From Alphaproteobacteria bacterium (lineage in GTDB: Bacteria; Pseudomonadota; Alphaproteobacteria; UBA9219; RGZA01): a DNA stretch of 64,000 bases. Position 1 is the stretch's first letter. Each line of letters begins with the position of its first letter. The DNA is taken from positions 62,001-126,000 of the forward strand of contig JANRLI010000007.1 of assembly GCA_033762625.1 (NCBI GenBank), given 5' to 3'. Positions 1-64,000 of this stretch are shown here, in pieces. The translations under genes and the position numbers were made by a program. The notes beneath the pieces are model-generated. The model saw only the letters and a program-made list of their open reading frames with translations, was not told the DNA's origin and ran no database searches.

Positions 1-855
1 GCCTGTGTGCTATCGCAAGTGGAAGCGTGGTCAACAAGCAAGCTTACCAAGCCTATTCATCTGGTGTTTTCGTTTGATGAGGAAGTGGGATGCAAAGGTG
101 TGATTACAGCGATTGATGTTTTGAAGGCGCAACACATCAAACCGGATTTGTGTATTGTGGGTGAACCCACCGAAATGCAAATGGCGGTTGCGCATAATTC
201 ACGTGCCAAAATCTGGTTCAATGCCAGTGCAACTGGTGGTCATGCATCGAAGTACAATGACCCAACGATTACCAGCGCGCACGACGTGATGACTGTTTTG
301 TCTGGAACACTGATGCGTACGCGGGGTGAATATGGAGCCTTGTTGGGCGATGAAATGCTGGGCCATGCATCCATGGCATCCACGGGCGTTAAAACACCCT
401 ATACCAATAATGTTATCCCGTCTGGGTACGAAAACCATTATGATTTTCGTGGTCGTCCCGGCATCACTCCGGCTGCGTTAGAAAATTTTTTCAGTCATAC
501 GGCGCATGCAGCTGTAGTCGAATATAAAACGCTGATGGATAAAAGTGGCCATGCCGATTTAACCGTGCGCGTTGAAATGATGAACCCCGGATTTAAATGT
601 ACGGACGACGCGGCAATTAAAATGGGGCAATTATTCGTGGGTAACGGCGAAGCGATTACCGTACCTTATGTATGCGAAGCGGCGCGGTTCTGGGATGCGG
701 GGTTTGTTAAAACCATTGTGGTGGGGCCAGGAAATATTCTTCAGGCACATCAACCGAATGAATATATTGATCCTGCGCAGCTCAAAGCATGTAATGATTT
801 TTTAGGCCGTGTGGTTGCCAGCATCACTGCGCCTTCACAAGCGCCTGCGCCTTAA
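1..855 (+). CDS. argE: Acetylornithine deacetylase, 5' end cut by window
   Basis: This M20-family zinc amidohydrolase probably converts N-acetylornithine to ornithine in arginine synthesis, in the cytoplasm. The frame is open to base 1 (it reads Ala-Cys before the first possible GTG), so the N-terminus with the first metal ligands lies outside the window. Visible marks are FSFDEEVGCKG, which holds the catalytic glutamate pair, VGEPTEMQ, a dimerisation-domain SATGGHAS stretch, and the C-terminal GPGNILQAHQPNEYI with the last metal-binding histidine, a pattern typical of ArgE. The related DapE or a generic M20 deacylase are the alternatives; the C-terminal motif favours ArgE. It converges on mlaF with one base between them. 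Confidence 0.85.
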   Translation, partial: ACVLSQVEAWSTSKLTKPIHLVFSFDEEVGCKGVITAIDVLKAQHIKPDLCIVGEPTEMQMAVAHNSRAKIWFNASATGGHASKYNDPTITSAHDVMTVLSGTLMRTRGEYGALLGDEMLGHASMASTGVKTPYTNNVIPSGYENHYDFRGRPGITPAALENFFSHTAHAAVVEYKTLMDKSGHADLTVRVEMMNPGFKCTDDAAIKMGQLFVGNGEAITVPYVCEAARFWDAGFVKTIVVGPGNILQAHQPNEYIDPAQLKACNDFLGRVVASITAPSQAPAP

Positions 856-856
856 A

Positions 857-1636
857 TCAGTTCTTTAAAATTTGCATTTGAATGGGGCCTTCGGCGCGGC
901 CATGGATGAATTGATCAACATAGGCGTTGCCTGAATGATCAACATCTTCTTTCTTACCATTCCAGATAATCTGGCCTTGGTAAATCATCGCGATGCGATC
1001 GGCGATTTTGCGCGCGCTGGCCATGTCATGCGTAATCGAAATGGCGGTAGCGCCAAGTGTATGCACGCATTTCACAATCAGATCATTGATCACGTCGGCC
1101 ATAATCGGGTCAAGGCCAGTGGTTGGTTCATCAAAGAAAATGATTTTAGGATCTGCGGCAATCGCGCGGGCAAGGGATACACGTTTTTGCATCCCGCCGG
1201 AAAGTTCTGACGGAAATAAATCAGCGACATCTGCGCCTAAGCCGACTTGCGAAAGTTTATCAACCGCGATGTCTTTGGCTTGCTTGGCGGGCATGCGGCG
1301 TGCCTGCATTAATTTAAACGCTACATTTTTCCAAACGGGCAAGCTGTCGAATAACGCGGAGCCTTGGAACAACATGCCGAATTCATCAAGCAATACATCG
1401 CGTTTGCGGCCCTGCACGGTGCGGGTTTCGTTACCATCAATTTTAATGGAGCCGCTATCCGCTTCCAGAATGCCCAGAATGCATTTCAGCATCACGGATT
1501 TCCCCGTGCCCGAACCGCCGATAATGACAAGCGATTGGCCTTTTTCAACGCTGATATCAACGCCATTCAAAACTTTTTTATCGCCAAAGGCTTTGCGGAC
1601 ATTTTTCAGTTCAATTTTTGGAACGGTATTTGTCAT
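857..1636 (-). CDS. mlaF: MlaF-type ABC transporter ATPase
   Basis: This is the ATP-binding subunit of the Mla phospholipid transporter, which moves phospholipids between the outer and inner membranes. Walker A (GGSGTGKS, about residues 40-47), the signature LSGGMQKR and Walker B IIFFDEPTTGLDP are all intact. The GM after the signature serines is usual for the MlaF/MCE-transporter ATPases. A TTG six bases upstream (1642) directly follows the mlaE stop; the ATG at 1636 is preferred and gives 259 residues. It is the last gene of the leftward run dnaB-alr-mlaE-mlaF. The MCE-domain protein MlaD and the MlaB and MlaC partners are not in the window. Confidence 0.9.
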   Translation of the reverse strand: MTNTVPKIELKNVRKAFGDKKVLNGVDISVEKGQSLVIIGGSGTGKSVMLKCILGILEADSGSIKIDGNETRTVQGRKRDVLLDEFGMLFQGSALFDSLPVWKNVAFKLMQARRMPAKQAKDIAVDKLSQVGLGADVADLFPSELSGGMQKRVSLARAIAADPKIIFFDEPTTGLDPIMADVINDLIVKCVHTLGATAISITHDMASARKIADRIAMIYQGQIIWNGKKEDVDHSGNAYVDQFIHGRAEGPIQMQILKN

Positions 1637-1642
1637 GTTCAA

Positions 1643-2479
1643 TTACTTCGCAAAGAAGATGCCGGTCAGCAAATAATTGCTGATAAGGATAAGGATGGAT
1701 GAAGAAACAACCGCATTTGTGGTTGCCGCGCCCACGCCTTGCGCGCCGCCCTTGGAATTGAACCCGAAATAGCAACCCATAAGGGTAACGATAAATCCGA
1801 ACACCGATGCTTTTACAAGTCCGGATATAACGTCCATATTTTCAAGATAACGCCATGTTTGATCGACATAGTTGGCGGCATTAAAATCCAGACGATACAC
1901 GCTCACCAAAAATCCGCCGAATACGCCGATGATATCAGCCAGCAACACAAGGGCAGGGAGCATCGCTGTACCAGCCACAATCCGCGGCACTACGAGATAT
2001 TTGACAGGATTGGTTGAAAGGGTTGTTAGCGCATCAATCTGTTCGGTCACGCGCATGGTGCCAAGTTCAGCTGCAATCGATGCACCGATACGCCCCGCGA
2101 CCATAAGGCCAGCCATCACCGGGCCAAGTTCGCGGGTCATCGATAACACAACCACGGTTGCAATTGCCCCTTCTGCCGAAAAGCGGGAAAAACCTGAATA
2201 GCTTTGCAGCGCCAGCACCATGCCGCTGAAGAGTGCGGTCAACCCCACGACCGGCAAGCAATAATAGCCAATATCAATAAACTGGCGGATGAATTGTGAC
2301 ATATAAAAGGGTGGGCGGATGCAATGCGAGACAGAACGGATGGTAAAGAATGCAAATGCGCCGGTGGATTGCAGGAATCCCAGCAAGGAAGCTCCAAGCA
2401 ATTGACATAGCTTCAATAGATTGGTTTTTAAAATATCGCGGATTTGAATGAGTTGCTCGTGGTTTTCTTTGGGGCTCAT
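1643..2479 (-). CDS. mlaE: MlaE-type phospholipid transporter permease
   Basis: This is the integral membrane subunit of the Mla ABC transporter (278 residues, within the family range). It has about five to six hydrophobic segments, and the conserved central stretch TRELGPVMAGLMVAGRIGAS followed by AAELGTMRVTEQIDAL is the hallmark of the MlaE permease family. Its ATG overlaps the alr stop by four bases and its stop abuts mlaF, so alr, mlaE and mlaF are probably translated from one message. It should dimerise in the inner membrane with MlaF on the cytoplasmic side. Confidence 0.92.
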   Translation of the reverse strand: MSPKENHEQLIQIRDILKTNLLKLCQLLGASLLGFLQSTGAFAFFTIRSVSHCIRPPFYMSQFIRQFIDIGYYCLPVVGLTALFSGMVLALQSYSGFSRFSAEGAIATVVVLSMTRELGPVMAGLMVAGRIGASIAAELGTMRVTEQIDALTTLSTNPVKYLVVPRIVAGTAMLPALVLLADIIGVFGGFLVSVYRLDFNAANYVDQTWRYLENMDVISGLVKASVFGFIVTLMGCYFGFNSKGGAQGVGAATTNAVVSSSILILISNYLLTGIFFAK

Positions 2480-3573
2480 GATTTCACTTCAATATAGCTT
2501 CGTTCGATACGATTTCCTAAATGCGTCATCAATTCATAGCCGAGTGTGCCAATTTGCGCGGCCCAATCATCAACGCTTTGATGCGCGCCCACAATTTCAA
2601 CCATCCCGCCAACATGCACAAGATTTTCCGGAACCTTGCTTACATCAACCATCACTAAATCCATTGAAACGCGGCCAACAACAGGCACTGCAATTCCATG
2701 AAGATAAAAATGATGACCAGTGGTCTGGTCGTTATTGCTAAAAACACGATGCAGACCATCGGCATATCCGTATGCCAAAGCTGCCAGCCTCATGCCTTTT
2801 TGAACACGTTGCGTTGCACCGTAGCCAACGGTGCCATCACTGTCAATTGAACGAAGCTGGATAATCGGGGCGTGAACAGATAACGCGTTTTTAAGGCCCT
2901 TTAGGCCATTCGTCCCCGAAAGTGCACGGCCAGGGCGCACTTGGTCGAAATGCATGTGTGTCCCTAAAAAAACACCATGCGAATTCGCCAATGTTCGTTT
3001 GGCGGAAACAAAATGTTTTGTTGCCCCAATGAATTTGGCCCGCTGCTGCTCGTTCATGGGGTGCAGCGGTTCATCGGAACACGCAAAATGGCTCATCACC
3101 ATTTTTACATCCACGCCATCCAGCAAACTGGGGGTGTGGATCAGCATGTTCCATTCCGATGCGCCAAATCCAATACGGTTCATGCCGGTATCCACGTGCA
3201 GATTGACCGGAATGATTTCCCCTTTTTTCTTGGCGGTTTCGCGCATGCGGGTAAGCGCGCCTAAATCAGTGATGATGGGCGTGATGTTTTTTGTCTGCGC
3301 TTCCGCTTCGCTCCCATTTGGAATGCCATGCAATACGTAGATAGTCGTATCACTGTGAAGCGCACGGATGGCTAGCGCTTCTTCGAGATGCGCTACATAA
3401 AATGTACGACAACCTGCAGCGTATAATGTTTTGGCTAGCGGAATAGCGCCAAGGCCATATCCATCGGCCTTAATCGTCGCTGCAACCTCGGCATTACCGC
3501 ACATGCTTTGCAGCACGCGAAAATTATCGGCAATAATCCCTAAATCAATGGTAGCAAGAGCCCCGGCAATCAC
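2476..3573 (-). CDS. alr: Alanine racemase
   Basis: This PLP-dependent enzyme interconverts L- and D-alanine and supplies D-alanine for peptidoglycan. At 365 residues it is of normal length. The PLP lysine lies in ATIKADGYGLGA (Lys35), and the catalytic tyrosine region VGYGATQR and the later YGYADGLHR are present. The start is a GTG (MIAGALATIDL), which aligns with the usual ATIDL opening of Alr. It lies 22 bases downstream of dnaB and overlaps mlaE by four bases. The dnaB-alr pairing is common in alphaproteobacteria. No second alr or dadX is visible here. Confidence 0.95.
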   Translation of the reverse strand: MIAGALATIDLGIIADNFRVLQSMCGNAEVAATIKADGYGLGAIPLAKTLYAAGCRTFYVAHLEEALAIRALHSDTTIYVLHGIPNGSEAEAQTKNITPIITDLGALTRMRETAKKKGEIIPVNLHVDTGMNRIGFGASEWNMLIHTPSLLDGVDVKMVMSHFACSDEPLHPMNEQQRAKFIGATKHFVSAKRTLANSHGVFLGTHMHFDQVRPGRALSGTNGLKGLKNALSVHAPIIQLRSIDSDGTVGYGATQRVQKGMRLAALAYGYADGLHRVFSNNDQTTGHHFYLHGIAVPVVGRVSMDLVMVDVSKVPENLVHVGGMVEIVGAHQSVDDWAAQIGTLGYELMTHLGNRIERSYIEVKS

Positions 3574-3595
3574 GCTTAATCATCCGCCCTATTCA

Positions 3596-5095
3596 TCAGC
3601 CGTGTTCATCAGAATGGCTTTGTTGCAAATCGGAGAAGCGTGTAAACGCGCCTTCAAAGTGAAGCTCGACCGTGCCAATGGGGCCATGGCGTTGTTTTGC
3701 CAAAATAACTTCAGCGATGTTATGAATTTTTTCGCCGCGTTCCTGCCAGTCGGTATAACGGCGGTTGAACTTTGCGTCGTCTTCGTTTTCTCGGCGCATG
3801 GGTTCGGTGCGTGAATGATAATATTCTTCGCGGAATACGAACATCACCACGTCGGCATCCTGTTCAATCGCGCCAGACTCACGCAAATCAGACAATTGTG
3901 GGCGTTTGTCTTCGCGTGCTTCCACGTTACGCGAAAGCTGTGATAGCGCCAGTACGGGCACATTCAATTCCTTTGCAATCGCTTTCAGCCCTCGGGTGAT
4001 TTCGGAAACTTCGTTCACACGGTTTTCAGAGCTTTTACTGCCTGACCCCTGCATCAATTGCAGGTAATCAATAACAATCAGGCCAAGTCCATGCGCTGAG
4101 CGTTTCATGCGCCGCGCGCGGGTGCGCAGTGCCGCAATGGTAAGGGCAGGCGTGTCATCAATATAAAGCGGGATACGTTCCAGCTCTTTGATGCTTTCGA
4201 CAATCTTTGTGTATTCCTCGCGCTTGATCTGGCCACGGCGAATATCGTTGGAGGGAATGCGCGCATATTCGCTGACCAAGCGGGTGGAGAGTTGTTCGGC
4301 AGACATTTCAAGCGAGAAGAAACCGGTAACAGCGCCCATCTTGCCGCCGGTTTCCACAAAACTGCGCGCAGCATTAAATGCAATGTTGGTTGCTAGCGCG
4401 GTTTTACCCATCGAAGGGCGGCCCGCCAGAATAATAAGGTCGGAGCGTTGCAACCCGCCCAGTTTATGATCCATATCGCGCAGGCCCGTGGTGATACCGG
4501 TAATATGGCTATCGCTTTTATAGGCGGCTTCAAAGGTTATTTGGGCTTTTTGCAAACTTGCGCCGAGGCTGACAAACCCGCCGCGCGTATCGCCGGTGGT
4601 GGCAAGCTGAAACAGTTTTTGTTCGGCTTCTTCAACTTGCTGGATGGCTTGCGTTTCAACTGCACCATCAAACGCATCGGTCACAATATCTGTCCCGATA
4701 TTGATAAGCTGGCGGCGCAGATGCAAATCATGAATGGTTTGACCGTAATCGGCAGCATTGATAATGCTGACATAACTGCCGGTAAGCTGTGCCAGATAAT
4801 CATCACCGCCCAATTGGTTGATTTCCGGATCGCTGGCAAAGAAATGCTTGAGTGTAATCGCATCGGCTTTTTGGCCGCGTTCAATCAACGTGATGGCCGC
4901 CTGATACATTTTACCAAAGACGGGATTATAGAAATGCTCCGGTCGCAAAAACTCGCTCACTTTTTCATAAGCGAGGTTGTTGCCTAAAATCGCCGCCAGC
5001 AACGCCTGCTCCGCATCCAGATTATGGGGCGGCAAACGCGACGGGGCGGGGTTGTTAGGCCGCAATACAACAAGTTCATTACTGGTTTGTGCCAT
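3596..5095 (-). CDS. dnaB: Replicative DNA helicase DnaB
   Basis: This hexameric 5'-3' helicase unwinds the replication fork and recruits primase. The N-terminal domain (from PHNLDAEQALLAAILGN) is followed by a RecA-type motor with Walker A GRPSMGKTA, Walker B LIVIDYLQLM and the DnaB-typical LRESGAIEQDADVVMFVFRE. No intein or insertion is visible. A TTG at 5113 would add six residues; the ATG at 5095 gives 499 residues. It is the first gene of the leftward run that continues into alr, mlaE and mlaF. The 230 bases upstream hold no gene I can support. Confidence 0.96.
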   Translation of the reverse strand: MAQTSNELVVLRPNNPAPSRLPPHNLDAEQALLAAILGNNLAYEKVSEFLRPEHFYNPVFGKMYQAAITLIERGQKADAITLKHFFASDPEINQLGGDDYLAQLTGSYVSIINAADYGQTIHDLHLRRQLINIGTDIVTDAFDGAVETQAIQQVEEAEQKLFQLATTGDTRGGFVSLGASLQKAQITFEAAYKSDSHITGITTGLRDMDHKLGGLQRSDLIILAGRPSMGKTALATNIAFNAARSFVETGGKMGAVTGFFSLEMSAEQLSTRLVSEYARIPSNDIRRGQIKREEYTKIVESIKELERIPLYIDDTPALTIAALRTRARRMKRSAHGLGLIVIDYLQLMQGSGSKSSENRVNEVSEITRGLKAIAKELNVPVLALSQLSRNVEAREDKRPQLSDLRESGAIEQDADVVMFVFREEYYHSRTEPMRRENEDDAKFNRRYTDWQERGEKIHNIAEVILAKQRHGPIGTVELHFEGAFTRFSDLQQSHSDEHG

Positions 5096-5325
5096 GTGTT
5101 TATCTGCGTGCAATTCTATGAGATTCGAAAGGGAGGAGGGTAGGTTTTTGCTGGCTAAATTGCAGCAGTTAATTCATCCACAGGCTGTGAGCGACGGGGA
5201 TGAATACGCTGCGATGCTATTGAATGTATTCATATTAAGCATATTTTTGCGATGAAACTATTTGCCTGGCTTTATTTTTAGTAGAATGAGGGAGCGTATT
5301 TTTTAGAATTATTTTTGGAAAAACC

Positions 5326-5790
5326 ATGTCCGCACCACAAAATGCTACCCCTGCTAAAATTCCAGCTGGCAATCATCCAAGCTTGCGTAATTTCCAGCGC
5401 ATGTTGCAAGGTCAGCTTACCAATAAAGAGATTGAACGGCTTTGGAGCTATTCTGCCCATGTAGTTGTTTCAAGAATTGAATCAAAGTGGGAAAAGCAAA
5501 ACGCATTCGTGCGCGGTGGAAGATATGTGATTAACGCGTTGCGTATCCGTGCAATTTTTGGCCCTACTGCCTATGAGCGTGCAAAAGCGCAACATAATAT
5601 GATTTCATCAGTTATATTGGCGCGCCGTGGTGAAGCAGGCGAAGCCAAACACATTGATTTATTGGGGCCAGAACGCCCAGTTCTTGGTGGTAAGCATGAT
5701 GAAGCGCTGGTTTACGGCAGCCAATTGGTCTTTGACCAGGCGGTGAAGATTCTCAAACACCCTGAAGCATTAAACTTGGCTATTGCCTAA
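5326..5790 (+). CDS. Hypothetical protein, 154 aa
   Basis: I do not recognise this family. The protein is soluble, has no signal peptide or membrane segment, and is basic in its first half (SRIESKWEKQNAF, GGRYVINALRIRAIFG). The reading frame is intact, has normal codon use and starts with an ATG about 230 bases from the divergent dnaB. Its last four bases overlap the end of the convergent NUDIX gene. A lineage-specific protein is the safest description. Confidence 0.65.
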   Translation: MSAPQNATPAKIPAGNHPSLRNFQRMLQGQLTNKEIERLWSYSAHVVVSRIESKWEKQNAFVRGGRYVINALRIRAIFGPTAYERAKAQHNMISSVILARRGEAGEAKHIDLLGPERPVLGGKHDEALVYGSQLVFDQAVKILKHPEALNLAIA

Positions 5791-6404
5791 GCGCGCCATT
5801 CGTTGCGCAGGGCTTCGCCGAACCGTGCAAACCAGCTCAGGCCATAAAGGGTTGGCAGGTTTCTGATTTTGCCATCATCCATCCACGCAATTGCTTCCGC
5901 GCGGCTTACAATATGCGTTTTGATGTTTTCATCTTCTTCCACTAAACCGAATATTTTCGATGCGTTATCGGGCAGATCAACTTCGCCAACGAAGAAATTA
6001 AAGAACTCGTCGCAGCTGCCCGGCATGGTATAGCCGCCCGGCATTGCTTTTACGCGCTTTACGATTAATCCTGCTTCTTCATGGGCTTCGCGCCGCGCAA
6101 CTTCTTCGGTGCTTTCTGTTTTATCCATCAGTCCTGCGACCATTTCAATCGACCATGGAGTTTCATGTGTTGTGGTGCCGCCCGTGTAAAGCCCGCAGCG
6201 GAATTGTTCGATTAAACAGACGCGGTCGGTGATGGGGTCGTAAGGCAGAAGGGCAACAGCGGCATTGCGAATGAACACTTCGCGCGTGAACACGCGGCTA
6301 ACCCCGCCTTGAAATAACGCATGACGATAACGATGACGTTCCAGACGCAGCCAGCCCTGAAACAAGGTCTCGCGTTCCAGCAGCTCTACATCATCGCGTG
6401 TCAT
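5787..6404 (-). CDS. NUDIX hydrolase, ADP-ribose pyrophosphatase type
   Basis: This enzyme probably hydrolyses ADP-ribose or a related nucleoside diphosphate sugar to AMP and a sugar phosphate. The complete Nudix box is visible: a glycine in AGLMDKTE, then REAHEEAGL, matching G-x5-E-x7-REx2EEx(G). The preceding VCLIEQFRCGLY and the following PGGYTMPGSCDEFFNFFVG resemble the NudF/ADPR-ase group, in which the segment after the box (here with GSCDE) recognises the substrate. Length (205 residues) fits NudF. Specificity within the family cannot be fixed from sequence alone. Confidence 0.85.
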   Translation of the reverse strand: MTRDDVELLERETLFQGWLRLERHRYRHALFQGGVSRVFTREVFIRNAAVALLPYDPITDRVCLIEQFRCGLYTGGTTTHETPWSIEMVAGLMDKTESTEEVARREAHEEAGLIVKRVKAMPGGYTMPGSCDEFFNFFVGEVDLPDNASKIFGLVEEDENIKTHIVSRAEAIAWMDDGKIRNLPTLYGLSWFARFGEALRNEWRA

Positions 6405-6462
6405 AAACGGAAATTGGATTTTTTAGAAATGGCCTGCCATTCGTAGCCGTTTAGGCGAAGAA

Positions 6463-6537
6463 TGGCTCCTCGAGTAGGATTCGAACCTACGACCAAGCGA
6501 TTAACAGTCGCTTGCTCTACCACTGAGCTATCGAGGA
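6463..6537 (-). tRNA. tRNA-Asn(GUU)
   Basis: The minus strand folds into a full cloverleaf. The seven-base acceptor stem TCCTCGA pairs with TCGAGGA, the anticodon loop CTGTTAA carries GTT, the T-arm contains GTTCGAATC, and the CCA end is encoded. It lies alone between the NUDIX gene and an orphan gene. Confidence 0.96.
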
Positions 6538-6657
6538 ACAGGGGGTGAAGGCAGTCCTTATACAAAGAAAATTCGGGGATGCCAAGGGCGGCGTTGAATT
6601 ATTTTAAAATGGGGTTTTTGCCTTTATTTCAGCTGATTCAGCATGCTGTATCAAAAA

Positions 6658-7563
6658 CTATTTATCTAAAATCAGCGATAAAGGGAAAATCCAATCTGGC
6701 GACTTTACGGGTTGTCCGTTTAACATTGCTGGTCTGCTAACACCCGATAGCGACATTACGCGGGTAGGTTGTCCGGTGAGGGGTGCTTTTTCAAGTAAAG
6801 CCTTAAGTTCTTTGAATTCTTGCTCTAGTAGCTCAGGTTTTAAAAATTTAGGATCCTTTGTGCGTTGTTGCGCAGCTAGGTATTCGCCAGCTGGCATTTG
6901 TTTTACGCGCCAATTTATTTGATCTTGCTGTCTTGGCTGGAAACTTAAAAAACTTGGTATAACACTAAAAGCAATTTTTTCATTTATATCATAACCAAGA
7001 TTACCGTAGTTCGGGGAGTGAGCAAATTGCATGCGAAATGATACGCGTAACTCACGTTCAGGATATTGTATGGAATTAATTGTAATCGAATAACCAGCGT
7101 CATTTGAAGCCGATGTGAAATTAGAAAAGTACACAGTTCTAATTTTAAAACCTTTTGCGGTACATTCTTCATGCACACACTGAAAGCCAAACGCTATTAA
7201 TGGATTTTGAATTGTTTCTTTTGCAATTTCTTGTTTACGAGCATCTAATACTGTTCTGTATTTATGCAAAGACTGATTGTCTTTAATTTTACCGTTTGCT
7301 TCACTTACATATTTTATTGCGTCAGAGGTAATATGAGTAGTGGCGTTGAAAACTATTGCGGCTGCTCCGAAAGCACATAATCCGATTATACCCCAAGGAA
7401 CCCCAGCCGTATTAACGCTGACTGATGGCGGATTGTTGGAAGAAGAGTTTAGTAAAGCGTTGCGAGCAATTGCGCCGTCAATCGCGCCTTGGCTGAGCGG
7501 GTCTGGTGGCGGCAATCCATTAAAAGCGGCGTTGTAGTTTAACCAATAATTTTCATCATGCAT
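6658..7563 (-). CDS. Hypothetical single-pass membrane protein, 301 aa
   Basis: I do not recognise this family. The first 50 residues are polar with a run of asparagines and serines, a single transmembrane helix follows (about residues 55-75, PWGIIGLCAFGAAAIVF), and the remaining 220 residues form a probable extracytoplasmic domain with two close cysteines (FQCVHEECTAKG). The DNA is richer in A and T than that of its neighbours, which hints at transfer or relaxed selection. It stands alone between tRNA-Asn and tRNA-Leu. The product may be an envelope-anchored protein; no enzymatic motif is visible. Confidence 0.7.
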   Translation of the reverse strand: MHDENYWLNYNAAFNGLPPPDPLSQGAIDGAIARNALLNSSSNNPPSVSVNTAGVPWGIIGLCAFGAAAIVFNATTHITSDAIKYVSEANGKIKDNQSLHKYRTVLDARKQEIAKETIQNPLIAFGFQCVHEECTAKGFKIRTVYFSNFTSASNDAGYSITINSIQYPERELRVSFRMQFAHSPNYGNLGYDINEKIAFSVIPSFLSFQPRQQDQINWRVKQMPAGEYLAAQQRTKDPKFLKPELLEQEFKELKALLEKAPLTGQPTRVMSLSGVSRPAMLNGQPVKSPDWIFPLSLILDK

Positions 7564-7739
7564 AAAGTATGATCCTGTGTAATATGGCGATACACAAATA
7601 CATTACTCGATACTAAGTCAATCAAAGATCATAGTTAATAAGTTATATAACCGCATTATTTTGTTAACTTGCACGGCATTAATAAAAATTACTGGCTTGT
7701 CATTCATGGGTTGATTATAAATCACGGCAGCACAGTTAC

Positions 7740-7826
7740 GCGGGCATGGCGGAACTGGTAGACGCAAGGGACTTAAAATCCCTCGGGGGCAACCCCGTGC
7801 CGGTTCAACTCCGGCTGCCCGCACCA
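7740..7826 (+). tRNA. tRNA-Leu(UAA)
   Basis: This is a class II tRNA with a long variable arm. The acceptor stem GCGGGCA pairs with TGCCCGC, the anticodon loop contains TAA (GACTTAAAATC), the T-arm is GGTTCAACTCC, and the discriminator A and CCA are encoded. The last 13 bases recur at 8628-8640, making this gene a candidate integration site. Confidence 0.97.
7814..7826 (+). repeat. Possible att site: 3' end of tRNA-Leu, copy 1
   Basis: The 13 bases GCTGCCCGCACCA close the tRNA gene and are repeated exactly, in the same orientation, at 8628-8640. A tRNA 3' end duplicated a short distance downstream is the usual footprint of a tyrosine-recombinase integration. Confidence 0.4.
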
Positions 7827-7916
7827 ACAGGATCTATCTTGCTTGTATGCAGCAGATGGAATGTTTTTTGAAAATGAAGAGCGTTTGATAACAGCCTTGT
7901 GATTGGCTGTTGAGCT

Positions 7917-8321
7917 CTATGGCCTAAACACAGGCGCGCTGCTTGGTGTTGCTCTAGGAATTGCAGTGCCGCGCTCTGCACCATCGGTTGCCTTGGGTAG
8001 AATAACGGGATCTTGTAAACCAGACTGCAAATCGTCAGTTGAAGAATATCTAGCAACAATTCTTTCAACGCGGGCTTCAGCAGCTAGCCTACGTTGCTCA
8101 ATAGCGGGGTCTGTTGGTGGCAGGCCGTCAGCAATACGGGCGTGAGCTTGAACTTTTTTTGTCACGCCGTTCGCGAATTCTTGAATACGCTCCGAGCCAG
8201 TCACGGCAGCTATCAGTTGTGCGGGACCTGCCACAATTATTGCGCCGAGCACAGCAGTGCCAAACGCTTGCGCTCGCCTAAAGAGCGTCGGTTTTTGTGC
8301 CCCTTGATCATTTTCTGCCAT
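7917..8321 (-). CDS. Hypothetical membrane-anchored protein, 134 aa
   Basis: I do not recognise this family. A basic N-terminus (PTLFRRAQAFG) leads into one hydrophobic segment at about residues 20-41 (AVLGAIIVAGPAQLIAAV), then a charged, probably helical region and a proline- and serine-rich tail ending in RP. It is the only gene in the 0.8-kb segment bounded by the tRNA-Leu gene and the repeated tRNA 3' end. The frame is intact, but nothing identifies its job; it could be a leftover cargo gene. Confidence 0.55.
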   Translation of the reverse strand: MAENDQGAQKPTLFRRAQAFGTAVLGAIIVAGPAQLIAAVTGSERIQEFANGVTKKVQAHARIADGLPPTDPAIEQRRLAAEARVERIVARYSSTDDLQSGLQDPVILPKATDGAERGTAIPRATPSSAPVFRP

Positions 8322-8643
8322 AAAAAATTCCTAAAAAAATATGCTTAGATCCAACTGTACTAGCAAATTGTTTAGTAATATTTAATTATACTAAGGCGTT
8401 GAATAAGGCTGATATTTTTTGCAGGACAAGTTAAGTATCGCTTTATAAAACAAGCAGATTGTGATTTTCCACTATCGCAGTGCTATCTGAACTATATCCC
8501 ATTTCTTCTGGAAAAAAGCCCAGAATATCGCTAGAAGACCCGCAGGCGAATGGTTCGCCTAAATGAGTAAAACGGTTTTTTGTACAGCTTCTTGAATATA
8601 TACTCTTTGAAGTTGAAAAAATCCCCAGCTGCCCGCACCATGA
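8322..8643. other. Gene-free stretch with a hairpin and a tRNA-end repeat
   Basis: No open frame here looks like a gene. The stretch is rich in A and T, contains a perfect 7-bp hairpin at 8544-8560 (AGGCGAA, loop TGG, TTCGCCT), and ends with the 13-base copy of the tRNA-Leu 3' end. The bases before that copy do not fold into a tRNA, so it is a fragment and not a second gene. Confidence 0.5.
8628..8640 (+). repeat. Possible att site: tRNA-Leu 3' end, copy 2
   Basis: This is an exact direct copy of the last 13 bases of tRNA-Leu(UAA), lying 801 bases past the tRNA end. The matching stops at the T-arm (CCCCA here against TCCGG in the gene). No integrase is encoded in the intervening segment, so if this is an integration scar the element has lost its recombinase. 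Confidence 0.4.
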
Positions 8644-9228
8644 TCATTCATCGCGCTTCCACAGGAATACAGTTTTGGGTCCATCGGCTGGATACCAATA
8701 CACATTCGCGCCTTTGAAGCTGAATGGCGGCATCGTTAAATCAATCGAACGCCATTGCCCTGTTTGAATATCGATATTGATACTTTCAGGATGATTTGCA
8801 AATAATCCGTTCGTAATCAGTGCAAATTTGAAATTCTGAAGTTTTGGAACAAATGATATAATTTCTGCATTCGACCAATGCATCACAATATCTTTTAGAA
8901 TTGCCAAATCTGCTTTTGGTAATTCATCTTTCAGTGCATTCGCTTCAAGAAAAGTAATGTTGGAGCGCGCATAGGTGCGCGTGTTTTGTAGAACAACATC
9001 CGATACATCAAGCCCGATGTAATTCACGCCTGTCCAGTCAATCATTTTTGAAAATTGCCAGTCGCCACAACCGATATCGAGAACACTGGTAATGCGGTTG
9101 GCGCGCATGAAGTTTTGAAGATACCAACGGTATTGATGTGTGTGCTCAGGTGTAGAGCCGGGGCCAGAGCCGCCACCCCATAAATCGCGGCTATAGATGT
9201 TATTAAAAATTTCTTTGTGATCGGTCAT
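8644..9228 (-). CDS. SAM-dependent methyltransferase, class I
   Basis: This 194-residue protein has a Rossmann-type methyltransferase core: motif I VLDIGCGDWQFSKMI, then an acidic strand end NYIGLDVSD that binds the ribose of SAM, and a motif IV-like LAILKDIVMHWS. The substrate is unknown; the short length with little beyond the core fits small-molecule or sugar methyltransferases. The gene ends three bases from the repeated tRNA fragment, so it may flank or belong to an acquired segment. It is transcribed away from guaA. Confidence 0.8.
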   Translation of the reverse strand: MTDHKEIFNNIYSRDLWGGGSGPGSTPEHTHQYRWYLQNFMRANRITSVLDIGCGDWQFSKMIDWTGVNYIGLDVSDVVLQNTRTYARSNITFLEANALKDELPKADLAILKDIVMHWSNAEIISFVPKLQNFKFALITNGLFANHPESINIDIQTGQWRSIDLTMPPFSFKGANVYWYPADGPKTVFLWKRDE

Positions 9229-9361
9229 AGTAAAACTATCCTAGATTATATGGCGATAGGTAACTGCGGAATATAAGCAGATTCGTAGGGTTAAGGCACT
9301 ATGTGTAATAACCTTTTGGATTTTTGTGGAAAATACCACTGAACATCGCTAAAAACTCACC

Positions 9362-10963
9362 ATGTCACCGCAAGCAATGCCAAAACAATCACCTGAAACG
9401 CATCATGACCGCATCCTGATTTTGGATTTTGGCAGTCAGGTGACACAGCTGATTGCGCGCCGTGTGCGCGAAGCGGGTGTGTATTGCGAAATCTGGCCAT
9501 TTAGTTTTGCAAGCGGCAGCGCAGCTTCCGACAGAATAAAAGCCTATGGCGCAAAGGGTATTATTTTATCCGGCGGGCCTGCTTCCGTTCTGGAGAAAGA
9601 TTCACCGCGCGCGCCGGAAATAGTTTGGCAACTTGGCGTGCCGGTATTGGGCATTTGCTATGGCCAACAAACCATGTGCGCGCAATTGGGCGGCAAGGTG
9701 GAACAAGGCCACACCCGCGAATTCGGCAAGGCCGAGGTCGAAGTCATTGATGCCAACCCGTTATTCGAAGGCGTATGGGCAAAGGGCAATAAACAACAAG
9801 TGTGGATGAGCCATGGCGACCACGTGGCGGAATTGCCCAAAGGATTTAAGGTTGTTGGGCGCAGCGTTGGCGCGCCATTCGCCATGATTGCCGATGAAGC
9901 GCGGCGTTTTTACGGCGTGCAATTTCACCCCGAAGTCGTGCACACGCCGCAAGGCAAGGCATTACTTGGCAACTTTGTGAAAAAGGTTGCAGGCTGCAAC
10001 AGCGATTGGACGATGGCGGCATTCCGCCAAAGCCAGATCGATGCGATACGTGCGCAGGTGGGTTCGGCAAAAGTTATTTGCGGTTTATCGGGCGGTGTGG
10101 ATAGCGCCGTTGCCGCAGTACTTATTCACGAAGCAATCGGTTCGCAACTCACCTGCATCTTTGTTGATACGGGAATGATGCGCATGGGCGAAGCGGAGGA
10201 GGTGGAGACGTTATTCCGTCATCACTATAATATTCCGCTGATCGTGGCGAAGGCGCAGGATAAATTCCTTGGTGCATTGAATGGCGTAAGTGACCCCGAG
10301 AAAAAACGCAAGATCATCGGCGGATTATTCATCGAAGTATTCGAACATGAAGCCAAAGCAATAGGCGGCGCGCAGTTCTTGGCGCAGGGTACGCTGTATC
10401 CCGATGTGATCGAAAGTGTTTCATTTACGGGCGGCCCCAGCGTAACCATCAAATCGCATCATAATGTGGGCGGTTTGCCGGAACGCATGAACATGAAATT
10501 GGTGGAACCGCTGCGCGAATTGTTCAAGGACGAAGTGCGCGCTTTGGGCCGCGAATTGGGTTTGCCTGAACAATTCGTTGGTCGTCACCCATTCCCTGGG
10601 CCTGGTTTGGCCATCCGCATTCCGGGTGAGATCACACGCGAAAAATTGGATATCTTGCGCAAGGCCGACAGCGTATATCTGGATGCAATCCGCAAGGCCG
10701 GATTATACGATGAAATTTGGCAGGCATTCGCCGTGCTCCTTCCTGTGCGCACCGTGGGCGTGATGGGCGATGGTCGTTCCTATGATTACGTATTGGGCCT
10801 TCGCGCGGTCACATCGGTGGATGGCATGACGGCAGAAAGCTATCCGTTCGAACATAAATTTTTGGCGGATGTAGCAACGCGTTTGATCAACGAAGTAAAA
10901 GGCATCAACCGCGTTGTGTATGACGTGACCAGCAAACCCCCCGGAACCATCGAGTGGGAATAA
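9362..10963 (+). CDS. guaA: GMP synthase (glutamine-hydrolysing)
   Basis: GuaA converts XMP to GMP using glutamine and ATP, the last step of guanine nucleotide synthesis. The N-terminal class I amidotransferase has the catalytic cysteine in LGICYGQQ (Cys99) and the His-Glu pair in [10 protein letters not shown]. The ATP-pyrophosphatase domain has the PP-loop [10 protein letters not shown], and the C-terminal dimerisation domain ends in the family signature PPGTIEWE. Length (533) is slightly above the usual 525 because of a short N-terminal extension. No guanine-responsive leader was recognised in the 130 bases upstream. It is convergent with the next gene with no space between them. Confidence 0.97.
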
Positions 10964-11794
10964 TCATTTCTTCTTAAAATAACCCCACGGCGTTGCGCCG
11001 GCGCGGTTTTCGTAAGACAGCAAACATAGATCCAGATCATCGATATTCGGCAGATCGATATTGAATTTGCCCCAGCGCAGTTCGGGTTCTTGCCATGTGA
11101 TGTCATGGGTTTTTGAAAACCGTTCGATGAATACCTTGCGTAATTCCGGAATGAAGCATTCATGGCATTCCAACAAAATATCCATATTGAGCAGTTCGGG
11201 ATAGGCGGTGGGGTCGATCAATTCGCGTTCCGCACCTTCAATATCGCAGAATACCAATGTGCGTTTGCCTTTGAATTCCGCAAAACGCGAACCATCGAAT
11301 AATCCGCCGATTTTTATACGATGTGCCACATTGTTTTTTTCGGCAACGCGCTGGGTTACGGCTTGCAGCTTTTCATCAATATCATGGGCGTGGATAACGC
11401 TGTTCGGCATTGTGGTGGCAAAGCCAACCGCGTAATAGCCTTCCGCGCAGCCAATATTGATGACCGCTTCATATTGTTTGGCGATGGCTTGGCGGATAAA
11501 ATTGTGCATTTCCATTTCATAGACACCCAAAAGTTTGGGCGCGTAGCAGCCAAGTGTATCGTTGAAATAGAAATTCATCCCTTGGAATGGGCCGCTCATC
11601 ACGCGGCCTTGCGCGATATCTAGGCGCGATTGAGCGAGTTGGTTGGCGCGCCACGATGCCACCATGTAAAGAATGCTGTTAATAGTTTTAACGGGGTTAG
11701 ACTTATCAGAGGCCGCCCGTTTAATGATTTCCAGCACGGCTTCGTTGGGCGACAGGCCCTGGGGCGCAAGATTGGAAGATGCGGGGTTTGACAT
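10964..11794 (-). CDS. Putative SAM-dependent methyltransferase
   Basis: The 276-residue protein carries a methyltransferase-like nucleotide-binding core: INIGCAEGYYAVGFA resembles motif I, HAHDIDEKL the acidic loop after strand 2, and LVFCDIEGAERELI a motif IV region of the type seen in FkbM-like proteins. The N-terminal 70 residues are outside the core. The substrate is unknown. It abuts guaA tail to tail. A methyltransferase role is inferred from the fold motifs only. Confidence 0.65.
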   Translation of the reverse strand: MSNPASSNLAPQGLSPNEAVLEIIKRAASDKSNPVKTINSILYMVASWRANQLAQSRLDIAQGRVMSGPFQGMNFYFNDTLGCYAPKLLGVYEMEMHNFIRQAIAKQYEAVINIGCAEGYYAVGFATTMPNSVIHAHDIDEKLQAVTQRVAEKNNVAHRIKIGGLFDGSRFAEFKGKRTLVFCDIEGAERELIDPTAYPELLNMDILLECHECFIPELRKVFIERFSKTHDITWQEPELRWGKFNIDLPNIDDLDLCLLSYENRAGATPWGYFKKK

Positions 11795-11927
11795 AATGGC
11801 CTTAAAGGAGTCTTGTTTTTGATGGTATTTCGCTTTGTTCTTACGGTAGTCTTGCCAGCAACCGCCCTTCGCGCAAGCGAGAATCCATCACTACGCCAAA
11901 TTAACGCAATCCTTGGGAATAGAACGA

Positions 11928-12395
11928 ATGAAGCAAAGCCTACTCATCGCAATTTTTTTGGCGTTAATGCCTATCCTTGCGGTTGCAGGCGAATGTTATA
12001 CCCCAGAGGAGTTTGAAGCGGAGCAGGGGCTGCGCCTGCATACCGATCTCGAAGTCATTATGCTCACCTGCAAATATGATGGCTATCGCCGTCCCTTGAA
12101 AGATAGCTATGCCGTGTTCTTGAAAAAGTATTCAACGCAAATCCGTAAATGGGAAAATACCATCGCCCGTGTGTACGCCGCAACCGGTGGTAGCCGCAAT
12201 GAAGTGATAGATAATTTCAGAACCGCATTGGCAAACCAGAAAAGCGGGGAGTCCAGCACGCTCACCCCGCGCCAGTTCTGCATCAAATATGCGAATTGGG
12301 TTCCTGCGGTGGCGGCATGGTCGCCCGACCAAGTCATAGTATATGTGCGCACACCAGACGGTGCGCGCAACCCGCGCAAACCGCTTTGTCAATAA
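11928..12395 (+). CDS. Hypothetical exported protein, 155 aa
   Basis: I do not recognise this family. The ATG at 11928 starts a clear signal peptide (KQSLLIAIFLALMPILAVAG) with cleavage likely before ECYTPEEF. A TTG 15 bases upstream would add five residues and is less likely. The mature part is about 135 residues with four cysteines (ECYTP, LTCKYDG, RQFCIKY, KPLCQ), which could form two disulfides in the periplasm. It lies 36 bases upstream of livH, in the same direction. Confidence 0.7.
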   Translation: MKQSLLIAIFLALMPILAVAGECYTPEEFEAEQGLRLHTDLEVIMLTCKYDGYRRPLKDSYAVFLKKYSTQIRKWENTIARVYAATGGSRNEVIDNFRTALANQKSGESSTLTPRQFCIKYANWVPAVAAWSPDQVIVYVRTPDGARNPRKPLCQ

Positions 12396-12431
12396 GGTAC
12401 ACTTTGGATTAATGGGGCAGGGCTGCTGATC

Positions 12432-13361
12432 ATGGAATATTTCCTTCAACAGCTTATCAACGGGTTAACGCTTGGCAGCATCTACGCCCTTATCGCCATC
12501 GGCTACACCATGGTGTATGGCATCATGGGCATGATTAATTTCGCACATGGCGAATTGTATATGATTGGTGCGTTTGTGGCGGTGGTGACGGTGGTCGCGC
12601 TAAATACAATTGGGAACACCGTGGGCGTTGCGGCCGTGCCGCTGGTCATTTTGGCGGCGTTTATATTCAGCATTGTTGTTACATCCACTTACGGGTTCGT
12701 GATGGAAAAAATGGCTTATCGGCCATTACGCAACGCGCCGCGCATTGCGCCGCTGATTTCTGCAATTGGTGTTTCCGTGTTGTTGCAAAATTTTGTACGT
12801 ATGGCACAGGGCGCGCGCGTCAAACCATTGCAACCCATGGTAGAAGGGCGCATCACCTTGATGGAACGTGCGGATGGATTTGTGGTATCGCTTTCATATC
12901 TGCAAATCGTGATTGTGGTGTTGGCTGTTTTGCTGATGCTTGGCTTAACGCTACTTATTCACAAAACCCGACTTGGCCGTGCGCAACGCGCGTGTGAGCA
13001 AGACATGAAAATGGCGTTACTACTGGGTATTCCAGTGGAGCGAATTATTTCCATCACCTTCATGCTGGGTGCTGCACTGGCGGCGGTAGCTGGTGTAATG
13101 GTGGTTTTGTATTACGGCGTGGTCGATTTTTACATCGGTTTTCTGGCGGGGATGAAGGCATTCACGGCGGCGGTGCTAGGGGGTATCGGGTCATTGCCCG
13201 GTGCAATGATTGGCGGCGTATTAATCGGATTAATCGAAGCGTTCTGGTCGGCCTATGTCAGCGCGGAATACAAGGATGTTGCGAGTTTTTGTATTCTTAT
13301 TCTTGTGCTGCTGCTGCGCCCGCAAGGCCTGCTTGGCAAACCGGAAATTGATAAGGTTTAG
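12432..13361 (+). CDS. livH: Branched-chain amino acid ABC permease LivH
   Basis: This is an inner-membrane permease of the HAAT (Liv) transporter family, which imports leucine, isoleucine, valine or related solutes. At 309 residues it has about eight hydrophobic segments. The opening LINGLTLGSIYALIAIGYTMVYGIMGMINFAHGELYM (only its motif parts GSIYALIAIGYTMVYG and INFAHGE matter) and the later GGIGSLPGAMIGG are characteristic. livM follows two bases after its stop. The ATPases LivG and LivF and the binding protein are not adjacent, so the solute cannot be told. Confidence 0.9.
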   Translation: MEYFLQQLINGLTLGSIYALIAIGYTMVYGIMGMINFAHGELYMIGAFVAVVTVVALNTIGNTVGVAAVPLVILAAFIFSIVVTSTYGFVMEKMAYRPLRNAPRIAPLISAIGVSVLLQNFVRMAQGARVKPLQPMVEGRITLMERADGFVVSLSYLQIVIVVLAVLLMLGLTLLIHKTRLGRAQRACEQDMKMALLLGIPVERIISITFMLGAALAAVAGVMVVLYYGVVDFYIGFLAGMKAFTAAVLGGIGSLPGAMIGGVLIGLIEAFWSAYVSAEYKDVASFCILILVLLLRPQGLLGKPEIDKV

Positions 13362-13363
13362 CC

Positions 13364-14626
13364 ATGGAAATGTCAGCCAAAACCAAGATCGGGGAGTTGA
13401 TAGCGCAAAGTTTTGTCGCTGCATTGCTTGCCGCTGTTTTGTTTTTGCATTTCATTGGATTGCGCACAGTTGATAACGCGCAGGGACTTTCAATTGTGCC
13501 AGAATGGAATAATTTTGCATTATGTGTGGCAGGTGTGTTTGTTGCGCGGTTTGCGTTTGGCATTTTTGGATCTTTAAAAACGCATGAGAGCAAAAAACCG
13601 CTTTTCGTATTTCCAAGCAATCACGCGTTTTATAATAAACTATTCCTCGCGATGTTTGTTATCGTCGTGGTCTTGCCTTTTACCCCTGTGTCCAGTCGCT
13701 ATGTTTTGGATGTCGTGACGCTGATCCTTACCTATATGGTGCTGGCGTACGGGCTTAATCTGGTTGTCGGGCTGACAGGCCTGTTAGACCTTGGGTTTGC
13801 TGCATTTTATGGGCTTGGCGCCTATGCTTTTGCGTTGCTGGCGTTGCAGCTGGGTTTGAATTTCTGGGTGGCATTACCTCTTGCCAGCATCATCGCGGGC
13901 GTTGCGGCGTTTTTGATTGGTATTACGGTGCTGCGTTTGCGCGGCGATTATTTTGCGGTGGTGACGCTCGGCTTTGCAGAAATTCTGCGTATCGTCTTAT
14001 TGAATTGGGTTTCGCTTACCGGCGGACCAAACGGCATTAACGGCGTGCCGCGTCCAAGCTTGTTTGGCTTGTCGTTTGAACGCGCGGTACCTGAAGGCAT
14101 GAAATCATTCCACGAATATGTTGGACTTGAATTTTCATCCACCACGCGCGTGATATTTTTATATTATCTGGTGCTTGCGCTGGTTGTGCTGGTTCACCTG
14201 CTGGCAACACGGCTGCGCCGGTTGCCATTAGGCAGAGCATTCGAGGCGGTAAGGGAAGATGAACGGGCGAGCGAGGCAGTGGGTATCAACCTGACCCGCA
14301 CCAAACTGGCTGCCTATGTTATTGCAGCGGCAATTGGCGGCGCAGCGGGTGCATTTTTTGCTGCGCGCCAAGGATTCATCAGCCCTGAAAGCTTTACATT
14401 TATGGAATCTGCGCTGGTTCTCGCGGTGGTTGTATTAGGTGGAATGGGGCACCCGCTGGGGCTTGCAGGTGCGGCAATCTTTCTAGTAGGTTTGCCCGAA
14501 ATCTTCCGGGAGTTGCAGGATTACCGGATGATTGCCTTTGGCGCTGGTATGGTGGTTATCATGCTGCTGCGACCTTCTGGCCTGTTCTCAAAACGCGAGC
14601 CTGCAATTAGATTGTTTGAAAAGTGA
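13364..14626 (+). CDS. livM: Branched-chain amino acid ABC permease LivM
   Basis: This is the second permease of the Liv-type importer (420 residues), paired with LivH. An N-terminal extension of about 100 residues with two hydrophobic segments precedes the family core, which contains YGLNLVVGLTGLLDLGFAAF, LRLRGDYFAVVTLGFAEI, the GPNGINGVPRP loop and, near the C-terminus, VVLGGMGHPLGLAGAA. The EAVREDERASEAVGIN segment is the cytoplasmic loop that meets the ATPase. A ferredoxin gene follows where livG and livF normally sit. Confidence 0.9.
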   Translation: MEMSAKTKIGELIAQSFVAALLAAVLFLHFIGLRTVDNAQGLSIVPEWNNFALCVAGVFVARFAFGIFGSLKTHESKKPLFVFPSNHAFYNKLFLAMFVIVVVLPFTPVSSRYVLDVVTLILTYMVLAYGLNLVVGLTGLLDLGFAAFYGLGAYAFALLALQLGLNFWVALPLASIIAGVAAFLIGITVLRLRGDYFAVVTLGFAEILRIVLLNWVSLTGGPNGINGVPRPSLFGLSFERAVPEGMKSFHEYVGLEFSSTTRVIFLYYLVLALVVLVHLLATRLRRLPLGRAFEAVREDERASEAVGINLTRTKLAAYVIAAAIGGAAGAFFAARQGFISPESFTFMESALVLAVVVLGGMGHPLGLAGAAIFLVGLPEIFRELQDYRMIAFGAGMVVIMLLRPSGLFSKREPAIRLFEK

Positions 14627-14638
14627 GTATTGAACGAT

Positions 14639-14956
14639 ATGCCCAAAGTTATTTTTATTGAACGCGATGGACGCGAACGCGAAGTGGAAGCGCCTGTTGG
14701 CAGCACGTTATTAAGCATCGCGCACATGCATAAGATTGATTTGGAAGGCGCGTGCGATCATTCATTGGCCTGCGCAACTTGCCATGTAATTGTGGATACG
14801 GGTTGGTATGATGTGTTGCCCGAGCCCGAAGCCGATGAAATGGATATGCTGGATTTGGCTGTGGGCCTCACTAAAACGTCCCGCCTTGGATGCCAGATTA
14901 TTATGCGCGAGGAATATAACGGCCTGACCGTTAAGCTGGCTGGCAAAGCAAAGTAG
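14639..14956 (+). CDS. [2Fe-2S] ferredoxin, adrenodoxin type
   Basis: This is a small electron carrier (105 residues from the ATG at 14639; a TTG at 14630 would add three). The cluster cysteines are in ACDHSLACATC (C-x5-C-x2-C) and RLGCQI, the arrangement of adrenodoxin-like ferredoxins such as Fdx of the ISC system. The acidic EPEADEMDMLDLA stretch is the usual partner-binding surface. It lies 12 bases after livM, so it is probably cotranscribed, although a functional link to amino acid transport is not expected. Possible partners are P450s or iron-sulfur assembly; no isc gene is nearby. Confidence 0.9.
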   Translation: MPKVIFIERDGREREVEAPVGSTLLSIAHMHKIDLEGACDHSLACATCHVIVDTGWYDVLPEPEADEMDMLDLAVGLTKTSRLGCQIIMREEYNGLTVKLAGKAK

Positions 14957-15005
14957 AAAAACCAGCCCAAAAGCAGACCTAAAAGCCTAATAAATGAAAG
15001 AGGTT

Positions 15006-15096
15006 AGGCGCACTTCCTTTCCGCTTGACTTAAACGGCTGAAAACAGGAAAAAGATGCGCCTTTCAACGATTCCACATACTTAGGAAGTCTCCTAA
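15006..15096 (+). promoter_or_regulatory. atpG leader with competing inverted repeats
   Basis: Three inverted repeats lie before atpG. AGGCGCA (15006-15012) pairs with TGCGCCT (15056-15062). TTAGGA (15081-15086) pairs with TCCTAA (15091-15096), ending three bases before the start codon and covering the AGGA ribosome-binding sequence. ACTTCCT (15012-15018) pairs with AGGAAGT (15083-15089), so it could compete with the start-proximal hairpin. A translational control function is inference only. Confidence 0.35.
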
Positions 15097-15099
15097 CGC

Positions 15100-15990
15100 A
15101 TGCCTAGTTTAAAAGACCTCAAAGTTCGCATCGAGAGTGTGAAGTCCACTCGCAAGATTACCTCGGCCATGAAAATGGTAGCCGCAAGCAAATTGCGCCG
15201 CGCGCAAGAACAAGCCGAAGCGGGTCGTCCATATGCCGATGCCATGACGCGTATCATCGCATCGCTTACTGCCAATCTGGTGGTTGATAGCTCATCACCA
15301 AAATTGCTGAGCGGTTCGGGCAAAAAAGAAATTGTCGCGTTGATTGTGGTTACCTCTGACCGCGGATTATGCGGCGGGTTCAATTCATCCATCGTGCGCG
15401 AAGCGCGCAAGCAAATCCGCAAACTGAAAGCGGAAGGCAAGCAGGTAAAACTTATCACTGTTGGACGCAAAGGACGTGACCAGCTGCGGCGTGAATATGC
15501 GGACATGATGCTGGCAACTTATGAAGATGTTGGTCGCCGCAAGCTCAGCTTTGCCGATGCGGATGCTATTTCGCAGAAAGTTCAGGATTTGTATGAAGAA
15601 GGCGCGTTTGATGAAGCGCACATGATTTACAACCGCTTCAAAAACGTGATTACACAGGTTGTAACGCAGCAACAAATCATTCCTGTTCCGATGCCGGAAG
15701 TGGATGCGACCAAGCCAAAAGAACAAACCGCATCTGCCGTCTATGAATTCGAACCAGATGAAACAGCAATTCTGGCTGATTTATTGCCGAAGAATATTTC
15801 CGTGATGCTTTACAGTGCGCTGCTTGAAAGTGCAGCGGGCGAGCAGGGCGCACGCATGAACGCAATGGATAATGCAACGCGCAATGCAGGCGACATGATT
15901 GGCCGCTTGAGCTTGCAGTACAACCGTGCGCGTCAGGCATACATCACCAAGGAAATGATTGAAATCGTAACCGGTGCAGAGGCAGTTTAA
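15100..15990 (+). CDS. atpG: F1 ATP synthase gamma subunit
   Basis: The gamma subunit is the rotating central shaft of F1. Its N-terminal coil starts [20 protein letters not shown] with the usual [16 protein letters not shown], and the C-terminal coil ends in [30 protein letters not shown] marks the conserved middle. The length (296) is normal. The usual upstream genes atpH (delta) and atpA (alpha) are missing here: a ferredoxin gene lies 143 bases upstream, so atpG may be read from its own promoter. atpD follows after 57 bases. Confidence 0.96.
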
Positions 15991-16035
15991 ACCACAACTT
16001 TTAAATAACCAAACAACTCACTTTAATAACATTAA

Positions 16036-17475
<1,440 letters not shown>

Positions 17476-17588
17476 GCCAACAATTACAGCTTTTACCGCG
17501 CTCCTCCTGATTACGAAAGTAAAAGGGCAGTGGCAGTGGCGCGTGTGAATTCATTAGAATGACCTAAGAAGCATTTTTTAGGTGATTA

Positions 17589-18131
17589 ATGAGTGACCAA
17601 AAACGGCCTGCCCTAACAGGGCTATTGCAGGACATTGACCATAAACTGACGCCCCATGGCTTCAAAAAGATTGATAGCCCGAAAGCATGGGCTGATTTGC
17701 AGCAGTATCTGCACGTTACTGACCTCACCGGAGCGGGTGAAGTTCCGTTACGTGCGAACGACCATATCTGGGTTCGGGTGGAGCGTGACGCGGAAGGCAC
17801 CCTCCACCATGGGATGGTTGTCGTTCCATTTGATCCGTCAGTGACGATTGAAACACCGGCACTACATCTCTATGGCACCATTACGCCAGAAGGCGGATCG
17901 TTAGAAGATGCCGTGGTCACTGCTGGCAGTAGGGTAATGAATATCTTTACGTTGCTGCATTTGCCGGATGCACATTTTGCTTCGAAGCTGGAAACAAGCC
18001 AAGCCGCGCAACGCCAACAAGGTGAGACAGTGCCCGTAAGACCCGGTTTGCAGCCTGAACCCGAAGGCTTGAAAGCCATAGCATTAAAGGGGTTGCGTGC
18101 TGCATTGCGGTACCTGACCAGAAAGCCATAA
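17589..18131 (+). CDS. Unknown protein inside the ATP synthase block (first of two)
   Basis: I do not recognise this 180-residue protein. It has no signal peptide or membrane helix. The gene lies between atpD and atpC in the same direction, with AGG six bases before its ATG. Its layout matches that of the following gene by eye: a helix ending GFKKID (GFIKIN next door), NDHIWVRV against RDQVWASM, a hydrophobic strand, then LPDAHF against MPDFFF, and a basic C-terminal helix (LKGLRAALRYL). This suggests that the two are diverged duplicates. A role linked to ATP synthase rests on position alone. Confidence 0.65.
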   Translation: MSDQKRPALTGLLQDIDHKLTPHGFKKIDSPKAWADLQQYLHVTDLTGAGEVPLRANDHIWVRVERDAEGTLHHGMVVVPFDPSVTIETPALHLYGTITPEGGSLEDAVVTAGSRVMNIFTLLHLPDAHFASKLETSQAAQRQQGETVPVRPGLQPEPEGLKAIALKGLRAALRYLTRKP

Positions 18132-18153
18132 GCTTAGTTGTGTTGGAGTGACC

Positions 18154-18693
18154 ATGTCACAATTGTCAATCACCGCCCCCCGCGTTCCGATACAAACTGT
18201 TGTTGCGACGGTGGACGATGTGTTTCAGCAAAATGGTTTTATCAAAATCAATTTTAGTGATGAAGAAAATATGGAAGCCCACATGCTGCGCGAATATTCG
18301 CGGCTGCATCTTCACTTGAAGGGGAGCCATGTGTTCGCTGAGCGTGATCAGGTTTGGGCCAGCATGACGCCAATAGCATCAGGCGCGGTTGTGTATGTCA
18401 TCTTCCATATCAAGCATAGCGACCTAAATGGCTTTTCGCAGAACAGTACCATCCACCGCCATGACGCCATCCTGCAATATGAAGGAACAAGAGAGGATGG
18501 GCATGAAAACTCCACGCTTGAGAGCAGGGATACAACCTTGCTGGCGCGTGAATTGGTCAATATGCCGGACTTCTTTTTCCGCCCGCGCTTTAAAGGCCGG
18601 CAGGCGGGAAGGGGATCGTTTATGAGCACCCTAAGGCCGTCTTTATTATCGATTGGCAGGGTCTTCAGCGGGTTAAAAAGCGGCTTGCAATAG
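18154..18693 (+). CDS. Unknown protein inside the ATP synthase block (second of two)
   Basis: This 179-residue soluble protein has no family I recognise. The ATG at 18154 is preferred over the in-frame GTG at 18148 because GGAG (18145-18148) is properly spaced only for the ATG. It shares a weak pattern with the preceding gene (GFIKIN, RDQVWASM, a strand VVYVIFHIKH, NMPDFFFRPRF, then a basic tail). It follows that gene by 22 bases and precedes atpC by 26. Codon use does not look foreign. The pair may be a duplicated accessory gene that settled in the operon. Confidence 0.65.
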   Translation: MSQLSITAPRVPIQTVVATVDDVFQQNGFIKINFSDEENMEAHMLREYSRLHLHLKGSHVFAERDQVWASMTPIASGAVVYVIFHIKHSDLNGFSQNSTIHRHDAILQYEGTREDGHENSTLESRDTTLLARELVNMPDFFFRPRFKGRQAGRGSFMSTLRPSLLSIGRVFSGLKSGLQ

Positions 18694-18719
18694 CCTGAAA
18701 AATTGCTAAAAACATCCCT

Positions 18720-19139
18720 ATGAACACACTCCAATTCGACCTTGTTTCCCCTGAAAAAAAGCTCTTCTCCGCGCCGGTTGCGATGGCAACTTTGCCCGGT
18801 ACCGAAGGTGACTTCAGCGTGCTTGCTGGCCATGCGCCCTTCATTTCCACGATGCGCGTGGGCGTTATTGATGTGTATGAAGAAAAAGAAACCCAGATCA
18901 CCAAGCGTATGCTGGTTTCCGGCGGCATAGTAGAAGTAAACCCGACCGGCTGCACCGTATTGGCGGAAGAAGTGGTACCATTGGAAGACGTTTCGGTTGA
19001 ATCGCTTGGCGTTGAACACACCAAACTGGTGGAACGTCTGGCCGTTGCCGAAGGCGATGCAAAGGTTGCGCTGCGTGCTGCCGTTGAACTTTCGGAAAAG
19101 AAGCTGGAGCTGCTCCGCTTCCTTCGTTACCACCACTAA
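18720..19139 (+). CDS. atpC: F1 ATP synthase epsilon subunit
   Basis: The epsilon subunit sits at the foot of the F1 shaft and can restrain ATP hydrolysis. The N-terminal beta sandwich is recognisable from QFDLVSPEKKLFSAPVAMA, PGTEGDFSVLAGHAPF and the glycine-rich LVSGGIVEVNP; a two-helix C-terminal part follows (139 residues in all). It is the last gene of the F1 block and converges on a small exported protein three bases downstream. Confidence 0.94.
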   Translation: MNTLQFDLVSPEKKLFSAPVAMATLPGTEGDFSVLAGHAPFISTMRVGVIDVYEEKETQITKRMLVSGGIVEVNPTGCTVLAEEVVPLEDVSVESLGVEHTKLVERLAVAEGDAKVALRAAVELSEKKLELLRFLRYHH

Positions 19140-19142
19140 GTT

Positions 19143-19412
19143 TTATTCGCCGCGCTTCAACAAACTGCACATGGCTGCTTCGCATTTAATCAGCATCGTG
19201 CCATTGGCTTTCTTTTCTTCGGCGCTCGCGCTTTGGGGCAGCTCGCAATCAACCTTGTAGGTTGTCTCGAAATTCTCGCCCGAACTTTTGTTGGCAACCA
19301 CAATCGCCTTAACCTGACAGTTCAACGTCTTGGCCAAATCCTTCGCTTCTGCCATGCCCGCAAAAGCAGGAAGGGGTAGAGCCAATAAAAGGATGAGTAA
19401 CAGGATGCGCAT
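19143..19412 (-). CDS. Hypothetical exported protein, 89 aa
   Basis: This small protein of unknown family has a signal peptide (RILLLILLLALPLPAFA) with cleavage expected after Ala18. The mature part of about 71 residues has four cysteines (LNCQ, VDCEL, IKCEAAMC), probably in two disulfides, and a basic end. It is read towards atpC, tail to tail, and lies 35 bases after the pilin-like gene, so it may be cotranscribed with it. Confidence 0.65.
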   Translation of the reverse strand: MRILLLILLLALPLPAFAGMAEAKDLAKTLNCQVKAIVVANKSSGENFETTYKVDCELPQSASAEEKKANGTMLIKCEAAMCSLLKRGE

Positions 19413-19447
19413 AGGAAAACCGTAACGCAGCGGTGGTTAAGAATGGG

Positions 19448-20263
19448 TTATTGCACCAGAACCGTGCAGTAATAGACATTCGCCTGATAGGGGGCCACAT
19501 AACCTGTTGCCGAGGAAGATTGCTTGCCGCACATTTCGCGCACGGTTGAACCCGAAATTCCGCCCGAGGTTCCAACACTGACGCCGGTGCGCAATCCCCA
19601 ACCGGCATACATATTATATCCAGCTGAATCATTCGTGTTGATAACCGAAGCACTGGATGTGTTGTTTTTCAAAATGCTATTCACTTCATCGCACACATCC
19701 TGCCGGATTGGAAAAATATGAAGGGTCATATTGGCCCGGCGGGATGAACCTGCATTGCAAGTACCGACACCCGTTATGCAATGGGTTCCGCTTAACATCG
19801 GATAACCGGCCCAATAATCCATTTGCGGATCGCCATACCCGCCGCCCCAAAGCCCGGTCGATGGTGTGGCCAAGGTCGCTGATGGTACTTGGGTGAAGGT
19901 CATGGTTCCGCCACGCGGATCATAAAGTGCGCAATTTCCGTTGCCGGCCCTGTTGGTGCCGTTGCTTGATGTGAAATCGCCATTTGTCCATGTCGTGCCA
20001 GTAGGAAAAGTAGGCGGCGTAATATCCAAACGGGTAGGATCGCAATTATGACCCATCAATAATCTGTCCATTGCCGCTTTATAGGCGCTGCATTGGTCGA
20101 TTAATGCGGTTGCCAATGTTCGTGCGCTTTCCTGGGTGCTGCTTGCACTAAATGTGCTACTTCCTGCTGCAATTGCCGTTGCCAGAATAGCCAGCAATGC
20201 CACTACAAAAAGAATGGGTCCGATTGCGATGCCAGTGCGGGAATCAATGCGTTTATGGGTCAT
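19448..20263 (-). CDS. Pilin-like exported protein of unknown family
   Basis: From the ATG at 20263 the protein has 271 residues: a short basic leader (THKRIDSRTG), a hydrophobic helix (IAIGPILFVVALLAILATAI) and a Ser/Thr/Gly/Asn-rich outer domain with about eight cysteines. The layout resembles type IV pilins and pseudopilins, but the conserved glutamate at position 5 of a mature pilin is not evident. An upstream start at 20344 would add 27 residues ahead of the leader and is unlikely. No pilus assembly genes are nearby. It may instead be a minor surface protein anchored by an N-terminal helix. Confidence 0.6.
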   Translation of the reverse strand: MTHKRIDSRTGIAIGPILFVVALLAILATAIAAGSSTFSASSTQESARTLATALIDQCSAYKAAMDRLLMGHNCDPTRLDITPPTFPTGTTWTNGDFTSSNGTNRAGNGNCALYDPRGGTMTFTQVPSATLATPSTGLWGGGYGDPQMDYWAGYPMLSGTHCITGVGTCNAGSSRRANMTLHIFPIRQDVCDEVNSILKNNTSSASVINTNDSAGYNMYAGWGLRTGVSVGTSGGISGSTVREMCGKQSSSATGYVAPYQANVYYCTVLVQ

Positions 20264-20348
20264 ATCCAATACTAATCGATTTACCTGATGCGTTAAAAGT
20301 AGAAATGGAGTTGTAATGACCAGGCCATCATTGACAATACTCAATTCT

Positions 20349-20382
20349 AAAAAAAAGGGGGCTAATCCTGCGATTAGCCCCC
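20349..20382 (-). terminator. Rho-independent terminator of glnA
   Basis: On the minus strand a perfect 11-bp stem GGGGGCTAATC / GATTAGCCCCC with a four-base loop is followed by eight Ts. It lies 26 bases after the glnA stop and so ends the glnA message. Confidence 0.93.
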
Positions 20383-20407
20383 TGTATCGATTTACACCGA
20401 ACCACTC

Positions 20408-21820
20408 TTAAACTGAGTAGTACATCTTGAATTCGATTGGATGTGGTGTGGTTTCGTATGCCAGAACTTCTTCGCTCTTGAGGGCGATATAGCCATCAAT
20501 CAAGTCCTTGGTGAAAACGCCGCCTTCCAAGAGGAATTTGTGGTCGTTTTCAAGGCTATGAAGTGCTTGGCCTAATGAATGGCAAACGGTAGGGATTTGA
20601 GCCAATTCATTTTCTGGCAGTTCATAAAGGTTCTTATCCATTGCTTCGCCTGGATGGATTTTGTTCTTAACGCCATCCAAACCAGCCATAAGCATCGCGG
20701 TGTAAGCAAGGTATGGGTTTGCTGCCGGATCAGGGAAGCGAACTTCAATACGCTTCGCCTTTGGACCTTCCACATAAGGAATGCGGATCGATGCCGAACG
20801 GTTGCGTGAGGAGTAAGCAAGCAATACCGGCGCTTCATAACCTGGCACCAAACGCTTGTAGCTGTTGGTGGTTGGGTTGGTGAATGCGTTGATAGCGCGT
20901 GCGTGCTTGATGATACCGCCAATATAGAACAACGCCATTTCGGAAAGGCCAGCGTACTTATCGCCAGCAAAGAGTGGCTTGCCATCTTTCCAGATGGATT
21001 GGTGGCAGTGCATGCCCGAACCGTTATCGCCGAATACTGGCTTTGGCATGAAGGTTGCGGTTTTGCCGTATGCTTGGGCAACATTGTGCACCACATACTT
21101 ATAGATCTGCATGTTGTCGGCGCACTTGGTCAGCGTACCGAACTTGATACCAAGTTCGTGCTGTGATGGCGCAACTTCATGGTGATGCTTTTCAACTTCA
21201 ACACCCATTTCCGCCATGGTGGTCACCATTTCGGAACGGATATCTACGCAGCTGTCCAACGGTGGAACAGGGAAGTAACCACCTTTAACCGGTGGGCGGT
21301 GGCCAAGATTACCTTCGGGGTAAGCTTTACCGGTGTTGCTAGGGCTTTCATTGCTGTCGAGATGGTAATAGGCTTCGTTCATGCCTGTGCCATAACGAAC
21401 ATCATCGAAAATGAAGAATTCAGCTTCTGGACCGAAGTAAACGGTATCACCGATGCCAGCAGTTTTAATGAATGCTTCGGCGCGTTTTGCTACAGAGCGT
21501 GGATCGCGGGAGTACGCAGTTGCGCTATCTGGGTCTAATACATCGCAGAACACATTCAAGGTTGGTTGCGCGGTGAATGGATCCATCACGGCTGTTTCAG
21601 GATCTGGGAGAAGGGTCATATCGGATTCATTGATAACTTTCCAACCGGCGATGGATGAACCATCGAATTGCAAACCTTTTTCCCACATCGCGCTATCTAC
21701 CGTGCAGATATGCTGGGTAACTTGCTGCATCTTGCCGCGTGTGTCGGTGAAGCGGAAGTTGACGTATTTCACATCACGATCTTTGATGAGTGATACCGCC
21801 TTATCGTAGCTTTTAGTCAT
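20408..21820 (-). CDS. glnA: Glutamine synthetase, type I
   Basis: This enzyme makes glutamine from glutamate, ammonia and ATP and is the main ammonia-assimilation route. At 470 residues it is a [12 protein letters not shown] marks the N-terminal domain, [11 protein letters not shown] and the [10 protein letters not shown] loop bind metal and ammonium, and NRSASIRIP is the active-site arginine region. [10 protein letters not shown] matches the loop with the tyrosine that GlnE adenylylates in related bacteria, so covalent control is likely. glnB, its common alphaproteobacterial neighbour, is not adjacent. A strong terminator follows. Confidence 0.97.
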
Positions 21821-21874
21821 ATATTACTCCCTTGGGTTGTATAAAAAGTTCGTAAAAAACCGATAGTGATTAGA

Positions 21875-21886
21875 CTCTAATCTCAC
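21875..21886 (+). promoter_or_regulatory. CTCTAATCTCAC motif near glnA
   Basis: This 12-base sequence occurs identically at 39267-39278 before hupB, and its core TCTAATCT also lies before clpP and clpX. Here it reads opposite to glnA, 54 bases before its start, within an imperfect palindrome (GTGATTAG, ACT, CTAATCTCAC). Function unknown. Confidence 0.25.
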
Positions 21887-22098
21887 GTTTGTAAGTTCAA
21901 TTTGAGGGGATCCCAAAAAGCGAAAACCCAAGACTTTAGGCTAAACAGAGCTTGATGGACTACTTTTATGGCACTTTCCTTTGGGGTGCGCAAGAAAACC
22001 TTTTGGTTGATTTTCAATGCTTTTGGCCATATTGTTCACGCCCTTCCTTAGGGAACCTCCATTGTTATCGGGGGTTATATTGCGTATGCGAAGGGTAT

Positions 22099-22175
22099 GG
22101 CGGTCGTAGCTCAGCTGGTAGAGCCCTCGGTTGTGGTCCGAGTTGTCGCGGGTTCAAGTCCCGTCGATCGCCCCA
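22099..22175 (+). tRNA. tRNA-His(GUG)
   Basis: A full cloverleaf is visible: acceptor GCGGTCG pairs with CGATCGC, the extra 5' G (22099) faces C73 as in tRNA-His, the anticodon loop TTGTGGT holds GTG, the T-arm is GGTTCAAGTCC, and CCA is encoded. It stands alone between glnA and the NAD(P)HX repair gene. Confidence 0.96.
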
Positions 22176-22290
22176 TTCTTCCCATGTGCCCCTTACTCAT
22201 TTTAATGCGGGAATGATTTTTGAATCCGGCGTATGCCTGAATTTTTTGCATAAGGTTATGTCTTTAAAAAAAAAGGTGGTATGAAAAGCC

Positions 22291-23985
22291 ATGCCCGATA
22301 ACGATAAAAAACCGCAAAAAAATAATACGCCTGCTACTGCCGCCAAAGCAGCGCCTCCCGAAAAGGTTTCTGATAAAGCAGAAGAAAAAGTTTTTGATGC
22401 AAAATCTGTCGCAGCGTCATCTGATGCTATTTCGAATACGCCGCCCCCTAATCCACCCAGTATTCCACCAAGCGTATTCTCGGTTTTAACAGCGCAGCAA
22501 ATGCGCCTTGCAGAACAATCGGCTGTTCAGGCTGGAACACCGCTCATTGTGTTGATGGAGCGTGCAGGTCTGGCGGTTGCCGAACAAGTGATGGCGCGTT
22601 ACACCAAATGCCCCACCATTATCTTATGCGGCCCTGGGAATAATGGCGGCGATGGTTTTGTGGCCGCCCGCCATATGGCAGCAAAAGGTTGGCCAGTACG
22701 CATATTATTATTCGGAAAACTTGAAGATTTAACGCCCGAGGCCAAGGTTGCGGCATCGCGTTGGCGCGGCGCGGTGATTACCGCCAGCGTGTCGGTTTTA
22801 GAGACAGCACTGCAAAAAGGGGCGCAGCTTGTGATTGATGCGCTGTATGGCATTGGCCTTCGCCGCGCGGTAACGGGCGAAGCGGCGCAACTTCTTCAGC
22901 TTATCAACCGTTCAGGATTACCGATTGTGTCGGTGGATATTCCAAGTGGTCTTAACGCGGATACCGGGCAGGTGTTTGGCCAATCTGCGGTTGCTGATTT
23001 GACGATTTGTTTTTTCCGCAAAAAACTGGCGCATGTGTTGATGCCGGGCCGCATGCTATGTGGCGAGATTATTTTAATGGATGTGGGCATTCCCGAGCAA
23101 ACCTTGCTCAATATTCCATTGCAGGTATGTGAAAATCATCCGAATTTGTGGATCAGCTATTATCCGCAACCCCAGCTTAGCCATAACAAGTTCGACCGTG
23201 GGCATGTCATGGTATTGGGTGGCTCGCAAATGACTGGCGCTGCACGTTTAGCAGCGCAAGCAGCGCAGCGTATTGGCTCCGGCCTTGTAACTATTGCCGC
23301 ACCGCAAACGGCATACTTTATATATGCGGTCTCCAACACCAGTATTCTGGTCAATCCGGTGATTGAAGGGGAAGGCTTTATGCATTCCTTCCAGAAACTT
23401 CTGGAAGACAGACGCATGAATGTAGTGTTGCTTGGCCCTGGCGCGGGTGAAAACGAACAAACACGCCAAGCCGTGCAATTGGCATTAGCAGCTGGAAAGC
23501 CATGCGTGCTTGATGCGGATGCCTTGAATGTATTTGCTGGCGATGCCGAAAGCCTGAAGCGCATCATCAATCCGCAATGCATCATTACGCCGCATGAAGG
23601 GGAGTTCAGCCGGTTATTCGACCGTGTCATTGATGCGCGCCTTGATAAGGTCAGCCGCACCAAAGCAGCCGCAGCGTTCCTTGGGTGTACAGTGGTGCTT
23701 AAAGGCGCGGATACAGTTATTGCATCACCTGAAGGTCTTGCAATTATCAACAGCAATGCGCCTGCAACATTGGCAACGGCGGGCTCAGGTGATGTGTTGG
23801 CAGGCTTTATTGCTGGATTGATTGCGCAAGGTGTTGAAGTATTCCCGGCAGGATGTATTGCCACGTGGTTGCATGCCGCGGTTGCAAGCGAATATGGTCC
23901 ATGCCTGATTGCAGAGGATTTAATCGCCGGCCTTCACAATGTGTTGCGGCCAAAAACCGAAGCAACCAATCCCCAAAAGAGTTAG
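22291..23985 (+). CDS. nnr: Bifunctional NAD(P)HX epimerase and dehydratase
   Basis: This repair enzyme returns hydrated NADH and NADPH to the active form. The N-terminal YjeF-type epimerase (from about residue 65) shows GPGNNGGDGFVAARHM and SVDIPSGLNADTG; the C-terminal ribokinase-like ADP-dependent dehydratase shows KFDRGHVMVLGGS, LLGPGAGENEQT, VLDADALNVF, ITPHEGEFSRL and TAGSGDVLAGFIAGL. An unusual first 65 residues, rich in Lys, Ala and Pro (KKPQKNNTPATAAKAAPPEK, PPPNPPSIPPS), look disordered. Its stop is one base from the next start, so the following exported protein is probably cotranscribed. Confidence 0.95.
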   Translation: MPDNDKKPQKNNTPATAAKAAPPEKVSDKAEEKVFDAKSVAASSDAISNTPPPNPPSIPPSVFSVLTAQQMRLAEQSAVQAGTPLIVLMERAGLAVAEQVMARYTKCPTIILCGPGNNGGDGFVAARHMAAKGWPVRILLFGKLEDLTPEAKVAASRWRGAVITASVSVLETALQKGAQLVIDALYGIGLRRAVTGEAAQLLQLINRSGLPIVSVDIPSGLNADTGQVFGQSAVADLTICFFRKKLAHVLMPGRMLCGEIILMDVGIPEQTLLNIPLQVCENHPNLWISYYPQPQLSHNKFDRGHVMVLGGSQMTGAARLAAQAAQRIGSGLVTIAAPQTAYFIYAVSNTSILVNPVIEGEGFMHSFQKLLEDRRMNVVLLGPGAGENEQTRQAVQLALAAGKPCVLDADALNVFAGDAESLKRIINPQCIITPHEGEFSRLFDRVIDARLDKVSRTKAAAAFLGCTVVLKGADTVIASPEGLAIINSNAPATLATAGSGDVLAGFIAGLIAQGVEVFPAGCIATWLHAAVASEYGPCLIAEDLIAGLHNVLRPKTEATNPQKS

Positions 23986-23986
23986 T

Positions 23987-25357
23987 ATGATGAAATTTGC
24001 TTGGCTATTTATATGGGTCATGCTGGCTTTTCCTGCCTTTGCGCAAGCGCCAGCAAATGCAACCGCAACGCCTAAAGTTGAAGCGCTACCAAAAATAAAT
24101 CCGGATGATTTTTGCAAAGGCCGTAAGGGGTGCAAATATCTTTGGTCGGGGGATGCTGGAAGCCTTGATAAAAAACGCTTCATCATCAGCGAAATCGTGC
24201 TGCCACATCCCGCCAAAGATGGCGAGAAGAAATGCCGCCGTCCACAAGATAAGCGCTATGGCGAATTTCTTGATAACGTCAGCCAGGAAATATGGTTTTC
24301 AACCTATGGCGGATTATTACCCGAGCATAAAAAACTGTTTGAATTATGCAATGACGGTTATGGCGCTGCCAATATTGGCGAAGACAGCTTCAGCTTTGGC
24401 AAACAGCATGTCACGTATCGTCAGGCGGGCGGGGATAATAATCGCTGGGTCTGGGCGCGAAGCTATGCGCTGCCAAGCTTGAGTTATACGGGAACCATGT
24501 TGTGTGATTACCGTACCAATACATCGGGCGGGCACATCCGTTTGATGAATTATGAAACAGGCGCATTCACCAGCGGGTATTCTCCGCAGGAATCCGATGA
24601 CAGCCAATCCAGTTTTGTCGATTGCAATAGCGAAGATCTTGGCGCTGCAAAACCAAAATATAAATCGATTGATACGAAACAGATTTCGTCATTTTTAGGT
24701 TTGAAGCTTGGCGATGTTAAAATGATTGGCACGTGTGGCAGCCAGCTTACATCGCAGCCGGGGCCGTATCAGGGCTACACGATTTATGGGCAGGATGATG
24801 GCGCGGATGTGACGGTCAGATACTTGCGCATCAATGATGACAGGTTGTGGGTTGAACTGCGTGATGTGGAAGCCGATAAAACGCCGCGTATATTTAAATC
24901 AACTGATAATTGGGCGAACGATGACCGCATCGAAATCTGGTGGCTTGATCAACGGCAAATTCCGGGTAAAGGCGCAGTTGATTTGGAAGATGCACCGCGC
25001 AAAGCACTGCGCCAATTCTCGGTGCGCTTATCTGACTTGAAAGTGTTTGCAGGCTATGGCTATAGCGGTAATCAAAAAGTACCGGAAGTTGAACGCAGGC
25101 AAGGGAGCTTACCCCTTGCATTCCAGATTATCTGGCCGCCTGACCAGTTTCCATCGCCTGCGGGTCTTACGCTTTCCTATGCGCATGCCGATGGCAACGC
25201 GACCAAAGTCATGTGGGCCAGCAGCACATTCAAATATGCAGACCCGCAAAGCCTTTCCCCAATCTTTAATTTGCAGGGCGATGGCCGCGATCCGCGCGAA
25301 GCATGTGTTATTACCAAAGATGGCGTGCTTGATTTGATAACGCCAAAAGGGCTCTGA
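23987..25357 (+). CDS. Hypothetical exported protein, 456 aa
   Basis: I do not recognise this family. A signal peptide (MKFAWLFIWVMLAFPAFA, cleavage before QAPAN) shows export. The mature protein has many cysteines, some closely spaced (FCKGRKGCKYL), and blocks that look like beta-sandwich repeats, such as DRIEIWWLDQRQIPG and LPLAFQIIWPPDQFP. Two ATGs in a row (23987, 23990) follow the nnr stop by one base. An upstream frame extension into nnr is not credible because it would lie ahead of the signal peptide. It may be a periplasmic or outer-surface binding protein, but this is a guess from composition. Confidence 0.7.
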   Translation: MMKFAWLFIWVMLAFPAFAQAPANATATPKVEALPKINPDDFCKGRKGCKYLWSGDAGSLDKKRFIISEIVLPHPAKDGEKKCRRPQDKRYGEFLDNVSQEIWFSTYGGLLPEHKKLFELCNDGYGAANIGEDSFSFGKQHVTYRQAGGDNNRWVWARSYALPSLSYTGTMLCDYRTNTSGGHIRLMNYETGAFTSGYSPQESDDSQSSFVDCNSEDLGAAKPKYKSIDTKQISSFLGLKLGDVKMIGTCGSQLTSQPGPYQGYTIYGQDDGADVTVRYLRINDDRLWVELRDVEADKTPRIFKSTDNWANDDRIEIWWLDQRQIPGKGAVDLEDAPRKALRQFSVRLSDLKVFAGYGYSGNQKVPEVERRQGSLPLAFQIIWPPDQFPSPAGLTLSYAHADGNATKVMWASSTFKYADPQSLSPIFNLQGDGRDPREACVITKDGVLDLITPKGL

Positions 25358-25437
25358 ACTGCAAACCGTTAAAAGATATAGTTAATGCTGTATTTCAGCG
25401 TTGCGAAAGTAAATTTGCAAAAACAGGTCAGGCATGC

Positions 25438-25461
25438 GTTGTGGTAAATTGCCACCACAAC
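25438..25461 (+). repeat. Inverted repeat before an orphan gene
   Basis: GTTGTGGT (25438-25445) and ACCACAAC (25454-25461) form a perfect 8-bp stem with loop AAATTGCC, ending 23 bases before the chosen ATG at 25485. It favours the downstream start, since the upstream ATG at 25434 would put the hairpin in the coding region. Confidence 0.4.
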
Positions 25462-25484
25462 GTACAACCTTTTGGGTGCATGCT

Positions 25485-26627
25485 ATGCCGACAGAATATG
25501 AAGATAGACACGAATTTTGGGCAAAACTTCACCGCGAGCGAGTGGAGCGCAGAGCGCGTGATTTGGAACTCTACGGTCCTGGCTATCAAAAACGCCGTGA
25601 GCGGATGCATGATCTTTTCACAGGTAAATCTTTGCTTCGGGCCGCAGATCGAATAAGCCAGATGGTGCAAGGCGCATTCAAGCAAACAGATGCATTATTT
25701 GATGTGCTATCTGAAAAACTGGGCACAAAAGTTATTGAAATCGATCGCACCAAAGAGCCTGAGTTTGACTTAAATCCTAAGGAACTCTATGCGCGTGATC
25801 ATACAGCGCCTATCGCGAATGCCGAATTTCTGCAAGCGATTGAGGATGCGATTAAAAGCCTATATGGCAATGAACAACTTCCCGCAACGCTTACGCAAGG
25901 TACTTCCACCGCAGTTCAAGCAGCTTCCGCTGAATTAACCGCGCCATTAGAACCACGTGGCATGGCATTGGAATTGCCGGGGGCACGTGTTGCGATTATT
26001 CACGGGTTTGATTCATTTGAAGAAATTCTGGCCAAAGTGGAATATGGATTTCCAGAAAACGAATTGCCTGAATTACTGAATATGCTGCGCACCCAGCGCG
26101 AAGGCGTGGAAGAGGTGAGCGATGCATTCGCGCGCCAATTATTCTACCGTGCCAGTGTGCGTTTTGTGGAACGCAGCATGGATCCGGAATTTGCCGATGG
26201 CCCCGAACGCGACCGTTTATTGTATTTTGCATTAGCGATTAAAGGCCTGCGCCCTGACATTGATCAGGATGATACATTCGATAAGATTTATGATGGTGTT
26301 TATGAACATTTACAAAAACAAAAAGCAGCAGGCCGTGAGTTTGCGGGCACTGTTGATAAACTGAATGTCATCAGCATGTTCGATAAGGTACGCGAACGTC
26401 ATGTGAAGGAAGCGATGCACGCCAGCACGCATGAGCTTGGCGGCACAGAACAGGATGATACTATAGCTCCGATTATAACCGATGAAGCAGAAGCCGCACG
26501 CCGTTTGCAAGAAGGATTAGCACAAATCCCTGAAAGCGAAGGCGGAACACAGCCCAATAAAGTCGTGCCATTCCGCCCTGTAGTTAAACCCAGAGGCCCA
26601 GAAGGCGAAGAGCCTGGCGGCCAATAA
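25485..26627 (+). CDS. Hypothetical protein, 380 aa
   Basis: I do not recognise this protein. It is soluble, with a highly charged, probably helical N-terminus (EFWAKLHRERVERRARDLEL), a long middle region and a low-complexity acidic and proline-rich tail (KPRGPEGEEPGGQ). There is no signal peptide, membrane helix or recognisable catalytic motif. The ATG at 25485 is preferred to one at 25434, which precedes a hairpin. The gene stands alone before tRNA-Leu(UAG). A scaffold or regulatory role is possible but unsupported. Confidence 0.65.
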   Translation: MPTEYEDRHEFWAKLHRERVERRARDLELYGPGYQKRRERMHDLFTGKSLLRAADRISQMVQGAFKQTDALFDVLSEKLGTKVIEIDRTKEPEFDLNPKELYARDHTAPIANAEFLQAIEDAIKSLYGNEQLPATLTQGTSTAVQAASAELTAPLEPRGMALELPGARVAIIHGFDSFEEILAKVEYGFPENELPELLNMLRTQREGVEEVSDAFARQLFYRASVRFVERSMDPEFADGPERDRLLYFALAIKGLRPDIDQDDTFDKIYDGVYEHLQKQKAAGREFAGTVDKLNVISMFDKVRERHVKEAMHASTHELGGTEQDDTIAPIITDEAEAARRLQEGLAQIPESEGGTQPNKVVPFRPVVKPRGPEGEEPGGQ

Positions 26628-26703
26628 TTAAATAAAGCATATTCTGCTGCATAAATATGCGTATGGACAAAGCGCGCGCGGGCGCATACAAACATCGTCT
26701 GCT

Positions 26704-26788
<85 letters not shown>

Positions 26789-26791
26789 CTT

Positions 26792-27697
26792 TTAAGAAGT
26801 GGTTTTAAATGGCAAACGCTTAGCGATATAATTTATCGCGCGTTTGAAAAAATTCGGCGGAATAACTGCCTTCATAAAAAAATAATATCCCTGCAATAAA
26901 ATATTATTGGTCTGCAGCGCAACATAGAGCAGATGCACATTCTTGCCGCCCAGAAAATAACGGCTGGCTTCAAACCCCAGAGTTTTTTGTATATCCGCTG
27001 CATGCTGCGTGTACAGCCGGTGAATATACGCGATATGGTTTTTATAAGGTTTCAACGGCTCGGAATGATAGGTAGCAAGCACCTCATTTACTGCCATGCT
27101 TTTGCCGCCGCGTAGCATGTGGCGGATAAGCCAGTCGTAATCTTCAGCAACAGTCACATAACTTTCATCAAAACGATAGGGCGGGGCAAACACACTGCGA
27201 TGGGCAAGCAATGTGGTGCCCATGTTATAAAGCGTGCCACCCAGTATACTCATATTCAAATCGGATTTTTGTGACGGTCGTACCGTGACAATATGTTTTT
27301 TACCGGTTTTGGGAATGGATAAGTAATCACACAGGCAAATCATCAATCGATTATTTGCGGCGATTAGCGCTTTGAGTTGCATGTCCAGCTTATTAGCATG
27401 CCATTCATCATCACTGTCTAGCAGGGCAATATATTCGCCCGTAGACGCAGCAATGCCGGTGTTGCGCGCACCGCCAACACCCTTGTTTACTTCATGCTTG
27501 ATCAGGCGGATTTTATCGGGATGGCGTGCAATGTGCGTTTCAATTGCCGCGATAGTTTTGCCGCCATCTGTGGATGCATCATCCACAACGATAATTTCAA
27601 AATCCCGAAAGGTTTGTGCCATCACCGTTTGGATGGCGCGGGTAATATCATCTGCCCGGTTATAAACAGGAATAATAACGCTTATTGTTGGCGGCAT
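26792..27697 (-). CDS. Family 2 glycosyltransferase
   Basis: This GT2 enzyme (301 residues) transfers a sugar from a nucleotide sugar, probably to a cell-surface glycan. The GT-A core is visible: ISVIIPVYNRADDI, IIVVDDASTDGG for nucleotide binding, GGARNTGI, the metal-binding LLDSDDEW, and the catalytic region VAEDYDWLIRHMLRGG. The C-terminal 60 residues are hydrophobic and basic, which suggests membrane association. It follows a close paralogue by 11 bases. The acceptor cannot be predicted. Confidence 0.88.
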   Translation of the reverse strand: MPPTISVIIPVYNRADDITRAIQTVMAQTFRDFEIIVVDDASTDGGKTIAAIETHIARHPDKIRLIKHEVNKGVGGARNTGIAASTGEYIALLDSDDEWHANKLDMQLKALIAANNRLMICLCDYLSIPKTGKKHIVTVRPSQKSDLNMSILGGTLYNMGTTLLAHRSVFAPPYRFDESYVTVAEDYDWLIRHMLRGGKSMAVNEVLATYHSEPLKPYKNHIAYIHRLYTQHAADIQKTLGFEASRYFLGGKNVHLLYVALQTNNILLQGYYFFMKAVIPPNFFKRAINYIAKRLPFKTTS

Positions 27698-27708
27698 TTG
27701 AATTCCAT

Positions 27709-28623
27709 TTATGAAGTGGCACTACGGGGTGATAAGTGATGGACAAGATAATTGCGAAGGCGCTTAAAAAAATTCGGCGGGATGACGGCCATCATCGTAA
27801 AATGATAAGCGCATTTCAGCCTTTGTTTCTTTTGGCGTGCCACAAACAATAAATGCGCATGAATCCCGCCCATGAAATGGCGGCTGGCATTAATTCCTAA
27901 TGTTTTGCGGATGTTGTCATAATGCAGTCTGCGCAAGATAAGCAGGGATTCGCGATGATTTCGGTACGGTTTTTTCAATTCTGATTTCCAAATCGTCAAC
28001 ACTTCATTTACGGCGATGATATTCCCGCCGCGTAGGATATGCCGGATAAGCCAATCATAATCTTCGCAAATTGTGTTGAAGCTTTCATCAAACATGCTGG
28101 ATGGATTGAATGCGCTGCGGCGAATGAGCATATTTGAACAAATGTTGTAAACACGGCCATACAGTATATCCATCTTCAGATCAGGTTTTTGGGATGGTCG
28201 CAGGGTGATTGGTTTTTCATCGCCGTATTTGGGAACCTGTAGGTAATCGCATATGCACAGCGTAGTTGGATCGGGGGTTGCGGTTAACGCCGCAAGTTGT
28301 ATTTCTAGCTTGTTGGGAAACCATTCATCATCACTATCAAGTAGCGCGATGAATTCGCCTTTCGCGGCCAAAATACCGGTATTGCGGGCTGCTGCCGCGC
28401 CGCGATTGGTGTTATGTTTGATGAGGCGAATTTTTGCAGGGTGAGCCGTGACCATGGCTTCGATAGCAGCAACAACTTTTTCATCCGGCGATGCATCATC
28501 GACGATAATGATTTCAAGGTCCTGTATGGTTTGTGCCATGATGGTTTTGACCACTGGCTCGATATCGCCCGCGCGGTTATAGGCCGGAATGATAACGCTT
28601 ATTTTCTCGGGTGCGGGTGGCAT
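27709..28623 (-). CDS. Family 2 glycosyltransferase, tandem paralogue
   Basis: This is a second GT2 enzyme (304 residues from the ATG at 28623; a GTG at 28626 would add one). It shares most motifs with its downstream neighbour: ISVIIPAYNRAGDI, IIIVDDASPDEK, AARNTGILAAKGEFIALL, DSDDEWFPNKLEIQL, ICEDYDWLIRHILRGG and the ending AVIPPNFFKRLRNYL. The two clearly arose by duplication. Together they probably form a two-gene unit adding related sugars to a surface polysaccharide or lipid; no other glycan genes are nearby. Confidence 0.88.
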   Translation of the reverse strand: MPPAPEKISVIIPAYNRAGDIEPVVKTIMAQTIQDLEIIIVDDASPDEKVVAAIEAMVTAHPAKIRLIKHNTNRGAAAARNTGILAAKGEFIALLDSDDEWFPNKLEIQLAALTATPDPTTLCICDYLQVPKYGDEKPITLRPSQKPDLKMDILYGRVYNICSNMLIRRSAFNPSSMFDESFNTICEDYDWLIRHILRGGNIIAVNEVLTIWKSELKKPYRNHRESLLILRRLHYDNIRKTLGINASRHFMGGIHAHLLFVARQKKQRLKCAYHFTMMAVIPPNFFKRLRNYLVHHLSPRSATS

Positions 28624-28761
28624 CACAAATCCATAAAAAATAGGCGCTCGCGGCCACTTTCTGGCAGTTTTGCGGCAGCCGGGTCAATTCAGTTAACGAC
28701 TTTAAATCCGCGTCTTAATTCAGGCAATACAATCTTAAAACAGCCGCTAGACATGTACGAA

Positions 28762-28785
28762 AAAGCGTTCTAGAACCTACGCTTT
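28762..28785 (+). promoter_or_regulatory. Nested inverted repeats before tig
   Basis: AAAGCGT (28762-28768) and ACGCTTT (28779-28785) form a 7-bp inverted repeat enclosing most of the perfect palindrome GTTCTAGAAC (28767-28776). AGCGTTCTA (28764-28772) also occurs before clpX (32154-32162). The site lies 26 bases before the tig start and could be an operator or a hairpin. Confidence 0.35.
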
Positions 28786-28810
28786 CAAACGATTACCAAG
28801 AGGTTTTTTA

Positions 28811-30142
28811 ATGCAGGTTAATGCGCTTAGCACCAAGGGTCTTGTGCACAATTATGAAGTAACCGTTCCGGCCGCTGATTTACAGCGCCAAATTGAAACG
28901 CGGTTAAAGGGCATGCTTGCGACCGTGCAAATGCCGGGCTTCCGTCCGGGTAAGGTTCCGTTGGCGGTTGTTGAAAAACGCTATGGTACCTCTGTGCTCG
29001 GTGAAGTGGTTGAAGAAACGGTGAACACGGCTGCCATGAAAGCGGTAAGCGAAAAGGGTCTTCGCCCTGCAACCGAACCAAAGGTTGAATTTGTTGGTAT
29101 GCCATCTGAAGTTCCTGCGAACAAGGATCTGGTGTTCAAGATGGAAGTTGAAATTATTCCAGCCATCGAACCAATGGATTTTTCAAAACTGTCATTCGAA
29201 AAGATGGTTGTTGAAGCCAGCGAGAGCGACATTAACGAAGCATTGGAACGCATTGCCAAGGGCAACCGCAAGCAAGAACCAGCACCTGCAGGCTATGCTG
29301 CCAAACTGGGTGATGTAACTACCATTGATTTTGATGGTTCAGTTGGCGGCGTAAAGCGTGATGGTATGAAGGGTGAGGATTTTCCGCTTGAACTTGGTTC
29401 AAACCGTTTCATTCCCGGCTTTGAAGAACAATTGGTTGGCGTAAAGGCTGGCGATAAGCGTGATGTGAAGGTAACTTTTCCAAAGGATTATCACGCAACT
29501 GAACTTGCTGGCGCTGAAGCTGTATTCGCTATTAATGTAAAGGCTGTCAGTACCATGGCCGCGCCAACAATTGATGATGAGCTTGCCAAGGCCGCAGGGT
29601 TTGAAACGCTGGATGCGTTGAAGAAGCATTTGGGCGAACAAATTTCCCAAAACTTCGGTCAGGTTAGCCGCGCGATTATCAAGCGCAAGCTGATGGATGC
29701 GTTGGCCGATGGCCACAACTTTGAAGTGCCGCCAACCCTTGCAACACGTGAATTTGAGCAGCTTTGGGCACAAGTTTCCCAAGCCAAGCTTGCAGGTCAG
29801 TTGGATGATGAAGATAAGGGTAAATCAGACGAGCAATTGAAGAAAGATTACGAAGCAATTGCCAACCGCCGCGTGCGTTTGGGCTTGCTGCTTTCCGAAG
29901 TTGCACGCAAGAACAAGATCGAGATCAATCGCGAGGATGTGCGTAAAGCGATTATTCAAGAAGCGATGCGTTTCCCCGGTCAGGAAAAGAAGGTAGTGGA
30001 TTATTATACCAAGGATGCTTCGGCCCGCGAACAACTCACCGCGCCGATGCTGGAAGAAAAGGTGGTTGACCTTATTCTTTCCAAAGCAAAGACCACGGAT
30101 AAAAAAGTAACGCGTGATGAATTGCAAAAAGCTGCTGAATAA
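28811..30142 (+). CDS. tig: Trigger factor
   Basis: This ribosome-bound chaperone folds nascent chains. The N-terminal ribosome-binding domain contains PGFRPGKVP, close to the GFRxGKxP signature, and the central FKBP-like prolyl isomerase domain lies at about residues 160-245 (GDVTTIDFDG, PLELGSNRFIPGFEEQL). A long helical C-terminal domain follows. At 443 residues it is typical. It opens the classical tig-clpP-clpX-lon order, here interrupted by two exported-protein genes on the opposite strand. A terminator lies 20 bases downstream. Confidence 0.96.
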   Translation: MQVNALSTKGLVHNYEVTVPAADLQRQIETRLKGMLATVQMPGFRPGKVPLAVVEKRYGTSVLGEVVEETVNTAAMKAVSEKGLRPATEPKVEFVGMPSEVPANKDLVFKMEVEIIPAIEPMDFSKLSFEKMVVEASESDINEALERIAKGNRKQEPAPAGYAAKLGDVTTIDFDGSVGGVKRDGMKGEDFPLELGSNRFIPGFEEQLVGVKAGDKRDVKVTFPKDYHATELAGAEAVFAINVKAVSTMAAPTIDDELAKAAGFETLDALKKHLGEQISQNFGQVSRAIIKRKLMDALADGHNFEVPPTLATREFEQLWAQVSQAKLAGQLDDEDKGKSDEQLKKDYEAIANRRVRLGLLLSEVARKNKIEINREDVRKAIIQEAMRFPGQEKKVVDYYTKDASAREQLTAPMLEEKVVDLILSKAKTTDKKVTRDELQKAAE

Positions 30143-30162
30143 TTCGTTTGCAACGTGAATAC

Positions 30163-30200
30163 AAAAAACCCCGCGCCCTTAACAGGATGCGGGGTTTTTT
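30163..30200. terminator. Bidirectional terminator between tig and a lipoprotein gene
   Basis: AAAAAACCCCGC (30163-30174) and GCGGGGTTTTTT (30189-30200) form a 12-bp perfect stem with a 14-base loop. The T run after the GC core serves tig, and the A run becomes a T run on the other strand for the lipoprotein gene ending at 30213. Confidence 0.92.
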
Positions 30201-30212
30201 ATTGGTGATTGT

Positions 30213-30599
30213 TTATTCACCTAAATGCCAGCTGGTTATGGTCAAATACCACTGGTCGGGTTTGGCTGGCTTTTCGTACAAGTTGCGCTTTGCCTGCGCG
30301 GCGGCAGTGTTGCCTAAATCATAACCTTTTGGTTCTTCGGCCAACACGCGCACATTCTTCACATTCCCGTTCTTGTCGATCTGGTATTCGTAACTGACGC
30401 ATCCATTGATTTGTGCGCGTTGCGCTTTTTCAGGAATATCGGTCTTGCCGGATGCGCGTTCAATCAGTGCGGGTGGCTCGGTTATATATTTTCCCCCAGA
30501 CGAAATCTGGCAGGGTTCGGTCAGGCTTTTTTTTACGGGGGTATCGGTCACGCAGCCAGCAAGAAGGAATGCAAGGCCTGCAATCATAACTTTTTTCAT
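30213..30599 (-). CDS. Putative lipoprotein with TonB C-terminal-like domain
   Basis: The 128-residue product has a lipoprotein signal with lipobox LAGC (Cys16). The rest resembles a TonB C-terminal domain: PEKAQRAQINGCVSYEYQIDKNGNVKNVRVL matches the usual P..A...G.V.V.F.ID..G.V..V pattern in its key residues, but no long proline-rich linker is present. It is probably attached to the outer or inner membrane. It is read after the exported-protein gene upstream (30628-31281), with 28 bases between, so the two may be cotranscribed. The function is unknown. Confidence 0.7.
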   Translation of the reverse strand: MKKVMIAGLAFLLAGCVTDTPVKKSLTEPCQISSGGKYITEPPALIERASGKTDIPEKAQRAQINGCVSYEYQIDKNGNVKNVRVLAEEPKGYDLGNTAAAQAKRNLYEKPAKPDQWYLTITSWHLGE

Positions 30600-30627
30600 C
30601 AGGGGCTTTCTTTATGAGTATTTGGCT

Positions 30628-31281
30628 TTAACGGTATTTGATGGTAATGGGCGCTTGCGTAATGGCTTGCGCTTCAAACAAAGGCGCACATTTTGCGTTC
30701 GGACCGCAATCATAAATGCCTTTTATGTAAATCCAGACTTTATACTGTCCTTCGCCCGCAGCCGTGTGGCCATAGGTCATTTCCGTTTGCGAGCCGGGGA
30801 GGAACTGATACGTGCCCTTTGCAAGGTCTTGCTCCGTTAAAAAAGCGATGCGCAAATCCTTCTTGTTCGGGCTTTGGTCGATTAACCGCAGTTCGCCCAT
30901 CAATTTATAACCGCGCTGTTTATACGCATCAGGGATTTCAGGAACATTTGCATGCCATGAAATGGGGGTGCGGTTACCATTCACAAAAGTTTCACCGCCA
31001 ACTGGCGTAACGATGGTGACATCGGCTTTCAGTGGAAGCTGCATAGCGGGCTGTGGTGCAATTTGCGCGGGAAGGGGCTGCAATTGACCAACAGGCTGGA
31101 TTTGTGGTTGCCCAATCGTTGGTACGCCAACAGGTTTAACGCCATGTGTGGTTGCAGTCGCTGCCGGTGATGCCGCGACAGATTGTGCATACGCATCATA
31201 AGGAATAAGGGACGCGAATAAGCACAACAATGACATAAATCTGATTGAAAAAAAGGCAATTGATGGCAACGATTTTTTCAT
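30628..31281 (-). CDS. Hypothetical exported protein, 217 aa
   Basis: I do not recognise this protein. A signal peptide (FMSLLCLFASLIPYDAYA, cleavage before QSVAA) shows export. A Pro/Gln/Thr-rich linker (about residues 35-85) is followed by a beta-rich domain with GGETFVNGNRTPISW, LIDQSPNKKDLRI and TYQFLPGSQTEMTYG, reminiscent of small immunoglobulin-like carbohydrate- or envelope-binding folds. Two cysteines (DCGPNAKC) may form a disulfide. It is upstream of the lipoprotein gene and divergent from clpP. Confidence 0.65.
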   Translation of the reverse strand: MKKSLPSIAFFSIRFMSLLCLFASLIPYDAYAQSVAASPAATATTHGVKPVGVPTIGQPQIQPVGQLQPLPAQIAPQPAMQLPLKADVTIVTPVGGETFVNGNRTPISWHANVPEIPDAYKQRGYKLMGELRLIDQSPNKKDLRIAFLTEQDLAKGTYQFLPGSQTEMTYGHTAAGEGQYKVWIYIKGIYDCGPNAKCAPLFEAQAITQAPITIKYR

Positions 31282-31401
31282 GATTTCCGCCTATTCCTTG
31301 GAATTGCCAGTGAAATACTAAGAATAATTCATTACACGTGCTTCGGCACATGACAATTAAAAAAAGAATGCTATGTTTATTCTTATGTTTCGGTTGTTTG
31401 A

Positions 31402-31412
31402 TTCTAATCTTA
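31402..31412 (+). promoter_or_regulatory. TTCTAATCTTA motif before clpP
   Basis: This 11-base sequence ends 34 bases before the clpP start and recurs exactly before clpX (32158-32168). A related 12-mer lies before hupB and near glnA. TAATCT could be a -10 element, but no shared -35 sequence was found. Confidence 0.3.
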
Positions 31413-31446
31413 CCCACCATTCACCCCTATGAGGAGCGCTTATCCT

Positions 31447-32097
31447 ATGTCCGATTTTGATTATAACGATGCTCCCCGCATGAATAACCTTGTTCCAATG
31501 GTTATCGAACAAACTGCGCGCGGCGAACGCTCATTTGATATCTATTCGCGTCTTTTGAAGGAACGCATCATCTTTCTGGTGGGCGAAGTAAACGACCATG
31601 TTGCCAGCTTGATTTGCGCGCAATTGCTCTTTTTGGAATCTGAAAATCCAGCCAAAGAAATCAGCTTTTATATCAACTCTCCGGGCGGCGTTGTGACCTC
31701 CGGTATGTCGATTTACGATACGATGCAGTATATTAAGTCGCCTGTTTCAACCATTGTGATGGGGCAAGCGTGCTCTATGGGTTCTTTATTGCTTGCTGGT
31801 GGCGCAAAAGGTAAGCGCTACAGCTTGCCTAACAGCCGCGTGATGATCCACCAACCATCGGGCGGTGCGCGTGGTCAGGCAACGGATATCGAGATCCAAG
31901 CACGTGAAATCCTTACGCTGCGCAAGCGCCTCAACGAAATTTATGTCAAGCACACTGGCCAGAAGCTGGATGCGATTGAAGCTGCCGTTGAACGGGATAA
32001 CTTCATGTCACCCGAAGAAGCCAAGAAGTTTGGTTTGATTGACGAAGTAATTATTGAACGTCCAACACCTTCCGTTAACGAAAAGAAGGCGGCGTAA
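31447..32097 (+). CDS. clpP: ATP-dependent Clp protease proteolytic subunit
   Basis: ClpP forms the 14-subunit proteolytic chamber used by ClpX. The catalytic serine lies in GQACSMGS (Ser110) and the histidine in VMIHQPSGG (His135); the aspartate is in the [12 protein letters not shown] region. The ATG at 31447 follows GAGGAG (31431-31436) at normal spacing; the ATG at 31429 overlaps that ribosome-binding site, so the shorter 216-residue form is preferred. A short propeptide-like N-terminus is present. clpX follows 124 bases downstream in the same direction. Confidence 0.97.
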
Positions 32098-32142
32098 GGG
32101 CTTACCGCGGTGCAAACCACGGGTGATTGTTTGTTTAGAAAG

Positions 32143-32171
32143 CCTTAAGGACTAGCGTTCTAATCTTAAGG
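32143..32171 (+). promoter_or_regulatory. Inverted repeat and TTCTAATCTTA motif before clpX
   Basis: CCTTAAG (32143-32149) and CTTAAGG (32165-32171) are inverted copies around TTCTAATCTTA (32158-32168), 50 bases before the clpX start. The motif equals the one before clpP. The pair may be a promoter with an operator, allowing clpX to be expressed apart from clpP. Confidence 0.3.
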
Positions 32172-32221
32172 TGTGCTTTTGTAGTTTAGTAGTTTGTTGT
32201 TTTCGAATTTGAGGAGTTTTC

Positions 32222-33490
32222 ATGTCTAAAGCGGGTAGCGATACCAAAAATACGCTTTATTGCTCATTCTGCGGCAAGAGCCAGCACGAAGTGCGCAAGC
32301 TTATCGCGGGTCCAACCGTATTCATCTGTGATGAATGCGTTGAACTGTGCATGGACATCATCCGCGAAGAGACGAAAACCAGTATTGCGAAAACACGCGA
32401 TGGCGTTCCTACACCCAAAGACATCCGTGGTGTGCTTGACGATTATGTAATCGGGCAGGATCATGCAAAACGCATTTTGTCGGTTGCGGTTCACAATCAC
32501 TACAAACGTCTGTCACACGGTACCAAGAGTGCGAATGAAATCGAACTCGCAAAATCCAATATCTTGCTGATCGGTCCAACCGGTTCGGGCAAGACCTTGC
32601 TGGCGCAAACGCTTGCCCGCATTCTTGATGTGCCATTCACCATGTCGGATGCGACCACATTGACCGAAGCAGGTTATGTGGGTGAAGACGTTGAAAACAT
32701 CATCCTCAAATTGTTGCAGGCTTCCGATTACAACGTGGAACGCGCACAACGCGGCATCGTGTATATCGACGAAATCGATAAGATTAGTCGTAAGTCCGAT
32801 AATCCATCCATTACCCGTGACGTGTCGGGCGAAGGCGTGCAACAGGCATTGCTGAAAATCATGGAAGGAACGATGGCTTCCGTTCCGCCGCAAGGTGGCC
32901 GTAAGCATCCACAACAAGAATTCCTGCAAGTGGATACCACGAACATCCTGTTCATTTGCGGTGGTGCGTTTGCGGGTCTTGAAAAAATTATTTCAGGTCG
33001 CGGTCGTGGCACATCCATCGGCTTTGGCGCTGACGTGCGCGGGCCCGATGAACGCCGTGCAGGTGAGATCCTTCACACTGTTGAGCCCGATGACTTGCTC
33101 AAATTCGGTTTGATCCCTGAATTTGTCGGTCGTTTGCCGGTGATTGCAACCTTGCAAGATCTGGATGAAGCAACCTTGGTTGAAATTCTCTCCAAGCCGA
33201 AGAACGCGCTTGTTAAACAGTATCAGCGGTTGTTCGAGATGGAAGATGTGAAGTTGGAATTCAACGACGAAGCCTTGCATGCGATTGCCAAGAAGGCCAT
33301 TCAACGCAAGACCGGTGCGCGTGGTTTGCGTTCGATCATGGAAACCATTTTGCTTGAACCGATGTACGAACTCCCAGGTATGGGCACAGTGGACAAGGTT
33401 CTGGTGAACAAGGACAACGTCGATAACGGCACCAAGCCGATCTACAGCTTGTCCGAAGGCAAGAAAGAAAAAGAACCCAAAAGCGCCTAA
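32222..33490 (+). CDS. clpX: ClpX ATPase subunit
   Basis: ClpX unfolds tagged proteins and feeds them to ClpP. The N-terminal zinc-binding domain has CSFCGKSQ and [10 protein letters not shown]; the AAA+ core has Walker A GPTGSGKT, Walker [10 protein letters not shown], the GYVGEDVE pore-loop region and the IGF-type loop (SIGFGADV) that docks onto ClpP. The length (422) is normal. GAGGAG lies six bases before the ATG. In relatives lon follows directly; here three unknown genes lie between clpX and lon. Confidence 0.98.
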
Positions 33491-33493
33491 GCG

Positions 33494-34876
33494 TTAGGGT
33501 TCTGGTTTCTGTCCTTTGGCTTTTGCTTCAAGGGCTGCTTTTTCCAGCCGTTCAAGAACTTCCGGCAATTTTTGCGTGATCATTTCGCGTACCGCCTTCA
33601 TGCCTTCCGCATCAAGGTAGGATACGTTCTCTGTAACCTGGGAAAGCCGCGTCAAGAATGCTTTTTCCAAAAGCGTACTTTGATCAATTTTGCGGGTTGC
33701 AGTACCAAGCTTAAGCCCACGTTCTACATATCCATACACATAACTTTTTATGTAAACGGGTTGTGTTAGCTCCTTATAAATAAAAGCTATGAAGCAATCT
33801 TGGGTGGCGCGTTGTACGCGACGCGACACTGGTAGGCCACTATATAATGGCCTTGTATAGTATTTATCAAAATCATGTGCTGCAGAGGCATACGTACCAA
33901 CGGGTATTTTTTTATTGCGAAATGACCATGCTACTTTTCTGTAAACGGATTGAGCATCTGCTTCGTCAAGCAGGGATGCGATTATTTGATCCTGGGGTTC
34001 TAATGCGTCATGTTCGGCGATATTGAACAGTGACTTGAAACGGAAATGGCGCAACTCGTGGGCAATCGTGATTGCATGTTCAGATGCTGTTTTAACGGCG
34101 TTTTTAAATGCAGTTATTAAATGAAAAGTCTGACCTTTTTGATATTCAGGTGAAGCTAATGCGCCGAGTGCCAATTTAAAAGCTGCGCTTTTAAATGTTG
34201 TTTCATCTATTTCATATTCAGCAAATACAATCGGAAGATGCCGCTCTTTTGCATGTTCCAGTAACATTTTTGCTGTAGTATCCGCCTGTAGCGCTTGTTC
34301 AACCTCTACCAATAAATCAGGATCATAATGCGCCCTGAAGAGTACCCCTTGGGTAACTTTTCCATCTCTTCCATATTCGTTTGCCAATTGTACTGCAATA
34401 ACTATCTTGTTACGCATGATTTGCGCATCTTCACTAAGATTGCGGATATCAAACGCGTCGAATTTCTTATTCTGGATTGCTTCATATTCGTGCGGTGTCA
34501 ACCAGATATCCGATGCGGATAATTTTCCCAAGGCGGTTTTTATATCTGTGGCTTTTGTTAATTCAGCGCTTGCTGCGCTTGTTGGCTGTTTTGATACGAC
34601 GACAAACGCACGTTTTGCTGCTTGGAATTGTGCTTCCAGTTCTCCCACGCGTTTGGCATAGGCGGCGGCATCCAGCGCACCCCCTGCGTTTGCAATAACG
34701 TCTTCGGTAGAAAAATAGCGTGGGCTGTGATCGTCATTCTTGAACGGGTAGCTTTCCAACACGCGGAATGCGTCCAGTATCCCTGATGCAGAGACTGGCG
34801 TATTGCCGCCGATGAATGCATCAATTCCCTTCGCTATTTCAGCGATGTTGTATTGCTTTAGTTCCGTTTTGGCCAT
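33494..34876 (-). CDS. Unknown protein with HExxH motif, possible metallopeptidase
   Basis: I do not recognise the family. This 460-residue soluble protein contains ITIAHELRHFRF, an HExxH zinc site at residues 273-277, followed 28 residues later by LLDEADAQSVY, where Glu305 could be the third ligand, as in gluzincin-like peptidases. An N-terminal region with DAFRVLESYPF and a charged C-terminal helix (LEKAALEAKAKGQ) flank it. There is no signal peptide, so it would act in the cytoplasm. It is convergent with clpX, four bases away. The peptidase function is inference from the motif. Confidence 0.7.
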   Translation of the reverse strand: MAKTELKQYNIAEIAKGIDAFIGGNTPVSASGILDAFRVLESYPFKNDDHSPRYFSTEDVIANAGGALDAAAYAKRVGELEAQFQAAKRAFVVVSKQPTSAASAELTKATDIKTALGKLSASDIWLTPHEYEAIQNKKFDAFDIRNLSEDAQIMRNKIVIAVQLANEYGRDGKVTQGVLFRAHYDPDLLVEVEQALQADTTAKMLLEHAKERHLPIVFAEYEIDETTFKSAAFKLALGALASPEYQKGQTFHLITAFKNAVKTASEHAITIAHELRHFRFKSLFNIAEHDALEPQDQIIASLLDEADAQSVYRKVAWSFRNKKIPVGTYASAAHDFDKYYTRPLYSGLPVSRRVQRATQDCFIAFIYKELTQPVYIKSYVYGYVERGLKLGTATRKIDQSTLLEKAFLTRLSQVTENVSYLDAEGMKAVREMITQKLPEVLERLEKAALEAKAKGQKPEP

Positions 34877-34990
34877 ATACGCATTTTAACATGTACGTAT
34901 GGTTAAAATACTTTCACATAACACCCTTTTCATGCTGCAAAACATTGACTAAAACCCTTTTTAGTCATTTTTTCAAAAGCAGCTATATTC

Positions 34991-35359
34991 ATGTCGGCAG
35001 CACAAAAAATTGCATTGCTTGAAGAACAAATTATTGATGCAGGGACGCTCACCTTAAAACGCATTTCCGATGGTGGGCTTTCCATCACCGCAAATGGCAA
35101 ACCGGTTGCCACCTGTTTGCGCTCCGATGTATTTGCTGCTGCGATTACTGATCTGGTTTATCCAGAGATTGATGTTACGCAGGTTGCCCGCGTTGAGCTA
35201 ACGCCAGTTGCGCCACAAGTAATGTTTACCGAAGGACATATCCCGCGCTTTTATAATGTCGCAGTTTATTCAACCGATAATGTACGCCTTGGCGAGCGTG
35301 ATGGCTTGAGGCATCAAGAGCAGGTGGTCACATCCTTGGCTGCTAAATTGGCGCTTTAG
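34991..35359 (+). CDS. Hypothetical protein, 122 aa
   Basis: I do not recognise this small soluble protein. It appears to be mainly beta-strand (TLTLKRISDGGLSITANG, RVELTPVAPQVMFTEG, FYNVAVYSTDNVRLGER), without signal peptide or cysteine-rich motif. It is divergent from the HExxH gene and converges on the next unknown gene with seven bases between. It is the only forward gene in the segment separating clpX from lon. Confidence 0.6.
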   Translation: MSAAQKIALLEEQIIDAGTLTLKRISDGGLSITANGKPVATCLRSDVFAAAITDLVYPEIDVTQVARVELTPVAPQVMFTEGHIPRFYNVAVYSTDNVRLGERDGLRHQEQVVTSLAAKLAL

Positions 35360-35366
35360 TTCCGCG

Positions 35367-36455
35367 TTACGGCGTATTTTTGGGTGCTTTGATATTCGCG
35401 CTTGGCCCATAAATGCTATGCGCGGTGTCATACCATTCTCTTAGCGACCAGTGTTGCTGCCGTTCATAATCCCATACTCGTGCATCCCATTTAATGCCAT
35501 AGGTTTTTTCGAATTGGGCCACGTACTTGTGCAAGGTTGCCGCATCCTGCTTGGTTATCACAATAACGCGAGCAGTGTGGCCATCTTGGCCAAGTGCCTT
35601 GGCTTGGGTTTCAAGTTGGTCGGGTAATGAAGCGCCGTTCACTGTTAACATGCCATGCGCTGCGCCAAATTTGAGTAATGCACGTTCATCTGGCTTTAGA
35701 ATGCTTAACAGATAAGCAGCAGATAGGGCGTCGCATGCGCCTTCAATCCGAAAGCGTGCTTCCAGCTCTTTCAGCAACTTCCATTCATGCTGAATTTTTG
35801 CTGCAAACGCTGCTTCTCCGCCCATTTTTTCAACCGCGCGTGCCAAAACCTTTGGATGCACATCTTCAAAAAAGATCTGACGTATATCAACAATGCCATG
35901 CGGGTTTATGTTCATGGTGTTGCGATGCACGCGCCCCGTAAACTGGTTCAGAATAAAAGCTTCGGGAATGTCCTTGAAACTAGTTTTTCTCTTGGTTTCT
36001 TCGATAATCAACTTTTCAATCAGATAAAAAGGACGTGCTTTTCCTTGCACATTTGGCGCACTCACATGGGCTAATATTTCTTCATTGGTAACTAACTGGT
36101 GATCTATCGCGTGCGCCGTAAATGCGGGAGTGTTAGCAGCCTGAAGCGTGAGAAAGGGATGCGTAATACCCTTGCGCCCTAAACGCTTATCAAGCTTGCG
36201 GCGGATGATTTCAACATCGCGCGGGTATTCGGAGCCATAGTGATGGATATTGGCGGCAACTAAAATAGCTTGTGCATCACCTTTCAACACGTCTTCGTTG
36301 AATGGCCTGAAATGAAGTTCAAGCAACAGAATGAAGCGTTCGCCAAAGCTTGCTAAATACTGCGCTAGCGCTACGTCATTTGGCAATCCTCCCGAAGAAT
36401 TATTGGAAGAACTGCCTGGACGAGAAGGTGCGGGTGACGCTGTGTTATTATTCAT
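35367..36455 (-). CDS. Hypothetical protein, 362 aa
   Basis: I do not recognise this family. A disordered N-terminus (about 25 residues, Ser/Asn/Pro-rich) is followed by a folded, mostly helical region with FILLLELHFRPFNED, a EFARF-like KELEARFRIEGACDALSAAY segment and a C-terminal KTYGIKWDARVWDYER. There is no signal peptide or membrane helix. The EGACDA stretch faintly recalls the DEADA stretch of the nearby HExxH protein, but no HExxH is present here. It lies divergent from lon, with 330 bases between. Confidence 0.6.
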   Translation of the reverse strand: MNNNTASPAPSRPGSSSNNSSGGLPNDVALAQYLASFGERFILLLELHFRPFNEDVLKGDAQAILVAANIHHYGSEYPRDVEIIRRKLDKRLGRKGITHPFLTLQAANTPAFTAHAIDHQLVTNEEILAHVSAPNVQGKARPFYLIEKLIIEETKRKTSFKDIPEAFILNQFTGRVHRNTMNINPHGIVDIRQIFFEDVHPKVLARAVEKMGGEAAFAAKIQHEWKLLKELEARFRIEGACDALSAAYLLSILKPDERALLKFGAAHGMLTVNGASLPDQLETQAKALGQDGHTARVIVITKQDAATLHKYVAQFEKTYGIKWDARVWDYERQQHWSLREWYDTAHSIYGPSANIKAPKNTP

Positions 36456-36785
36456 AAAAAAATCCGTGTGCTGTATCGCTAAAAACTATCCCCAATTTTG
36501 TGAAACTATAAGCAATATTAGGGTGGGCGGCTGTTAAGGGGTTCCCTAGCGAAGGTCGTTGCCAAACCGCCACTTTGCCCGAATATGCGGCAAATCACCT
36601 TGTTTTGCTTGCCGAACAGGGTTGAGTGGGGGGGATTGAAGCTGATAACTTACGTAACCATATAATTAAGAAAGGATTCTGGATTTTATGGGCATTCTAA
36701 CGGTATCGGGATGCCAATTCCGGGTTCTACTAAAGGGCTAAGTCCACATTCGGGCAGCCCTGTCATTTTGAAAGGTTTTGTTTTC
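36456..36785. other. Gene-free stretch before lon
   Basis: No gene is supported here. An open extension of lon back to 36711 lacks similarity to Lon and a ribosome-binding site. A possible promoter has TTGAAG (36636-36641) and TATAAT (36661-36666) 19 bases apart, which is long. CATTCTAAC lies further down, near 36694, and weakly resembles the motif before clpP and clpX. Confidence 0.35.
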
Positions 36786-39200
36786 ATGCAGGTTCCTCCA
36801 CGTAACGCGCCAGACCAGCTTTATCCGGTGCTTCCACTACGTGATATCGTTGTGTTCCCACACATGATCGTGCCGCTATTCGTTGGCCGCGAAAAATCGG
36901 TTCGCGCACTTGAAGATGTGATGCAGGACGATAAACAGATTTTGCTGCTCACGCAGAAAAACGCATCGCAGGATGAGCCGGGTGTTGAAGATCTGTACAC
37001 CATGGGCACGGTGGGCACTGTGCTGCAATTGCTCAAACTTCCTGATGGTACTGTAAAGGTATTGGTGGAAGGGAACTTCCGCGCCAATGTGACGAAGTAT
37101 GTTGAACGCGTGGATTTCTTCCAAGCCTTCGCGCGCCCGATGAATGAAAAGCCATCGGACAAGACAGAGATCGAAGCATTGATGCGCGCGGTGGTCACGC
37201 AGTTCGAGCAATACATCAAACTGAACAAAAAAATTCCGCCGGAAGTTCTGGTTTCAGTTGGCCAGATTGATGATAGCAGCAAATTGGCAGATACGATTGC
37301 ATCGCATCTGGCGCTGAAAATCCCTGAAAAGCAGGCCTTGCTGGAATTGGATTCCGTCAACGACCGTCTTGAAAAAATCTTTGGCTATATGGAAGGCGAA
37401 ATCGGCGTTCTTCAGGTTGAAAAACGCATTCGCACCCGCGTGAAACGCCAAATGGAAAAGACGCAGCGCGAGTATTATTTGAACGAGCAGATGAAGGCCA
37501 TTCAAAAAGAACTCGGCGAAGGTGAAGACGGCAAGGACGAAGCAACCGAGCTTGAAGAAAAAATCAAAGCCTTGAAGATGTCGAAAGACGCGGAAGAAAA
37601 AGCGCTAGGTGAAGTCAAAAAACTTCGTACCATGTCGCCGATGTCGGCCGAAGCAACCGTCGTGCGCAACTATCTGGACTGGATTACCAATATTCCGTGG
37701 AGCAAGCGCACCAAGGTCAAGAAAGACATCAAGCTTGCCGAAAAAGTATTGAACGAAGATCATCATTCGTTGGAGAAGGTCAAGGAACGTATTCTGGAAT
37801 ACTTGGCGGTTCAGCAACGCTCATCCAAGCTTAAAGGCCCCATTTTGTGCCTCGTTGGCCCCCCAGGCGTTGGTAAAACATCACTCGGTAAATCGATTGC
37901 GAAGGCAACGGGCCGAAACTTCGTGCGCATTTCGCTTGGCGGCGTACGTGATGAAGCGGAAATCCGCGGTCACCGTCGCACCTATATCGGTTCGATGCCC
38001 GGCAAGATTATTCAGGCGATGAAAAAAGCCAAATCATCCAATCCGCTTTTCTTGCTCGATGAAATCGACAAGCTGGGCTCCGATTGGCGCGGCGACCCAT
38101 CATCGGCATTGCTTGAAGTGCTCGATCCCGAACAGAACAGCAATTTCAATGATCATTATCTGGAAGTGGATTATGACTTATCGGATGTGATGTTTGTGTG
38201 CACAGCAAACAGCATGCGCATGCCGCAGCCGCTGCTTGATCGTTTGGAAGTGATCCGTCTATCCGGATACACCGAAGACGAAAAGGTGACGATTGCGCAA
38301 GAGCATTTGATTGATCGCCAGATTAAAGCAAATGGTCTTAAGAAAACCGAATTCGCGATTTCCGAAGATGCGCTGCGCGATCTTATCCGCAATTACACGC
38401 GGGAAGCCGGCGTGCGTAACCTTGAACGCGAACTTGCCAATCTGTGCCGCAAAGCGGTGAAAGACATTTTGATGAAGAGCCTTGATAAGGTTCACATCAG
38501 CCGCCGCAATCTGGAAAAATATGCAGGCGTGAAGCGTTATGTTTACGGCGAAAACGAAAAGGAAGATCTGGTGGGTGTAACCAATGGTCTGGCCTGGACG
38601 GAAGTCGGCGGGGAAATGCTGATGATCGAAGCCTTGTTATTGCCGGGTAAGGGCAGGGTGCAAACCACAGGTAAGCTCGGAGATGTGATGAAGGAATCCG
38701 TCCAAGCTGCTGAAAGCTTTGTGAAATCACGGGCTTTATCGTTTGGTATCAAGCCAACCGTATTCCAAAGCAAGGATATCCACGTTCACGTGCCCGAAGG
38801 CGCAACGCCAAAGGATGGCCCTTCCGCAGGTGTTGGTATGGTAACATCTATCGTGTCAGTGCTGACGGGAATACCTGTACGTAAGGATGTAGCGATGACG
38901 GGTGAAATCACCCTTCGTGGCCGCGTGCTTCCTATTGGCGGCTTAAAGGAAAAGCTGCTGGCGGCATTGCGCACGGGTATCAAAACCGTGCTCATTCCCA
39001 AGGAAAACGAAAAGGATTTGCCGGAAATCCCCGATAATGTGAAGAAGGGCATGACCATCATCCCTGTCACAACGGCGGATGAAGTACTGCATCATGCATT
39101 GGCATCGGCGCTTGTTCCAATCGAATGGAAAGAGGAAGAACAAGCCATCAAAGCCACCCCTGTTGCGGGCGGCGAAGATGACGAGATTATGCGTCACTAA
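36786..39200 (+). CDS. lon: Lon protease
   Basis: Lon degrades damaged and short-lived regulatory proteins. The N-terminal substrate domain starts [20 protein letters not shown], the AAA+ domain has Walker A GPPGVGKT and Walker [11 protein letters not shown], and the serine-lysine peptidase domain has [11 protein letters not shown] with the catalytic serine. The start is placed at 36786 (MQVPPRN, 804 residues), a normal Lon length; an upstream frame to 36711 would add 25 unrelated residues. hupB follows 229 bases later, as in many alphaproteobacteria. Confidence 0.97.
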
Positions 39201-39266
39201 GCACCACAGGTTTTTCTTAAAATTCCGGCCATGCCTTGCGTTATGCGCGGGTATGGTTGGGTTTTT

Positions 39267-39278
39267 CTCTAATCTCAC
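39267..39278 (+). promoter_or_regulatory. CTCTAATCTCAC motif between lon and hupB
   Basis: This 12-mer is identical to the one near glnA (21875-21886) and shares the core TCTAATCT with the sites before clpP and clpX. It lies 151 bases before hupB. Function unknown. Confidence 0.25.
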
Positions 39279-39341
39279 GCGTGCTTATTTCGGTTATGTA
39301 AGGCAGTAAGCAAATCATGATAGGTTACGTTTTCCGAATCC

Positions 39342-39370
39342 CTTGAACCAATGGTCAAATAGACCATAAA
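39342..39370 (+). promoter_or_regulatory. Possible heat-shock type promoter before hupB
   Basis: CTTGAA (39342-39347) lies about 15 bases before ACCATAAA, similar to the CTTGAA / CCCAT pattern of sigma-32 promoters. The spacer holds a perfect 6-bp hairpin, ATGGTC (39351-39356), loop AAATA, GACCAT (39362-39367). Promoter function is a guess. Confidence 0.22.
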
Positions 39371-39429
39371 GTCTCATCCACAAAACAATAGCAGAGCCAA
39401 GCTGTTTTAAACGAAAAAGGATATTACGA

Positions 39430-39720
39430 ATGAATAAGAGTGAATTTGTTGCCGCCGTTGCCGATGCTTCCAGCCTTTCCAAGGCTGATGCGGAACGCGC
39501 AGTAGATGCGTTTATCAATACGGTTTCAAACCAATTGAAAACCGGCGGCGAAGTGCGTCTGGTTGGCTTTGGCACATTCGAAGTGCGCAGCCGCGGCGCA
39601 TCCGAAGGTCGTAACCCGCGCACAGGCGAAACCATCAAAATCAAGGCCAGCAAGCTGCCACGCTTCAAGGCAGGCAAGGCATTGAAGGATGAAGTCAACG
39701 GAATTGAAACAAAGAAGTAG
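39430..39720 (+). CDS. hupB: DNA-binding protein HU
   Basis: This small histone-like protein bends and compacts DNA as a dimer. The family pattern is clear: MNKSEFVAAVADASSLSKAD at the N-terminus, VRLVGFGTFEVRSR, the arginine-rich arm with the intercalating proline in GRNPRTGETIKIKA, and the end LPRFKAGKALKDEVNG. Length (96) is near the usual 90. It closes the lon-hup pair. The 229-base leader carries the possible promoter signals listed separately. Confidence 0.95.
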   Translation: MNKSEFVAAVADASSLSKADAERAVDAFINTVSNQLKTGGEVRLVGFGTFEVRSRGASEGRNPRTGETIKIKASKLPRFKAGKALKDEVNGIETKK

Positions 39721-39730
39721 GATAAAATAG

Positions 39731-40147
39731 CTACGGCTTAGTCTTTCTGAGAGCTTCAGCTTCTGCCTTGTTACAAACAATGCTGCGGATGTATTTCCTT
39801 GAGCATAAGTATGCGGGAGTCGATAATATTAGCAGCACAAACGCAATAATAATAAAAATTTTGATGTTAGTATTTTTTGATATTTCAAAAATGTTTTCTG
39901 CTAACTCGATGATATAACCTAGAATCAATATTATTATTCCAAATTGGGCATCTGTGCGTTGGTCAATTTGCCCTTCTATGTATGGCTTGTTAAAATCAAA
40001 TAGCGGATTTCCAAGCTCAACAATTCTTTTAGTTGACGTTGAGGCTAGCGCCCAACCAAGCACCATCGTGCCAGAAAGTTGGTAAAATAGGATTAGATTT
40101 TGTAATGACAATAACTTCTCAAGAAACTTGGTAAGTTCAATGCACAT
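39731..40147 (-). CDS. Hypothetical membrane protein, 138 aa
   Basis: I do not recognise this protein. It has three likely transmembrane segments (QLSGTMVLGWALA, FGIIILILGYIIELA, IFIIIAFVLLILSTPAYLC) and short charged ends. The DNA is clearly richer in A and T than that of hupB and the nuo genes on either side, consistent with acquired DNA next to tRNA genes. It lies between hupB and tRNA-Val and reads towards hupB. Confidence 0.6.
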   Translation of the reverse strand: MCIELTKFLEKLLSLQNLILFYQLSGTMVLGWALASTSTKRIVELGNPLFDFNKPYIEGQIDQRTDAQFGIIILILGYIIELAENIFEISKNTNIKIFIIIAFVLLILSTPAYLCSRKYIRSIVCNKAEAEALRKTKP

Positions 40148-40172
40148 TATTCTATTTGTTATCTAAGGAAAA

Positions 40173-40247
40173 TGGTAGGCGATGACAGTTTCGAACTGCC
40201 GACCCTCTCGGTGTAAACGAGATGCTCTACCGCTGAGCTAATCGCCC
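40173..40247 (-). tRNA. tRNA-Val(UAC)
   Basis: On the minus strand the acceptor GGGCGAT pairs with ATCGCCT (one G-U pair), the anticodon loop TTTACAC holds TAC, the T-arm contains GTTCGAAAC, and CCA is encoded. It is divergent from tRNA-Asp 175 bases away. Confidence 0.96.
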
Positions 40248-40422
40248 TCATCATTAAGCTATTGGCTAAGAGCCAATCGATAAGAAGGCGGCACAATAAC
40301 CCCGTGTTTTAGAAAAAACAACAGCTAAAACAGGGTCCAAAAACATTAAGCAAATCAGCCCACTAATTGATTTGACATTGCCCTGCCAAGCGCCTAAAAA
40401 ACGGCTCGCTTTTAATACTAAA

Positions 40423-40499
40423 GCGGGTGTAGCTCAGCTGGTTAGAGCGCCTGCCTGTCACGCAGGAGGTCGCCGGTTCAAGTCCGGTCACTCGCGCCA
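40423..40499 (+). tRNA. tRNA-Asp(GUC)
   Basis: The acceptor GCGGGTG pairs with CACTCGC, the anticodon loop CTGTCAC holds GTC, the T-arm is GGTTCAAGTCC, and CCA is encoded. A GC-rich hairpin follows 13 bases downstream. Confidence 0.97.
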
Positions 40500-40512
40500 T
40501 TTTGTTTAAGGG

Positions 40513-40530
40513 CGTGGGCATAAGCCCACG
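40513..40530 (+). terminator. Hairpin after tRNA-Asp, possible terminator or processing site
   Basis: CGTGGGC (40513-40519) and GCCCACG (40524-40530) form a perfect 7-bp stem with loop ATAA, 13 bases after the tRNA. No T run follows, so it is not a standard intrinsic terminator. Confidence 0.4.
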
Positions 40531-40679
40531 GAACGGCGGTCGTCGTTCTTAGGCTTATCCAATCATTTCGCTAGTACTCACGTGACAGAGTAGTTGCAAG
40601 TTATTCTAAACACATCAGACTCGGAAGATCGCTTCAGAATATTCTGTAATCTGAGCGGTAAAATCTGTAGTTTCGCCTC

Positions 40680-41048
40680 ATGTCTTCTGAACTTATCCAA
40701 ACCTACTTTCCCGTATTTGTGTTCCTGTTATTAGCTATCGGCATGTCCGGGGTCATGATTGGCCTCTCGTTCTTGCTGGCGAAGCAAAAACCGGATGCCG
40801 AAAAACTTTCACCCTATGAATGTGGCTTTGACCCGTTCAGCGATGCGCGTCACAAATTCGATGTCCGCTTTTATCTGGTTTCCATTCTTTTCATCATTTT
40901 TGATTTGGAAATTGCGTTTTTATTCCCATGGGCGGTTTCGCTAGGCGCAATTGGCATGTTCGGCTTCTGGTCGATGATGGTGTTTTTGGGCGTATTAACA
41001 ATTGGCTTTATTTATGAATGGCGCAAGGGTGCGCTGGAGTGGGAATGA
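40680..41048 (+). CDS. nuoA: NADH-quinone oxidoreductase subunit A
   Basis: NuoA is a small membrane subunit of complex I, lying near the quinone site. It has 122 residues and three membrane segments; the loop [12 protein letters not shown] with the conserved cysteine and the acidic [11 protein letters not shown] helix are diagnostic. It is the first gene of the complete nuo run, whose promoter should lie in the 180 bases after tRNA-Asp. Its stop overlaps the nuoB start (ATGA). Confidence 0.96.
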
Positions 41049-41572
41049 GTAATATCATTATGAAAAACCCGCAGGAGTTAACCGCCGGCATCAATAATGT
41101 GGTGCAGGAAAAAGGCTTTCTGCTGACCAAGCTGGATGACTTGCTCAATTGGGCTCGTACGGGCTCCATGTGGCCCATGACATTTGGGTTGGCGTGCTGC
41201 GGCGTTGAAATGATCCATGCCTATATGTCCCGCTACGATTTAGACCGGTTTGGGATGATGCCGCGCCCATCGCCGCGTCAATCGGATGTGATGATTGTTG
41301 CAGGAACGCTTACCAATAAAATGGCGCCCGCGCTGCGCAAGGTTTATGACCAAATGGCCGAACCACGCTGGGTCATTTCCATGGGCAGCTGCGCGAATGG
41401 CGGCGGCTATTACCATTATTCCTATTCGGTGGTGCGCGGGTGTGACCGCATCGTTCCCGTTGATATTTTTGTGCCCGGTTGCCCGCCAACTGCAGAGGCA
41501 TTGCTTTACGGCATTATGCAATTGCACCGTAAAATCCGCCAGGGTAACCGTGTGATAAGCAGGGCATCATGA
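41045..41572 (+). CDS. nuoB: NADH-quinone oxidoreductase subunit B
   Basis: NuoB holds the terminal [4Fe-4S] cluster N2 that passes electrons to quinone. Its ligands are visible in [18 protein letters not shown] and [11 protein letters not shown]. The start at 41045 overlaps the nuoA stop by four bases and gives 175 residues; the frame extends upstream to 41018 inside nuoA, which is unlikely to be used. It overlaps nuoC by four bases. Confidence 0.97.
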
Positions 41573-42195
41573 GTTTGGAACAGTTAACTGTATTGCAAAC
41601 ACAAATCACCGAATTGTTGGGTGATCGCCAAAAATCATCCGAGTTCATCTACGGTGAACTGGTTATCACTATTCCGCGTGATGCTGTTGTATCGGTGCTT
41701 ATGTCGTTGCGTGACAAGCTTGGCTTTGAAAGCATTATGGATGTAACGGCGGTGGATTATCCCGAACGCCCTGAGCGTTTTGAGCTGGTATATAATTTTA
41801 TCAGCCTGACCCGTAACCTGCGCCTGCGCGTGAAACTGTCAACGGATGAACAGCAACCCGTGCCATCGGTTGTGTCAGTTTACCCGGCTGCAAACTGGTA
41901 TGAGCGCGAAGTCTATGATTTATACGGCGTGCTGTTTTCCAGTCATCCTGATTTACGACGCATCATGACCGATTACGGTTTTGAAGGTCACCCGCTGCGT
42001 AAAGATTTCCCGCTGACCGGTTATGTGGAAGTGCGATATGACGATGCACAAAAGCGCGTGATTTATGAACCCGTGAAACTCACACAGGATTTCCGCAATT
42101 TCGATGCGCTCAGCCCATGGGAAGGCATGACCAATGTTCAGCTGCCCGGCGATGAAAAAGCAGCAAACCCCATTAAGCTGATGAAGAAGGCATAG
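41569..42195 (+). CDS. nuoC: NADH-quinone oxidoreductase subunit C
   Basis: NuoC is a peripheral-arm subunit of complex I that holds NuoD and NuoB together. The 208-residue protein carries the family signature around [20 protein letters not shown] and [10 protein letters not shown]. It is not fused to NuoD, unlike in E. coli; separate genes are usual in alphaproteobacteria. Its stop abuts the nuoD start. Confidence 0.96.
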
Positions 42196-43377
42196 ATGAG
42201 TCAGGAAGTTCAAATCAAACCATTCACAATCAATTTCGGGCCGCAGCATCCGGCAGCGCATGGTGTATTGCGTCTGATTTTGGAAATGGATGGCGAAATT
42301 GTTGAACGCGCCGACCCGCATATTGGGTTGCTGCACCGTGGCACAGAAAAGTTGATTGAACATAAAACGTATTTACAGGCCATTCCGTATTTTGACCGCC
42401 TTGATTACGTAAGCCCGATGAACCAAGAGCATGCGTTTGCATTGGCGGTTGAAAAGCTTTTGAAAATCACGCCGCCGATCCGCGCGCAATACATCCGCGT
42501 GATGTTCTCGGAAATTACCCGCATTCTGAACCACTTGCTCAACATCACCACCTTTGCGATTGACGTAGGCGCGATTACACCATCCCTTTGGGCATTCGAA
42601 GAACGCGAAAAGTTGATGGAATTCTATGAACGCGTTTCGGGCGCCCGCATGCACTCGAATTATTTCCGTCCGGGCGGTGTGCATCAGGATTTGCCAAAGG
42701 GTTTGGCGGAAGACATTTGGGAATACACCGAAAACTTCCCGCGATTCATGCAAGACATCGAAAACTTGCTCAATGAAAACCCGATTTTCAAGCAGCGCAC
42801 GGTGGATATCGGCATTGTTTCAAAAGAACAGGCATTGGCGTGGGGCTTTACGGGGCCAATGCTGCGCGCATCGAATGTGGCGTGGGATTTGCGTAAATCG
42901 CAACCTTATGATGTGTACGATAAAATGGAATTCGATATTCCGGTGGGGTTAACGGGTGATTGTTATGCGCGTTATCTGGTGCGCATGGAAGAAATGCGCC
43001 AGTCCAATAGCATCATCCGGCAGTGTTTAAAACAAATGCCGCAAGGTCCGATTAAGGTGGATGACCGCAAAATCGCGCCGCCGCCGCGCGCGGAAATGAA
43101 ATCATCGATGGAAGCGCTTATCCATCACTTTAAATTATATACCGAAGGTTATCACGTGCCAGCGGGCGAAACCTATACAGCCGTTGAAGCCCCAAAAGGT
43201 GAATTCGCCGTGTATCTGGTTTCCGATGGTTCGAATAAACCCTATCGCTGCAAAATTCGCGCACCGGGATTCCCGCATTTGCAAGGCACCGATTTCATGT
43301 GCAAAGGCCACATGCTGGCCGATGCGGTGGCGATTGTAGGCAGCATGGACATTGTATTCGGAGAAATTGACCGATGA
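42196..43377 (+). CDS. nuoD: NADH-quinone oxidoreductase subunit D
   Basis: NuoD forms much of the quinone-binding pocket with NuoB. It is 393 residues and starts with the typical [16 protein letters not shown], followed by [12 protein letters not shown] and, near the end, [20 protein letters not shown]. The conserved histidine of the HPAAHG loop, which interacts with quinone, is present. Its stop overlaps nuoE by four bases. Confidence 0.97.
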
Positions 43378-43979
43378 GCGCGCCAGCCAACATCAACGCC
43401 AAGCAACCTAAAACCTTTGCTTTCACGCCGGAAAATCTGGAAAAGGCCAAATGGTTTATTGCCAAGTATCCAAAGAACCGTGAAGCAAGTGCGGTAATAC
43501 CTTTATTGCAGCTTGCGCAAGCGCAGCACGATAACTGGCTGCCTGTTGCGGCGATGGATGTTGTCGCCGAAATGCTGGAAATGCCGCCCGTGCGCGTTTA
43601 TGAAGTTGCCAGTTTTTATACGATGTTCAACCGCGCGCCTGTTGGCAAATTTCTGTTGCAAGTGTGCACAACAACCCCATGCTGGCTGCGTGGCAGTGAT
43701 GATATTAAGCACGTATGCAAATCCAAACTGGGCATCACAGACGGCGAAACATCCAAAGACGGCATGTTCAGCATGATGGAAGTCGAATGCCTTGGCGCAT
43801 GCGTGAATGCGCCGATGGTACAAATTAATGATGATTATTATGAAGATTTAACCGGCGAAAGCTTCGCGCAGATTTGTGATGATCTGGCGGCTGGCAAGAA
43901 ACCATCCATCGGCTCGCAAACCGGACGGCAAGGAAGCCATCCGGCCAATATAAATCAAAACGGGGCAAAGAAGGCGTAA
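43374..43979 (+). CDS. nuoE: NADH-quinone oxidoreductase subunit E
   Basis: NuoE carries the [2Fe-2S] cluster N1a beside the NADH site. The ligands are in VCTTTPCWL and [10 protein letters not shown]. At 201 residues it has a short N-terminal Ala/Asn/Lys stretch and a Gly/Asn-rich tail ([20 protein letters not shown]) beyond the usual core, probably flexible. It overlaps nuoD and is followed after three bases by nuoF. Confidence 0.96.
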
Positions 43980-43982
43980 ACG

Positions 43983-45257
43983 ATGCTCGCAGAAAAAGAC
44001 AAGGTTTTTACAAATCTGTACGGCTTCGAAGACTGGAAGCTGGCTGGCGCCCGCAGTCGCGGCGTGTGGTCAAACACCAAAGAATTATTGGCGATGGGCC
44101 AAGCCAAGATTATAGATGAAGTTAAAAATTCTGGTTTGCGTGGCAGAGGTGGCGCAGGTTTTTCGACGGGCATGAAGTGGAGCTTTATGCCCAAACCATC
44201 GGATCGCCCACATTATCTGGTGGTCAATGCCGATGAATCCGAACCCGGCACATGCAAAGACCGCGACATCATCCGTTTTGACCCGCACCGTTTGCTAGAA
44301 GGCATTGTCTGTGGTGCATTCGCGATTAATGCGCATGCTTCCTATATCTATATTCGCGGCGAGTTTGTGAATGAAGCCAAGAACTTGCAAATCGCAATTG
44401 AAGAAGCATATGCCGCTGGCTTAATCGGCAAGAACGCATGCGGCAGCGGTTGGGATATCGATATTTATCTACATCGCGGCGCTGGCGCATATATTTGCGG
44501 TGAAGAAAGCGCGCTGCTGGAAAGTTTGGAAGGCAAAAAAGGCCAACCACGCAACAAGCCGCCATTTCCAGCCAATGCCGGTTTATACGCATCACCCACA
44601 ACCGTGAACAATGTTGAAACCATCGCTGTGGTTCCTGAAATTCTGCGCCGCGGGGCTGCTTGGTTTGCAGGCATGGGCCGTGAAAAGAATTCCGGCAACA
44701 AGGTGTATTGCATTTCAGGGCACGTGAACCAGCCATGCAATGTCGAAGAGGTGATGAGCATCCCCATGCGGGAGCTGATTGATAAATACGCGGGCGGCGT
44801 GCGTGGCGGGTGGGATAATTTGCTGGCGGTCATTCCCGGTGGTTCATCAACCCCCTTATTGCCAAAGGAAATCTGCAATACCGTATTGATGGATTTTGAC
44901 AGCTTGAAGGCTGTGCAATCGGGTTTAGGTACCGCGGGTCTTATCGTCATGGATAAATCGACCGATTTGATTTATGCCATCGCGCGTTTATCGCGTTTCT
45001 ATATGCATGAAAGCTGCGGTCAATGTACGCCATGCCGTGAAGGCACGGGTTGGATGTACCGCGTGATGCAACGCATGGTGAAAGGCAATGCACGATTAGA
45101 AGAAATCGACATGCTGATTGATGTCACCCGTGAAATTGAAGGCCACACCATTTGCGCCCATGGCGATGCTGCGGGTTGGCCAATCCAAGGTTTAATCCGT
45201 CATTTCCGCCCATTGGTGGAACAACGCATTCTCGATTACCGAAAGCAGGCTGCGTAG
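43983..45257 (+). CDS. nuoF: NADH-quinone oxidoreductase subunit F
   Basis: NuoF binds NADH, FMN and the [4Fe-4S] cluster N3. [16 protein letters not shown] is the NADH-binding glycine loop, [13 protein letters not shown] and [19 protein letters not shown] form the FMN site, and [15 protein letters not shown] holds three cluster cysteines with the fourth in GHTICAHGD. At 424 residues it is complete. It lies four bases before nuoG. Confidence 0.97.
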
Positions 45258-45261
45258 CATC

Positions 45262-47319
45262 ATGCCCAAACTTAAAATCAACGACATCGAATTGGAAGTG
45301 GCGCCGGGAACCTCGGTACTGCAAGCATGCGAACAGCTTGGCATCGAAGTGCCGCGGTTTTGCTACCACGATAAGCTTTCTGTTCCTGCGAATTGCCGCA
45401 TGTGCTTGGTGGAAGTTGAAAAGACACCAAAGCCACAGGCCAGCTGCGCATTACCATGCGGCGAAGGCATGGTGGTAAAAACCAATACGCCCGTTGTTTT
45501 GCGCGCGCGCAAAAACGTCATGGAAATGTTGCTCATCAACCATCCGCTGGATTGCCCCATTTGCGATCAAGGCGGGGAGTGCGATTTGCAAGACCAAGCC
45601 GTTGCTTATGGCTTTGACCGTGGCCGTTATGCCGAAGCAAAACGCGCGGTGAAAGATAAAGAATTAGGCCCGCTTGTTAAAACGGTGATGACCCGCTGCA
45701 TTCACTGCACGCGGTGTGTTCGCTTTGCCGATGAAATTGCGGGTACGCCTGTACTGGGTGGGTTTGGCCGCAGCGAACATTTGGAAATCGGCACCTATAT
45801 TGAAAAAGCGGTTTCCAGCGAATTATCTGGCAATCTGGTTGACGTGTGCCCCGTTGGTGCATTGACCAATAAGCCTTACGCATTCGAAGCACGCCCGTGG
45901 GAACTTTCAAAAACCGAAACCATCGACGTGCTCGATGCCGTTGGCTCTAACATCCGCGTTGATACGCGCGGGCAGGAAGTCATGCGTATTTTGCCCCGTT
46001 TGCATGAAGATGTGAACGAAGAATGGATTAATGATAAGACGCGCTATGCATGTGATGGCCTCAAGCGTCAGCGTCTTGATACACCTTATGTGCGCGGCGT
46101 TGATGGTAAGTTGAAGCCTGCCAATTGGGGCGAAGCATTTGCCGCGATTGCACGTCAGTTAAAGGGATTGCCGGGTGAAGGCATCGCTGCCATTGCCGGC
46201 GATTTGGCAGATGCGGAGGCGATGTTTGCGCTCAAGCAATTGATGCAGCAGCTTAAGTCCCCCAACATCGATTGCCGTCAGGATGGCGCGCAATACGATG
46301 TATCGCAGCGCGCGGGCTATACCTTCAATTCCAAAATCTCCGGCATTGAACAGGCCGATGTGATTTTGTTGGTGGGCACCAATCCGCGCGTTGAAGCATC
46401 GCTTATCAACGCACGTATCCGCAAGCGCTGGCTGCGCGGTGGTTTAAAGGTGGGCGTGATTGGCGAGCAAGCCGATTTAACCTACCCAACCAAATATTTG
46501 GGTGCGAACCCTTTGGTATTGGACGAAATTCTCCAAGGCCGCAATGCATTCTCTGAGTTGCTGAAGAATGCAAAAAATCCGATGATTATTGTTGGGGCAG
46601 GGGCGCTGGCGCGTAAGGATGGCTTGTTCATCCAATACCGTGCACGCAAAATTGCCGAAACCTATAATATGGTTCGCGAGGGATGGAACGGGTTTAACAT
46701 TCTTCAAACTGTTGCATCGCGCGTGGCTGGTTTGGATATGGGCTTTGTTCCCGCTGCTGGCGGCATGGCAACGAATGATATTATCACCGCCGCAGGGCAG
46801 GGCAGAATTGGTTTGCTGTATTTATTGGGCGCGGACGAAATCGATATGGGCAAATTGGGTAACACCTTTGTGGTGTATCAAGGCCATCATGGCGATGCCG
46901 GTGCAAGCCGCGCAGATGTGATTTTACCAGGCGCGGCCTATACTGAAAAGAGCGCGCTTTACATGAATACCGAAGGCCGTTTGCAATCCACGCGCCGCGC
47001 AACTTTCCCGCCGGGTCAAGCGAAGGAAGATTGGCAAATCATCCGCGCATTGTCGGAAGTGTTGGGCCAAGCCTTGCCATACGATACGCTTCCACAAATC
47101 CGCCAAAAAATGGTTCAAGCGCATGCGCTGTTCGCACGGCTAGACCATGTGGAGCCCGCGCCGTGGAATAATTTTGCACGTGATGGCGTTTTGGAATCCG
47201 CGCCGCTCCGTTCATCCATCACCAATTTCTATCAAACCGATGTGATTAGCCGCGCATCACCTACCATGGCGCAATGTGTAGAGGCGTTCCTTAAGCCAGT
47301 TGCGGAGGCTGCGGAATGA
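45262..47319 (+). CDS. nuoG: NADH-quinone oxidoreductase subunit G
   Basis: NuoG is the largest peripheral subunit and holds clusters N1b, N4 and N5. The N-terminal ferredoxin-like part has [15 protein letters not shown] and CALPCGEG; then [15 protein letters not shown] and [16 protein letters not shown] with VCPVGAL give the [4Fe-4S] ligands. A molybdopterin-oxidoreductase-like domain fills the rest. The 685-residue length is in the short alphaproteobacterial and mitochondrial range. It overlaps nuoH by four bases. Confidence 0.97.
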
Positions 47320-48368
47320 ACGAATTATTAGAAGCCTTTAACGCATTCATCCAAACGCCAATTGGCGCCATCATCTGGCTGGTTGTGCGTATTTTTGCAA
47401 TTATGGTTCCAGTGCTTTTGGGCGTTGCTTATCTGATTTACGCAGAACGCAAGGTTCTGGCGGCGATGCAATTGCGCATGGGCCCTAATGTGGTTGGGCC
47501 GTTCGGTCTGTTCCAGCCCTTTGCGGATGCGCTGAAATTGATGGGCAAAGAAACCATTATCCCCAGCGGTGCAAACCGTTTCATTTTCATCGCTGCGCCA
47601 ATGCTGACCTTCTTCCTCTCGCTGGTATCATGGGCGGTTATTCCGTTCAGCGATAAATTGGTGCTGGCGAATGTGAATGTGGGTGTTTTGTACCTGTTTG
47701 CGGTGTCATCGCTTGCGGTCTATGGCATCATCATGGCGGGTTGGGCATCCAATTCAAAATACGCATTCCTTGGTGGTCTTCGCTCGGCTGCGCAGATGGT
47801 TTCATATGAAGTATCCATCGGTCTTGTGATTATCAATGTGTTGCTGTTGGCCGGTTCATTGAATTTGTCTGACATTGTGCGCGGGCAAACCAATATGTGG
47901 TACGCGATACCGCTATTCCCGATGTTTATCGTATTCTTTATTTCAGGACTTGCGGAAACCAACCGCGCACCCTTCGATTTACCGGAAGGTGAATCTGAAC
48001 TGGTTGGCGGGTTCAACGTCGAATACTCCTCCATGTCCTTTGCGCTGTTTTTCCTTGGCGAATACGCGAATATGATTTTGATGAGCGGCATGACCGTCAT
48101 CCTGTTCCTTGGCGGCTGGCTGGCGCCGTTTAACTGGCAATGTCCGATTGAATTCCTTGAACCATTATGGGGTATTTTCTGGTTCACCAGCAAAATCTGC
48201 TTCATGCTGTTTATGTTCCTTTGGGTCCGCGCAACGCTGCCGCGCTACCGCTATGATCAATTGATGCGTTTGGGCTGGAAAGTGTTCCTGCCGTTCTCAT
48301 TGATTTACGTAATTGGCGTTGCGGGCTATCTGGTTTCGACGGGAAATTTCCCGAAAGTTGGGGTTTAA
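47316..48368 (+). CDS. nuoH: NADH-quinone oxidoreductase subunit H
   Basis: NuoH is the membrane subunit at the junction with the peripheral arm, forming the quinone entry channel. It has about eight membrane helices over 350 residues, with [36 protein letters not shown] and [17 protein letters not shown] as family signatures. It lies between nuoG (four-base overlap) and nuoI (one base apart). Confidence 0.97.
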
Positions 48369-48369
48369 T

Positions 48370-48855
48370 ATGAGCATATTTCATTCCGTAAAACGCTTTT
48401 TGTTGTGGGATATTATCAAGGGAATGGCGTTGACCTTCTCGTATATGTTCCGCCGCCGTGTGACGATTAACTATCCGTTTGAAAAAGGGCCGATTGGTCC
48501 ACGCTTTCGCGGTGAACACGCACTTCGCCGCTACCCAAACGGCGAAGAACGCTGCATTGCCTGCAAGCTGTGTGAAGCGATTTGCCCTGCGCAAGCAATT
48601 ACCATCGAAGCAGAACCACGCGAAGATGGTAGCCGGCGTACCACGCGCTACGACATCGATATGATTAAGTGCATCTATTGCGGCCTATGCCAGGAAGCAT
48701 GCCCCGTTGACGCCATTGTGGAAGGCCCGAATTTTGAGTACGCGACGCTGACGCGCGAAGAACTTTACTACAACAAGGAAAAATTATTGGCGAACGGGGA
48801 CCGCTGGGAACCCGAAATTGCAGCCAATATGACCAAAGATGCCCCTTATAGGTAA
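48370..48855 (+). CDS. nuoI: NADH-quinone oxidoreductase subunit I
   Basis: NuoI carries clusters N6a and N6b. Two 8Fe-ferredoxin-type motifs are visible: [16 protein letters not shown] and [16 protein letters not shown]. The ATG at 48370, directly after the nuoH stop, gives 161 residues; an open frame back to 48313 lies within nuo[21 protein letters not shown] before the first motif is typical of the alphaproteobacterial and mitochondrial TYKY form. Confidence 0.97.
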
Positions 48856-48862
48856 GCCTTAA

Positions 48863-49489
48863 ATGAACGCTGAACTTATTCCTACTTTTTTATTTTATCT
48901 GTTTGCTGGTGTGCTGGTGCTATCAGCCATGATGGTGATTGCATCACGCAACCCTGTGCATTCGGTTCTATTCCTTATCCTTGCATTCTTTAATGCGGCG
49001 GGGCTGTTCTTGCTGCTGGGCGCGGAATTTGCGGCCTTCATTTTGGTGATTGTGTATGTGGGCGCGGTCGCCGTGCTGTTCCTGTTCGTTGTGATGATGC
49101 TGGATATCGATTTCGAAGCCTTGCGCAAAGGCGCATGGAAATCACTCCCTGTCGGCATTCTGGTTGGTCTTGTGCTGGTATCGCAAATGGTGATGACCGC
49201 GATAAATTGGCAGAGCCTGCCAACGGCTGGCTCTAGTATTCTCTCTCCTGCTGCCAAACACGCTGCTGCAACAAATACGCAGGCGATTGGTCAGATTTTA
49301 TATACCGATTATGTCTATCCGTTCCAGATTGCGGGCCTGATTTTGCTGGTAGCCATGATCGGCGCGATTGTGCTTACGCTGCGTGATCGCGGCGGCGTAT
49401 TGCGCCAGAACATCAATAGCCAGATTACCCGCAAGCGCAGCGATGCCGTTGAAATCCGCAAAGTTCAGAAAGGCGCAGGCATATCATGA
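48863..49489 (+). CDS. nuoJ: NADH-quinone oxidoreductase subunit J
   Basis: NuoJ is a membrane subunit with five helices (208 residues). The third helix region [24 protein letters not shown] contains the conserved [12 protein letters not shown] stretch that undergoes a pi-bulge change in complex I. The C-terminal tail is basic. Its stop overlaps the nuoK start by four bases. Confidence 0.95.
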
Positions 49490-49797
49490 TGCCCATTACC
49501 ATTCATCACTTTCTGGCCGTTGCCGCCATTTTATTCACCATCGGTGTGTTCGGGATTTTCCTGAACCGCAAGAACATCATCGTCATTCTTATGTCGATTG
49601 AACTTATCTTGCTGTCGGTCAACATCAACTTTGTCGCTTTTGGCGCGCAGCTGGGTGATTTGACGGGGCAGGTGTTCACCTTATTCGTGCTGACTGTTGC
49701 GGCTGCTGAAGCTGCCATTGGCCTTGCCATTCTTGTGGTCTATTTCCGCAATCGCAACACGATTGCGGTTGACGATATCAATATGATGAAGGGCTAA
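49486..49797 (+). CDS. nuoK: NADH-quinone oxidoreductase subunit K
   Basis: NuoK is a three-helix membrane subunit that takes part in proton transfer. Its 103 residues include [20 protein letters not shown] and the second buried glutamate in [15 protein letters not shown]. Two consecutive ATGs are possible; the first overlaps the nuoJ stop. nuoL starts four bases after its stop. Confidence 0.96.
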
Positions 49798-49801
49798 GCT
49801 G

Positions 49802-51748
49802 ATGCCAATCGAAGTACTTGCCCTGTTTTTTCCACTCTTCGGCGCGCTGATAACGGGCTTCTTTGGCCGCAAGCTGGGTGACCGCGCATCGCAAATTATT
49901 ACCTGCGGGTTCATGCTCGCATTGTCGGTTGTGGCGGTAATGCAATTCAATAATGTTGCACTCAATGGTCACAATAGCAGCTACGTTATTGCTACATGGA
50001 TACAATCGGGTGATTTGCGCGCCAATTGGAGCGTGATGTGGGACACCTTGACCGCCATCATGGTTGGTGTGGTGGCGATTGTGTCAACCTGCGTGCACAT
50101 TTATTCGGTAGGCTATATGAGCCATGATAAGTGCCAGCCACGTTTCATGTGCTATCTGTCACTGTTTACCTTCTTCATGTTGATGCTGGTAACGGGCGAT
50201 AACCTAATCCAGATGTTCTTTGGCTGGGAAGGCGTGGGGCTTGCGTCCTACCTACTCATCAATTTCTGGTTTGAAAAGGAAAGCGCCAATAATGCATCCA
50301 TCAAGGCGTTCCTTGTGAACCGCGTGGGCGATTTTGGTTTTGCTTTGGGTATCTTTGGTTGCTTTATGCTGTTCGGGTCGGTTGAATTCTCCGCCATTTT
50401 TGAACAGGCCAAAAACTTTGTTGGCAAAGACATCCACTTCCTTGGCATGAACCTGTCTGCCCTTGATACCGTTTGCTTGCTGCTGTTTGTCGGCGCGATG
50501 GGTAAATCTGCGCAATTGTTACTGCACACCTGGCTGCCCGATGCGATGGAAGGGCCAACGCCTGTATCTGCTCTTATTCACGCTGCCACCATGGTTACGG
50601 CGGGCGTCTTCATGACCGCTCGTTTGTCGCCGCTGTTTGAATATGCACCTGTTGCCCTAATGGTCATCACGGTTCTTGGCGCTTTAACATCGATTGTTGC
50701 GGCAACCATTGGTTTAACGCAGTTCGATATTAAGCGCGTGATTGCGTATTCCACTATGTCGCAATTGGGCTATATGTTCTTTGCCGCAGGCGTGTCTGCG
50801 TATTCTGTTTCTATTTTTCACTTGATGACCCATGCATTCTTCAAGGCGCTGTTATTCCTTGGTGCCGGTTCGGTTATCCATGCGCTATCGGGTGAGCAAG
50901 ATATGCGCAAAATGGGCGGTATCTGGAAAGTTATTCCAACCACCTATGTGCTGATGTGGATTGGTTCGCTTGCGCTTGCAGGTGTGGGCATTCCAGGCCT
51001 TTATGGGTTTGCGGGTTTCTATTCCAAAGACGCCATTTTGGAAGCAGCCTTTGCCGCGCATAGCGGAGTGGGCGAGTTCGCGTATTGGATGGGTATTCTG
51101 GCCGCGTTTATGACTGCATTCTATTCATGGCGTTTGATTATGATGACCTTCCACGGCAAGCATCAAGGTGATCACCATGTGCTTGATCATGCACATGAAA
51201 GCCCGCCAGTTATGCTTATCCCCTTATTCGTGTTGGCGACTGGCGCATTGGTTGCCGGTATATTGTTCTTTGATATGTTCACAGAAAAAGAAGCAATGGA
51301 ACATTTCTGGGGCGAAGCATTGCTTGTTTTAAAAGAACATCCCGCAATGGAAAACATGCATCATGTGCCGGAATGGGTGAAGCTTGCGCCGCTGGGTGCT
51401 GCGGTTAGCGGAATTGTTCTGGCAATTCTGTTCTATGGCCCTTGGAAAGGTGTTCCGGCTGCCATTACACGGGTGTTTGGCCCGCTCTACACGCTGGTCT
51501 ATAACAAATACTACTTCGATGAGATCTATAACTTTATCTTTGTCAAAGGCGCAAATGCACTTGGCCGTTTCTTCTTCCAGTTTGGTGATAACAAAGTGAT
51601 TGATGGCCTTGGCCCAGATGGAGTTTCGGCCCTGTCTAAAACCGCCGCCGCGCAGGTCAGCAAATTACAGACAGGTTATATCTATCACTATGCATTTGCA
51701 GTGGTCATTGGGCTTGTCGCCTTTCTTATCTGGATGGGCAGGGGTTAA
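49802..51748 (+). CDS. nuoL: NADH-quinone oxidoreductase subunit L
   Basis: NuoL is the distal antiporter-like proton pump with the long lateral helix at its C-terminus. At 648 residues it has about 16 membrane segments. FFGWEGVGLASYLLINFW, LLHTWLPDAMEGPTPVSALI and IKRVIAYSTMSQLGYMFFA are family hallmarks, with the conserved glutamate and lysines of the pump channel in place. nuoM follows three bases later. Confidence 0.97.
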   Translation: MPIEVLALFFPLFGALITGFFGRKLGDRASQIITCGFMLALSVVAVMQFNNVALNGHNSSYVIATWIQSGDLRANWSVMWDTLTAIMVGVVAIVSTCVHIYSVGYMSHDKCQPRFMCYLSLFTFFMLMLVTGDNLIQMFFGWEGVGLASYLLINFWFEKESANNASIKAFLVNRVGDFGFALGIFGCFMLFGSVEFSAIFEQAKNFVGKDIHFLGMNLSALDTVCLLLFVGAMGKSAQLLLHTWLPDAMEGPTPVSALIHAATMVTAGVFMTARLSPLFEYAPVALMVITVLGALTSIVAATIGLTQFDIKRVIAYSTMSQLGYMFFAAGVSAYSVSIFHLMTHAFFKALLFLGAGSVIHALSGEQDMRKMGGIWKVIPTTYVLMWIGSLALAGVGIPGLYGFAGFYSKDAILEAAFAAHSGVGEFAYWMGILAAFMTAFYSWRLIMMTFHGKHQGDHHVLDHAHESPPVMLIPLFVLATGALVAGILFFDMFTEKEAMEHFWGEALLVLKEHPAMENMHHVPEWVKLAPLGAAVSGIVLAILFYGPWKGVPAAITRVFGPLYTLVYNKYYFDEIYNFIFVKGANALGRFFFQFGDNKVIDGLGPDGVSALSKTAAAQVSKLQTGYIYHYAFAVVIGLVAFLIWMGRG

Positions 51749-51751
51749 ACC

Positions 51752-53338
51752 ATGGAACAGCTTTTACAACTTCCATTACTGACTATTGTGAACTTCCTGC
51801 CGCTGGTTGGCGTTGCAGTGCTGATGATGTTGCCGGGACACGGTGCGGGCACCGATAATACGGCCAAGCACATTGCATTCTGGACCAGTATTGCAACCTT
51901 TGTTGTCAGTGCATTCATTCTGTTCCATTTCAATGGTAATTCAGCCGGTCTGCAATTCGTTGAGGAAGCAGATTGGATGACGCTGGGCACGGTAAAGGTC
52001 CTTTATAAAAAAGGTATAGACGGATTGTCGGTATGGTTTGTGGTCGCATCTGCATTCTTGATGCCGCTGTGTTTCCTTGCCGCATGGGATAGCGTGAAAG
52101 AACGTGTGCGCGAATTCCTGATCGCCCTTTTGGTTCTTGAAACGATGATGATCGGCATGTTCACTGCCCTCGACTTCATCTTATTCTACGTGTTCTTTGA
52201 AGGCGTATTGCTCCCTATGTTCCTCATTGTGGGCGTATGGGGCGGTTCTGGCCGCGTACATGCCGCATATAAGTTCTTTATCTATACGCTGCTGGGTTCG
52301 GTGCTGATGCTGGTTGCGGTGATGGCGATGTGCATCCATATGCACACAACCGACATGACCGCCATGTTCAATGCCCATTTTCCAAAAGAATGGCAGACAT
52401 GGCTATGGTTCGCGTTCTTCGCATCCTTTGCGGTTAAAACACCAATGTGGCCGGTTCATACATGGTTGCCTTATGCCCACGTGGAAGCGCCAACAACAGG
52501 TTCGGTTATTCTGGCGGGTATTTTGTTGAAAATGGGTGGCTATGGCTTCATCCGTGTCTCGATGCAAATGCTGCCTGCGGCAAGTCATGAATTTACGAAT
52601 TTCATGTTTATTCTGTCCGGTATGGCGATTGTTTATACATCACTCGTTGCGCTGGTGCAGGGTGATTTGAAAAAACTGATTGCCTATTCATCTGTCGCGC
52701 ATATGGGGTATGTAACCATGGGTGCCTTCACCGGCACCCAGCAAGGCATGGAAGGCAGTGTAATGGTGATGCTATCCCACACCATTGTGTCGTCGGCATT
52801 ATTCCTGTGCGTGGGTGTGCTCTATGACCGTTTGCATACGCGCGAAATCGCGCGCTATGGCGGCGTTGTAAATAACATGCCGCATTTTGCGTTGTTTGCC
52901 ATGCTGTTCACCATGGCATCCATCGGTTTTCCGGCAACCAGCGGCTTTGTTGGCGAATTGCTGGCGATGCAGGGCGCTTTCCTTGTGAATACATGGATGG
53001 CGGCTGTGGCTGGCCTTGGCGTCATTCTTGGCGCGGCCTACATGCTGTGGTTATACCGCCGCGTGTTCTTTGGCCCATTGAACAAGCCTGATGTAGCAGA
53101 GATGAAGGATTTAACATGGAAAGAATATGCGGTGTTTACCCCGCTTGCCATTCTAACCTTGTGGATGGGAATTCAACCCGGCGTATTTAAAGATATCACC
53201 GCGCCGGCTTTGAAAGCGATTGTGGTCAGTTACCAGCAACACGCACCCGTAACATCGCAGGCTTTGCCAGTCGAGGAACCTTCGCCGCTGCCAACCAAAA
53301 AACCCGCCAAACGTCCCGCCACTCAGGATGAGCATTAA
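51752..53338 (+). CDS. nuoM: NADH-quinone oxidoreductase subunit M
   Basis: NuoM is the second antiporter-like proton pump of the membrane arm (528 residues, about 14 helices). YVFFEGVLLPMFLIVGVWGG, TPMWPVHTWLPYAHVEAPT and LKKLIAYSSVAHMGYV are characteristic. A hydrophilic tail of about 30 residues rich in Pro and Lys (PSPLPTKKPAKRPATQDEH) is longer than usual and probably cytoplasmic. nuoN follows two bases later. Confidence 0.97.
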   Translation: MEQLLQLPLLTIVNFLPLVGVAVLMMLPGHGAGTDNTAKHIAFWTSIATFVVSAFILFHFNGNSAGLQFVEEADWMTLGTVKVLYKKGIDGLSVWFVVASAFLMPLCFLAAWDSVKERVREFLIALLVLETMMIGMFTALDFILFYVFFEGVLLPMFLIVGVWGGSGRVHAAYKFFIYTLLGSVLMLVAVMAMCIHMHTTDMTAMFNAHFPKEWQTWLWFAFFASFAVKTPMWPVHTWLPYAHVEAPTTGSVILAGILLKMGGYGFIRVSMQMLPAASHEFTNFMFILSGMAIVYTSLVALVQGDLKKLIAYSSVAHMGYVTMGAFTGTQQGMEGSVMVMLSHTIVSSALFLCVGVLYDRLHTREIARYGGVVNNMPHFALFAMLFTMASIGFPATSGFVGELLAMQGAFLVNTWMAAVAGLGVILGAAYMLWLYRRVFFGPLNKPDVAEMKDLTWKEYAVFTPLAILTLWMGIQPGVFKDITAPALKAIVVSYQQHAPVTSQALPVEEPSPLPTKKPAKRPATQDEH

Positions 53339-53340
53339 TC

Positions 53341-54777
53341 ATGGAATTGACCGATTTATATCCTGTTGCCGCTGAAATCTTTCTGGCCTGCGTTGGAATG
53401 CTATTGCTGTTATGGGGCGCGATGGCGGGGGATAAGTCAACTGGCGCGATAACCGTCGCAACAGGTATTGCATTCATCATCGCCATATTCACTTCGTTGC
53501 ATCACGAAGCTGCCAAAGTAATCGTAATGGGCGGGCATGTGGGGTCGAATGCTTATGTGCTGTTTGTTAAAGTGCTGCTGTTACTTTCTGCGCTTGCATC
53601 GCTGGTTCTTAGCCAGCATTTCCTGAAATCATCGAAGCTCAGCCGTCCAGAATATCCGGTGCTGGTTCTGTTTGCCACGCTTGGCATGATGCTGATGGTT
53701 TCTGCCGAAAGCTTGCTTGGGCTTTACATGGGCCTCGAACTCCAAAGCTTGACACTCTATGTGCTCGCAGCATTCCGCCGTGATAATGCCAAATCATCTG
53801 AAAGTGGTTTGAAGTATTTCGTGCTGGGCGCACTGGCTTCCGGTTTGCTGCTCTATGGTATTTCACTGATTTATGGTGGTTCGGGTACAATTTTATTTGG
53901 CCAGTTGCGCGAAGTGATAACCGCAGACAAGCCGCCCGTTGAACTCGTGCTGGGTTTTGTATTTATTCTGGCGGCCATGGCGTTCAAAATCTCTGCTGTG
54001 CCATTCCATATGTGGACACCCGATGTGTATGAAGGCGCCCCGACACCGGTGACCGCTTTCTTTGCGGCAGCACCAAAACTTGCAGGCATCGCGCTGCTCA
54101 TCAAACTGCTTTACGTGCCGTTCCACGGCCTGCTAGCCCAGAGCACGCCTATCATTCTGGTGCTCTCGGTTGCATCGATGGCGCTTGGCGCATTTGCCGC
54201 TATTGCCCAAAGCAATATCAAACGCATGATGGCGTATTCTTCGATCGGCCATGTGGGGTTTGCATTGGTTGGCCTTGTGGCTGGCGGTTTGGAAGGCGTG
54301 CAGGCAACACTGCTTTATTTGCTCATCTATTTGCCGATGACACTTGGCGCATTTGGCATCATCCTCTCCCTGCGCCGTGATGACGTGTATCTGGAGCAAA
54401 TCAGTGATTTGGCGGGGTTGTCCAAAACGCGTCCTGCGCTGGCGGCCATCATGACCGTTTTCATGTTCTCCATGATGGGTATCCCACCGCTTGCTGGCTT
54501 CTTTAGTAAATTCTATGTATTCCTTGCCGCTGTGCAGTCGGGGTATGTCTGGCTTGCGGTATTGGGCGTGTGCCTAAGTGTGGTTGGCGCCTATTATTAT
54601 CTCCGCATCATCAAAATCATGTATTTTGATAAGCAGATGGAAACTTTCCAGCGCGTTCCTGGTTGGGGTGTTGCAACCTTGCTTGGCGTAACGGTGCTGT
54701 TTATACTGGCGCTGGCTGTAAGGCCTGAATGGGCACTTACCCTTACGCATGATGCGGCACAGGCCCTGATAAACTAA
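53341..54777 (+). CDS. nuoN: NADH-quinone oxidoreductase subunit N
   Basis: NuoN is the third antiporter-like proton pump, next to NuoK. It is 478 residues with about 14 helices; LLGLYMGLELQSLTLYVLAA, VPFHMWTPDVYEGAPTPVTA and IKRMMAYSSIGHVGFALVG are diagnostic. It completes the nuoA-nuoN set of fourteen. birA follows after 21 bases, the usual alphaproteobacterial continuation. Confidence 0.97.
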   Translation: MELTDLYPVAAEIFLACVGMLLLLWGAMAGDKSTGAITVATGIAFIIAIFTSLHHEAAKVIVMGGHVGSNAYVLFVKVLLLLSALASLVLSQHFLKSSKLSRPEYPVLVLFATLGMMLMVSAESLLGLYMGLELQSLTLYVLAAFRRDNAKSSESGLKYFVLGALASGLLLYGISLIYGGSGTILFGQLREVITADKPPVELVLGFVFILAAMAFKISAVPFHMWTPDVYEGAPTPVTAFFAAAPKLAGIALLIKLLYVPFHGLLAQSTPIILVLSVASMALGAFAAIAQSNIKRMMAYSSIGHVGFALVGLVAGGLEGVQATLLYLLIYLPMTLGAFGIILSLRRDDVYLEQISDLAGLSKTRPALAAIMTVFMFSMMGIPPLAGFFSKFYVFLAAVQSGYVWLAVLGVCLSVVGAYYYLRIIKIMYFDKQMETFQRVPGWGVATLLGVTVLFILALAVRPEWALTLTHDAAQALIN

Positions 54778-54798
54778 ACCGTTTGGCTAATTTGAATT

Positions 54799-55584
54799 AT
54801 GGACCTGCCACCAGGTTACACCTATATCCCGCTTGAAAAAGTCGGAAGTACCAACCAAGAGGCTGCGCGCTTTTTAAATGAAGGTGCTGCCTTTGATCGC
54901 AGCGTAATTACCGCTAAAGAACAAGGTGCAGGGCGCGGGCGCGGCAGTCGCGTTTGGGATTCCCCGCTGGGTAATTTGTATGCCACGCTGGTATTGAAAC
55001 CCGACCGCCCTCAAATCGAATGGGGGCAGTTGTGTTTTGTATTGTCGTTGGCGATTGCCGAAGCGCTTAAAAGCATTCTTTCCAACAAAAGCCAAGTGCA
55101 GGTCAAATGGCCTAATGATGTGCTGGTGAATGCCAAAAAGATTTCTGGAATTTTACTGGAAGCCCATCAAACCCCATCAGGTCAAAACGTGATGCTGGTG
55201 GGCTTTGGCGTGAATTGCCGCACCCACCCCGAAGGCGCACTTTTTCCGGCAACTGACCTCATTCTTGAAGGCGCCAAGCAGCAGGATGCAACCCCTGAAA
55301 GTGTTCTAGCCCTTATTTTGCAGCAATTTGAGCCGCTTTATCAAAATTGGCTGGCTTTGGGGCTTAAAAACATTCGCCCTGAATGGCTAAATCTTGCTAA
55401 AAACTTGGATGAAACCATTTCTATCCGTGTGTCGGAGTTTTTGCCGGATGGCGGTAAAATTACCGGCACATTTATAGGCGTGGATGAAGAAAGCGGCGCG
55501 TTGCTGCTGAAGGAAAATGATGGCCTTGTCCATCGCATCACCCATGGCGATGTGTTTTTTCCTGAAAAAAGTAAGAGTGAATAA
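54799..55584 (+). CDS. birA: Biotin-[acetyl-CoA-carboxylase] ligase
   Basis: This enzyme activates biotin with ATP and attaches it to the biotin carrier protein of acetyl-CoA carboxylase. The 261-residue protein has the ligase domain (GAGRGRGSRVWDSPLGNLYAT for biotinyl-AMP, VKWPNDVLVNAKKISGILLE) and the small C-terminal domain, but no N-terminal helix-turn-helix, so it is not the repressor form. coaX starts on the base after its stop, and translation is probably coupled. Confidence 0.94.
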   Translation: MDLPPGYTYIPLEKVGSTNQEAARFLNEGAAFDRSVITAKEQGAGRGRGSRVWDSPLGNLYATLVLKPDRPQIEWGQLCFVLSLAIAEALKSILSNKSQVQVKWPNDVLVNAKKISGILLEAHQTPSGQNVMLVGFGVNCRTHPEGALFPATDLILEGAKQQDATPESVLALILQQFEPLYQNWLALGLKNIRPEWLNLAKNLDETISIRVSEFLPDGGKITGTFIGVDEESGALLLKENDGLVHRITHGDVFFPEKSKSE

Positions 55585-56364
55585 ATGCTACTGTGTATCG
55601 ATGCTGGAAATACCAATGTTGTGTTTGCTGCCTTTGACGGGCAAACGCTTAAAGGCGCGTGGCGCAGCGCAACCGACGGGAAGCGCACCAAGGATGAATA
55701 CAGCGCATTCTTATCCCATTGGCTAAAAGAAGCAGGCATTAAGCCATCTGATTTCAAAGCCGCCATTATCGCATCGGTTGTCCCGGATTTGGATTTCACA
55801 CTCAAAACCCTGTGCCGCCAGTTCTTTAACTGCGAACCATTAATTATCGGCCAGAGTACGATGGATTTGGGGATTAAGGCATTGTTGCCGCGCCCACAGG
55901 AAGTTGGCGCTGACCGCTTGGTAAATGCGGTCGCGGCCTGCCATGTTTATGGCCCACCACTTATTATCATCGATTTTGGCACAGCGACGACGTTTGATGT
56001 GGTCGATAGCGAAGGGTACAGAGGCGGCGCAATCGCTCCCGGCATCAATTTATCGCTGCAAGCGTTGCATATGGCGGCTGCCAAGCTGCCGCGCGTGAAT
56101 GTGGACAGGCCACAGCATGTCATCGGCACAACCACAATTGATGCGATGCAGTCCGGCGTTTACTGGGGGTATATCGGCCTCATAGAAGGCATGGTTGCGC
56201 GGCTACGCAGCGAATATGAAAAGATAAATAAAACCGCAATGACCGTGATTGCTACTGGCGGGCTTTCACCGTTGTTCCAGACAGGGACAGCCATCATCCA
56301 ACACGTGGATATGGATTTAACGCTAACGGGCCTGCGCCTGATTTATGAAAAGAATAAGAAATGA
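55585..56364 (+). CDS. coaX: Type III pantothenate kinase
   Basis: CoaX phosphorylates pantothenate, the first step of coenzyme A synthesis, and unlike type I kinases is not feedback-inhibited by CoA in characterised members. The ASKHA-fold motifs are CIDAGNTNVVFAAFDG at the N-terminus, PQEVGADRLVNAVAA and IIDFGTATTFDVV, then GGAIAPGI. At 259 residues it is normal. It overlaps the RNase J gene by four bases; the birA-coaX-rnj order is common in alphaproteobacteria. Confidence 0.95.
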   Translation: MLLCIDAGNTNVVFAAFDGQTLKGAWRSATDGKRTKDEYSAFLSHWLKEAGIKPSDFKAAIIASVVPDLDFTLKTLCRQFFNCEPLIIGQSTMDLGIKALLPRPQEVGADRLVNAVAACHVYGPPLIIIDFGTATTFDVVDSEGYRGGAIAPGINLSLQALHMAAAKLPRVNVDRPQHVIGTTTIDAMQSGVYWGYIGLIEGMVARLRSEYEKINKTAMTVIATGGLSPLFQTGTAIIQHVDMDLTLTGLRLIYEKNKK

Positions 56365-58049
56365 GTAAACCGAATAAAGACCTTTATCGTCCAGGCGATG
56401 ATGCCTTGTATTTTTTACCATTGGGCGGTGCTGGCGAAATTGGCATGAACCTTTCGCTGTATGGTACGCAAGGCAAATGGCTGATGGTCGATTTAGGTGT
56501 GACCTTTGCCGATGAAACCATGCCCGGCATAGACGTCATTATGCCTGACCCTACCTTTATTGCCGAGCGCAAGAATGATTTGGTGGGTTTGGTGCTTACC
56601 CATGGGCATGAAGACCATCTGGGTGCGATTGAATATCTTTGGCCGCAGCTGGAATGTCCCGTTTATGCAACGCCATTCACGGCGGCATTGCTGCGCGCAA
56701 AGCTGAAGGAACGCGACTTACAGCATAAAATCAGAATTATCGAAGTGCCGTTATCGGGCACGGTAAAGCTTGGCCCGTTTGAAATGCAATGGGTCAATAT
56801 TACGCATTCCATTCCTGAATCCAACTGCATCATCATCAAAACCAAACATGGGAATGTGTTGCATACGGGTGATTGGAAGTTTGATCCAACACCGCTTGTC
56901 GGTAACCCAACTGATGTTGAAACGCTAAAAGGGCTTGGCAGCAAAAATACACTGGCGATTGTGATGGATTCAACCAACGCTATGGTGCCGGGGCATTCGG
57001 GTTCGGAAAAAGATGTGCGTGAAGAATTCCGCAAGATCTTTAAGAATTATCATAACCGTATCGTGGTGACGTGCTTTTCAAGTAATGTGGCGCGGCTGTT
57101 GTCGGTGTTTTATGCGGCGCGTGAAAATGGCCGTGAAACCGCGCTGGTTGGACGTTCCCTATGGCGCATGGAACAGGCCGCGCGCGATACCGGTTATATT
57201 CCAAATGAAGTGCGTTTCCTGAATGAAGAAGAAGCGGGCTATGTACCGCGTGATAAGGTTGTTTACATCTGTACCGGAAGCCAAGGTGAATTCCGCGCCG
57301 CGCTGACCAAGCTTGCGACCGATAGCCATCAGGAACTAACGCTGGAGGAGGGCGATGTGGTCATGTATTCCTCACGCGAAATTCCTGGTAATGAAAAAGC
57401 AATTGCCAAGGTGCAAAACGCATTGGCGCGCCAAGGCATACAGGTGGTCACAGATAAAGATTACCCCATCCATGTGTCGGGTCATCCGTGTCAGGATGAA
57501 TTGACGCAAATGTACCAATGGGTACGCCCGCACATCGCATTGCCGGTGCATGGCGAAATGCGCCACCAGATGGAAAATGCGCGTATTGCCAAATTATGCC
57601 AGGTGCCGCATACGCTCATTCCTGCTAACGGCCAGATTATCCGGCTATCCGCAGCGGATGCGCCAGAAAAAGTGGGGGAGGTGCAATCGGGCCGCTGGGT
57701 GCTCGATGGTATCAAGGTTCGTCCACTATCCGACAGCGCGTTCAAAGATCGCACCAAGATGATGTGGAATGGCATGGCCGTTGTCACGCTGGTGGTCGAT
57801 GAAAAAGGAAAATTGCTGGTTGATCCGCAGATTACCATTAAAGGATTTGGCGTGGATGATAGTGCGCGTAGCGAACAGGATAAAAATATTGCGCGAGCCA
57901 GCGTGATCGAAGCGTTCGAAACCATGCCCAAATCACAACGCATCGATGATGTTGCAGTTCAACATGCGGTTAAGCATGCCGTACGCCGCGCTATGAATGA
58001 ACGCTATGGCAAAAAGCCGGTTACCGAAGTGCATGTGATGCGGGTGTAG
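56361..58049 (+). CDS. rnj: Ribonuclease J
   Basis: RNase J is a metallo-beta-lactamase-fold nuclease with 5'-3' exo- and endonuclease activity in mRNA decay and rRNA maturation. The catalytic zinc motif LTHGHEDHLGAI (HGHEDH, residues 81-86) and the beta-CASP motif regions GHSGSEKDVREEF, MYSSREIPGNE and HVSGHPCQDEL (with the final histidine in LPVHGEMRH) are present. At 562 residues it is complete. It is read in one message with coaX and the following small membrane protein gene. Confidence 0.95.
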   Translation: MSKPNKDLYRPGDDALYFLPLGGAGEIGMNLSLYGTQGKWLMVDLGVTFADETMPGIDVIMPDPTFIAERKNDLVGLVLTHGHEDHLGAIEYLWPQLECPVYATPFTAALLRAKLKERDLQHKIRIIEVPLSGTVKLGPFEMQWVNITHSIPESNCIIIKTKHGNVLHTGDWKFDPTPLVGNPTDVETLKGLGSKNTLAIVMDSTNAMVPGHSGSEKDVREEFRKIFKNYHNRIVVTCFSSNVARLLSVFYAARENGRETALVGRSLWRMEQAARDTGYIPNEVRFLNEEEAGYVPRDKVVYICTGSQGEFRAALTKLATDSHQELTLEEGDVVMYSSREIPGNEKAIAKVQNALARQGIQVVTDKDYPIHVSGHPCQDELTQMYQWVRPHIALPVHGEMRHQMENARIAKLCQVPHTLIPANGQIIRLSAADAPEKVGEVQSGRWVLDGIKVRPLSDSAFKDRTKMMWNGMAVVTLVVDEKGKLLVDPQITIKGFGVDDSARSEQDKNIARASVIEAFETMPKSQRIDDVAVQHAVKHAVRRAMNERYGKKPVTEVHVMRV

Positions 58050-58051
58050 AT

Positions 58052-58306
58052 ATGACCATAACCAGCGGTATTGTTCTGTTCGTGATTATCTGGTGGGTTG
58101 CTATTTTTGCGGTGCTGCCATGGGGTGTAAAGCATCCAACTGTTCAGGAAAAAGGGATGATGCCCGGCACGCCAGTGCAGCCGGATATGAAAAAGGTTGT
58201 GTTGCGCACCACCATACTGACCTGCATTTTATGGCTTTTCGTCTATGCGTTGGTGCAGTCGGATATCATTTCCTTCTCGCGCATGGCCAAAGAATGGGCC
58301 GATTAA
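58052..58306 (+). CDS. DUF1467 family membrane protein
   Basis: This 84-residue protein with two membrane helices (GIVLFVIIWWVAIFAVLPWG and ILTCILWLFVYALVQ) matches DUF1467, a family of unknown function found in alphaproteobacteria, usually between rnj or mce and proS. GVKHPTVQEKGMMPGTPVQP between the helices is the conserved loop. It starts two bases after the RNase J stop, so it is very likely cotranscribed. It overlaps the convergent next gene by four bases. Confidence 0.88.
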   Translation: MTITSGIVLFVIIWWVAIFAVLPWGVKHPTVQEKGMMPGTPVQPDMKKVVLRTTILTCILWLFVYALVQSDIISFSRMAKEWAD

Positions 58307-58596
58307 ACCGGCGATACTTCGAATTTGGTAACTTCAATCACTCTGCCGCTACTGGTGCGCGTGGGTTCGCTTGTTACCTTTAGCGTGCGCCCAATCATTT
58401 GGGTGACTTCACGAATAGCTGTTTCAAATTGTGATTGGCTGAGCTTTTTTCCTTCGCCCATATATTTAACCAGTTCCTCGCTGGCTGGGCCAATGCCTAT
58501 TGCAATTCCTTTATCTACAATACGAACTTCGATTGGTGCTTTGGGATATTTTGCAAGGTAGTTTTTTGCGCGGGCTGTGATAGGATCTTGGCTCAT
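58303..58596 (-). CDS. Hypothetical protein, 97 aa
   Basis: I do not recognise this small soluble protein. It reads as a compact alpha/beta domain (VRIVDKGIAIGIGPASEELV, then a helix QFETAIREVTQMIGRT and a strand VTKFEVSP). There is no signal peptide or cysteine. It is convergent with the DUF1467 gene with a four-base overlap and divergent from the DNA glycosylase gene. The frame is intact and its codon use is like that of its neighbours. Confidence 0.6.
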   Translation of the reverse strand: MSQDPITARAKNYLAKYPKAPIEVRIVDKGIAIGIGPASEELVKYMGEGKKLSQSQFETAIREVTQMIGRTLKVTSEPTRTSSGRVIEVTKFEVSPV

Positions 58597-58670
58597 GTGA
58601 TATGTAAAAAATTATGCACTCGTGTTACGAGTATTATTTACATAAAATCGCTTGAGGCAAAAGGATAAAA

Positions 58671-59249
58671 ATGAGCGGCTATTGCATCAAAGCGCCATAC
58701 CACGAAGTTCATGCGCATTACCATAACGAGCAATACGGCTTCCCCTTAACCGCTGAGCATGAATTATTCGAACGTCTTTGTCTTGAAATTTTTCAGGCCG
58801 GGTTGTCGTGGGAAATCGTTCTTAAAAAGCGCCCACAGATGGTAAAGGCGTTTGACAAGTTCAATGTAAATAAGGTTGCAGCATATAAAGCGGCGGATAT
58901 AAAGCGCCTGCTGGCGGATGAAGGCATTATCCGTAACCGTTTAAAAGTGGAAGCTATTATTGAAAACGCTAAACGTCTGATTGCCCTGCGCGATATATAC
59001 AAAGATCCGCCGCTAAAGGGTTTTTCCGCGTTTTTAAGCTATCATCACCCACTGACCAAACCAGAATGGGTCAAGCTGTTTAAGAAGCATTTCAAATTTA
59101 CGGGCGGTGAAATTACTGGCGAATTTTTAATGAGCATCGGGTATTTACCCGGTTCCCACGCAGAAAACTGCCCCGTTTATAAACGTCTTAAAAAAGATTA
59201 TGATGTGCCATGGCTAAACGCGCAAAAGAAAGGCTTTAAATACAAATGA
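58671..59249 (+). CDS. tag: DNA-3-methyladenine glycosylase I
   Basis: This base-excision repair enzyme removes 3-methyladenine from alkylated DNA. The Tag pattern is clear: HYHNEQYGFPL near the N-terminus, LEIFQAGLSWEIVLKKRP with the base-binding glutamate and tryptophan, and the C-terminal SHAENCPVY with the zinc-binding histidine and cysteine (partners of Cys5 and an N-terminal histidine). The length (192) is normal. It overlaps the following exported protein gene by four bases. Confidence 0.9.
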   Translation: MSGYCIKAPYHEVHAHYHNEQYGFPLTAEHELFERLCLEIFQAGLSWEIVLKKRPQMVKAFDKFNVNKVAAYKAADIKRLLADEGIIRNRLKVEAIIENAKRLIALRDIYKDPPLKGFSAFLSYHHPLTKPEWVKLFKKHFKFTGGEITGEFLMSIGYLPGSHAENCPVYKRLKKDYDVPWLNAQKKGFKYK

Positions 59250-59692
59250 TAAAATTGTTTGTTTTGCTTTTTTTGCTGATGCCTGCGCCAGTTTTTGCGC
59301 AAGAGAATACTCAAACCATTCGCGTCGATGCATCGGCATGCCGTTATGTAACCAAGCATGTGCCCGATGCCGATGTTGCGTATAAACCCGGTGTCAATGT
59401 GCATGGCAAAAAAGTTGTGCCAGCGGATGTTGCGCCGCCAACTGATTATCATGTTGAAGATAGTCTCTACCTTCGCCTTACGCTCGATGCGGCCAAGGCT
59501 TTTGGGTTGAAAGTACCAAAAATCCCAACCGTTACGCCTGGCAACAATCCGAATGTGCCAGCGGTAACGGGTGAAACGGTTGCCGGCTATATCACCTTTA
59601 AACACGGCAAGGCTTATCTGAACAACCAGCCGCTGGATCACGCGGGTGAGCGCCAGCTGGCGGTTTTGTGCAGTAATCAAAAGCCGCAATAA
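59246..59692 (+). CDS. Hypothetical exported protein, 148 aa
   Basis: I do not recognise this protein. A signal peptide (IKLFVLLFLLMPAPVFA, cleavage before QENTQ) precedes about 130 mature residues with two cysteines (SACRYVT and AVLCSNQ), which may pair. ADVAYKPGVNVHGKKVVPAD and PKIPTVTPGNNPNVP suggest a beta-rich periplasmic domain. It overlaps the tag stop, so the two are cotranscribed, although no link in function is evident. Confidence 0.68.
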   Translation: MIKLFVLLFLLMPAPVFAQENTQTIRVDASACRYVTKHVPDADVAYKPGVNVHGKKVVPADVAPPTDYHVEDSLYLRLTLDAAKAFGLKVPKIPTVTPGNNPNVPAVTGETVAGYITFKHGKAYLNNQPLDHAGERQLAVLCSNQKPQ

Positions 59693-59786
59693 CGCCCAAA
59701 TCAGGTGATAACTGGGGTGACATTGCTCCGGTTTTTGATTAGCTTCATCTCCTCGCCCAGCCTTATCCAAAGAAGATTAAAATCCC

Positions 59787-61112
59787 ATGCGTTTATCCCA
59801 GTATTTCCTGCCTACGCTTAAAGAAAACCCGACCGAAGCGCAGATTGTCTCGCACCGTTTGATGCTGCGCGCAGGACTTGTGCGCCAAACCAGTGCAGGC
59901 ATTTATGCATGGCTTCCCATGGGCTACCGCGTTTTGCGTAAGATCGAACAGATTGTGCGCGAAGGCCAAGACGAAGCAGGCGCGCAAGAAGTATTGATGC
60001 CCACCATTCAACCCGCAGAACTCTGGCAGCAATCAGGTCGCTATGAAGCTTATGGCAAGGAAATGCTACGCATCAAAGACCGCCATGAACGCGAAATGCT
60101 GTATGGGCCAACCAACGAAGAAATGATTACCGATATTTTCCGCGCATCGGTTAAAACCTACCGCGATGTGCCGAAGAATTTGTACCACATGCAATGGAAG
60201 TTCCGCGATGAAGTGCGCCCGCGTTTTGGCGTGATGCGTGGCCGCGAATTCCTGATGAAAGATGCCTATTCATTTGATCTGGATAAGGCAGGCGCGCGTA
60301 TTGCGTATCAAAAAATGTTCCTATCATACTTACGTATCTTTGCGCGCATGGGCTTGCAGGCCATTCCAATGCAGGCCGATACGGGCCCGATTGGCGGCGA
60401 TATGAGCCATGAGTTTATTATTCTCGCTGAAACCGGCGAAAGCGGCGTCTTCTGCCATCCTGATTGGGTAAAGACCGACCCGCTCAAAGAAGCCGTAGGA
60501 TATAATGATGACTTAAATCCATTCTTTGATAAATACACCAAGCTTTACGCCGCAACCGATGAAAAGCACAAACCTGGCGCAGCTGGCTTGCCAGACAGCG
60601 AATTATTGCAAGCACGCGGGATTGAAGTTGGGCACATCTTCTACTTCGGAACCAAATATTCCGAACCCATGGGCGCAAAGGTAACGGGGCCGAATGGCGA
60701 CCTCATCACCTTGGAAATGGGTTCTTATGGTATTGGCGTATCACGCCTTGTGGGCGCGATTATCGAGGCATGCCACGATGATGCCGGTATCATCTGGCCC
60801 GAAGCGGTTGCACCGTACAAGGTTGGCCTTTTGAATTTGAAGGCGAATGACGCGGCGGCGACCAAGATTTGCGATGATATTTACGCCAAACTGCAGCAAG
60901 CAGGCGTAGAAGTGCTGTATGATGACCGCGACGAACGCGCAGGCACAAAATTCGCGGATTGCGATTTGATTGGTCTGCCATGGCAAATCATCGGTGGGCG
61001 CGGTTTAGATAAAGGTCTTGTGGAGCTTAAGAACCGTAAATCAGGTGAACGTGCCGAAGTAACCATTGAAGACGCGCTCAAGAAAGTGTGCGGCCAGAAA
61101 GACAATAAGTAA
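59787..61112 (+). CDS. proS: Prolyl-tRNA synthetase, short form without editing insert
   Basis: ProS charges tRNA-Pro. The class II motifs are in [20 protein letters not shown] (motif 1 region), [21 protein letters not shown] (motif 2, in parts) and [14 protein letters not shown] (motif 3), with a C-terminal anticodon-binding domain ([16 protein letters not shown]). At 441 residues it lacks the roughly 180-residue editing domain of the E. coli enzyme, as is usual in alphaproteobacteria; Ala-tRNA-Pro would then need a separate editing protein. Its stop shares a base with the lolC start. Confidence 0.95.
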
Positions 61113-62377
61113 TGTTCAGTACCTTCGAGCGCACAGTTGCATGGCGGTATTTGCGCGCAAAACGCCGCGAAGGCTTTATTTCCGTGATCAGCTGGTTCTC
61201 GCTGCTTGGTATTGCGCTGGGCGTTGCAACGCTGATTATTGTCATGGCGGTGATGAACGGCTTTCGCGCCGAACTCTTCTCCCGCATTCTTGGGCTGAAT
61301 GGCCATTTGAATATTTATGCTCAACGTGGCTTTCTGTATCCTGAGCCAATGTTTACTGATGCGCTGGCAAAAATCCCCGGCGTAAAGGGCATCACCCCCT
61401 TGGTGGAGGGGCAAGTACTGACCTCCAGCAAGGAAGCTGCAACCGGCGCAGTTGTGCGCGGCATTAAGCCAGCAGACATCAAGGTGAAGCCCGTGCTTTC
61501 CAAAAAAGTGGTGCAGGGCAGTCTGGATGCGTTCCAAGGAGATGGTGTTGCCATCGGCGTTCGTATGGCCCAGCGCTTGGGAGTAAAGGTAGGCGGCAAA
61601 ATCACGCTAGTCTCTCCGCGTGGTATGCAAACGGCATTTGGCACCGTTCCGCGTATTCAGGCATTCCCGATTGCCGCGATTTACGATGTAGGCATGTTTG
61701 AATTTGATAATAACTTTGTCTTCATGCCCATTGAAACCGCGCAGAATTTCTTTGGCATGGGCCAAGGTAATACAGCGGGGATTACCATGCTGGAAATGAT
61801 GGTCGCTGACCCAAATAAAATGAATGATGTTTATGATGCCGTGATTAAAACTGCGGATGACACATCTAAACAGCCGCTGCGTTTGCTAAGTTGGCGCGAT
61901 GTGCATGCCAGCTTCGTGAATGCATTACAGGTAGAGCGAAATGTGATGTTCCTAATTCTCACGCTCATCATTTTGGTCGCAGCCTTTAATATCATTTCCG
62001 GCATGATTATGCTGGTGAAGGATAAGGGGCGCGACATCGCCATTCTGCGCACCATGGGTGCAACACGCGGTTCAGTGATGCGTATATTCTTTCTTTCCGG
62101 CGCATCAATTGGCGTGGTTGGCACGTTGGCGGGCGTTGCGCTTGGTGTTGGGTTTAGCCTGAATATTGAAAACATCCGCCAAGCGCTGCAAAGCCTGACC
62201 GGAACGGAACTTTTCTCACCTGAAATCTACTTCCTTTCCCAGCTTCCTGCCAAATTGGATATGGGCGAGGTGGTGCAGGTGGTCATTATGGCGCTGGGAC
62301 TTTCATTCCTTGCCACGCTATACCCCTCATGGCGCGCTGCGCGTCTCGATCCGGTGGAGGCGTTACGTTATGAGTAA
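61112..62377 (+). CDS. lolC: Lipoprotein-releasing ABC permease LolC/LolE
   Basis: This is the membrane subunit of the Lol exporter, which releases lipoproteins from the inner membrane to the carrier LolA. Four helices flank a large periplasmic domain: the first (WFSLLGIALGVATLIIVMAV) at the N-terminus and three near the C-terminus, ending in PSWRAARLDPVEALRYE, which is typical. At 421 residues it is normal. Only one permease gene is present, so it probably works as a homodimer (LolF-like). The start codon shares a base with the proS stop (TAATG). Confidence 0.93.
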   Translation: MFSTFERTVAWRYLRAKRREGFISVISWFSLLGIALGVATLIIVMAVMNGFRAELFSRILGLNGHLNIYAQRGFLYPEPMFTDALAKIPGVKGITPLVEGQVLTSSKEAATGAVVRGIKPADIKVKPVLSKKVVQGSLDAFQGDGVAIGVRMAQRLGVKVGGKITLVSPRGMQTAFGTVPRIQAFPIAAIYDVGMFEFDNNFVFMPIETAQNFFGMGQGNTAGITMLEMMVADPNKMNDVYDAVIKTADDTSKQPLRLLSWRDVHASFVNALQVERNVMFLILTLIILVAAFNIISGMIMLVKDKGRDIAILRTMGATRGSVMRIFFLSGASIGVVGTLAGVALGVGFSLNIENIRQALQSLTGTELFSPEIYFLSQLPAKLDMGEVVQVVIMALGLSFLATLYPSWRAARLDPVEALRYE

Positions 62378-63059
62378 TGGGGTTATGAATAATGAAGTGC
62401 TTATCACCCGCGATTTGCGCAAAAGCTTCCGCAGCGGTGAAAACCGGCTGGATGTCTTGCGCGGTGTAAGCGTAACGCTCAAACCCGGTGAAATGGTTGC
62501 GCTGGTGGGGCCTTCGGGGTCTGGGAAATCAACTTTGTTGCAAATCATCGGTCTGCTGGATAAAGCAGATTCAGGAGAGCTGATTATTGCTAGTGAAAAG
62601 GTTATTGCGAATAGTGATGAGCAACGCACGGCGCTTCGTTCCAAACGCATAGGTTTTGTCTATCAATTCCACCATCTGTTGCCAGAATTCTCGGCGCTTG
62701 AAAATGTATCCTTGCCGCAGATGATTGCAGGCCGTTCCCCAACGGTTGCCGCCGAACGGTCAAAAGAATTATTAACAAAAGTAGGGCTGGAGCACCGACT
62801 CAGCCACCGCCCCGCAGAGCTATCCGGCGGCGAGCAGCAACGCGTTGCGATTGCGCGTGCACTTGCGAATAAGCCGCGATTGCTGATTGCCGATGAACCA
62901 ACTGGCAATCTCGATGCCGCTAATGCGACTATGGTTTTTAACGTATTAAGGGAAGTATGCGTTAACGAACAGGTCGCGATTCTGATGGCGACACACAATC
63001 TTGAATTGGCGCAACTATTAAACCGTGTTATTGAAATGAAAGACGGCATAGCCGTTTAG
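62370..63059 (+). CDS. lolD: Lipoprotein-releasing ABC ATPase LolD
   Basis: LolD powers the Lol exporter. Walker A GPSGSGKST, the signature LSGGEQQRVAIARAL, Walker B LLIADEPTGNLD and the H-loop ATHNLEL are intact. The ATG at 62370 (MSNGVMNNE) overlaps the lolC stop by eight bases and gives 229 residues, a normal length; 62385 is an alternative. In many alphaproteobacteria dnaE follows; here the next frame is a NERD-like protein. Confidence 0.95.
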   Translation: MSNGVMNNEVLITRDLRKSFRSGENRLDVLRGVSVTLKPGEMVALVGPSGSGKSTLLQIIGLLDKADSGELIIASEKVIANSDEQRTALRSKRIGFVYQFHHLLPEFSALENVSLPQMIAGRSPTVAAERSKELLTKVGLEHRLSHRPAELSGGEQQRVAIARALANKPRLLIADEPTGNLDAANATMVFNVLREVCVNEQVAILMATHNLELAQLLNRVIEMKDGIAV

Positions 63060-63083
63060 ATTCTCAACACGGCGTAGTAACAT

Positions 63084-64000
63084 ATGGTTTCAGGCGTACA
63101 GGCCCTTGCACCCAACCTATCCCGCGATGAGCAACTTCGCGGGCGGCAGAATGTTCGCACTGCGCTGCGCAATTTCACCAGCGAATTATTGGTCTTTTAT
63201 AATCCCAAAGTAAATTTGGAGGAGATGGACGACTTATACGATCGTCCGCTCGACATCGTGCTGCTGCACCGTTCCAAAGGCTTGATGGGTATCAGCATCA
63301 AAAGCGGCGAAATTGTCGAGGAAAGCGGCGACCTTGTAAGTCAGTATCAGCCGAATAAAGAATATTACAAAATCATCGATCCGATTAAGCAGGCGCAAAA
63401 GGCCATGATGGCATTACTGGATGCGTGCGACCCGGCGTTAAAAGAATTTGTGCCAATTAGTGTGATCGTAATTTACCCTGATACGCATAAATCCGAATTT
63501 ATGCATGCGAACCCCTTATTCCTTTTTGAAGAAGATTTGAAATCTGACCAGTTGCAGCAGCAGTTGCTGGATTTGTATCTGGAAAACTGGGATACAGAAA
63601 AAGCGCTGAAATATGCGGCGAATGCAACGCGTATCAAGGAATTCCTAAAGACCCATAGCGATAATAATATCGAACGGGTGGAGCGTAAGGAAACGCTCAG
63701 CAAGCTTGGTGTACGCGAAGAAAAGAAAGCCTATGTGCTGCCAAGTAAGACTGCGCCGGGTGCGATTGGTGCCCAAGCTGCCAAGGCAGCCAGCGTGCCG
63801 CCGCGCCTTGCACAACAACCTGCGCCGCGGGCTGTATCACTTCCGCCGCAAGCGGCTCAACAACAATCTGTACAGCAACGTACCCAACCTCAACGTAGCC
63901 AACAAAAATCTGCGCCAAACCAGCGCGTACAGCAAAAGCCATCTCCACAAAAAGTGGCCCCGCCCAACAGGGCGATGCGTGTGGCGGTTCCGCCGATTAA
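63084..64000 (+). CDS. NERD-like domain protein, 3' end cut by window
   Basis: An open frame from the ATG at 63084 runs off the window (305 codons so far). Residues 50-80 (DLYDRPLDIVLLHRSKGLMG then ISIKSGE) resemble the NERD (nuclease-related) domain, a restriction-endonuclease-like fold: Asp57 fits the first catalytic position, and SIK stands where E-x-K is usual, so the glutamate may be replaced. The end, from about residue 225, is rich in Gln, Pro and Ala and looks disordered. It lies 24 bases after lolD. The enzyme role is unproven. Confidence 0.6.
   Translation, partial: MVSGVQALAPNLSRDEQLRGRQNVRTALRNFTSELLVFYNPKVNLEEMDDLYDRPLDIVLLHRSKGLMGISIKSGEIVEESGDLVSQYQPNKEYYKIIDPIKQAQKAMMALLDACDPALKEFVPISVIVIYPDTHKSEFMHANPLFLFEEDLKSDQLQQQLLDLYLENWDTEKALKYAANATRIKEFLKTHSDNNIERVERKETLSKLGVREEKKAYVLPSKTAPGAIGAQAAKAASVPPRLAQQPAPRAVSLPPQAAQQQSVQQRTQPQRSQQKSAPNQRVQQKPSPQKVAPPNRAMRVAVPPI

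Follow-up and report, generated by a model that had tools for sequence, protein, structure and literature searches.

An orphan gene pair inserted between atpD and atpC in the split F1 cluster of an alphaproteobacterium

The F1 gene cluster in the window and in the host order

We analysed a 64,000-nucleotide stretch of an alphaproteobacterial genome (G000), referred to as the window. It carries the F1 genes atpG, atpD and atpC on one strand, together with two orphan genes, p1 and p2, that occupy the space between atpD and atpC (Table 1). A preliminary description, made by eye from the sequence, had reported two open reading frames (ORFs) of about 180 residues at this position, and both were found to be intact. 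It had also called the spacers short. This is true of those between p1 and p2 (22 nt) and between p2 and atpC (26 nt), but not of the first one, between atpD and p1, which measures 113 nt.

Table 1. Features of the F1 cluster and the insert (window coordinates)
Feature	Position	Strand	Evidence or remark
2Fe-2S ferredoxin gene, upstream of atpG	14630..14956	+	PF00111, E 3.5e-12
atpG (F1 gamma)	15100..15990	+	PF00231, E 4.6e-102; NCBIfam equivalog
atpD (F1 beta)	16048..17475	+	TIGR01039, 841.8 bits
Species-specific insert, atpD stop to atpC start	17476..18719	+	1244 bp; overlap TAATG in G001 and G002
p1, orphan gene	17589..18131	+	180 aa, soluble; predicted cationic amphipathic C-terminal helix
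p2, orphan gene	18154..18693	+	179 aa; GTG at 18148 is an alternative start
atpC (F1 epsilon)	18720..19139	+	PF02823, E 5.1e-23

The ferredoxin gene that had been noticed in front of atpG was confirmed by its Pfam match, and a ferredoxin gene is found at the corresponding position in G001, G005, G006 and G010. The genes atpH (245 aa) and atpA (512 aa), which had been said to lie elsewhere, were located next to each other on a different contig (C2) of the same genome. The cluster is therefore correctly described as a split F1 operon, but this is nothing special. In the host order, a small alphaproteobacterial order represented by 33 genomes, we found atpG-atpD-atpC separate from atpA, with no atpA upstream, in all genomes whose neighbourhood was read, while atpH and atpA were adjacent in 26 of 26 readable genomes. 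The split cluster is the ordinary state for this order. Upstream of atpGDC lie livH-livM-ferredoxin in G005, G006 and G010, and guaA with a small conserved ORF in G008, G015, G017, G020 and G026; in others different genes precede it. In the window itself, a 160-aa ORF at 11913-12395 gave no Pfam match. Other families of the order have it beside guaA and atpG too, with 30-40% identity across families, so that it represents a conserved gene of unknown function close to the F1 genes.

The insert is confined to one species

The gene order around atpD was surveyed in the relatives of G000. The insert was found in G000 only and was absent from both congeners, G001 and G002, in which atpD and atpC overlap at the point of insertion. 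In a blastn comparison with G002, which is the sister of G000 (support 0.98), the alignment ended at the last base of atpD (17475) and restarted at 18730, just inside atpC. AtpD of G002 is 99% identical to that of the window over the portion present, and nearby DNA is 82-89% identical. The host genes AtpD and AtpC are intact on either side of the insert. Because both congeners have the overlap instead, p1 and p2 were gained on the terminal branch leading to the host species. Of the two signs that the preliminary description had named as refuting its view, confinement to a single genome is observed but decay of the reading frames is not.

The GC content of the insert (about 0.51) is the same as that of its surroundings. 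No target duplication and no inverted or terminal repeat stands out at its ends, and neither a mobile-element gene nor a donor was found. Within the insert we detected no sigma-70-like promoter, no terminator in the sense direction and no Rfam match to a structured RNA. A search for genes on the antisense strand gave no Pfam match, and an antisense ORF of 262 aa (18348-19136), which overlaps both p2 and atpC, was taken as spurious.

A further region, window positions 19429-20407, contains a 298-aa ORF that looks pilin-like by eye and fails to align to G002. The matching interval in G002 is about 2.26 kb long, compared with 1 kb in the window, which makes this region another variable site, a short way downstream of atpC.

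p1 and p2 are likely to be translated

To judge the length of the two ORFs, we used 2000 first-order Markov sequences as long as the insert; a single sense ORF of 175 aa or more appeared in 11 of them, and two such ORFs appeared in none. p1 is preceded by a moderate Shine-Dalgarno sequence (duplex -2.6 kcal/mol) and p2 by a strong one (GGAG, -5.9 kcal/mol), the latter giving the ATG at 18154 a better ribosome-binding site than the alternative GTG. No Shine-Dalgarno sequence was found upstream of atpC in this genome. In-frame codon scores were 0.00 for p1 and -0.03 for p2, to be read against 0.24 +/- 0.05 for conserved genes of the window and -0.18 +/- 0.12 for wrong frames. For both genes the proper frame scored highest of the six, clearly for p1 and narrowly for p2 (-0.03 versus -0.04 for one antisense frame). 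By these scores the codon usage of both looks coding-like but unadapted, and translation of p1 and p2 is likely. Basic amphipathic C-terminal helices are predicted in both proteins, with a moment of 0.56 at residues 161-178 of p1.

No relatives of p1 and p2 were found, and the two may be old duplicates

Neither protein matched Pfam, NCBIfam, PHROGs or PADLOC. No relative was found in 96 related genomes, in a profile search of 385 genomes of the class, in a seed search of GTDB species genomes or in IMG/VR, and the genome has no paralogue of either gene elsewhere. Among phages and plasmids the best E value was about 0.4, so that a phage or plasmid origin of the pair found no support. The absence of homologues could reflect limited sampling, as the reach of the GTDB and viral scans is restricted to close relatives and metagenome collections lie outside the search. 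The open literature that we searched held no previous account of genes at the atpD-atpC junction.

Neither p2 nor a profile built from p1 and p2 had a match among PDB sequences, and the apparent distant relative of the profile, Lon, was a chance match over 31 residues. The best PDB sequence match of p1 itself was to ATP12, the F1 alpha-subunit assembly chaperone (PDB 2p4x, 2r31 and 2zd2), and was not significant (phmmer E 0.35). p1 differs from ATP12 in length, and the alignment is partial, covering 82 residues (61-142). We attributed this match to chance, since the Pfam search of p1, up to E 1, gave no ATP12 domain.

The preliminary description had pointed to a motif pattern shared by p1 and p2 and had suggested that they are diverged duplicates. 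The pattern is present, and the two proteins can be weakly aligned from end to end, with 21% identity overall. One collinear local alignment over about 150 residues has a BLOSUM62 score of 46, which was reached in 0.65% of plain shuffles and 0.47% of block shuffles (p about 0.005), and by 0.1-0.5% of 857 real protein segments. The duplicate hypothesis is moderately supported by this alignment; BLASTP alone finds nothing. Single-sequence AlphaFold models had pLDDT values of 42.6 (p1) and 31.5 (p2), too poor for a comparison of folds, and matches from a PDB structure search with the p1 model were meaningless at a pLDDT of about 43. The weak collinear similarity, the equal length and the adjacency of the genes make it likely, though not certain, that p1 and p2 are old tandem duplicates.

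Small ORFs at F1 junctions in other genomes

Additional ORFs were found at both internal junctions of atpGDC in other members of the order. Between atpD and atpC, ORFs of 122-180 aa occur in 5 of 25 genomes of the order (G000, G010, G012, G014 and G017), compared with 1 of about 54 families of the class outside it (G069; Fisher p 0.012, computed with 53). Between atpG and atpD they occur in 4 of 23 (G008, G012, G014 and G021), with one clear case in 29 outside the order (G042); this difference is not significant alone (p 0.15, computed with 22). The control junctions within the order carried no ORFs (atpH-atpA 0/26, rplK-rplA 0/28), and the pooled junction test gave p 0.0007 (computed with 9/47), values that have to be read as post hoc, with only two control junctions and with related genomes that are not independent.

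Homology among the junction ORFs was not detectable by pairwise scores or with the p1+p2 profile, and one common family for all of them is unsupported by these comparisons. Unrelated small ORFs of this kind lie at loci L011, L013, L016 and L025 (atpD-atpC) and L011, L013, L014 and L020 (atpG-atpD). Some have a lower GC content than their genome (0.41 versus 0.56 in G021, 0.42 versus 0.54 in G008). No codon signal was seen in the frame of either the atpD-atpC ORF of G014 or the atpG-atpD ORF of G008, and these two may not be real genes. The atpG-atpD ORF of G012 begins with a stretch resembling a signal peptide and matches TPR weakly. In G003 (L010, about 2914-3048), the 135-nt spacer between atpD and atpC is an array of short GAACCT-type repeats.

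Since the inserts are scattered on the tree, the data fit at least four separate events at the atpD-atpC junction; the count becomes five if G010 and G012, which are sisters with unlike ORFs, acquired theirs separately. The two cases outside the order, both in other families, are comparable in position: G069 has one small, Nudix-like ORF at the same atpD-atpC junction (L045), and G042 has a small, retropepsin-like ORF inside the F1 cluster, between atpG and atpD (L063). By eye, these two look like members of recognisable families, unlike p1 and p2.

What merits further attention is the recurrence at F1 junctions. If it is real, it offers natural experiments on how beta-epsilon gene spacing relates to the subunit balance of ATP synthase, and it makes F1 junctions worth searching for small genes not yet described. 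We regard as improbable the far-reaching version of this idea, in which the internal atpGDC junctions are a true recurrent entry point for orphans whose insertion, whatever they encode, uncouples epsilon or beta translation and so retunes F1 ratios, or in which the inserts descend from one hyper-variable family acting on F1.

A probable cargo pair on the atpGDC transcript

We favour, with moderate confidence, the explanation that the orphan pair p1-p2 was gained recently and is carried as cargo on the atpGDC transcript, and that it comprises neither components of ATP synthase nor factors dedicated to it. A segment of 1244 bp, made up of p1, p2 and short leaders, would have been inserted precisely at the atpD-atpC junction of a cluster that was already split. 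The pair, probably old tandem duplicates, would have arrived together from an unsampled source. p1 and p2 would now be read from the transcript for beta and epsilon, each with its own ribosome-binding site, and atpC would have lost its translational coupling to atpD as a side effect. The ratio of epsilon to beta may have changed, because the insert replaced a stop-start overlap that should couple them. We infer a foreign origin, co-transcription and a cargo role for the pair, and an altered translation of epsilon caused by it.

This explanation is favoured by the overlap in both congeners, the lack of relatives, the coding-like but unadapted codon scores and the Shine-Dalgarno sequences of p1 and p2. 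Against it stand the unchanged GC content, the negative searches for a donor, repeats or a mobile-element gene, the limited reach of the homologue searches and the narrow margin of the codon score of p2. A dedicated role in ATP synthase is unlikely because the near-identical synthases of the congeners do without the pair. The site seems to accept cargo, given that unrelated ORFs are also seen at both junctions elsewhere in the order. The preliminary description had suggested that genes kept in a constant operon often act on its product, a suggestion that does not apply here, the pair being absent from both congeners and from all relatives searched; no conserved association of p1 or p2 with synthase genes emerged from the 96 related genomes or the 385 of the class.

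Four other explanations were weighed against the cargo pair. That p1 and p2 serve ATP synthase as accessory factors peculiar to this species, assisting assembly or inhibiting the enzyme through beta or epsilon, is suggested by their position on the same strand between the genes of these subunits, by their basic amphipathic C-terminal helices and by the weak resemblance of p1 to ATP12. However, the pair is missing from congeners with a nearly identical AtpD, the ATP12 match is neither significant nor backed by a Pfam domain, and the p1+p2 profile finds nothing among PDB sequences, so that we hold such a role to be quite improbable. Similar odds apply to the reading of both ORFs as untranslated frames that happen to be open in DNA that was inserted or has decayed. 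The codon signal is indeed weak and there are no homologues to reveal purifying selection, but the Markov sequences never yielded two sense ORFs of this length, p2 has its strong Shine-Dalgarno sequence, in-frame scores exceed those of the other frames, if narrowly for p2, and the two proteins resemble one another.

Slightly more credible, though still unlikely, is a fast-evolving family that is resident at the atpD-atpC junction throughout the order, was lost in most genomes and has become unrecognisable in G010, G012 and G017. ORFs of 122-169 aa do occupy this junction in G010, G012, G014 and G017, a GF dipeptide stands near residues 24-29 in p1, p2 and the ORFs of G010 and G017, and pairwise scores are borderline for G012/G017 (p 0.02) and p1/G010 (p 0.045). 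These scores are not significant after 45 comparisons, and the p1+p2 profile ranks the other junction ORFs no higher than random proteins. Moreover, G010 and G012 are sisters but their ORFs are unlike, and the nearest relatives of G000 and G017 are without any junction ORF. We give least credence to a functional two-gene module (toxin-antitoxin, immunity or phage cargo) that exploits a strong constant promoter. The equal size of the proteins, the recent gain, the atypical codons and the presence of unrelated cargo at these sites in related genomes would suit it; on the other hand, searches of PADLOC, PHROGs, phages and plasmids gave nothing, and the similarity between p1 and p2 speaks against a classical toxin-antitoxin pair.

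Read as a cargo pair, the locus resembles a mosaic operon, in which genes have been inserted in an existing operon. It has a same-strand pair between two intact genes of an old operon, and sister taxa lack the insert at the orthologous junction. It differs in that the donor was not found, so that we infer the transfer. Codon usage in the insert is anomalous; its GC content is not. A further difference is the site itself, the F1 beta/epsilon junction, with repeated unrelated insertions in the order. p1-p2 provides a new case of operon insertion by orphan genes. It shows an orphan pair entering a highly conserved gene cluster without breaking it, with the pre-insertion state visible in the sisters.

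Observations at a ribosomal protein operon

At L164:983-2642, a 146-aa ORF comes after rplK-rplA, and no rplJ could be made out by eye over the following 1.4 kb read, suggesting that another housekeeping operon also looks rearranged. In G010 (L174), rplK and rplA contain frameshifts that resemble assembly errors, and several tandem small ORFs downstream of rplA share the motif QQWRVVERAMC.
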